Source: a virus. Taken from it: DNA of 30,528 nt. The stretch covers positions 1-30,528 of the IMG/VR virus record IMGVR_UViG_3300031539_004931; one strand, written 5' to 3'. Below are positions 1 through 30,528 of the stretch, piece after piece (the stretch's first letter is position 1; every line of letters starts with the position of its first letter). Under the pieces are notes generated by a model, which ran no database searches, was not told where the DNA came from, and worked only from the letters and a program-made list of their open reading frames with translations. The position numbers and the translations under genes are program-made.

Positions 1-132
1 CTGGCCGCAGCCTGCCTGGAGCGAATCGCCGGATACATCACGGCGCGCGACTATATCGTAACGGCGCGGGCCGGGGCAGAGACGAAGGAGCCCGCAGGCG
101 CAGGCCAGGGCGATGCGGGCCAGAAGGCATAG
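1..132 (+). CDS. 3' end of an unidentified phage protein (partial)
   Basis: Frame 1 is open from the window edge to TAG at 130-132 and gives 43 residues. The first part (LAAACLERIAGYITARDY) looks alpha-helical, followed by an Ala/Gly/Glu-rich tail typical of a disordered C-terminus. A 43-nt gap and a purine-rich ribosome binding site separate it from the next gene on the same strand. From its place just upstream of head completion genes it probably belongs to the capsid block, but nothing in the tail identifies the family. Confidence 0.6.
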   Translation: MAAACLERIAGYITARDYIVTARAGAETKEPAGAGQGDAGQKA

Positions 133-175
133 CTGGCCAACGGCGCATCCTAGTACATGAGAAGGGGACAATTGA

Positions 176-730
176 ATGACCTGCATTGTGGGCCTCGTGG
201 CCCAGAAGGACAGGGCCGTATGGCTGGGAGCCGACAGCGCGGGAGTTGCGGGCTTGGGGCTTATGGTTCGCAAGGACGCCAAGGTATTTCGTGTCGGTCA
301 GTATGCCATCGGCATTACCGGCTCATTCCGCATGGGCCAACTGATTCAGCACGCATTCCAGCCCCCGCGATTCAATGGTGCCGGGCCAACGCACAAATTC
401 ATGTGTACGGCATTCGTCGATGCGCTTCGCACGTGCCTGAAGGCTGGCGGCTTCCTGAAGATTGAAAATGGTGTTGAGGAGGGCGGGTTCTTTTTGGTCG
501 GCGCCGCCGCCCGTCTCTATCGTATCGAGAGCGATTTGCAGGTCGGCGAGTCCGTATTGCCCTATGACGCAATAGGCTGCGGAGCGGAGATTGCTCTTGG
601 TGCCATGTACGCCACGGCCGCGATGGAGCCCAAGGTCCGCTTGCGCAGGGCGCTGGGGGCGGCCGAGCAATTCAGTGCGGGCGTGCGGCGACCATTCCAT
701 TGTATGCGACTTGCCGGCGGTCCAGCCTAG
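176..730 (+). CDS. Ntn-hydrolase, HslV/20S proteasome beta-like peptidase
   Basis: The 184-aa product starts MTCIVGLVA. Removing Met1 would expose Thr2 as an N-terminal nucleophile, as in HslV and proteasome beta subunits. The segment WLGADSAGVAG (Asp20) and VRKDAKVFRV (Lys33/Lys36) sit where the family keeps its catalytic Asp and Lys, and GITGSFRMGQL and the late CGAEIALGAMYA and AAEQFSAGV segments continue the fold. The length fits a single Ntn domain. The start is set by GAGAAGGGGA about 7 nt upstream. Proteasome-like subunits of this type occur in phages and actinobacteria as stand-alone genes, with no ATPase partner nearby, as here. The role may be in head maturation or virion protein processing, which is inference. 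Autoprocessing and oligomer state cannot be read from sequence. Confidence 0.75.
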   Translation: MTCIVGLVAQKDRAVWLGADSAGVAGLGLMVRKDAKVFRVGQYAIGITGSFRMGQLIQHAFQPPRFNGAGPTHKFMCTAFVDALRTCLKAGGFLKIENGVEEGGFFLVGAAARLYRIESDLQVGESVLPYDAIGCGAEIALGAMYATAAMEPKVRLRRALGAAEQFSAGVRRPFHCMRLAGGPA

Positions 731-753
731 CAGACGAGAAGGGAGACAGGATT

Positions 754-1548
754 GTGAGCGATGAAGTAGCGCCGGAATTGACGCCGGCACAGCAGAAGCT
801 CAAAGACGCAGTGGACGCGATACCGTTCTGGTATCACAGGATCAAATTGCCGGGCGGGATCGTGACGCCGGGTAATCAGCCTGTGGCACCCAATATATAC
901 CGGATTCCCATGGACCTGTCGGGCCTGCGGATTCTGGACGTTGGCGCATGGGATGGGTACTGGACGTTTGAGGCCCTGAAGCGGGGCGCCCGGGAGGTGG
1001 TCGCGATAGACGACTTCTCAGACATCACCAACTTTCGGCCCGGCGACGGCTGGCAGACATTCGACTTATGCCGCGACGCACTCGGCTATGGCAACGACCG
1101 TTGCAAGCGGATCAACATGTCCGCCTATGAGGTGACGGAAGAGCGCCTAGGCCGCTTCGACATGGTGTTCTTCCTGGGCACGCTTTACCACTGTCGCTAC
1201 CCCCTATTCGCCCTGGACCACCTGAGCAGCGTCTGTGGCGGCGACATCTACGTCGAGTCGGCCATTTGCGATGACTTCAGCCCGTATCATGGTGGCCTTG
1301 GGTGCGGCTATCCCAAACAGCAGCCCGTCATGGAATTCTACCCGACGGACCAGTATGCCCAAAATCCCACCAACTGGTGGGTTCCGACGCTGCAACTGGT
1401 GGGCACGATGCTATTGTCGGCCGGCTGGAAGCGGGCGTTTATGTGGAAGCTGACAGATGCCCCGGATTGCATTCAAGCGTGCCGCGGCTTTGCCAAGGGC
1501 GAGAAGTCCGAAGAGAAAAAGGGGCTAGAGAAAGGCGGCAACATCTAA
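754..1548 (+). CDS. SAM-dependent methyltransferase, CmoB/DUF1698-like
   Basis: The GTG start at 754 is preferred because GAGAAGGGAGA lies 7 nt upstream. A longer reading from 700 would overlap the previous gene. The 264-aa product has a class I SAM motif (LDVGAWDGYWTFEA, residues about 61-74), an acidic motif II (VVAIDDF) and MVFFLGTLYHCRYP, which resembles the post-motif of CmoB-type tRNA uridine carboxymethyltransferase relatives (DUF1698). The C-terminus is charged and probably disordered (KSEEKKGLEKGG). It may modify a small molecule, glycan or tRNA; the substrate is not readable. It lies directly before a second methyltransferase-type gene, which suggests a joint decoration function. 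Confidence 0.7.
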   Translation: MSDEVAPELTPAQQKLKDAVDAIPFWYHRIKLPGGIVTPGNQPVAPNIYRIPMDLSGLRILDVGAWDGYWTFEALKRGAREVVAIDDFSDITNFRPGDGWQTFDLCRDALGYGNDRCKRINMSAYEVTEERLGRFDMVFFLGTLYHCRYPLFALDHLSSVCGGDIYVESAICDDFSPYHGGLGCGYPKQQPVMEFYPTDQYAQNPTNWWVPTLQLVGTMLLSAGWKRAFMWKLTDAPDCIQACRGFAKGEKSEEKKGLEKGGNI

Positions 1549-1754
1549 TGCTCCGAGTGGTCAAGGGCTGGCCAGAGGCGGTTCGGTTTAAGTATGGCGG
1601 CAAATGGGAAGAAGTGGTCATTGACCCTTCCCGCGGGTGCTACGCAATTCGCATTTGCTACAGGGTCGGCGAAATCGTTCAGATTGAGTATGACTGCCTC
1701 GCTGACTGCCGGCCAGTAGCAGAGGCAACAGAGAAGGGAGAATTGGGTGAGTGA
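1548..1754 (+). CDS. Small hypothetical protein
   Basis: This 68-aa protein starts with an ATG whose A is the last base of the preceding TAA, so the two genes are translationally coupled. Its last 8 nt overlap the next GTG start. The middle reads as short beta strands (AVRFKYGGKWEEVVI, YAIRICYRVGEIVQIEYDC), so a small beta-rich fold is likely. I do not recognise the family. The tight packing between two transferase genes suggests they are expressed together. Confidence 0.55.
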   Translation: MLRVVKGWPEAVRFKYGGKWEEVVIDPSRGCYAIRICYRVGEIVQIEYDCLADCRPVAEATEKGELGE

Positions 1755-2985
1755 CGAGAAAGGAGCGCCAGCGGAGGTCGCCGAGATACCGGAATCCCCG
1801 GCTATCAAGCTGGACATCGGCGGCGGCGAGCGACCGATACCCGGCTACCAACTGGTAGACCGGCGGGCGGGGCAGGAGGCCTATCCGCTGGCTTGGCCGG
1901 ACAACTCGGTGGACGAAATCAGGGCCTCGCACGTTCTGGAGCACTTCGGCCACGGCAAGACACAGGCGGTGCTTACTGATTGGGTGCGGGCGCTGAAGCC
2001 GGGCGGCGTGCTCAGGGTCGCCGTGCCGAGCCTGAATTACATTCTCGACGCCTACAACCGGCCCGGCAATACCGAGCCCATCGAGGGCTACCTGTTCGGC
2101 GGCCAGACGGACGAGAACGATTTCCACTACGCCGGCTTTAACCGGCGGAAGCTCTGGGCGCTGATGTCCAGGGCCGGACTCATTGACATCCAAACATGGG
2201 AGTCTGAGGTTCGCGACTGCGCGGCCCTGCCGGTATCCCTGAATCTCAAGGGCATCAAGCCGCCGCCCGATGTGGCGATACCGGACATTGCCGAACGGCT
2301 GCGCGTCGCGGCCGTCATGTCCACGCCGCGGCTGGGCTTCATGGATATGTTCGGCTGCGCCTTCCAGGCCCTGTCTGCGCAGCGGATACCGTTCAAAAAG
2401 GTTACAGGCGCCTTCTGGGGCCAGTGCCTTGAGCGGTGCATAGAGGACGTGACAAAGGAGTCGGAACTCGACGCCGTTCTGACGATAGACTATGACACGA
2501 TCTTCGACAAGGACGACGTTGGGGTGCTGATGCGCCTGATGCTGGAGCACCCCGAGGCTGACGCCATTGCCGCAGTGCAGTCCAAGCGAGAAACGCCATA
2601 CCCGCTATTGACGATTGCGGACGAGACCGGCGACCGGAACCGCAAGCAAGTTCAATGGGAAATGTTTGAGCCATCGTTGGCGCCGATCCGCACGGCGCAT
2701 TTTGGCCTCACGCTGCTGCGGGTCAAGGCTCTGCTGGACGTTCCGCACCCGTGGTTTCTCGGCGTGCCGGGCACGGGCAATCGCTGGGGAGAGTTCCGCA
2801 AAGACCCCGACATTTACTTCTGGGACCACTGGCGGGAATGCGGCAAGACGCTGTTCCTGGCCAATCATGTCGTTGTCGGCCATTGCGAGCTGATGATTGC
2901 ATGGCCGAACCTGGACCTGACCACAATCCACCAGCACTGCGCCGAGTATCACGCAAAGGGCAAGCCCGAGGATGTTTGGCGATGA
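1747..2985 (+). CDS. Fusion of a methyltransferase-like domain and a GT-A glycosyltransferase-like domain
   Basis: GTG at 1747 follows GAGAAGGGAGA at the usual spacing. Residues 20-160 resemble a class I SAM methyltransferase: a glycine-rich KLDIGGGERPIPGY, IRASHVLEHF as the catalytic-type loop and LKPGGVLRVAVPS. From about residue 187 a second unit begins (VAAVMSTPRLGFMDMFGCAF) with DAVLTIDYDTIF, a DxD-type motif at 248-250 as in GT-A glycosyltransferases, and conserved-looking GLTLLRVKALLDVPHPWF and DIYFWDHWRECG. The size of 412 aa fits two domains. The fusion could glycosylate virion or nucleic-acid substrates. The reaction is inferred from motifs only. Confidence 0.65.
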   Translation: MSDEKGAPAEVAEIPESPAIKLDIGGGERPIPGYQLVDRRAGQEAYPLAWPDNSVDEIRASHVLEHFGHGKTQAVLTDWVRALKPGGVLRVAVPSLNYILDAYNRPGNTEPIEGYLFGGQTDENDFHYAGFNRRKLWALMSRAGLIDIQTWESEVRDCAALPVSLNLKGIKPPPDVAIPDIAERLRVAAVMSTPRLGFMDMFGCAFQALSAQRIPFKKVTGAFWGQCLERCIEDVTKESELDAVLTIDYDTIFDKDDVGVLMRLMLEHPEADAIAAVQSKRETPYPLLTIADETGDRNRKQVQWEMFEPSLAPIRTAHFGLTLLRVKALLDVPHPWFLGVPGTGNRWGEFRKDPDIYFWDHWRECGKTLFLANHVVVGHCELMIAWPNLDLTTIHQHCAEYHAKGKPEDVWR

Positions 2986-3028
2986 GCGAATATCGAATCA
3001 TGGGGGCAATTGAGAGAAGGGAGAACGC

Positions 3029-3295
3029 ATGATTTGGGTGAAGCTGACATTGGCAACGGGCCCATGGCCCAAGGGCCACGAGATGGAAGCGGCGGAAGGA
3101 TACGGCGAGTTTCTGATACGCCGGGGCGTGGCAGAGCAGATTCCGTCGCCAGGCCCGCCCGCAGAGGCAGCCCCGACAGTCGAGACCGCCGAGGCGCCCG
3201 AGGCATCCGAGGCGGCAGTGATGCGGACGGGCAAGCCGAAGCGGAAGCGCGGACGGCCGCGGAAGCACCCGAAGCCGGAGCCGGAGGGCGAGTAA
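3029..3295 (+). CDS. Small protein with an AT-hook-like basic tail
   Basis: The 88-aa product is preceded by GAGAAGGGAGA. Residues 1-37 (MIWVKLTLATGPW..GYGEFLIRRGVAEQI) look like the short beta unit common in small genes of phage head modules. An acidic Ala/Glu/Pro linker follows, then KPKRKRGRPRKHPKPEPE, which carries the GRP core of an AT-hook flanked by basic residues. AT-hooks bind the minor groove of DNA, so a role at the packaged DNA or portal is possible but not shown. Confidence 0.6.
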   Translation: MIWVKLTLATGPWPKGHEMEAAEGYGEFLIRRGVAEQIPSPGPPAEAAPTVETAEAPEASEAAVMRTGKPKRKRGRPRKHPKPEPEGE

Positions 3296-3504
3296 TGGCA
3301 CACGCTGAAGTCTGTCCAATCTGCCAGGGCACGGGCAGTGTAGAGAACATCGTTTCCGACAACACGACCATGCCTGACGGTATCGGTGGCCGACCTTGTC
3401 ATGGCTGCGGGGGCGCCGGCTGGGTATCCGTCCAGGACCATTGCCCTATGCCGCCGCCCGTACCATATACGCCGCGCCCGTGGCCGCCCGGCACGAACCC
3501 CTAG
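3295..3504 (+). CDS. DnaJ-type zinc finger small protein
   Basis: ATG overlaps the preceding TAA by one base (TAATG). The 69-aa product has two CxxCxGxG-like knuckles, CPICQGTG (Cys7, Cys10) and CHGCGGAG (Cys35, Cys38), the arrangement of the DnaJ cysteine-rich zinc domain with half the usual number of repeats. The C-terminus is Pro-rich (PMPPPVPYTPRPWPPG). No J domain is present. It is probably a small zinc-binding structural or chaperone-like protein; the function is open. Confidence 0.6.
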   Translation: MAHAEVCPICQGTGSVENIVSDNTTMPDGIGGRPCHGCGGAGWVSVQDHCPMPPPVPYTPRPWPPGTNP

Positions 3505-3540
3505 GAAGTCATCTGTAGCAACTGATCGGGAACACTGCCC

Positions 3541-4347
3541 ATGGCGCTTGTCCAGACAATAGGCCCGACCGCCGAGCCGATTTCCGTAACTGAGGCGAAA
3601 AGCCATCTGCGCGTCAGCCATAGCACGGATGACACGCTGATTGGCAGTCTGATTGCCGCGGCGCGGGAATATGCGGAGCGCGTGACCCGCCGGCAGCTTG
3701 TCGTTGCCACGTACAAACTGTACATGGACGCATTCCCCGCTCGCATCGTGCTGCCCCGGCCGCCATTCGCCCAGCTCGCCGCTGCGACGCCGGTCCAGTA
3801 TGTGGACACAGACGGCGTGACCCAGACCGTGGCCGCCGCCACCTATTCCGTGCGCAGCCACGACGAGCCCGCGTACATCGAGGAGGCCTATGGCTATTCC
3901 TGGCCCACGCCACGGGGAGTGACGGATGCCGTGTGGGTGACGTACATCGCCGGCTATGCCTGCCCGGCCGCATCAACCTTTGCATCCGATATTCTGACTT
4001 GTAGCGGGCGAACCTACACGGACGCCGATATCGTGCGGCTGACGACGACCGAAGGTGACTTGCCGAGCCCGCTGGCTATCACGACGAATTACCATGTCCG
4101 CGACGTGGCCGGCGCGACTCTTAAGCTGGCGGCGGCTGCCGGCGGTGCTGCAATCAGCCTGACGGACGACGGTACGGGGACGCATTTCGTCGGCGAGATT
4201 CCCGAGGGTATTCGGGCAGGCATAAAGTTACTGGTCGGACATCTGTACGAAAACCGCGAAGCGACAACCGAGCTTGCCTTGCGGAAGGTGCCGCTGGCCG
4301 TCGAAACATTGCTTTGGCAGAATAAGATGCCGGAGGCTCACGGCTGA
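3541..4347 (+). CDS. Head-tail connector, gp6-like, with an inserted beta module
   Basis: The N-terminal part has the hallmarks of gp6-like head-tail connectors: EPISVTEAKSHLRV at 12-25, the helix DTLIGSLIAAAREYAERVTRRQL and then a beta region. The closing helix PEGIRAGIKLLVGHLYENRE is at 221-240. The product is 268 aa, longer than most of the family, because about 80 residues (near 140-218) interrupt it. They read GRTYTDADIVRLTTT, DLPSPLAITTNYHVRD, AGATLKLAAAAGGAAISLTDDGTGTHF. The same type of module interrupts the tail terminator at 8612. It starts a tightly packed connector block. Confidence 0.8.
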   Translation: MALVQTIGPTAEPISVTEAKSHLRVSHSTDDTLIGSLIAAAREYAERVTRRQLVVATYKLYMDAFPARIVLPRPPFAQLAAATPVQYVDTDGVTQTVAAATYSVRSHDEPAYIEEAYGYSWPTPRGVTDAVWVTYIAGYACPAASTFASDILTCSGRTYTDADIVRLTTTEGDLPSPLAITTNYHVRDVAGATLKLAAAAGGAAISLTDDGTGTHFVGEIPEGIRAGIKLLVGHLYENREATTELALRKVPLAVETLLWQNKMPEAHG

Positions 4348-4943
4348 TGTTTGCCATTCACAAGATGATCGCCGCCTTTTCGATTGCCCGAATCCGCAAA
4401 GCCAATGCTCGGTTCGACGGCGCCAAGCTACTGGCCGCGAATACCACCGCTATAGCAGCCGCAACGCCGAGCCGTCTGCTGGCGGCCTTCAAGGACTTCC
4501 TGTCTCTTAACGACACCCCGATTCCCGCCGGCGATGATGCCTTGCTCGTCGCCCTCCTTCGGGCCAACAGGGGGTTGCGGACTTTTGCCGATATCGTCGT
4601 CAGGGCCGGCGTGCTATTCATCGCCGACGACGCCTTCGACTACGACGCCCAGGCCGTTGCGAAGGTGCTCGCCAAGGCCGACGGCGCCGGCTTCGCCATG
4701 CTCGCCGAGCTGCGGGGCGCCCTGGCCGGGTGCGAGTGGAACAAAGACGCCCTGCACGCCCTGATCGAGCGCATCTGCCGCGACAAGCAGGTCGGCATGG
4801 GCAAGGTCGCCCAGCCGATCCGCGTGGCCGTGGCGGGCACTACCGTCAGCCCGGGGATCGTCGAGACGCTGATGCTGCTGGGAAAGGACAAGGCCCTTGC
4901 CCGGATTGACCGCTGCCTGACCCTGCGGGGGGTACACGCCTGA
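4347..4943 (+). CDS. Stand-alone C-terminal (anticodon-binding) domain of glutamyl-tRNA synthetase
   Basis: ATG overlaps the TGA of the connector gene, so the two are coupled. All 198 residues match the C-terminal part of bacterial GluRS as I know it: FSIARIRKANARFDGAKL near 11-28, NRGLRTFADI near 74-83, a DYDAQAVAKVLAK stretch, and the terminal signature GKVAQPIRVAVAGTTVSPGI (152-171) and LLGKDKALARIDRCL. The catalytic Rossmann fold with its HIGH and KMSKS motifs is absent, and nothing upstream in any frame supplies it. It therefore cannot charge tRNA by itself. It may bind tRNA-Glu, compete with or inhibit the host enzyme, or be a captured host relic. The intact frame and full codon continuity argue for function. 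Confidence 0.8.
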   Translation: MFAIHKMIAAFSIARIRKANARFDGAKLLAANTTAIAAATPSRLLAAFKDFLSLNDTPIPAGDDALLVALLRANRGLRTFADIVVRAGVLFIADDAFDYDAQAVAKVLAKADGAGFAMLAELRGALAGCEWNKDALHALIERICRDKQVGMGKVAQPIRVAVAGTTVSPGIVETLMLLGKDKALARIDRCLTLRGVHA

Positions 4944-4974
4944 TGCAAGCCGGTAAGCACAAGGAGAAGGGAAC

Positions 4975-5256
4975 ATGAACTTTAGTGAGAATCCGGACGT
5001 TTGGGTATGCAGAGCAATCATGCGGGTTTCGCCAGAGTGGCTTGTCCATTGGATATCGCCCGGCGTCTGCGGCCCGTATCGAATAATCGGCGGCTATCGT
5101 GATGCAAAGATTCTGGACGTGCGATTCAATCTGGCCCATGATTACATAGAGATTGTTTTTGACTCGCCCGATTTGCCTCCGATCCCGAAGGGCGGGCTAC
5201 TGCCGCTTGTAGGGGTCACGCTAGAGCGAATTCCCGCAGACCCCTGTCCAGAGTAG
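4975..5256 (+). CDS. Hypothetical 93-aa protein
   Basis: AAGGAGAAGGGAAC lies directly before the ATG. The product mixes aromatic and short beta stretches (DVWVCRAIMRVSPEWLVHWI, KILDVRFNLAHDYIEIVFDS) and ends in a Pro-rich tail. I do not recognise it. It sits with the GluRS-like gene between the connector and the head-tail adaptor, so those two genes look like a two-gene insertion in an otherwise standard head block. Confidence 0.5.
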   Translation: MNFSENPDVWVCRAIMRVSPEWLVHWISPGVCGPYRIIGGYRDAKILDVRFNLAHDYIEIVFDSPDLPPIPKGGLLPLVGVTLERIPADPCPE

Positions 5257-5261
5257 AACTC

Positions 5262-5579
5262 ATGCTCGCCGGCAAGCTAAGACATCGCATCGCCGTCCAA
5301 TCCCGCGCCCAGGCGGCCAACGCCTACGGGGAGATTGCCGATACCTGGGCCACGGACGCCACGGTATGGGGCTCTATCGAGCCGCTGACTGGCGAAGAGC
5401 GACTTGTCGGCGACGCAATCCAGGCGCAGGCCAGTCACCGCGTGCGCCTACGATACCGAGCCATGACGCCTAGAAATCGACTTCTATTTGGCACCCGCGT
5501 CTTTGAGGTCGTGCGCGTGGACAATCCCGGCGAGCGGGGGGCCGAGCTTGACGTGCTGGTCAGGGAGACGGTGACGTAA
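5262..5579 (+). CDS. Phage head-tail adaptor (head closure, SPP1 gp16-like)
   Basis: The 105-aa product has the family layout: MLAGKLRHRIAVQSRA, then a W near residue 29 (ADTWATDATVWGSIEPLTGEERLVGDAIQA), then a second beta half SHRVRLRYRAMTPRNRLLFGTRVFEVVRV and GAELDVLVRE. This matches the phage head-tail joining family (PF05521). It closes the head below the connector. Its stop overlaps the next start by one base (TAATG). Confidence 0.85.
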   Translation: MLAGKLRHRIAVQSRAQAANAYGEIADTWATDATVWGSIEPLTGEERLVGDAIQAQASHRVRLRYRAMTPRNRLLFGTRVFEVVRVDNPGERGAELDVLVRETVT

Positions 5580-6139
5580 TGGCGGCGGGTACGACCATTC
5601 AGCTTCGGGGGGCAAAGGAGTTGGAGCGCAAGCTCGTGGCGCTGGGGCGCAAGGCCGGCGGGAACATTGCCCGCAAGGGCTTGCGGGCAGGCGCGAAAAT
5701 CATACAGGCCGGCGTCAAGGCTAATGCGGCGGCGAGGCTTGGCGGCAGCTTAGGAGGGGCAATCGCCAGGGCAACTGTTGTCCGCGCCCAGAAGAAGAAG
5801 CGCAAGGGCATGGCCGGGGCCAATGTGCTCTACAAGAGCACCGATGAGCTGATCTATTATACCAAGGGGCTTTTTGTGAAGACCACCAAAAAGGGGCGGG
5901 TTCGGGGGGCCGCGCTAATTCATCGGCGATATTTCCTGCCGGTTGCGATTGAGTTCGGGCACGCCGGCCCTGGGCGCGGGGCGTCAAAAGAAAAGGTTAG
6001 CCGCCCCATTCCGATCATGCGAGCCGCCTTTGACGATACCGCGCGCATAGCGCTTCAGAAAACCATGAAGGTGATCTGGCAGCAAATTGACGACTTCGGC
6101 AAGGGGCCGGTTGAGATACACGTGTGGCGTGGCGTTTAA
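5579..6139 (+). CDS. HK97 gp10-like tail completion protein
   Basis: IQLRGAKELERKLVALGRKAGGNIARKGLRAGAKIIQAGVKANAA is the typical N-terminus of HK97 gp10-like proteins (PF04883), and FLPVAIEFGHAG gives the usual late aromatic/Glu segment. The product is 186 aa, within the family range, and basic (QKKKRKGM). The order connector, adaptor, gp10-like is the standard neck and tail-completion order of siphoviruses. Confidence 0.75.
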   Translation: MAAGTTIQLRGAKELERKLVALGRKAGGNIARKGLRAGAKIIQAGVKANAAARLGGSLGGAIARATVVRAQKKKRKGMAGANVLYKSTDELIYYTKGLFVKTTKKGRVRGAALIHRRYFLPVAIEFGHAGPGRGASKEKVSRPIPIMRAAFDDTARIALQKTMKVIWQQIDDFGKGPVEIHVWRGV

Positions 6140-6169
6140 GCACAGGGCCCGAGGCCAAGAGGAACTGAT

Positions 6170-6814
6170 ATGGCACTAGAGACCTACAATCTTGAGTATT
6201 CTGTCACCACCACGGCCATCTTTGTCCGCCAGCCCCAGATTGTCACCGGGCAGCCCTGGACGATTGGCAACACGGGCGGGTCAAACATCTTCGTGGGCGC
6301 CTACAATGCCGAGGCCGATGCCACGCTCACCGGCACCGAGACGCAAATAAAGGCGCTCAAGACCACGGTAGCCATGATCGCGCCGTTCTCGCGCATCCTG
6401 ATTCCCTCAGACGTTACCAGCGTCGGCCTTGTGACCGGCACGGGCTACACGTCTACCTGCGCCGTCTATGCAGGCGAGCAAGACGCACCAGGCCCCGTCT
6501 ACGTGGCCGCCGCCATGAACCTGGCCAAGAACGACACGCGCGACATCGCGGCCGCACCGGGGGCGAATACCCAACTATGGGTCTACGGCATGATTGGCAC
6601 GGCCGATGCCCAGGGCACGGTATTGCTGCTGGATGACACGCCGACAAGCCAGTCGGGAATCATGCCGGTCGGGGCGAATGGCGGGTGGGTTCTGCCGATG
6701 GCAAAGCCGAAGGCGCCTTGGGTAAAGTGCTCAACGAATAAGAAGCTCCAGGCCACGCTGGCCGCGACAAACGATTGGGACGGCATTGTGATCTATGCCG
6801 CCGTAAAGGTCTAG
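6170..6814 (+). CDS. Probable virion protein, beta-rich
   Basis: The 214-aa product is rich in Thr, Gly and Ala and in short beta segments, with a closing segment TNKKLQATLAATNDWDGIVIYAAVKV. It has no enzyme motif. It follows the gp10-like gene after a 30-nt gap with GAGGAACTGAT as a weak ribosome binding site. It may be a decoration or tail accessory protein; the family is not recognised. Confidence 0.55.
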   Translation: MALETYNLEYSVTTTAIFVRQPQIVTGQPWTIGNTGGSNIFVGAYNAEADATLTGTETQIKALKTTVAMIAPFSRILIPSDVTSVGLVTGTGYTSTCAVYAGEQDAPGPVYVAAAMNLAKNDTRDIAAAPGANTQLWVYGMIGTADAQGTVLLLDDTPTSQSGIMPVGANGGWVLPMAKPKAPWVKCSTNKKLQATLAATNDWDGIVIYAAVKV

Positions 6815-6817
6815 CCG

Positions 6818-7153
6818 ATGCCTGTTACACGAGTGACTGTCGCCGAGAAACAGCCCGCGCCCGAGATCGTGCGGGAGATTGTACAGATACCCGCGCTGAC
6901 CGAGGCTGGCGAGCCGATTCCGGGCAAGTGCCTCGAGCGCCTGCGAATCAGGGGGAGCACGGAGTATACCAGCGCCCATTTGCCGGACGGGGCAGTCGCT
7001 GACGTGGTGCTGCGCGTGGACGGCAAGGCCGTGGCCACATTGGGGCCGTGGGTTGCCAACAGCCGGCCCGGCGGGAACGCCCTGGTCCAGGTCCGCCTGT
7101 GCGTCACGGACAGCGCCGCCGATCCTGTCGTTCATGCCGAGCCGGAGCCGTAA
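6818..7153 (+). CDS. Hypothetical 111-aa structural-region protein
   Basis: ATG lies 3 nt after the previous stop. The product is Val/Pro rich with paired beta stretches (VADVVLRVDGKAVATLGPW, ALVQVRLCVTDS) and an acidic Pro-rich C-terminus. No known motif is visible. It is packed between two putative virion proteins, so a structural role is likely. Confidence 0.5.
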   Translation: MPVTRVTVAEKQPAPEIVREIVQIPALTEAGEPIPGKCLERLRIRGSTEYTSAHLPDGAVADVVLRVDGKAVATLGPWVANSRPGGNALVQVRLCVTDSAADPVVHAEPEP

Positions 7154-7156
7154 GCG

Positions 7157-8611
7157 ATGGCGAATCAATACGCAGTGGGTGCGGGGGGCAACTGGTCTGC
7201 GGCGGGGACGTGGGAGTCCGCGCCGGGCAATGCAGACAGCAGCGGCCCGCCGGCAGGCGGGGATGATGTGTTGTTTGTCGCGGCCAGCGGCGCCGTTGCC
7301 GTTGACGGGGCGACTAATGCCCTTGGCTCGCTGGACATGCTGGGCTATGTGAACGTGCTTACCGTTGACAACGCCGTTGACGTGGACGGCTCAGCCCGGC
7401 TAGATGGAACATTTGCCGGGGCCGCGAACATATCCATTGCGGTGGATATTACCACAGTTGCCGGCACCGCGTTTACGGGATACACGGGCTCTATTGTGCA
7501 GGATGGCGCGGCGGGGGCGCCGACCCTGACCACCAATGCGGCTGCACTGCCTGACATTCAGGTCAACAATGCCGGCGTCGCGTCTTTCATTCTTCAGGAC
7601 GACATGGCCTGCGGGGCTCTGACCCTTGCTAATGCTGCGGGGGTGAAGTTCGACACGGGCGCTAACGATGTCGCCTGTGATGCGTTCGCTATGCCGAACG
7701 GCACGCTGGCTGGCAGCGGCGCCATCGATGTTGGCGGCGCCATCAACATCAGCGGCGGAACGAACAGCCACACGGGGCAGCTCACGCAGACCGCTACGGG
7801 AAGTGTGGTGATTGCCGCAGTGCCGGCGGTGGCCGATTTGTTTCTTGCCGACACAGGCGTCACGAGCACGCTGACCGGCGATGTATACTGCAAGAAGTTC
7901 ACGCATGGCGCGGGCACGGTTGCCCTCGGCAATCAGGTTCTTTACGTCGCCGCCGAGGCCGGGAACGACTTCTGGGTAAGCGGGACAGGCGCATTCACCG
8001 CAGGGACCGGCAGTATTTGCTGGTATGGAATCACGGATGGCCGAACGCAGGGCGCGGTTACTGTCAGCGGTGCGCCGGTGAGCATCATGCCCGATGCGGC
8101 CGGAACGCTCACCGCAACCGGCGCCTGGGCGTTCGACACTGCCGAGACACTAACCATCATGGCCGTGGCCGCGGGCAACGGCACGGTGGACATGGCTGGC
8201 AATAGGCTCGTGGCCGGCGATGTGGTCTTGGGTGATACCGCCGCGAACAACATCAACGGCATTCTCACGTGCGGCGAGGGGGTCATTGCCATCGGCGGGC
8301 TGGCTGACGGCAACGCCGCGAACCTTGCGAACGAAATCCAGCTCGAATCATGTTATCTGCAAAGCTCCGGCACCACGCTGGACTTTGCCAACATTGCCCA
8401 TTCGGCCACCGCCGATAACGTGGTGCATATCGTCTGCCTGGCCGGTGCTGATGTGGCAAACTTCGATCCGGTACAAATTGTCCATTGTCACGGGGACGCG
8501 AACGTGGACAACGGCAGCGCTGCGGGGGCGAACAATGGGGTCAATAACGCGACCACGTTTAACACGCACGCCCACCCGGGAAGCGCCATGATGCTGGGGG
8601 CTGGCTGCTAG
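7157..8611 (+). CDS. Large beta-solenoid adhesin-like virion protein
   Basis: The 484-aa product opens with GGNWSAAGTWESA and PAGGDDVLFVAASG, a start typical of bacterial and phage beta-helix adhesins (NW-S-TW ... GDDV). Imperfect short strands follow throughout, rich in Ala, Gly, Thr, Asn and Val (VDVDGSARLDGTFAGAANIS, AIDVGGAINISGGTNSHTGQ). It ends PGSAMMLGAGC. There is no signal peptide, so it is a virion part rather than an exported bacterial protein. Its place before the tail terminator suggests a decoration or side fibre role rather than the tail tip, which is inference. Confidence 0.6.
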   Translation: MANQYAVGAGGNWSAAGTWESAPGNADSSGPPAGGDDVLFVAASGAVAVDGATNALGSLDMLGYVNVLTVDNAVDVDGSARLDGTFAGAANISIAVDITTVAGTAFTGYTGSIVQDGAAGAPTLTTNAAALPDIQVNNAGVASFILQDDMACGALTLANAAGVKFDTGANDVACDAFAMPNGTLAGSGAIDVGGAINISGGTNSHTGQLTQTATGSVVIAAVPAVADLFLADTGVTSTLTGDVYCKKFTHGAGTVALGNQVLYVAAEAGNDFWVSGTGAFTAGTGSICWYGITDGRTQGAVTVSGAPVSIMPDAAGTLTATGAWAFDTAETLTIMAVAAGNGTVDMAGNRLVAGDVVLGDTAANNINGILTCGEGVIAIGGLADGNAANLANEIQLESCYLQSSGTTLDFANIAHSATADNVVHIVCLAGADVANFDPVQIVHCHGDANVDNGSAAGANNGVNNATTFNTHAHPGSAMMLGAGC

Positions 8612-9292
8612 ATGGCTATCGAGCAGGCAATCTATAGCATTCTGGCCAGCGATATTGCGGCCAAGGCGATTCTGTCTACCCATGGCCTGACGACCGCCGA
8701 TGCGGTAACGCTGACCACCACCCTGGCCGACCTGCCGGCGCCTCTGGCAGTAGCCACGACCTACTATGCCCGCGTTCTGCTGGGCACCACCATCAGCCTG
8801 CACCCGACGGCGGCAAACGCCACGGCGAACACCGCCAAGATCGACATTACGGACGCGGGCAGCGGAACCCACACCTGCATTCCGACAGCCCGGCCGGTGG
8901 AGTGGTTTGCCTTCGCGGCGGACGCCGCCACGGACATTTGCACCTCGACGCGCTGCCGGGTCTATCCGCAGGCCATTCCGCAGGACAGCCTCTTGCCCTG
9001 CATTGTGTACGAGCGAATCAGTACGCCGCGGGTATCCTCTCTGACTGGGACCGCGGGCATCGCCACGCCGCGCATGCAGATCGTGTCATGGGCGGATACA
9101 TACTCGGGCGCCAAGACGCTGGCCGATGCCGTGCGGAATGCCCTGGACGACTACACCGGCGAAGTTGACGGTCTCTATATCGGCTGGATACGCATCGAGG
9201 ACGAGGGGGACATGATCGACCTTTCGGTAGGCATGGATTCCGAGCGCGTCTATGGCGTTCGGCAGGACTTCGTGATTCAGCACTTCGAGTAA
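8612..9292 (+). CDS. Tail terminator/completion protein (DUF3168-like) with an inserted beta module
   Basis: The gene starts directly after the previous stop. Residues 1-17 (MAIEQAIYSILASDIAA) and 106-226 (DICTSTRCRVYPQAIPQDSLLPCIVYERIS ... AKTLADAVRNALDDYTGE ... RQDFVIQHFE) form a DUF3168-type tail terminator. In this family the first helix normally leads straight to the RVYP strand. Here about 75 residues separate them (DAVTLTTTLADLPAPLAVATTYYAR ... ITDAGSGTHT), the same type of module that interrupts the connector at 3541. It would cap the tail tube at the head side. Confidence 0.75.
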   Translation: MAIEQAIYSILASDIAAKAILSTHGLTTADAVTLTTTLADLPAPLAVATTYYARVLLGTTISLHPTAANATANTAKIDITDAGSGTHTCIPTARPVEWFAFAADAATDICTSTRCRVYPQAIPQDSLLPCIVYERISTPRVSSLTGTAGIATPRMQIVSWADTYSGAKTLADAVRNALDDYTGEVDGLYIGWIRIEDEGDMIDLSVGMDSERVYGVRQDFVIQHFE

Positions 9293-9320
9293 GCACACCA
9301 GTTTTCGGAGCTAGACAAAC

Positions 9321-9728
9321 ATGGCCGGCGACATTGCTGACGGGACAGTCTTCAAATGGCGGGCGACCGCGATTTCGGGCGTAACGGGATTTAACGGACC
9401 CAGCCTTCACCGCGACGTTGCGAACATCTCGGACCTGGACACCAGCGTTGCGGGATTCCTCGGCGCGAAGGCCCTGGACCCCGGCGAGGTGTCCCTCGAT
9501 GTTAACTGGAATCCTGACTTGGCAATCCACAACACGCTCATTACGGACATGGCGGCCAATACGGCCGGCGCGTTCCTGATTGAGTGGCAAAACGGCACGT
9601 CCAACACCTGGACGTATTCCGCCAACGCCATCATTACGGATATCGCGCCGGGCGGGTCGATGGGCGACAAGATTGACGGGTCCATCACCTTCAAGCTTGA
9701 CGGCGCGCTAACTGTGACAACGGCATAG
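9321..9728 (+). CDS. Major tail tube protein
   Basis: The 135-aa product begins MAGDIADGTVFKWRATAISGV and continues GPSLHRDVANISDLDTS, DPGEVSLDVNWNPD and GDKIDGSITFKLDGALTV, the pattern of small siphovirus tail tube proteins. It lies between the tail terminator and the tail assembly chaperones, the usual position. A GGAG site precedes the ATG. Confidence 0.8.
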   Translation: MAGDIADGTVFKWRATAISGVTGFNGPSLHRDVANISDLDTSVAGFLGAKALDPGEVSLDVNWNPDLAIHNTLITDMAANTAGAFLIEWQNGTSNTWTYSANAIITDIAPGGSMGDKIDGSITFKLDGALTVTTA

Positions 9729-9756
9729 CCAGCGAGTAGCTGAGAAGGGAGATTGT

Positions 9757-10143
9757 ATGAAGGCGCTGAATCGGGACGACATCCTGAATGCTGACGACCT
9801 GCCGCGCGAGCGCGTGGACCTGCCGGAGTGGGGCGGGTATGTCTATGTCCGCACCCTGACAGGCCAGGAGCGCGACTTGTGGGAATTGGCCGTTGTTGAG
9901 GGCCGCGAGCGACAGGCAGAGAAGTCCATCCGCGCGCGGCTGGCTGTCAGCGTGGTGGTGGATGAATCTGGCAAGTCCCTCTTCGCTGAGGCAGACATTC
10001 CGGCGCTCTCGGCGAAATCCTGCGCCCCGCTGGACCGCATCTTTGACGCCGCCGACCGGCTGAATCACATCACCCGCCGGGACATTCGGGAGTTGGCAAA
10101 AAACTCCGGGGCGGCCAGTGGCGACGATTCTGCTTCCGCCTGA
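9757..10143 (+). CDS. Tail assembly chaperone, short form (G-like)
   Basis: GAGAAGGGAGA lies 5-6 nt before the ATG. The 128-aa product (ILNADDLPRERVDLPEWGGYVYVRTLTGQERDLWEL) matches the tail chaperone upstream frame found before tape measure genes. Residues 114-116 are Ala-Lys-Asn, encoded by GCA AAA AAC, and this contains a slippery heptamer. Unshifted translation ends 12 codons later at TGA. The protein guides tail tube polymerisation on the tape measure and is normally absent from the finished virion. Confidence 0.8.
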   Translation: MKALNRDDILNADDLPRERVDLPEWGGYVYVRTLTGQERDLWELAVVEGRERQAEKSIRARLAVSVVVDESGKSLFAEADIPALSAKSCAPLDRIFDAADRLNHITRRDIRELAKNSGAASGDDSASA

Positions 10144-10460
10144 GCCTCGCCCTTGGCTGCCCGCACCCGGACCACCTGAATCAGATTCTGACCGGCGCTC
10201 AACTTGCCGAGTGGCTGGCCTATTCATGGCTGGAGCCGTTCGGCGAAGAGCGCGCCGACCTGCGCATCGCCTCGGCAATCTGTACCTGGGCCAATGCCCA
10301 CCTTGCAAAAGGCAAGCGGCCATTCCGCCCGCGGGACTTCATGTTTGATTTCGAGACCGCCGCGACGGCCGACGAATCTGACCACCGGCGCGCCCACAGG
10401 CACAAGATGCTGATGCTTGCCGCCATGTCAAAACCCGCACCCGCAAAGAAAACGGAATAG
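9757..10460 (+). CDS. Tail assembly chaperone G-T fusion, made by -1 frameshift
   Basis: A -1 shift on A-AAA-AAC at 10098-10104 carries ribosomes into an open frame that has no ATG near its start. It runs from 10104 to TAG at 10458-10460. The fusion would be about 234 aa: 116 from the first frame and 118 from the second. The second part contains ILTGAQLAEWLAYSWLEPFGEERADLRIA, a signature of the downstream half of tail chaperone pairs, and ends in a Lys/Pro tail. The shift mechanism and gene order are those of lambda G/GT. It ends 2 nt before the tape measure start. Confidence 0.8.
10098..10104 (+). other. -1 ribosomal frameshift slippery site A AAA AAC
   Basis: The heptamer has the X XXY YYZ form in the correct phase: the zero frame reads GCA AAA AAC. 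A GGCGG ... CCGCC pair downstream (within about 10109-10141) could form a stimulatory stem, though it is not a strong hairpin. The frame entered encodes the conserved T-like chaperone domain. Confidence 0.85.
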
Positions 10461-10462
10461 CC

Positions 10463-11989
10463 ATGGCTGTTGTCGGAACACTACTGGTGAATCTCAAGGC
10501 GCAGACGGCAGTCTTCGATAAGAAGATGCGCGCCTCGACTAAAAGCATCAACCACTTTAGGCGGGCAACCAGTCTGGCCCGTACGGCGCTCGGCACTCTG
10601 GGTATCGGCCTTGGCCTCGGCGCCCTTGTTGGCGGCATAAAGCAATTGGCCAGCCTGGCCATGGAGCAAGAGAAAGCCGAGCAGGCACTTCAGGCCGCCC
10701 TGGCGGCAACCGGCCAGGGTTTCGGGGACCACGAGGCGGCCATGAAATCTCTGGCAGCAGAGGTTCAGCGCAACACGATCTATGGCGACGAATTCGTTCT
10801 TGGCCTGATGACCCAGGCGACGAACCTCGGCGTTACCGCCGGCAACATGAAGCAGACAACGCAAGATGCCATCGGGCTGGCGACGGCGCTAAACATGGAT
10901 TTGAATACCGCCCTGCGCTACAGCATTTTGGCAACCCAGGGCGAGTTTACGATGTTGCAGCGGTATATTCCCGCGCTGCGCAAGACAACGGACGTGACGA
11001 AAAAGCTGGCTATCGTCCAGAAGCTTGCTGCGGGGGGCTGGGAGCAGGCGCGAGTACAGATCAAAACGACCGCCGGGTCATTGGCGCAAGTTAAGAATGA
11101 GTTGGGGGACGTTGGCGAAAAGCTGGGCGCGGGCTTTCTGCCACTATGGCGAGAACTCGCTGGATTGGCAACCCAATTTGGGCGCGAGGCCATAAAGCAA
11201 TGGACGGCAGTCGGCCTCTTGGCGCCTGCGCCAGCGGAGGCCGGGGCCGGTCGCGAGATAAAGCGCCCAGAACCCAAGTTCCATCCGGCCATCGAGTCGG
11301 CGCTCGCCAAGGTGCGCGATTTGAACCTGGCAATAGCCAAGGGTGAAGATGCCCAGGCAGCCGCGATTATCAAGCAGCAGGCCGGCTACGCCGCCCTAGA
11401 ACCCACCATTGGCAAGGTGACGGGCCGGCTGATTGACCAACTCCGCGCTGCCCAAATGACCGCCGAGGAATGGGAGCGAACAAAGCTCGCCCTGGCCGGC
11501 GCCAGCAGCGCACAACTAGGATACCTCGACGCCCTGCGGGCGAAACTGGCCGAGGTGCAGGCCGCCAAGGAGCGCGGCGCGCAATGGGAGCAAATCCAGT
11601 ATAGCATGTTCCAGAAGCGCGCGGCTGACGCCAAGCGCATTGCCGACTTTGCCGGACAGGTTCGCGAATCCCTCAAGACGCCCGTCGAGAGCTTCAAGGA
11701 ATTCCGCGACCAGCTTGAGGGAGCCGTCAAGGCAGGGATGCTGGGCAAGGCCGAGATGATTGCGGCGCTGAGCAAGCGGTACGACGAGCTGCGGACGGAC
11801 ACCGAAGTGCGCCAGCGCATGGACCCTGGCGAGTTCCGCGTGCTCAAATCCAGCCTGCTCGATATCCGCGGCCTCGGCGGCATGGGGATGCGGGACCCGG
11901 CTCTGCAAAAACAGGAGCGCCAGCTGCAAGAGGCTATCAAAACAAACCTGGCGCTTGAGGCTATCAAAAACGCCGGGGGCATGAACTGA
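10463..11989 (+). CDS. Tape measure protein
   Basis: The 508-aa product is helical, with a hydrophobic Gly-rich stretch (TALGTLGIGLGLGALVGGI, about 41-59) as in tape measures. The N-terminal helical body holds AMEQEKAEQALQAALAATGQ, ALRYSILATQGEF and LGDVGEKLGAGFLPLWREL, features of phage tail tape measure proteins. The C-terminal half is coiled-coil like. It follows the G/GT chaperones directly. At this length the tail would be short for a siphovirus; by the usual rule of about 1.5 angstrom per residue it would be under 100 nm. Confidence 0.85.
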   Translation: MAVVGTLLVNLKAQTAVFDKKMRASTKSINHFRRATSLARTALGTLGIGLGLGALVGGIKQLASLAMEQEKAEQALQAALAATGQGFGDHEAAMKSLAAEVQRNTIYGDEFVLGLMTQATNLGVTAGNMKQTTQDAIGLATALNMDLNTALRYSILATQGEFTMLQRYIPALRKTTDVTKKLAIVQKLAAGGWEQARVQIKTTAGSLAQVKNELGDVGEKLGAGFLPLWRELAGLATQFGREAIKQWTAVGLLAPAPAEAGAGREIKRPEPKFHPAIESALAKVRDLNLAIAKGEDAQAAAIIKQQAGYAALEPTIGKVTGRLIDQLRAAQMTAEEWERTKLALAGASSAQLGYLDALRAKLAEVQAAKERGAQWEQIQYSMFQKRAADAKRIADFAGQVRESLKTPVESFKEFRDQLEGAVKAGMLGKAEMIAALSKRYDELRTDTEVRQRMDPGEFRVLKSSLLDIRGLGGMGMRDPALQKQERQLQEAIKTNLALEAIKNAGGMN

Positions 11990-11990
11990 C

Positions 11991-12800
11991 ATGGCAGCAA
12001 CCGTTAGGCGCAATCGCCTTGAGGGCCACGCCGCCGAGGTGACGGCCCAGGGGTGGACGTTCACAGAGGCGATTTACCTTGAGAACGTGCGGGGTACGGG
12101 CGTTCAGCAACTCATTAACGCCGTCAACGCCCCGGGCGTGCCGCACTGGGGCGACCTGCACGCTCAGGTTCCTACGGCTGTCGTCATGCGGGTGGTCCCC
12201 GAGGTGCAGAGTGGCGGCACAGTCCGCCTGCTTGTCACCTATGAGGACCAGGGCCGGCGGGACGACCCCGCCGATCAGGATGTCGAGATCGGCACGTCTC
12301 TGCAATCTGTGCAGACGAACGTAGACATAACCGGCACGCTGATGAAGGCGGAGTTCCTACAGGGCAGCGAGTGGAAAATCCAGGGCGGCCAAGCGGCAGT
12401 GATGCGCCCGCACAGCACCATCCGGGTGACGCGGACGGAGGCAAACAGTCCGGGGCAGAAATCGCGGGAGTATGTCGGCAAGGTGAACGGCGCCGGGCAA
12501 TTCAACCTGGCGCGGCACGGCGTGCCGAAGCGAACCTGGCTGTGTACGTCCATTCTGGGCCGGCGCAATCCCGATAACAACAGCTACCGGGTCTCCTACG
12601 AGTTTGAGTACGCCGCGACCTACACGGGCTTTCGCAGCGAGAGCGTGCCCGGCTGGGATGCCGAGATCGTTTACACAGACCCGGACAACGGCAAGGTGCC
12701 GGAAGATGTAATCAATCGCCCGCACGTCCAGGTCCGCGCCGTGAAGTATTATCAGGTGTACACAGAGGCCAACTTTAACGCTTTGAATCTAGGGCGATAA
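11991..12800 (+). CDS. Tail-tip region protein, unassigned
   Basis: The 269-aa product starts 2 nt after the tape measure stop. It is beta-rich (VPTAVVMRVVPEVQSGGTVRLLVTYED, SYRVSYEFEYAATYTGF) and ends in KYYQVYTEANFNALNLG. By position it should be a distal tail or baseplate component, but I cannot assign it to the distal tail or Tal family from sequence. Spacing to the next gene is one base. Confidence 0.55.
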   Translation: MAATVRRNRLEGHAAEVTAQGWTFTEAIYLENVRGTGVQQLINAVNAPGVPHWGDLHAQVPTAVVMRVVPEVQSGGTVRLLVTYEDQGRRDDPADQDVEIGTSLQSVQTNVDITGTLMKAEFLQGSEWKIQGGQAAVMRPHSTIRVTRTEANSPGQKSREYVGKVNGAGQFNLARHGVPKRTWLCTSILGRRNPDNNSYRVSYEFEYAATYTGFRSESVPGWDAEIVYTDPDNGKVPEDVINRPHVQVRAVKYYQVYTEANFNALNLGR

Positions 12801-12801
12801 C

Positions 12802-13653
12802 GTGCCGAATTGCATTTGGCAAGGCGACGTATCTACTGACCCGACGGTTAACGGGAACTGGTCTACCGGGGCAGTCCCGGCGGCTGGCGATGATGTGATT
12901 TTCGACGGCACGGCGCAAGCCGATTGCGTTGGCGGTCCGCTGGCCGGGGTTCAAATCATCTCCCTTACGATCACGGCCGATTGCACGATCAACATCGGGG
13001 CCAGCGCCGCAGACGCCCTGGACCTGGACTGTGCCGGGCCGGTCAACGACTGGGGCAGCGGGGTGCGATATCTGAATGTCCAGAACAGCACGTCCTGGAA
13101 TGTCGGGGGCTCGGGTACCTGCTACGTTGACGGTATTGACAATGACGGCCTGACGATCAACAGCACGGGGACCGTAGTTGTCGGCCCGATCATTACCGTG
13201 CCGGCGGAATTCAACACGACTATTGTGGTTATTAACGGCACCGTGACGTTCCATTATGTTACGGATCAGGCCGCAGCGGCGACGAACGTAATGGTTCTGG
13301 GCGGCACCGTCTACTGCTATGACGATTGGGATGTTGTACAGGTCTTCGGGGGCAATGTCTATCAGCACGACGGCAGCGGCCTCTCCGTCTATGTCTATGG
13401 CGGAATACTGTACTGGAATTCAACGGACAAATGCGGCGACACAATCCTTGAGGTCTATACCGAAGGGGAGGCAACCTTCAAGCACAATGCCGGCGGCTGC
13501 ACCGTGGACGCCTGTAAGATTTACGGCGGCACCGTGGATGATCCGAACGGCATGGTGACGTGGACTACTGCCGTCGAGGTCCACGGCCTGGACTCCAGCG
13601 CAACGATCAACTGGGGGCCGCAGAAGAAGCACACCATCGCCGCAATAGTCTAA
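12802..13653 (+). CDS. Beta-solenoid tail adhesin-like protein
   Basis: A GTG start lies one base after the previous stop. The 283-aa product opens with NGNWSTGAVPAAGDDVIFDG, the same entry motif as the 484-aa protein at 7157. It then reads as parallel strands rich in Val, Gly, Thr and Tyr (VMVLGGTVYCYDDWDVVQVF, GNVYQHDGSGLSVYVYGG), like a right-handed beta helix. It is a likely receptor-binding or tail side fibre protein, which is inference. Confidence 0.6.
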   Translation: MPNCIWQGDVSTDPTVNGNWSTGAVPAAGDDVIFDGTAQADCVGGPLAGVQIISLTITADCTINIGASAADALDLDCAGPVNDWGSGVRYLNVQNSTSWNVGGSGTCYVDGIDNDGLTINSTGTVVVGPIITVPAEFNTTIVVINGTVTFHYVTDQAAAATNVMVLGGTVYCYDDWDVVQVFGGNVYQHDGSGLSVYVYGGILYWNSTDKCGDTILEVYTEGEATFKHNAGGCTVDACKIYGGTVDDPNGMVTWTTAVEVHGLDSSATINWGPQKKHTIAAIV

Positions 13654-14363
13654 TGGCAAGGCAGATTGACCAATTCAAGCGCGGGGACAGGTGGGCAGGT
13701 TCCCGCGCGCGCATGAACGAGGTGGTTCAGCGCAGCAACGACGTGGGCGAAATTCGCGGCGACGGCATTATCCAGGTGGACCGGGTTCCCGGCGGCGGGT
13801 ATGCAATCAGCCTGAATCTGGCCGCCCTGCTACCGCGCCTGCCGAAGCCGCCGGCTATCCGCTGGTTCAAGGGCAAGCAGGTCTCGACCTATGGCCCGCT
13901 GAACAATACCTACATTCGCTGCAATCCGGTGGACGACCGGACGGGCGCGAATCCCGATACCGTTCAGGAAGTGGATATCCGCCTGTGGCGCGTGGGCGGA
14001 CAACCCATCATGGTCCGCAGTGGCGAGCTGGTGCTTGCCGCGCGGGACAACGACGGCGACAAGCTCGCCGGCGAATGGCAGGCGGTGGGCAGCTACACCT
14101 CCGCATTCTTCCCGGTGCTGGTGACGATGGACGGCGGGGCTGCTGGCGACAAGACGACGCAGTGCACGTATACGTATGCCGCCACAACGCTGGACGGGCT
14201 GGTTGCGCTGGGCGCCGGGTTGACGCCGAAGAAGACCCGGCCTTCCGTCGGCAAGCTGGCGGCGCCGCCGAATGGCAGCGTGGGTGTCGGGTATTACGAC
14301 TTGGCTAACAACTTCGCCCTGTACGATGCCAACGAGACCCTGGCGCCGAAGGCTTGCCCGTAG
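13653..14363 (+). CDS. Tail-region structural protein
   Basis: ATG overlaps the preceding TAA (TAATG). The 236-aa product begins with a basic segment (MARQIDQFKRGDRWAGSRARMNEVVQ) like the adaptor segments of tail fibres, then GIIQVDRVPGGGYAISLNL, a motif often seen in phage tail-side proteins. The C-terminal part is beta-rich with Thr and Gly. It is directly followed by the Cys-rich gene. The family is unknown to me. Confidence 0.55.
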   Translation: MARQIDQFKRGDRWAGSRARMNEVVQRSNDVGEIRGDGIIQVDRVPGGGYAISLNLAALLPRLPKPPAIRWFKGKQVSTYGPLNNTYIRCNPVDDRTGANPDTVQEVDIRLWRVGGQPIMVRSGELVLAARDNDGDKLAGEWQAVGSYTSAFFPVLVTMDGGAAGDKTTQCTYTYAATTLDGLVALGAGLTPKKTRPSVGKLAAPPNGSVGVGYYDLANNFALYDANETLAPKACP

Positions 14364-14960
14364 ATGCCCGGCGAGTTTGACATTGACGTACAGGACGCTG
14401 CCAACGACGGGCACTTCGTCATTGCCGAGGATGGCGGATTCAAGGTCGGCGGGATTTGCTGCGGCGCTGCCTGCGAGCACTGCCCTTGCGAGACGCCTTC
14501 GCACTACACGATTGTCGTCAGCAAGATTGCATCCTGCGCCTGCACAGCCGAACAGAACATGGGAACGGAGTCAGCCCTTGGCGAGTGCTATATCAGCGCG
14601 ACCTTTTGCGTTACACAGGATGCTGTAGACCCCTGCTTGTGGACCAACTTCAATGTGGGCACAATCATCGTCTACTATTACCTGACGCCTGATTGTTCGG
14701 GTGCCCCGAATGATATATGGCAGGGCACGGCAATTGCCCGGCTCGTACGTACGGCCGGCAACTTTGCTCTAGCCATTCGGGCCGATAGCATTGATGGCGT
14801 CGGCGGCGATGCTTACGCCTTTGACGGCTCGGGGGCAGTAGCAGACTGTAACGTGGGCTTCTTGCTCAGCGACAGCAGTAACTGCGTCCATAACTTCCTG
14901 AGCAATTACCGATTCAAATTGTGCGAAGACGGCACGGCCTCGATAACCCCCGGATGCTGA
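14364..14960 (+). CDS. Cys-rich virion-region protein
   Basis: The gene starts directly after the previous stop. The 198-aa product carries about 15 Cys, clustered early (ICCGAACEHCPCE), centrally (SCAC, GECY, FCVTQ, DPCLW, DCSG) and late (DCNV, NCVHN, LCED, GC). Other stretches look like beta sandwich strands. Cys numbers like this are unusual in a cytoplasmically assembled virion protein. They suggest metal binding or disulfide formation after release. No signal peptide is present. Confidence 0.5.
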   Translation: MPGEFDIDVQDAANDGHFVIAEDGGFKVGGICCGAACEHCPCETPSHYTIVVSKIASCACTAEQNMGTESALGECYISATFCVTQDAVDPCLWTNFNVGTIIVYYYLTPDCSGAPNDIWQGTAIARLVRTAGNFALAIRADSIDGVGGDAYAFDGSGAVADCNVGFLLSDSSNCVHNFLSNYRFKLCEDGTASITPGC

Positions 14961-15250
14961 ACTTCACCGCAACCTGGCACTGCTATGGACATGCGCACTG
15001 CGTGACCTGCCGGAACGATCCGGCGTGGCGGGCGGCCGTAGGCGCACCGGACGAATGCCCGCATGGTGTGGAGTTGGACGAATTGCCGAAGCCACGCATG
15101 GTGGACGACCCCTGGCTGTCTATCCGCGTGGCCACGTGTGCGCAATGCGCGTCCGATTGTGCCGTCTGGCGAATGAGTTCCTGTCAGCGATTGGCTCGCC
15201 TGCGCCGGCCCGGCTTCGTTTGCCCCGAGGGCCGATTCACGGCGGCGTAG
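14954..15250 (+). CDS. Small Cys/His-rich protein
   Basis: ATG lies 7 nt inside the end of the previous gene, so the two are coupled. The 98-aa product has HCYGHAHCVTC, ECPHGVELDELPKP and VATCAQCASDCAVW, with paired Cys/His spacing that suits zinc binding. The CPHG-V-L-DLP pattern is seen in small proteins near tail genes of other phages. The function is unknown. Confidence 0.55.
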   Translation: MLNFTATWHCYGHAHCVTCRNDPAWRAAVGAPDECPHGVELDELPKPRMVDDPWLSIRVATCAQCASDCAVWRMSSCQRLARLRRPGFVCPEGRFTAA

Positions 15251-15404
15251 TGCGAAACCAATAGGCCAGGCCGCGGAACATATCGCCTACGCTGTGCCCG
15301 GCCGGCAGCCAGATCGCCAGAAGAACTAACAAATACCAGGCCCCGGCCGCGGCTATGGCTACGGTCACGATTAGTAGCGGCGCGTTTCGGTATCGAGCCC
15401 TCAT
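15237..15404 (-). CDS. Short membrane protein on the opposite strand
   Basis: The minus-strand ATG at 15404-15402 is preceded by AGAAAGGGA, which resembles the ribosome binding sites of the plus-strand genes. It gives 55 residues with one clear membrane segment (LLIVTVAIAAAGAWYLLVLLAI, split by no charge) and a basic N-terminus. A run of about 20 uncharged residues with a ribosome binding site is unlikely by chance in GC-rich DNA. Its last 14 nt overlap the 3' end of the opposing gene. No plus-strand gene uses 15251-15476. It could be a small holin, immunity or exclusion peptide; nothing decides between these. Confidence 0.5.
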   Translation of the reverse strand: MRARYRNAPLLIVTVAIAAAGAWYLLVLLAIWLPAGHSVGDMFRGLAYWFRTTPP

Positions 15405-15476
15405 GACCATTCCCTTTCTGTCCCAATTGTATCTAGCCGCGCACCTGCGTCAAGAAGATTTTTGGAGATTCCGGCA

Positions 15477-15857
15477 ATGGCCGACATTCACGTTCTCGAC
15501 AGGTCAACTGATGGGGCCTGCCGCGTCGTTTTTCATTTCCCGGTGCCTGACGCGATGAACGCCGTCGGCGTGAGTTACCGCGCCGCCCTCGTCGCGAGCG
15601 GGATCGGCGGCAGCACCGTCTTGCCGGAGGGCACCGGCCCTGGACAGATCACGACTGCCGAGAAATCGCAGATTGAGGCGGGGGAAGTCTACGAGGACCC
15701 GCGGACGCTGAGGCGCGGCATGCTGGAATCGGGCGGCACCGAACCGGCCCAACTGAAGGCGACCCTGCGGCAGTTCTATGGCCAACAGAAGCAAGAACAT
15801 CTGCAACAGGTTGCTGCACGGCTGATGTGGTTCGGCCACACCGAAAGCGAGGCATGA
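15477..15857 (+). CDS. Conserved phage tail-side protein
   Basis: A GGAG site at 15464-15467 selects ATG 15477 over a TTG five codons upstream. The 126-aa product (HVLDRSTDGACRVVFHFPVP, GSTVLPEGTGPGQITTAEKSQIEAGEVYE) has the layout of a small protein common in siphovirus tail regions that I know only as hypothetical. The C-terminal half is helical (LRQFYGQQKQEHLQQVAARL). Confidence 0.6.
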   Translation: MADIHVLDRSTDGACRVVFHFPVPDAMNAVGVSYRAALVASGIGGSTVLPEGTGPGQITTAEKSQIEAGEVYEDPRTLRRGMLESGGTEPAQLKATLRQFYGQQKQEHLQQVAARLMWFGHTESEA

Positions 15858-15858
15858 C

Positions 15859-16467
15859 ATGGCCGACTGGACCAAAACAGCATCCGGGCTGATCGTCCCG
15901 ATTACGGCAGTCGCGCATCCAGACACCGTGCCGTGCAATGATATCGACGTATCTTCGGACGACGCGGTACAACTCCATTTGTATCACGTCCTCATCGAAG
16001 AGGCGGCGAATACGAATCCAGGGTACTTCGCGATCCAGGGCAACGTGGGCGCGGACGATCTGGGCTGGGCGGATTTGATGATCTTGCAGGCCCCGGTGTT
16101 TACCGGCGTGACCGAGGCGCTGACGGCCGACGAGCCGCAAGGCGAGATCACCATCGCCATGGCGAACACCACCGGCTTCGTGGCCGGGGATTGGGTATTT
16201 CTGTACGACGTTTCCACGATTGCCAATTCCGAATGGCACCTGATCGAGAACGTAGTCACGAACACCTCGATCACCATTTGGGACCCCCTGCTTGTGGCAA
16301 AGGAAAATAGCGGCGGCGATACGGCATGGGCAACGGCCGATGTGTGGTCTGTTCTGGTTGATGTCCATGCCCTCCAGATGATCCGGGTACTCTTCATCCA
16401 CAGCGGCGCCGCTGGCGCAAACTGCGTCGTGGCGGTTCGCATGAGCAAGGCAACGGCATTTGCGTAA
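15859..16467 (+). CDS. Tail-region virion protein, unassigned
   Basis: The 202-aa product starts one base after the previous stop. It is beta-rich and has the phrase GEITIAMANTTGFVAGDWVFLYD, a pattern I associate with small beta barrels in phage structural proteins, and ends VVAVRMSKATAFA. No catalytic motif is seen. It overlaps the next start by one base (TAATG). Confidence 0.55.
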   Translation: MADWTKTASGLIVPITAVAHPDTVPCNDIDVSSDDAVQLHLYHVLIEEAANTNPGYFAIQGNVGADDLGWADLMILQAPVFTGVTEALTADEPQGEITIAMANTTGFVAGDWVFLYDVSTIANSEWHLIENVVTNTSITIWDPLLVAKENSGGDTAWATADVWSVLVDVHALQMIRVLFIHSGAAGANCVVAVRMSKATAFA

Positions 16468-16640
16468 TGGCTGAGAACCATACATTGACGGCGGAACAGG
16501 CCCTACAGATACGGGCGCTGCTGGAAGCGGCGCGCCCGTTCACGTCGAGCGACGTGGTGGACGAAACCGAGGGGACCCTATCCCTGATGCGCGAACTGGA
16601 GCACTGCATCCGCGATGCGGAGCTGATGCTTAATGGCTGA
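16467..16640 (+). CDS. 57-aa helical protein
   Basis: The ATG shares a base with the previous TAA, and the next gene starts inside its last 8 nt. The peptide is mostly two helices (LTAEQALQIRALLEAA, TLSLMRELEHCIRDAELML), acidic and without a membrane segment. Coupling at both ends and the open frame support translation. The function is unknown; an assembly or packing role beside the following fibre protein is possible. Confidence 0.5.
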   Translation: MAENHTLTAEQALQIRALLEAARPFTSSDVVDETEGTLSLMRELEHCIRDAELMLNG

Positions 16641-17826
16641 CCTCCAACCCAAGCCGAGTATGTGGTGGCCCGGCATTCGCTCGGGGCATCCGCTGGCGCG
16701 CGGGCTTGTTGGGATATGGCTCCCGGAGTACACGGGGGGCTGGGACCTCACCCGTCGGCACGCCCTCACGCTAGGCGGCAGCCCGCCAGTCGTCGGAACG
16801 CCGTTTGGTCGGGCCTGGTGCGGCACCGATGCCCTGGCTCAGTATATCAAGCTGCCGAGCCTCACGGCGCGGTCCGTGACGATGATGGGCCTCTGGGTGG
16901 CAAACGCAAATGACTTCTTCATCGACGCCAGAACAGGTCTCGTGAATGGATACGTGTACACCGCTGCGGTCGGGGCGGGGTGGGCAGAGGTGTACCAGAA
17001 TGGCATTGACACGGCGGCGGTTCCTACCCAGAGCCAATGGTGCGTCTGGACCCTGAACGCCACGGGTGGCTTCACAGACGATGTTAACGTGTTTGCCAAG
17101 AACAATAACCTCGACAGGCCCGTGAGTTGGTATCTGCTCGGCTTGTATGTTCACTCCCGCAGCCCAAGCGCCGGCGAAGCGCGGGAAGCGGGCGACAATC
17201 CCTGGGGCCTCGTCACGCCGCGGAAGAGGACGTACAGCTTTCTACAGGCAGGGCTGGCCAAGGCCCTCTTCGATACCTTGGCCCTGGCCGATGCGCCAGC
17301 GAAAGCAATTGCTGCGGTCCATGCAGAAAGTCTTGGCATCGGAGACGCTATAGGTAAGGCTGCGGGTTCCGTGCGGGCGGATTCGCTGGTCCTGTCTGAC
17401 GCGCGGATATCTGCAATCGCAAAAGCCTTTGCTGAGGGCCTTGCGCTCGCTGATGCAACGACCAAGTCCGTCGGCAAGCGACCGGCGGATATTTTGGCCC
17501 TGACGGATGCAATCGCCAAGGCCACCGACATGACCCGTGCGGACGTGTTGGCCCTGGCCGATGCGGTGGCCAAGCAGGCCGGGCTTGTCCAGACAGAGAC
17601 GCTGACGTTGGCAGACAGGTTCGCGCCGGACTGGGCGATTATTCTCGTTCTGCTCTCCGCCCTTGCCACGGAATTCACCATGACATCTATGCCGGCCCAG
17701 GAGTTAACCCTAACGTCTTCATTGGCGGCCGACGGAACCCTCACGTCCGACCCGGCAGAGGAGCTGACCCTCACGTCTTCGCTGGCTACTGAATTGACAC
17801 TGGACAGCGCCATAGAGGGCGGATAG
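16633..17826 (+). CDS. Fibre-like protein with a lectin-type head and ALADA repeats
   Basis: The 397-aa product begins SGHPLARGLVGIWLPEYTGG, a start common in phage proteins with a concanavalin/LamG-like domain, and that domain runs to about residue 205 (NPWGLVTPRKRTYSFL). From about 205 to 330 there are imperfect repeats of about 21 residues with the core (S/T)LALADA followed by a Lys-Ala helix. The C-terminus has shorter repeats of the type ELTLTSSLA. Repeats of this kind form stalks or trimer shafts in fibres. It is likely a tail fibre or adhesin. Confidence 0.6.
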   Translation: MADLQPKPSMWWPGIRSGHPLARGLVGIWLPEYTGGWDLTRRHALTLGGSPPVVGTPFGRAWCGTDALAQYIKLPSLTARSVTMMGLWVANANDFFIDARTGLVNGYVYTAAVGAGWAEVYQNGIDTAAVPTQSQWCVWTLNATGGFTDDVNVFAKNNNLDRPVSWYLLGLYVHSRSPSAGEAREAGDNPWGLVTPRKRTYSFLQAGLAKALFDTLALADAPAKAIAAVHAESLGIGDAIGKAAGSVRADSLVLSDARISAIAKAFAEGLALADATTKSVGKRPADILALTDAIAKATDMTRADVLALADAVAKQAGLVQTETLTLADRFAPDWAIILVLLSALATEFTMTSMPAQELTLTSSLAADGTLTSDPAEELTLTSSLATELTLDSAIEGG

Positions 17827-17851
17827 GCGGCGCTGGCCGCAGGAGCATCCC

Positions 17852-18307
17852 ATGCACAGAGACAGTTTCGGCATTACGGGCATTGCGCATCTTGTCCTGC
17901 GCGGGCCGGACGGGCAGATCAAAACCGAGCGAGCCGTCGAGAATCAGATTCAGGACCTTGGCGATGCCCATGTAGCCGACCAGCTATCCGACCAGGGCAA
18001 CGCCGCGATGTCACACATGGCTGTCGGGACCGGCACCGGCCAGGCGGTCGGGGACACTACGCTGGCGACCGAGAACGACCGGAACGCGCTGGACAGCACG
18101 ACACAGGGGGCCGCCGGCGACGATAACGACGTGATCTATGTGTGCACCTGGGCACCGGGCGATGCCACCGCGGCGCTGACTGAGGCCGGCATCTTCAATG
18201 CTGCTGGCGCCGGCGTCATGCTCTGCTATGCCGACTTCGCCGCGATCAACAAGGGGGCGCTCGATACGCTCGTCATAACCTGGACGCTGACGTGCGGCGC
18301 ATCGTAA
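17852..18307 (+). CDS. Conserved phage tail/baseplate-side protein
   Basis: AGGAG lies 8 nt before the ATG. The 151-aa product has VLRGPDGQIKTERAVENQI, an N-terminal beta hairpin, then MAVGTGTGQAVGDTTLATE and LTEAGIFNAAGAGVMLCYADF with AINKGALDTLVITWTLTC at the end. This order of segments is widespread in phage tail regions and probably folds as a jelly-roll decoration or fibre-attachment domain. The exact role is not known. Confidence 0.6.
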   Translation: MHRDSFGITGIAHLVLRGPDGQIKTERAVENQIQDLGDAHVADQLSDQGNAAMSHMAVGTGTGQAVGDTTLATENDRNALDSTTQGAAGDDNDVIYVCTWAPGDATAALTEAGIFNAAGAGVMLCYADFAAINKGALDTLVITWTLTCGAS

Positions 18308-18319
18308 GGCGGGCTGACT

Positions 18320-18616
18320 ATGGATACCTTTGACCGGACAGAAACGATAACGTGCAGCCTGACGGTTGCAACTTCCGCCGGCGCGCCCCGCGACCCAGAC
18401 ACGTCAACGAAAATCTCTATCGCGGACCCGCACAATACGCTGGTCATGACCGCTACGGATATGACGAACGCTGCCGTAGGCTCCTATTGGGCGGACTACA
18501 CCTCCGCTGCCACGGCCGTTCTGGGCACGTACAAGATCGACTACGTTGCCGTTAACGCGGGGCGCACGACCATCCAGCAGGCCAGCTTTGAACTGATTGC
18601 CCGCGGGGCAGTCTAG
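18320..18616 (+). CDS. Small beta-sandwich tail protein
   Basis: The 98-aa product has alternating strands (ETITCSLTVATSAGAP, TKISIADPHNTLVMTATDM, GTYKIDYVAVNAGRTTIQQASFEL), as in Ig-like baseplate accessory domains such as the BppU N-terminal type. There is no enzyme motif. It closes the tail block before the lysis genes. Confidence 0.5.
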   Translation: MDTFDRTETITCSLTVATSAGAPRDPDTSTKISIADPHNTLVMTATDMTNAAVGSYWADYTSAATAVLGTYKIDYVAVNAGRTTIQQASFELIARGAV

Positions 18617-18634
18617 GCAACTCCGGGAGAATCC

Positions 18635-18865
18635 ATGGGCGAACACGACGAGATGCTGCCCCAGTGCGCCGAGCGCTTTGATGGGATTGCGGCGGACATG
18701 CTTGAAGTCAAGACGGGCATTCGCGAAATCAAGCGCGCCGTGTGCGGGCCGAACGGCAAATCGCTTACCGAGCGAGTCGCCGGCCTGGAGACGCGGTGGA
18801 TACTATTCGCAGTTTTGGCCGGGCTCATCGCCGCAGTAAGCGCCCTCTACGCGGCGGCCAAATGA
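18635..18865 (+). CDS. XhlA-like small membrane protein, probable holin partner
   Basis: GGGAG precedes the ATG. The 76-aa product has a soluble N-terminal helix able to form a coiled coil (RFDGIAADMLEVKTGIREIKRAV) and a single C-terminal membrane helix (WILFAVLAGLIAAVSALYAAA). This layout is that of haemolysin XhlA-type phage proteins, which associate with holins. It is the first gene of the lysis-like cassette. Confidence 0.65.
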   Translation: MGEHDEMLPQCAERFDGIAADMLEVKTGIREIKRAVCGPNGKSLTERVAGLETRWILFAVLAGLIAAVSALYAAAK

Positions 18866-18879
18866 GAAAGGACAGACGC

Positions 18880-19119
18880 ATGAAACGATTCCTGATTTGT
18901 CTCGCGTTCCTGGCGGTTCTGCTGGGCGGCTGCAGCAGCGTGCTGATGAACGCCGAGTACAGCAGCCTGCTAGACCGGGCCACGGCGTACAGCCAGGGCA
19001 TCGCGGCCAAGGCGTCGGCTGGTGACCTGGACAGCCCGCAGATGGTCAAGGCCCTTAACCAGCAGGCGAACCTCTGGCAGAAGTTCAAGGACGCCCGAGA
19101 CGGGAGGGCGGCGCAATGA
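18880..19119 (+). CDS. Small lipoprotein of the lysis cassette
   Basis: GAGAAAGGAC lies just before the ATG. The 79-aa product begins MKRFLICLAFLAVLLGGC, a short signal with a lipobox (LGGC, Cys18). The mature part is helical (LLDRATAYSQGIAAKASAG, KALNQQANLWQKFKDARD). It would be an outer-membrane or inner-membrane lipoprotein. It could act as an o-spanin-like partner, but it lacks the Pro-rich tail of classical Rz1. It overlaps the next gene by 4 nt (ATGA). Confidence 0.65.
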   Translation: MKRFLICLAFLAVLLGGCSSVLMNAEYSSLLDRATAYSQGIAAKASAGDLDSPQMVKALNQQANLWQKFKDARDGRAAQ

Positions 19120-19439
19120 CCCTTGATGAACTGCGCGGCCGTGTGCCCGAGATGTGGCGGCCGGTGGTGGACCAGTACGGCCCGGCGCTGGTGTCCATGG
19201 GCGTTACCGAGTTGTGGGCCTGGATTGGCCTGCTGGCCAAGGGCGACGAGTACGCGGCGTACCGTCAGTTGATCGACCGCCTGCCGGCAGCGGAGGCCTT
19301 GGCCGAGGGCGACAGCCTCATTGCCGGCTGGGAGACGGCCAACAAGGGCAATGCTGAACGCCTGAGCCTGCAACGCAGCGCCCTTGCCGCCATCTTGAGG
19401 GTTCTGCTGGCCGCCGCCCTGGCCCTGGTGGGCCTTTAA
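19116..19439 (+). CDS. Tail-anchored membrane protein of the lysis cassette
   Basis: The 107-aa product starts in an ATGA overlap with the lipoprotein gene. It has a soluble N-terminal region (LDELRGRVPEMWRPVVDQYG) and one C-terminal hydrophobic helix (LAAILRVLLAAALALVGL) with no charged tail, so it is probably anchored with its N-terminus inside. It may be a holin accessory or spanin component. The family is not recognised. Confidence 0.55.
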   Translation: MTLDELRGRVPEMWRPVVDQYGPALVSMGVTELWAWIGLLAKGDEYAAYRQLIDRLPAAEALAEGDSLIAGWETANKGNAERLSLQRSALAAILRVLLAAALALVGL

Positions 19440-19467
19440 CTCCTGGGCGGCATGGAAGGCATTGGCC

Positions 19468-19695
19468 ATGATGACGAAGAATGAAATTCTGAAACTCGCC
19501 CGCCCGCTGCTGGTGAAGTACCTGACCCGCGGCGCTGTCTGGCTACTCACGGCGTGGTTCGGCTACAGCGCCGCCACGGCGGAGACAGACGGTGGCCTAA
19601 TAGGCATGGGGGCCGCCGCTGGCGCCTGCGCCCTGTTGGGCCTGCTGATAGACCGCTGGCATCACCGCAAGGACCTGGCGGAGCCACCCCAATGA
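19468..19695 (+). CDS. Holin-like protein with two membrane segments
   Basis: GGAAGG at 19454-19459 fits ATG 19468; a TTG two codons earlier is too close to it. The 75-aa product has a basic N-terminus, two hydrophobic segments (about AVWLLTAWFGYSAA and LIGMGAAAGACALLGLLI) and a polar, basic end (DRWHHRKDLAEPP). Size, topology and place fit a class II holin. The next ATG overlaps by 4 nt. Confidence 0.6.
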   Translation: MMTKNEILKLARPLLVKYLTRGAVWLLTAWFGYSAATAETDGGLIGMGAAAGACALLGLLIDRWHHRKDLAEPPQ

Positions 19696-19940
19696 CCCGC
19701 GCTGTAATTATTGCGTTGCTGTTGAGCGCCCTCTTGGCTGGCTGTGCCCCGCCCGCAGACAGTCACCCCGCTGCCCTGTACGTCCGCGCCGGCTATCTCT
19801 GCCCGCCGGACCTGCCTGCGCTCGTGGCGATTGAAGACCGCGAAGCCCGCATGGCAGCGGTCGCCAAGGCCGCGATTCCGATTGCCGACCGCTGGCTGAT
19901 CGAGGGCCGGCTTGTCCGCGTGACCCGCCCCGGGCCATAG
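19692..19940 (+). CDS. Second small lipoprotein (possible o-spanin)
   Basis: The 82-aa product begins MTRAVIIALLLSALLAGC, a signal with lipobox LAGC, and the mature part starts APPADSHP and contains CPPDLPAL. Small Pro-containing lipoproteins at the end of lysis cassettes are often outer-membrane spanin subunits. The inner-membrane partner is not clear here. This is the last gene before the tRNA. Confidence 0.6.
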   Translation: MTRAVIIALLLSALLAGCAPPADSHPAALYVRAGYLCPPDLPALVAIEDREARMAAVAKAAIPIADRWLIEGRLVRVTRPGP

Positions 19941-19960
19941 CGCCTGATTGAAAACTATAT

Positions 19961-20034
19961 CGCGGGGTAGGGCAGCCCGGTAGCCCGCCAGGCCCATACC
20001 CTGGAGGTCGCGGGTTCAAATCCCGCCCCCGCTA
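19961..20034 (+). tRNA. tRNA-Met(CAT), initiator-like, with C33
   Basis: The 74 nt fold as a full cloverleaf: acceptor CGCGGGG with CCCCGCT, D stem GGGC/GCCC, anticodon stem CCAGG/CCTGG, loop CCCATAC, variable AGGTC, T arm GCGGG-TTCAAAT-CCCGC, then A73; CCA is not encoded. Initiator marks are the unpaired 1:72 position (C with T), a purine 11:pyrimidine 24 pair (G:C) and overall similarity to bacterial tRNA-fMet. Departures are C instead of the near-universal T at position 33, and A29:T41 in place of the first of the three G:C pairs. It ends about 30 nt before a terminator. Confidence 0.85.
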
Positions 20035-20064
20035 CGTTGCCCCCGGGGACAGCATCCCCGGCCC

Positions 20065-20092
20065 GCCCCGGCTTCGGCCGGGGCTCTTTTTT
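20065..20092 (+). terminator. Rho-independent terminator with UUCG loop
   Basis: An eight base-pair GC stem (20065-20072 with 20077-20084) closes on a TTCG tetraloop and is followed by TCTTTTTT. It ends the late/tRNA transcript before the promoter at 20194. Confidence 0.9.
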
Positions 20093-20193
20093 GCGCTGAA
20101 GCTGGCCGTTTTCCTGCGCCGGAAAATTGGTCGATTGGCCTATGTGTTGCGCCCGCATGGTCTTGCGCTCCGCAGATTTATTTATTTTCCCTC

Positions 20194-20222
20194 TTGACAA
20201 AGGCGCCTTGTGACGATATACT
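20194..20222 (+). promoter_or_regulatory. Strong sigma70-type promoter of the accessory operon
   Basis: TTGACA at 20194-20199 and TATACT at 20217-20222 are 17 nt apart, nearly consensus. Upstream DNA is AT-rich (a TTTATTTATTTTCC tract), in contrast to its surroundings. A short TTTTCC/GGAAAA inverted repeat near 20118-20136 could be an operator. Transcription would begin near 20229 and read the genes from 20283 on. Confidence 0.85.
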
Positions 20223-20282
20223 TAAAGCGGAATGAGGAACACAAAGGACAACGCGGAAACGCAAAAAGGAAAGGGAAGGGCC

Positions 20283-20531
20283 ATGACAATCGAGCCACGC
20301 AATAAGGACTGGACGGAATTTGAGATCGCCTCGGACTCTGGCAACACCTACACCGTGAGGTTTGCCGGTCGCCCGAGCCCTGACTCTGACGCCAGGCTGT
20401 GGGACTGCGACTGCCCGGCCGGCCGGCATGGCCGGCACTGTCGCCACATTGATGCCGTGGCCGACTGGGTTGACACACATGCCGACGGCGCCTCTGCTGA
20501 CTCGGCCGGAAGGCCGGAAAGGAGCAAGTGA
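20283..20531 (+). CDS. SWIM-type zinc finger protein
   Basis: GGGAAGGG precedes ATG 20283. An upstream ATG at 20232 would be almost leaderless and has no binding site. The 82-aa product has beta strands (FEIASDSGNTYTVRFAGRP) followed by WDCDCPAGRHGRHCRHIDAV, a CxCx(n)CxH zinc finger of SWIM type. These fingers bind DNA or proteins. It is first in the operon, and its stop overlaps the next start. Possible roles are DNA-linked regulation or recombination. Confidence 0.7.
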   Translation: MTIEPRNKDWTEFEIASDSGNTYTVRFAGRPSPDSDARLWDCDCPAGRHGRHCRHIDAVADWVDTHADGASADSAGRPERSK

Positions 20532-20941
20532 TGAACCCAGCACGAATCTCGATTCGTCTGTGCCCCAGCATGTTGGAGGTCGCCGGCGAGCAGCTCAGCG
20601 GCGAGGCCGCCCTGGCCGCTGTGGAGAAAGGCCAGGACGATGCGGCTGATGAGCTCAGTCGTGTGAAGGCTGACCTGGAGCGTTACCGTGACGAGGTATC
20701 ATCTCTTAAGAACGAGATCGAGAAGGAGCGGGAGGCGTCCGGTCTCCGGGAACAGTCTCTGGTCCGAAGCGCCGCCCTTGCCCGGGCAGAAGAGATCGGC
20801 CATTCGGTCGAGCATATTGTGCGAGCATTCCGGCACTGGCAAAACAACCGCGAAGCCCCTGATCCCATTGGCCACTTGTCGACGATGATGGATTCGCTGT
20901 TGCGCATTCTTGCATCTAAAGATGTGCCTGTGGGGAGGTGA
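20531..20941 (+). CDS. Coiled-coil protein
   Basis: AAGGAG sits 6 nt before ATG 20531, which shares a base with the preceding TGA; GTG 20528 is the alternative. The 136-aa product has a long heptad region (AADELSRVKADLERYRDEVSSLKNEIEKERE, split here as a charged helix of about 50 residues) and then a helical C-terminal domain (HSVEHIVRAFRHWQNNRE, HLSTMMDSLLRILA). No enzymatic motif. Oligomerisation is likely; the function is unknown. A strong GGGGAGGTGA at its end serves the next gene. Confidence 0.55.
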   Translation: MNPARISIRLCPSMLEVAGEQLSGEAALAAVEKGQDDAADELSRVKADLERYRDEVSSLKNEIEKEREASGLREQSLVRSAALARAEEIGHSVEHIVRAFRHWQNNREAPDPIGHLSTMMDSLLRILASKDVPVGR

Positions 20942-20947
20942 GATGTC

Positions 20948-21052
20948 ATGGCCTTCGGCATCGATTTCGGCACGACCAACTCCGCGATCACTTACACATC
21001 GGTCAACAAGGTGTCGAGGCTCATCGCGTCAAGCGGCTATCAAACAGCCTAA
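20948..21052 (+). CDS. 34-residue Hsp70/DnaK N-terminal fragment
   Basis: GGGGAGGTGA lies about 7 nt before the ATG, one of the best ribosome binding sites in the window. The peptide begins MAFGIDFGTTNSAITYT, the phosphate-1 ATP-binding motif of the Hsp70/actin superfamily, and stops at TAA after 34 residues. The roughly 380-residue remainder of an Hsp70 ATPase domain is missing, and no frame downstream restores it. A second ATG at 20943 in another frame gives an unrelated reading. It is either a decayed hsp70-like gene or a minimal peptide. Confidence 0.55.
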   Translation: MAFGIDFGTTNSAITYTSVNKVSRLIASSGYQTA

Positions 21053-21054
21053 CC

Positions 21055-21110
21055 GACCCGCGCCCCAGGCGCCCCCTGCGGGGCGCACTGGGCCTGGGCC
21101 GGAATTGGCC
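21055..21110 (+). other. Intergenic structured element, copy 1
   Basis: The element starts 2 nt after a stop with GACCCGCGCCCC, has a 7-bp hairpin (21069-21086, loop CTGC) and ends with GGCCTGGGCCGGAATTGGCC at 21091-21110, which itself can fold on GGCC. The gene start follows 20 nt later. The same order of parts recurs at 21322-21380. Confidence 0.55.
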
Positions 21111-21131
21111 GGACAGCGAAAGGAGCAAGCG

Positions 21132-21320
21132 ATGAAGAAGCAGTCACATTACCCGAAGGGCGTCTGCCCTAACGGCACGTTCGTCTCGGCAGACGGCGGC
21201 ACTCAGTGCAAGCGTTGCCACCTGTACCCCGACCTCTGCACCTGCCGGCCGGATCATCCGATGTGGCGAATCTTGTTGCCCGCGTTTGGGATTCGGCCGC
21301 GCCGCCGCGCGGCGACCTGA
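21132..21320 (+). CDS. Small Cys-rich protein
   Basis: AAAGGAG lies before the ATG. The 62-aa product carries Cys12, and a cluster CKRCHLYPDLCTC (CxxC and CxC) with His that could bind zinc. A basic end (GIRPRRRAAT) follows. It has no recognised family. It lies between structured elements 1 and 2. Confidence 0.5.
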   Translation: MKKQSHYPKGVCPNGTFVSADGGTQCKRCHLYPDLCTCRPDHPMWRILLPAFGIRPRRRAAT

Positions 21321-21321
21321 C

Positions 21322-21380
21322 GACCCGCGCCCCACCGCCTCAGCTCGTACGAGGCGGGCGGGCCTGGGCCGGAATTGGCC
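21322..21380 (+). other. Intergenic structured element, copy 2
   Basis: It repeats GACCCGCGCCCC (21322-21333) and GGCCTGGGCCGGAATTGGCC (21361-21380) exactly. Between them a different hairpin stem, CCGCCTC/GAGGCGG (21335-21357), takes the place of the copy-1 stem. The sequence differs but the pairing is kept. It begins directly after a TGA and precedes the gene at 21405. Confidence 0.55.
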
Positions 21381-21404
21381 GCGCCCACAATCAGGGGATT
21401 TGAC

Positions 21405-21971
21405 ATGAGCGAACAGGACGTCGGAACCCGAACATGGTATCTCGTCGAGCGCCAATACGTTGGGCCGAATCCCGATGATCACCTCAACGATGGCCACACC
21501 CTCACCATCCAGAACTGTCCGGGCTGCACCAACAGGAGCAACGAGGAGCGCGAGATTGGCTGGCTGGGAACAACCGGCGACTGGTCGGCAATCGCCCTTG
21601 GAACCATTGTGGCCGCCAACCTCGACGCCGCCTGCGATCTGGCCCGCGACAAATACGACCTCGGCGAGTGGACGTACAGGGAGGGGCAGGCCCGCGCCGA
21701 CGAAAACGACGACGAGCCGGGCGTCGAGTCCCGCGAACTGCCATTTGGGGACACGCGATTTGAGTACCGGGACGCCGCTGATTGCATACAGAGAGTCGGA
21801 GACGCCGAGGGCCTGACGGCCGATACGACGGACGCCGAACTGGAGGCCCTCGCTCTCCAATTCACCGCCGAGGCAGAGGCGGAAACGGGCGAGGATGACC
21901 TGCCCATTGCGGTAGTCGGGATGGAAGACCGCCTGCACTGGCTGCGCGATCAATTGCGCGACGCGCGATAG
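21405..21971 (+). CDS. Acidic hypothetical protein
   Basis: The 188-aa product is strongly acidic and helical in its second half (DTTDAELEALALQFTAEAEAETGEDDLP, about 140-170). The N-terminal half has a single NCPGCTN CxxC pair and TWYLVERQYVG. The ribosome binding site is weak (AGGGGATTTGAC). It may be a DNA mimic or an early accessory protein, but the acidic character alone is weak evidence. It sits between structured elements 2 and 3. Confidence 0.5.
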   Translation: MSEQDVGTRTWYLVERQYVGPNPDDHLNDGHTLTIQNCPGCTNRSNEEREIGWLGTTGDWSAIALGTIVAANLDAACDLARDKYDLGEWTYREGQARADENDDEPGVESRELPFGDTRFEYRDAADCIQRVGDAEGLTADTTDAELEALALQFTAEAEAETGEDDLPIAVVGMEDRLHWLRDQLRDAR

Positions 21972-22015
21972 CCTGGGCCGGAATGGGCCGGCCAAGTTTA
22001 GCCCTCGGGCTAAAC
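21971..22015 (+). other. Intergenic structured element, copy 3 (variant)
   Basis: GCCTGGGCCGGAATGGGCC, starting on the last base of the previous stop, matches the 3' part of copies 1 and 2. It is followed by a perfect 8-bp hairpin (21996-22003 with 22008-22015, loop CTCG). The ribosome binding site and GTG 22037 follow. The 5' box is absent. Confidence 0.5.
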
Positions 22016-22036
22016 CACTCTTGAAAGGAGCGAATC

Positions 22037-22357
22037 GTGAGCAAGACACAGACTGAGAAGCACTCGCCGGGCCCCTGGACCGCACACATAGGCGCCCCGC
22101 TGTACGACGAGGACGAATATGCTCTCGGCGACTGCCAGGTGACTGCCGCTGACGACGAGCACGTGGCGGACTGCGGCGGTCTCACAAATGCCCCAGCCAA
22201 CGCCCGCCTGATCGCCGCCGCGCCGGACCTCGAATACGAACTTGGCGGAGTCGCTGACGCGCTGGCAGGTGGTCAAATCGTTATCATCGAGCCCGGCAGC
22301 GTCAAGGCCGAGCGCATCCGCGCCGCCATCGCCAAGGCAGGGCCGAAAGGAGACTGA
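22037..22357 (+). CDS. Phage HSPGPW/ANARLIAAAPDL family protein
   Basis: GAAAGGAG selects GTG 22037. The 106-aa product has HSPGPWTAH at 9-17 and APANARLIAAAPDL in the middle, the two hallmark phrases of a small protein family frequent in phage and prophage accessory regions. Its function is unknown to me. The end RAAIAKAGPKGD is encoded by the repeated junction sequence that also supplies the next ribosome binding site. Confidence 0.7.
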   Translation: MSKTQTEKHSPGPWTAHIGAPLYDEDEYALGDCQVTAADDEHVADCGGLTNAPANARLIAAAPDLEYELGGVADALAGGQIVIIEPGSVKAERIRAAIAKAGPKGD

Positions 22358-22358
22358 C

Positions 22359-22742
22359 ATGGCAGAGACATACACGCCGGGGCGGCTACACGTCGGGCCA
22401 CCGGGGCGGTTTTCGATGTCATTAAACGCCGAGAACGGCCACGGCATCTGCGAGATCATGCACTGCGCCGACGATCCGGGGTTCGCGAACAAGGAGCTGG
22501 TGATCGACCCGAACGCCAACGCCCGCCGGCTCGTCGCCTGCTGGAATGCCTGCCTCGACATTCCGACCGAGGCCCTGGAGGCAGGGGTGGTCAAGGACCT
22601 GCTGGAAGCGTGCAAGGCTGTGTACGACGCCCTCGACACCGGATACATCGCCCAGCACAGCGTTCGTGCCGACCGGCGCCGCGAGAAGCTCGTCAAGCAA
22701 TTGGCCGCCGCCATCGCCAAGGCCGAGCCGAAGGGAGAATGA
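22359..22742 (+). CDS. Paralogous ANARRLVACWNACL family protein
   Basis: The ATG follows GAAAGGAGACTGAC. The 127-aa product begins YTPGRLHVG and contains NANARRLVACWNACLDIPTEALEAG, VVKDLLEACKAVYDAL, a variant of the same phage family as the preceding gene. The pair probably arose by duplication or by tandem insertion of cassettes. It ends LAAAIAKAEPKGE, nearly the same tail as its neighbour. Confidence 0.7.
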   Translation: MAETYTPGRLHVGPPGRFSMSLNAENGHGICEIMHCADDPGFANKELVIDPNANARRLVACWNACLDIPTEALEAGVVKDLLEACKAVYDALDTGYIAQHSVRADRRREKLVKQLAAAIAKAEPKGE

Positions 22743-22743
22743 C

Positions 22744-23097
22744 ATGACAACCGCACAAAGCAGAATGATCTGCCGGAATTGCGGACACCGCTGGCGCCTC
22801 AGGCGCCTAAATTGTGACGGCCATGCGGCCTGCCCCGCGTGTTTTATGGTTGCGCCACTTCCCGCCATCACCATCCCCGTCGGCCAGGCCCTGCTGATTC
22901 TCGGACCGGCCACCATCCCTGCGCTGCCGCCCGACGACGAGATCGGGTGTGAGGCATTCGCCATCGGCGATCTGCACGACATCCTCGCCAGCCTGATGGC
23001 CGCCATCGCCAAGGCCCAGGCATTTGAGCCTGGCCCTAGCATCGAGCAAATCGGCCGGGCGATTGCGGATGTCAGGGCAGAGCCGAAAGGAGAATGA
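22744..23097 (+). CDS. Zinc-ribbon protein
   Basis: The ATG is within the junction motif GGGAGAATGACATG. The 117-aa product has CRNCGHRWRLRRL and ACPACF, a two-knuckle zinc ribbon (Cys10, Cys13, Cys30, Cys33). A hydrophobic Pro-rich linker (PAITIPVGQALLILGPATIPALPP) and a helical C-terminal half follow, and the protein carries AAIAKA internally and AEPKGE at the end. It resembles the following protein in its ribbon. Confidence 0.55.
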   Translation: MTTAQSRMICRNCGHRWRLRRLNCDGHAACPACFMVAPLPAITIPVGQALLILGPATIPALPPDDEIGCEAFAIGDLHDILASLMAAIAKAQAFEPGPSIEQIGRAIADVRAEPKGE

Positions 23098-23098
23098 C

Positions 23099-23401
23099 AT
23101 GCCAGACAGAAAATTCACTGATAGATGCGACAAATGCGGCCATCGGTGGAACCGGGACCGATCTGCACCATGGCACATGGCCCGCTGCCCCGCCTGCGGC
23201 ACGCACATATCTGACGGGCTCAAATGCAAGAGGTGCGGGAGTTACGTGCCGATAGGCGCCAGCCTCGGCGATTGCCCAGGTTGCGGGTTGACGTGGGAGC
23301 GCAGCGACACCATTGCCCCTCTGCTTGAGGATGCCGACTGGGCGGCAATTCGGGAAGCATATCAGGCGCGGGCCAAGGCCGAGCCGAAGGAGCCGACATG
23401 A
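23099..23401 (+). CDS. Double zinc-ribbon protein
   Basis: The 100-aa product has four CxxC pairs: CDKCGHRW, CPACG, CKRCG and CPGCG, i.e. two tandem zinc ribbons. The first ribbon shares CxxCGHRW with the preceding gene product. The C-terminal part is helical and ends ARAKAEPKEPT. It could bind nucleic acid or act as a small transcription factor. It overlaps the next gene by 4 nt. Confidence 0.6.
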   Translation: MPDRKFTDRCDKCGHRWNRDRSAPWHMARCPACGTHISDGLKCKRCGSYVPIGASLGDCPGCGLTWERSDTIAPLLEDADWAAIREAYQARAKAEPKEPT

Positions 23402-23652
23402 CTGACCTCCGCGAACAAGCCGTTGCCGAAATCCTGGCCCGCATGGAGGCGCTGGGCTGGGTTAGCAGGGCCGGCACACGGCTCGGCCAGCCCGGTCCCG
23501 GTCCTTTCGTCCGAGAGACCACCGGCATAGGCGAGGGCGTGATACGCCGAGCCCTGGGCCGCGACGGCGAGAGCAGCCCGTCGCTGGCAAGCCTAGATGA
23601 TATCGCGCGCGCCATGGGCGGGCACTGGCAGTTGGCGTTTGTGCCGGACTAG
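23398..23652 (+). CDS. Putative HTH-type protein
   Basis: The gene starts in an ATGA overlap. The 84-aa product has a helical N-terminus (REQAVAEILARMEALGW), then GIGEGVIRRALGRDGESSPSLASLDDIARAMG, which reads like an XRE-type helix-turn-helix with a long turn, and LAFVPD at the end. It is the last gene of the accessory operon, and its 3' end overlaps the integrase gene on the other strand by 4 nt. A control role for the integrase region is possible. Confidence 0.5.
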   Translation: MTDLREQAVAEILARMEALGWVSRAGTRLGQPGPGPFVRETTGIGEGVIRRALGRDGESSPSLASLDDIARAMGGHWQLAFVPD

Positions 23653-24716
23653 AGCCTACTGATCTGCTCTGCCCCATGCCCCGGCGCCAGGTGGGCGTAC
23701 CGCATAGTCGTCCGCAGGTCCAGGTGCCCCATCCATTCCGCAACCGTCCGCAGGTCTATTCCGCGCTGTACAGCCCGGCTGGCGAAGGTGTGTCTGAGTA
23801 GATGCCAGCCCCGGCCGACCCGCGCCCCCTCGGCCTCGCCGAAGATAGGCATTGCCTTGGCAATCGGCCGGAAGGCCCGCAGCCAGGTCATGTGCGATGG
23901 CCGGCAGAAGACCAGCTCGGCGGGCCGACCGCGCGGCAGGGCGGCCAGTGCCTTGGCGACCTTCGGATGCAGCGGGATGGCGCGGGCCTTGCCGGTCTTG
24001 CTGATCAGCACCACAATTCTATCCAGCCGAACGTCCCGCCAGGTCAGCCGGCGAAGCTCGGACAGCCGCATGCCCGTGTACAGGGCCGTCACCACCTCGG
24101 TGTAGAGCCCATGCGCCCGGGCCAGGTCCAGCAGGCAGGCAACCTGCTGATCGTCCAGGAATCGCGGCGGCGGCAACGTACGACGCGGCGGTCGCACCTG
24201 CCTGGCCGGGTTGCTGTCGAGCAGACCGCGGAGACGTAGGAACTCACAGAACCGGCTGAGGGCGTGCCGGTGATTGATGATGGTCGCCGGTGCCCTGCCA
24301 AGCTGGCTCAGGTGGCCCAGGTGATCCTGTACGGCGGCAGCGGTGATTTCCTGCGGGTCTATCCGGGCGTGGTCCAGGAACGCCCTGACGGCTGCTGCGT
24401 TGTGGGCGGCCTGGCCCTTGCTCGATTCCAGGGCCGAGGCTTGCCGGAAGGTGGCCAGCAGGGCGGCGGTGTCACGGGGCTTCTCGCCGCCCACGCGGGT
24501 CTGCCAGAGCTGGCGGGCGATGTACGCGGCGACGGCCTTGTCCCGCGTGGCCCACGGGGACCCGCGGGGCTTCAATGGGATGCGAGAGGCCGCTGAATCC
24601 CCTGGAAACCTGACCTTCCACCACCACCGCCGACCGCGCTGATAGAGGTGCCCGGCGGGCACTTCTCGGCGCCTTTTGGGCACAAGCGGAGGCACAGGCT
24701 TTCGGCGCCTTGTCAT
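23649..24716 (-). CDS. int: Tyrosine site-specific integrase
   Basis: The 355-aa product has the full catalytic set of phage integrases: Arg217 (TGMRLSELRRL), Lys in KTGKAR near 240-243, His305/Arg308 (HLLRHTFAS), His331 (MGHLD) and Tyr340 (TTMRYAH). A SAM-like core-binding domain occupies about 80-170 (FLDHARID ... LSRFCEFLRLRGLL), and the basic N-terminus would bind arm sites. AAGGA lies before the ATG. It acts on the half-tRNA core immediately upstream (24736-24776). It is transcribed towards the accessory operon. Confidence 0.9.
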   Translation of the reverse strand: MTRRRKPVPPLVPKRRREVPAGHLYQRGRRWWWKVRFPGDSAASRIPLKPRGSPWATRDKAVAAYIARQLWQTRVGGEKPRDTAALLATFRQASALESSKGQAAHNAAAVRAFLDHARIDPQEITAAAVQDHLGHLSQLGRAPATIINHRHALSRFCEFLRLRGLLDSNPARQVRPPRRTLPPPRFLDDQQVACLLDLARAHGLYTEVVTALYTGMRLSELRRLTWRDVRLDRIVVLISKTGKARAIPLHPKVAKALAALPRGRPAELVFCRPSHMTWLRAFRPIAKAMPIFGEAEGARVGRGWHLLRHTFASRAVQRGIDLRTVAEWMGHLDLRTTMRYAHLAPGHGAEQISRL

Positions 24717-24735
24717 AAGTCCTTGTCCCGCCTAA

Positions 24736-24776
24736 TGCCCCCATGGGGATTCGAACCCCAGTTGCCGGGTTGAAAA
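24736..24776 (-). other. attP core candidate: 3' half of tRNA-Glu(UUC)
   Basis: On the minus strand this 41-nt stretch reads from the anticodon loop (TTTTCAA with anticodon TTC) through an intact T arm (TGGGG-TTCGAAT-CCCCA) to the acceptor 3' strand and a final A. The 5' half of the tRNA is not present beside it, so it is not a tRNA gene. Such half tRNAs next to int are typical attachment cores that restore the host tRNA on integration. Two TTGCCGA-type repeats within 24783-24812 may be arm sites. From 24777 to 24946 I see no gene. Confidence 0.75.
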
Positions 24777-24946
24777 TCCAAGCAGGCCATTTTCGGCAAA
24801 CCTCGGCAATCCCGCCAGTTGTGTCGCAAGGCCAAGCCGGCCACGGCTTTGCGGGCATTTCGGAACGGCCGGCAACGGCGGTGAATGGCGGCGGGAAAAG
24901 CACAAAAGCGCGCAGGGGCACAAGAAAGCGGGCACACGGATTGGGC

Positions 24947-25318
24947 TCATTTCTGCTGATCTGTTCGCCATGCCAGCAGCCTGCCTATCCAATCCAGGCG
25001 GCGGGCAATGCCGCCGGTGACGAAGTACAGGTTGGCCAACCCGAACGTCCCGGCTGCGGCTGCGCTGTTGAATGCGGGCAGCACAATCGCCAAGCCGAGA
25101 AAGACAAGGCCGCACAGGAGATAGTTGGCCGGCAGGAATCGGCCGAGGCTCGGTAACGGGGCCGGGGCGGGCAGCGCCGGACTTGGCGGCTGGGCCGGCT
25201 TTGCCGTCCGCGCCACGATGTTTGTTGTCCCGCACCGCGGGCACTTGCCCCGCTTGCCCGCGTCCTTATCCTCGACGACGATGGCGGCCCCGCACTTGAA
25301 GCAACTGAATCGGATCAT
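24947..25318 (-). CDS. Zinc-ribbon membrane protein
   Basis: GGGGAGG precedes the ATG. The 123-aa product begins MIRFSCFKCGAAIVVEDKDAGKRGKCPRCG (Cys6, Cys9, Cys26, Cys29), a zinc ribbon of the type abundant in planctomycetes, followed by a Pro/Ala linker and two hydrophobic segments (YLLCGLVFLGLAIVLPAF and a weaker one, GTFGLANLYFVTGG). It lies between attP and the repressor on the same strand, so it is likely expressed in the lysogen. Membrane-located exclusion or lysogenic conversion is a plausible role. Confidence 0.65.
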   Translation of the reverse strand: MIRFSCFKCGAAIVVEDKDAGKRGKCPRCGTTNIVARTAKPAQPPSPALPAPAPLPSLGRFLPANYLLCGLVFLGLAIVLPAFNSAAAAGTFGLANLYFVTGGIARRLDWIGRLLAWRTDQQK

Positions 25319-25540
25319 GTCATAGCCTCCCCGGTTCCGCGCCAGCCCGGCCCCGGCGCCGGAATTCTAGAAAACGCTTAACTCGGATACGTACATTCCC
25401 CGATGCTATTTATATAGGCCCGGCCCGATTCGGGCTGGAGCCCCTGGCCTCGGGGACAAACGCCATGGATGGTATGCGGATCAGCGCTATAAATGATGTT
25501 GCCGACTGCCGGAATCTTGAGGCGGCTTGTGTCCAGGAAA
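25319..25540 (-). promoter_or_regulatory. Spacer between repressor and membrane gene
   Basis: No gene is visible. It holds an AT-rich patch with TATATAGGCC at 25411-25420, like the operators near 26090, and a small inverted repeat around GCCCGATTCGGGC (25424-25436). It should contain the promoter of the minus-strand membrane gene, but no clear -35 and -10 pair can be named. Confidence 0.35.
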
Positions 25541-25987
25541 TCATGGGTCTTTCACATCCGGCCCTACAGGGCCTGCTTCCGGGCCTTCAGTACTTGCGGC
25601 AGCGTTTTCCACGCCGCCCACAATCCCAGATACTGCCATCGCAATATCTGCCCGCCCGCCCGTGCGCGACAGGGCCAGGGCCAGGCCGATAATCATCCCG
25701 CGGCTCTCATCCCCGCAGCTTCGCATGACGGCGACGACGAGGCGCTCGTACTCGGACAGTTCGGGTGCCGGCCTGGACCGATCCGGCTGATTGCGAAGGC
25801 TTTCTGCCACGGCGCCTACCGCATCAGCCAACCGATTGATTAGGTCCTTGCTGGGTTGCCGCTCGCCCCGGAGGACGCGGCCCAAATGACCCTCTGATAC
25901 CGCCACCTCCCGTGCGAGATGACGGGCCGTTTTCCCCGCCGCCTTCATCGCTCGCCGCGCTGCCGTCCTGTCAAAGACCCTAGCCAT
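25541..25987 (-). CDS. XRE/CI-like repressor
   Basis: The 148-aa product has a helix-turn-helix in the first 65 residues (KAAGKTARHLAREVAVSEGHLGRVLRGERQPSKDLINRLADAVG), with the spacing of the XRE family. A C-terminal part of about 70 residues may be for dimerisation; there is no sign of a LexA-type peptidase. It is oriented away from the early promoter at 26133 and lies beside an operator array, the usual layout of a lysogeny switch. The ribosome binding site is weak. Confidence 0.75.
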   Translation of the reverse strand: MARVFDRTAARRAMKAAGKTARHLAREVAVSEGHLGRVLRGERQPSKDLINRLADAVGAVAESLRNQPDRSRPAPELSEYERLVVAVMRSCGDESRGMIIGLALALSRTGGRADIAMAVSGIVGGVENAAASTEGPEAGPVGPDVKDP

Positions 25988-26077
25988 AACGCTTTTCTAC
26001 CCGCATATCGGCTGAAAACCAAAATATTTTTGCGCATTGCCTCTGGGGCGCAAAGGCCGGACTTGCCGACACTTAGC

Positions 26078-26160
26078 GGCCCATATGGCGCCCTATAGGC
26101 CAGCCATTCAGCATTTCGGGCCGCATAGGCCCTTGACACGCTGGCCCGATAGGCAACAAT
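26078..26160 (+). promoter_or_regulatory. Rightward early promoter within an operator array
   Basis: Four imperfect copies of GGCCCNATAGGC lie at 26078-26089, 26090-26101, 26119-26131 and 26143-26154; a fifth, shorter copy is at 26163. TTGACA at 26133-26138 and AACAAT at 26155-26160 (16 nt apart) form a promoter whose -35 is flanked by copies 3 and 4. Repressor bound there would block it. The leftward promoter for the repressor should lie between 25988 and 26077; no clear box is seen. Confidence 0.6.
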
Positions 26161-26167
26161 AACCGAT

Positions 26168-26540
26168 AGAATAAACATGCAAGCCACGGCCAGGACAATC
26201 AGGCGCGAATCCGAACGAAGCGGGGCCGTCCTCCACCTGGCCGTGGCGGCGCCCCGTTTTCTTGCGCCGGTCTCGGCCGGCGCTCTTTTGAATGAAACCC
26301 GGCAGGCTTACCCTGGCCTGCCGGCGGTTTCCTGGCCGGTCCCGCTGGTCATCCTCCGCCAGCGGGCCGGCCATCGTCTTATTGTCCGCAACGGGTCGCA
26401 TCGTCTCAGTATTATGGGCGCGGCGCCCGATTCTGTGAACGGTGAAAACGGACAGGCTTTCACCGGACCCCTGGCAGGGAAGCCGACTGCAAAAACCTTT
26501 CACCCCACCCCCTCGGGTCGGGTGAAAAAGGGAGCTTCCC
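26168..26540 (+). ncRNA. Hairpin-rich early leader RNA
   Basis: About 370 nt separate the early promoter from the first well-supported gene. After a terminator-like hairpin (26264-26289) come a 9-bp hairpin (26299-26307 with 26316-26324) and a very strong hairpin (26333-26348 with 26359-26373, 15 pairs and one bulged T). Then come four mutually complementary 7-8 nt blocks: GGTGAAA 26441-26447, TTTCACC 26458-26464, TTTCACC 26498-26504 and GGGTGAAA 26520-26527. The blocks allow alternative pairings just before the ribosome binding site. I do not recognise a known RNA family. Confidence 0.5.
26264..26289 (+). terminator. Terminator-like hairpin in the early leader
   Basis: GCGCCGG pairs with CCGGCGC around the loop TCTCGG, followed by TCTTTTG. 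It lies about 100 nt after the predicted early start site, so it could act as an attenuator rather than an operon end. Confidence 0.6.
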
Positions 26541-26783
26541 ATGCCCACACCGTTCTCTTGTGCGGAAATCGCTGCCGTGCTGGACGTGCCGATTCAGAAG
26601 AGCACGGATCGCCGGCGGCGGGTGGAAACGGCCATCCGGCAGATTGCCGGCGACTGCGAATCCAACCGGACCAACCGGGTCCGGTTCGTGGTGGCCCGCT
26701 GCGTCGATATCGGCCGGCTGGCGACTGCCGACCGGCATGCCTTTGCCGCCCTGGCGGCGGAGGTGCTGGAGCAAGATGGCTAG
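26541..26783 (+). CDS. First early protein, small putative regulator
   Basis: AAAGGGAG lies just before the ATG. The 80-aa product is helical with FSCAEIAAVLDVPIQKSTDRRRRVETAIRQIAG, which could be a winged or helix-turn-helix DNA-binding unit, and a charged C-terminal helix (RHAFAALAAEVLEQDG). By position, as the first gene after the early promoter and facing the repressor, it may be a Cro-like or antitermination protein. That is context only. An overlapping frame reads through the same stretch but looks far less protein-like. Confidence 0.55.
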   Translation: MPTPFSCAEIAAVLDVPIQKSTDRRRRVETAIRQIAGDCESNRTNRVRFVVARCVDIGRLATADRHAFAALAAEVLEQDG

Positions 26784-26833
26784 GCTCGGGTCGGGAGTGG
26801 GTGTTGTCCGCAACGGGCGCGGCGGGTGATTGC

Positions 26834-26989
26834 ATGGGCAGTCATTCGTTCCGCGGTGCTTCCCTCGGCTGGGTGCGGCGGTCAAGCAATGGACTGCCAG
26901 CAATCCTCAAGGCCGGGGAGGCCGCTGCTGCCCTATCGAGGGTTAGTGCCGCCGCGCCCGTTGTGTTGTTTTCCGGGGGTGCCCCATGA
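26834..26989 (+). CDS. 51-aa early hypothetical
   Basis: The ATG follows GGCGGGTG at 9 nt, and the TGA overlaps the next ATG (ATGA), which supports coupling. The peptide is Ser/Ala-rich with a hydrophobic C-terminal patch (AAPVVLFSGG). No family is recognised. Confidence 0.4.
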   Translation: MGSHSFRGASLGWVRRSSNGLPAILKAGEAAAALSRVSAAAPVVLFSGGAP

Positions 26990-27465
26990 CGATCCGGGAA
27001 GCCCTGGCGACAGTCCGACGAGCCCCCTTGTGCAGCGTCTGCGGCCGGCCCTCTCGGGGTTGCCGGCCGGGGCTGGGCATTGAGGCAGTTGTCTGCTGGG
27101 CGTGTTCTGCCAACCCGATCCTGCGCGGAGACGTGCCGGCCCAGTCAGTTCGGCCCTGCCCGACCTGCGGCGAGCCCTTGCCGCCGCGGCGCCGGTTTTG
27201 CGATTCCTGCCGTCGTAAGCGACGGCGAGCATCGTTTCGGGCGGCGCGCAACAGTAAGCCCGAAATCGCCTGCCATAAGTCCTTGTCCCAACAGGACCGG
27301 CCAGTGGCCCAAAACGGGGGTTCGACCGTGGGGTCAGATTGCAAGTTAACTGTTGCGCAAGTGCCGCAAACCCCCTGTTCGGAGAACAGATATGAATGCC
27401 AAGGATGCGAAAGACCAGTTTCAGAAGATCGTGGCCAAGGCGTGCAGGAAGACCGCACAAATTGA
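26986..27465 (+). CDS. Zinc-finger early protein
   Basis: The first 90 residues hold two zinc-binding units: LCSVCGRP with VVCWAC, and CPTCGEPLPPRRRFCDSCRRKRRR, the second with the basic tail often seen in short phage zinc ribbons. After about residue 95 the sequence changes to Ser/Gln/Asn-rich and has no clear structure. The last 74 nt overlap the next gene in another frame, which is unusual. The functional part may end near 27270, so a late frameshift extension is possible. Confidence 0.5.
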   Translation: MTIREALATVRRAPLCSVCGRPSRGCRPGLGIEAVVCWACSANPILRGDVPAQSVRPCPTCGEPLPPRRRFCDSCRRKRRRASFRAARNSKPEIACHKSLSQQDRPVAQNGGSTVGSDCKLTVAQVPQTPCSENRYECQGCERPVSEDRGQGVQEDRTN

Positions 27466-27979
27466 GGCGGCTGCACGGCGCATCGAGGATGCTGTCGAGG
27501 CCGATGCCGAACTCCGCGACGGCCTGTGGGCGCATGCCCGGTTCGCCATGATCCGGGATGCGATCTATGCCTGGCGCGCCCGGTACGTCAAATCGGCCAA
27601 GACGGGCGCCTGCAATCGGTGCCGGCGCGGGCCGGAGATCATCGCGGCCACGCGGGACGCCCATGCCCCGATTCCCCCGCCGCCGCTGTTTGACGCCCTG
27701 ACTCGCCCGGACGGCGTTAGGTTGCGGGACATGATCGGCAAAGACATCCGGGCATGGGCGGCGGACGAAGGCGCCCAGGCCAAGGGCCACGGCGACCTGT
27801 CCCGGTTCCTGTATTCCGTTGCCGGCAGGCTGGAGGACGATCAGGTTGCCGGCGACGCGATTTCCGATCCGGAGGCGGCCCGGCTGTGGGCGACGGCGTG
27901 CGGCGAGATCAAGCGAGAGAACAAGCGGCGCCAGCGGAAGGCGCAGGGCAAGCTGGCCCTGGCGGCTGCCGGAAGCTGA
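27392..27979 (+). CDS. Helical early hypothetical protein
   Basis: GGAG about 8 nt upstream supports ATG 27392. The 195-aa product has helical ends and a centre with a single CNRCRRGPE pair and IPPPPLFDALTRPDG. The C-terminal part (IKRENKRRQRKAQGK) is basic. I do not recognise it. It may be a DNA-binding or replication accessory factor. Confidence 0.5.
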   Translation: MNAKDAKDQFQKIVAKACRKTAQIEAAARRIEDAVEADAELRDGLWAHARFAMIRDAIYAWRARYVKSAKTGACNRCRRGPEIIAATRDAHAPIPPPPLFDALTRPDGVRLRDMIGKDIRAWAADEGAQAKGHGDLSRFLYSVAGRLEDDQVAGDAISDPEAARLWATACGEIKRENKRRQRKAQGKLALAAAGS

Positions 27980-28049
27980 ATCTGCGGGGCCGGCCTGCCT
28001 GTAGTTGCCACCCAGGAAACCAGTGCCGGCCCCACTGAAAGGAAACGTC

Positions 28050-29522
28050 ATGAGCAAGGCGAGAAAAACACCTAGGGCGCGGGCCAGTCCAGTCGTGAAA
28101 CCCATTAAGAAGCTGCCCGCGCCCACCGAAACGAAACGCGGCGGCCAGGACTCGCGTGATACCCAAAGGTCGGGTGCCGCCGCGCCGAAATCGGGGCGGG
28201 CCAGACACGCAGCGTCACCCAAGAGAATTTTGCCCGCTTCATTGAAAATATCGGACGGCGGCCCAGTACCATTTGGTGCCCAAAACGTGAATGCCGCCGC
28301 GCCGAAATCGGGGCGGGCCGGGCCTGCGGTGTCACCCAATAAGATTGTGCCCGCCCCAACTGAAACGCCGGGCGGCGGCCATTGCCTTGTTGCTACCCAG
28401 GATTCGGGTGCCCCCGCCCGGACGAAAACGAAAGCCGGCGACCATTCCATCGCTGACACCCCGGACTTGCGTGTCGCCGGCAAGAAAACAAAGGGGCGGG
28501 CCAAGGCTGCCTTGTCACCCCTGGGCCCCGTGCCCGCCCCTTCCGATACCGCCGACGATCAGGGCCCAATCGAGCACGACAACCGAATCACTGGTGCCCT
28601 GTCGCCGGCAGAAACCCCTGGGGGCGGCCAGCAGCATATTGATACCCCAAAGCCGATTGCCGCCCCCGACGACATCCCCCTCCGCCTCATGGACCTTCAG
28701 CGAGCCCGCGTGGCCACGATCAAGGCCCAGCGGTCGCTGAATAACCGCGTCCGGTCCTACGTCCGCCGGGCGATGGGCTGGCAGACGGACCTGCCGGAAG
28801 CCGACCGCAAGCGGATTAATACCGCTGCGGCCAAGCTGGTCAAGGCCGTCGAGAAGGGCACCCCGGCAGACGGCGACAGCGCCGCGACTGCCGAGTTGGC
28901 CGTCCGCTTTATTGTCGCCTGCAAGCGCGCCCGCGAAGCCCTGGACGAAGAGCGCGTCCTGATCGAAAAGGAAATGCTCAAGCTGGCCAAGGCCCTGCTG
29001 GTGTGGAGATGGGCCCTGGCCCAGATCGGCTTCGGCGCCCTCGGCCTGGCCATCATCGTCGGCGAGGCCGGCGACCTCGGCAAGTACGACAACCCCGCGA
29101 AACTCTGGAAGCGCTTCGGCGTGGGCCTTGTCGGCGAGCGAACGCAGGGCAAGCCCGGCAAGGGCGCCACGGCAGAGGACTGGATTGCCCACGGGTACAA
29201 CCCCCAGCGGCGCTCGGCCCTCTGGACCATCGGGGACTGTCTGGTCAAGCAGGGCAACGGCTACCGTGAAGTCTTCCTGGCCCGCAAGCACCAGGAGTGC
29301 GAGAAGGCCGTCGCCGAGGGGCTCATCGTTACATGCACTACGCAGGCCACACTGGACAACTGGAAGGCCGTCGGCCTGCCGGCGCCGATCCGCATCAAGA
29401 GCAAGCAGTTTGACCCGGCGAAGCATCGAGCTGCCGGACACATTCACAAGCGCGCACAACGATACATGGAAAAGCGCCTGCTCCGCGACCTCTGGCGGGC
29501 ATGGCGGGGGGTAACTGCGTGA
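28050..29522 (+). CDS. IS110-type C-terminal domain protein with repetitive basic N-terminus
   Basis: AAAGGAAAC selects ATG 28050. Of 490 aa, about the first 210 are low-complexity with Lys/Arg/Pro/Ala repeats of roughly 38 residues (core AAAPKSGRA), probably disordered and DNA-binding. Residues 220-320 are helical. Residues 325-360 (QIGFGALGLAIIVGEAGDLGKYDN, KLWKRFGVGL) and NPQRRSALWTIGDCLVKQ near 384-401 match the C-terminal Transposase_20 domain of IS110-family enzymes. No DEDD (RuvC-like) domain and no obvious catalytic Ser are seen. No insertion-sequence ends flank it. It is probably an exapted DNA-binding factor rather than a working transposase. Confidence 0.6.
   Translation: MSKARKTPRARASPVVKPIKKLPAPTETKRGGQDSRDTQRSGAAAPKSGRARHAASPKRILPASLKISDGGPVPFGAQNVNAAAPKSGRAGPAVSPNKIVPAPTETPGGGHCLVATQDSGAPARTKTKAGDHSIADTPDLRVAGKKTKGRAKAALSPLGPVPAPSDTADDQGPIEHDNRITGALSPAETPGGGQQHIDTPKPIAAPDDIPLRLMDLQRARVATIKAQRSLNNRVRSYVRRAMGWQTDLPEADRKRINTAAAKLVKAVEKGTPADGDSAATAELAVRFIVACKRAREALDEERVLIEKEMLKLAKALLVWRWALAQIGFGALGLAIIVGEAGDLGKYDNPAKLWKRFGVGLVGERTQGKPGKGATAEDWIAHGYNPQRRSALWTIGDCLVKQGNGYREVFLARKHQECEKAVAEGLIVTCTTQATLDNWKAVGLPAPIRIKSKQFDPAKHRAAGHIHKRAQRYMEKRLLRDLWRAWRGVTA
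28176..28319 (+). repeat. Coding direct repeat in the basic tail
   Basis: A 27-bp block is present exactly at 28176-28202 and 28293-28319, 117 bp apart (39 codons), within degenerate repeats of the same protein tail. Exact identity in an otherwise diverged repeat suggests recent duplication. Confidence 0.8.
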
Positions 29523-29728
29523 GGGCGCCTGCCATAGAACATGCCCTGCTGACCTCCGCTGAGGCTGCTGCCCGCTGGGGAATCTCTGCCCGCCACTTCC
29601 GGTCTATGGTTCCTGCAATCCGGGCGGCGGGTGTCCGGCCCATTCTGCTGGGCGGCAAGCGCCGTCCTCTCCGCTGGCGAATCGCAGACCTGGAGCTATA
29701 CGAAATCAAATCGAGGGTGCCGGCATGA
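29519..29728 (+). CDS. Excisionase/AlpA-like HTH protein
   Basis: The gene starts at GTG 29519 in a GTGA overlap with the previous stop. The 69-aa product reads LLTSAEAAARWGISARHFRSMVPAIRAAGV, a MerR/HTH_17-type winged helix, and ends GGKRRPLRWRIADLELYE. This is the standard small excisionase/AlpA layout. It may control excision with the integrase, or early transcription. Confidence 0.7.
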   Translation: MRAPAIEHALLTSAEAAARWGISARHFRSMVPAIRAAGVRPILLGGKRRPLRWRIADLELYEIKSRVPA

Positions 29729-29982
29729 CCGACGAACCGACCTTCAGCGCCGACCAAGGAAGCCAACCGATGCCACCAGAGCTATCGATATGTTGCCGTG
29801 TTCCGATGGAACTCGTGATCGAGGTGCGCCAACTCGTGCATGAAGCCCAGATGAGCGCGATGCGGGCGGGTAAGAAGCCCAGGAGCGCTGCCAGCATGGC
29901 TAAGTTCGTAGAGACCGCCATCCGGGCCGAACTTGATCGCCGTCGTGCAGCGGCGGGGAAGAAGAAGGAGGCGCGCCCATGA
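29725..29982 (+). CDS. Small basic protein, ribbon-helix-helix-like
   Basis: The ATGA overlap couples it to the HTH gene. The 85-aa product has a disordered start, then LSICCRVPMELVIEVRQLV, a strand and helix, and ASMAKFVETAIRAELDRRRAAAGKKKE, a helix and basic tail, like ribbon-helix-helix proteins. The fit is weak. Confidence 0.45.
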   Translation: MTDEPTFSADQGSQPMPPELSICCRVPMELVIEVRQLVHEAQMSAMRAGKKPRSAASMAKFVETAIRAELDRRRAAAGKKKEARP

Positions 29983-30032
29983 CCGACGAACCGATCTTCT
30001 GTGCCGAACTGGATACAAAGGGGTTCTGCTGA
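29979..30032 (+). CDS. 17-aa linker peptide
   Basis: This short frame is joined by ATGA to the preceding gene and shares its last base with the ATG of the following gene (TGATG). Its start MTDEPIFCAE repeats the start of the gene at 29725 at the DNA level. It may be a remnant of duplication that keeps coupling. Confidence 0.3.
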   Translation: MTDEPIFCAELDTKGFC

Positions 30033-30528
30033 TGTGCCAATGTGCCAGCGGTTTCATCAATCCAAAGACGTTTGAGGTTCGCGTCCGCGACCTTGGGAGC
30101 CATAGCAACACAGCCAGGGCTCTCGGCCTGACCGACGACATTGCGCCCGATGGCTGGCGCGAAATGCACTATCTGCCAAATGGCCGAATCGCCTGCCGTG
30201 TTCTACTACAAGATAGTCACACGACAAATGAGTGCATTGCTGCTGTTCTCGCCCGCTGGCCGCGTTTTGTGGATTTCCTGACTTGTGCATGGCCTCAGTG
30301 CCTAGTTGGTGACACTTATCCTGGCTCGCTGTACCTGGACGGCCTGACGAGTGCCGAGGGGCTGACCTTGCCGCAGAGCATCGGCGGCTGGCTGTACCTG
30401 CGCGGCCTGACGAGTGCCGAGGGGCTGACCTTGCCGCAGAGCATCGGCGGCTGGCTGGACCTGCGCGGCCTGACGAGTGCCGAGGGGCTGACCTTGCCGC
30501 AGAGCATCGGCGGCGCGCTGTACCTGCG
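30032..30528 (+). CDS. Leucine-rich repeat phage protein (3' end beyond window)
   Basis: The frame from ATG 30032 stays open to the window end (165 complete codons). About the first 100 residues are a non-repetitive domain with Cys (MCQCASGFINPKTF), followed by tandem 21-residue repeats with the core LYLRGLTSAEGLTLPQSIGG. Solenoid proteins with such L-L-GLTS repeats are found in phages; their functions are mostly unknown. Confidence 0.65.
   Translation, partial: MCQCASGFINPKTFEVRVRDLGSHSNTARALGLTDDIAPDGWREMHYLPNGRIACRVLLQDSHTTNECIAAVLARWPRFVDFLTCAWPQCLVGDTYPGSLYLDGLTSAEGLTLPQSIGGWLYLRGLTSAEGLTLPQSIGGWLDLRGLTSAEGLTLPQSIGGALYL
30341..30528 (+). repeat. 63-bp tandem repeat in the leucine-rich repeat gene
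   Basis: The repeat unit starts at 30341, 30404 and 30467, each 63 bp, almost identical at the DNA level with only a few changes (for example TAC against GAC, and TGG against GCG). The third copy is still incomplete at the window edge. The period keeps the reading frame. Confidence 0.9.

Follow-up and report, generated by a model that had tools for sequence, protein, structure and literature searches.

A gene for the anticodon-binding half of glutamyl-tRNA synthetase between the head genes of a temperate phage, with a possible role in binding host tRNA-Glu

To judge from sequence, the gene at positions 4347-4943 of the window, designated GluRS-C, is inserted cargo in a temperate tailed phage and encodes a bacterial glutamyl-tRNA synthetase (GluRS) reduced to its C-terminal half, an identity that sequence comparison and a predicted structure make firm. 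The window, i.e. the whole stretch of DNA that was analyzed, is a linear IMG/VR virus record of 30,528 bases and is a fragment. By sequence, GluRS-C descends from the 3' end of the gltX gene of Phycisphaerae-type Planctomycetota, and the phage that carries it is a phage of planctomycete-type bacteria. The predicted fold and the retained contact residues suggest that the phage uses GluRS-C to bind host tRNA-Glu. The explanation that we favor as a whole, which is plausible although short of probable, is that the captured gltX 3' end is used as a late, non-charging binder of the tRNA-Glu anticodon arm, acting as a decoy or shield.

Identity and genetic context of GluRS-C

The features of the head module are as follows.

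3541-4347, + strand: gp6-like head-tail connector (adaptor); PF05135 9.7e-11, phrog_40 8.6e-22
4332-4336, + strand: GGAGG, probable ribosome-binding site of GluRS-C, located within the connector gene and 10 bases ahead of the ATG; from the sequence
4347-4943, + strand: GluRS-C, the anticodon-binding C-terminal half of GluRS as a free-standing protein of 198 aa; PF19269, TIGR00464, AlphaFold2, Foldseek
4975-5256, + strand: 93-aa ORFan in the same insertion as GluRS-C; without a family, phage or other viral match
5262-5579, + strand: head-closure (head completion) protein; PF05521 2.4e-23, phrog_25
5579-6139, + strand: HK97 gp10-like neck/tail-completion protein; phrog_5 1e-8, PF04883

The open reading frame runs from ATG to TGA and is intact, as the earlier note had stated. 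The Anticodon_2 family (PF19269) matched residues 72-190 (3.3e-28, 99.3 bits against a curated Pfam cut-off of 23.6). When the bacterial GluRS model TIGR00464 was used, the whole open reading frame covered positions 281-465 of 470, i.e. the last 185, and its score of 66.4 bits against the enzyme cut-off of 289.95 places it outside the complete enzymes. A PDB sequence search returned 18 GluRS sequences, and all matches were glutamate-tRNA ligases. Chance similarity to GluRS was ruled out by these PF19269, TIGR00464 and PDB matches. GluRS-C shares the conserved motif GMGKVAQPxRVAxxGTTVSP with bacterial gltX and has the natural C-terminal end of GluRS, while its first 12 residues or so are no longer GluRS-like. 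On the domain layout of Thermus GluRS, the protein begins within the stem-contact fold, off a domain border.

The AlphaFold2 model of GluRS-C had a mean pLDDT of 91.5, with lower values only in residues 1-30 and the last residues. The input alignment was made of 47 GluRS C-halves and the model therefore indicates compatibility with the fold rather than independent proof of it. Foldseek matched the model to GluRS in the PDB with an E value of 4e-7, and all matches with E <0.001 were GluRS, so that the structure prediction proposed by the earlier note agreed with the sequence assignment. Both the Pfam score and the GluRS anticodon-binding fold place GluRS-C in the Anticodon_2 family. The note had described an anticodon-binding half that lacks its catalytic half, and no catalytic domain came to light elsewhere: the catalytic family PF00749 had no match anywhere in the record, itself a fragment.

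The stop codon of the connector gene (TGA, 4345-4347) and the start codon of GluRS-C (ATG, 4347-4349) overlap as TGATG; together with the GGAGG this bears out the shared stop/start reported previously. A scan of the + strand with sigma-70 and terminator consensus sequences, which would miss other promoter types, recognized neither a promoter nor a terminator belonging to GluRS-C. Expression of GluRS-C with the late head genes would therefore be expected.

Insertion and origin

In the prophages L147-L151 of Phycisphaerae-class genomes, the connector and head-closure genes adjoin and there is no GluRS piece; the viral contigs L155 and L158 likewise have the connector directly beside head closure. 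Because the two genes are adjacent in these seven relatives, the stretch of about 0.9 kb containing GluRS-C and the 93-aa ORFan was taken to be an insertion between two complete genes. The earlier view that no such gene is expected at this site was thus upheld, and the search for the same gene in related phages, which the note had also suggested, found it absent from these seven. As regards the usual marks of a moron, GluRS-C is inserted between genes that are adjacent in relatives and lacks a recognized promoter and terminator of its own. Queries of IMG/VR with P0001, the connector and the exact junction returned no relatives, and the free-standing gene was found in one phage only. A second record, L002 (IMGVR_UViG_3300031565_002347), represents the same phage in another sample; it matches from window position 5006 onwards, 63 bases past GluRS-C, and neither confirms nor denies the insertion. 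The sole match of the 93-aa ORFan is in the same phage, and its GC3 of 0.57 is the lowest among the genes examined.

To trace the origin of GluRS-C, 84,980 species genomes were scanned on the basis of a motif, and the class was searched through 397 whole genomes. Its nearest relatives are gltX genes of Phycisphaerae-type Planctomycetota, with at most 66% amino acid identity, and the nearest chromosomal gltX genes are full length where the contig allows. In the maximum-likelihood tree GluRS-C fell among the chromosomal gltX genes of this Phycisphaerae-type clade, on an ordinary end branch (0.52; median 0.44), the tree leaving its exact sister unresolved. Synonymous sites relative to the donor gltX are probably saturated. 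No free C-half was found in the class genomes, where the extra or short matches that were checked proved to lie at contig ends or to be parts of a single gene. All 15 other phage or viral GluRS matches checked have at least some 280 residues in frame upstream, with a KMSKS-type motif. Neither the sequence collections nor the papers that were searched yielded a natural bacterial GluRS anticodon-binding half encoded on its own. In many donor-clade genomes (e.g. G001:C31, G022:C122, G144:C251), only a few kb separate gltX from a gene that carries PF03950, the anticodon domain of GlnRS.

The earlier note had also drawn attention to the integrase and its tRNA target, for which the relevant features are the following.

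23649-24716, - strand: tyrosine integrase; PF00589 4.4e-24
24736-24776, - strand: attP-like 3' half of tRNA-Glu(UUC), 41 nt, about 20 bases before the integrase start; from the sequence

The att-like piece, 24736-24776 (-), reads TTTTCAACCCGGCAACTGGGGTTCGAATCCCCATGGGGGCA and covers tRNA-Glu(UUC) from its anticodon loop through to the 3' terminus. It is identical at up to 37 of 41 positions to ARAGORN-confirmed tRNA-Glu genes of Phycisphaerae-class genomes, which makes tRNA-Glu very likely the target of the integrase. A search of 298 class genomes for the exact host by att sequence gave none with 3 or fewer mismatches over a longer pattern, the best matches being tRNA-Glu(UUC) genes with differences. 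The possibility was considered that GluRS-C was captured through linkage of gltX to a tRNA-Glu att site. This was rejected, as no tRNA-Glu was present in the flanks examined around gltX at 35 related loci. Since no tRNA-Glu was found near gltX at these loci and GluRS-C lies 20 kb from the att site, no causal link is seen between the captured gene and the integrase target. The tRNA-Glu target itself is well supported, whereas the coincidence that the note had called suggestive is probably only a coincidence; a chance match of one amino acid identity would be expected about once in 20 cases.

Several other elements of the record were also noted. A complete tRNA with anticodon CAT (19961-20035, +) lies between the lysis-side and early genes. 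The product of 700-1548 (+) is probably a general methyltransferase. Its best family is TIGR04290 and the second is CmoB (TIGR00452, 1.1e-13, well below the cut-off), which also appears among its PDB matches; CmoB is a tRNA wobble-uridine enzyme. The 505-aa protein of 28005-29522 (+) matched the NCBIfam model NF052498, a "TIGR-Tas system RNA-guided endonuclease", at 2.9e-25, its 89.5 bits falling below the cut-off of 100; a weaker match was to an IS110 transposase. Repeat searches nearby recognized no guide-RNA array. At the cut right end, 30323-30528 (+) contains 3.3 copies of a 63-base tandem repeat, which keep the reading frame of a protein with leucine-rich-type repeats. Finally, the connector (3541-4347, residues ~137-215) and the tail terminator (8612-9292, residues ~6-87) have an inserted domain in common (84 aa aligned at 44% identity, E 4e-11), which is missing from the L155 connector.

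Retention of the domain and its possible use

GluRS-C might be a non-functional passenger, i.e. a gltX 3' end captured recently by illegitimate recombination, translated, useless and too young to have decayed. That it is a single case, absent from related phages, fits such a history. Among the columns that are at least 90% conserved in the gltX clade, 56 of 61 are kept. Functional enzymes with similar branch lengths show comparable numbers of changes, and the five found here (E6K, R25G, F31A, K86R and T183A) stand towards the upper end of their range, which speaks for a passenger. Three of the five fall in residues 1-31, beside the missing half, a clustering that is not significant (p 0.07). 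The hydrophobic core is intact: all 84 hydrophobic-consensus positions are hydrophobic, compared with losses of 0-14, mostly 3-9, in the 34 chromosomal rows. When Ala and Cys were left out of the hydrophobic set, GluRS-C lost 2 of 61, which is ordinary for an enzyme. Simulation of random change indicated that more than about 15-18 substitutions in 576 (3%) are unlikely without loss of the core or a stop codon, and thus allows neutral change up to about that level. The simulation and the intact core together imply either a very recent capture or selection on the fold. A recent capture, which could account for the intact frame, is possible because the GC3 of codons 67-198 (0.85-0.97) is high and host-like, exceeding that of all the phage genes examined (0.57-0.80 for the others), while the first 66 codons have a GC3 of 0.70.

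Other properties of GluRS-C are harder to reconcile with a passenger. Its net charge of +6 is the highest of the 35 rows, the others having -3.1 +/- 3.3, and the shift results from the loss of acidic residues (19 compared with 28.2 +/- 2.6). The removal of about nine acidic residues while the core stayed intact is unlike random change, unless a donor that was not sampled already had this composition. Moreover, the gene is coupled exactly to the connector and has a ribosome-binding site, and 66% is its best identity to any gltX examined. A useless passenger is accordingly regarded as a serious explanation, although a doubtful one.

The preferred reading, in which the captured domain binds tRNA, draws on the contact residues. 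The anticodon contacts of the Thermus enzyme reported by Sekine et al. (2001), R435, T444, P445 and L447, all have counterparts that were counted as kept, with Ser in place of T444 and Ile in place of L447. The position of Arg358 is occupied by Gly76, and Gly is likewise present in 33 of 47 relatives. The earlier note had offered three options, a tRNA binder, an inhibitor of the host enzyme and a structural exaptation. Binding of tRNA is favored among these because the contact residues are kept and the protein has become more basic; such binding could, among other effects, inhibit the host enzyme. A charge of +6 would suit an RNA binder that stands alone, and selection of GluRS-C against dissociation may also be envisaged. 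A precedent for the activity of such a piece is the free GluRS distal domain that reportedly acts in trans (Dubois et al. 2009, by its title as cited in PMC3927822 and PMC4393105).

The favored course of events is as follows. The gltX 3' end, to judge from sequence, was inserted behind the connector gene and ahead of head closure, in frame from an ATG and, given its position, would be translated with the head genes by coupling to the connector. The product is predicted to fold as the anticodon-binding domains of GluRS without the catalytic half and would bind the anticodon arm of host tRNA-Glu with no charging. Late in infection it could compete with host GluRS for tRNA-Glu, or cover the anticodon arm against host factors. 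It is possible, and put forward more tentatively than the mechanism as a whole, that this host-lineage half acts as a stand-alone, non-charging tRNA-Glu decoy or shield, perhaps in the virion neck, and so as a natural dominant-negative effector.

A non-discriminating specificity for both tRNA-Glu and tRNA-Gln, suggested by Gly at the Arg358 position, was considered as well. It was dropped because the donor clade does not lack GlnRS, the GlnRS domain PF03950 being present in 18 of 20 of its genomes. Such a specificity would have fitted the anticodon nuclease RloC, whose targets are tRNA-Glu and tRNA-Gln (PMC3874168). Of 81 class genomes, only 2 carried RloC/PrrC-type PF13166, and a defense-system search gave no match.

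It is unlikely that the helical domain has been exapted as a virion or neck-assembly protein that no longer binds tRNA. The gene does sit between two neck genes, its product shares a basic pI with head closure and gp10, and the phage decorates its neck proteins, as the common inserted domain of the connector and tail terminator indicates. However, the residues that contact tRNA are some of the best preserved, no viral structure matched the model in Foldseek at E <0.001, and related phages assemble without GluRS-C. Equally improbable is a partner role, in which the free distal domain assists the host's GluRS, or an enzyme resembling it, in trans and raises or redirects charging. Such an effect was reported for E. 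coli C-truncated GluRS with its free distal domain, again by the title of Dubois et al., but host-type GluRS genes have their own C-domain. An assembly artifact joining host gltX to the phage contig is very improbable: the junctions occur on this contig only, L002 starting beyond them and queries of IMG/VR finding the junction nowhere else, yet complete connector and head-closure genes lie on either side, stop and start overlap exactly where the two genes join and a ribosome site precedes them, and GluRS-C has a shifted charge and a natural C-terminal end.

Comparison with known systems

Free-standing pieces of synthetases are known, and Glu-Q-RS is the catalytic half of GluRS. GluRS-C adds a free anticodon-binding half to these free-standing synthetase domains, in one phage. 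Glu-Q-RS (YadB) is likewise a natural free-standing GluRS half; however, it is a cellular tRNA-modifying enzyme, and GluRS-C is the opposite piece. Bacterial gltX (TIGR00464, Phycisphaerae-type clade) shares with GluRS-C the C-terminal ~190 residues, the fold and the motif, whereas the phage protein has no catalytic half, is altered in about 12 N-terminal residues, is more basic and is encoded in a head module. GluRS genes do occur in phage records, as in huge phages (e.g. LR756501) and phrog_35649, but these are complete with the catalytic half. The E. coli distal domain named in the title of Dubois et al. is also a separate anticodon-binding part, although it is a laboratory construct, while GluRS-C is natural and of another lineage.

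The capsid-associated protein pp150 of HCMV associates with host tRNA; among the most abundant of these tRNAs, several are tRNA-Glu, and the authors of that study liken the anticodon contact to that of GluRS Arg358 (PMC8448752). Protein and virus are unrelated to those described here; pp150 uses phosphate contacts with low selectivity, and a place of GluRS-C in the virion is hypothetical. If GluRS-C is used, it would give a phage a simple route into the supply of tRNA-Glu or into defenses that target tRNA. Dasgupta and Basu (PMC3927822) proposed that GluRS2 is a chimera and inferred separate transfer of the GluRS C-domain; again if it is used, GluRS-C would illustrate a possible vehicle for such a transfer.
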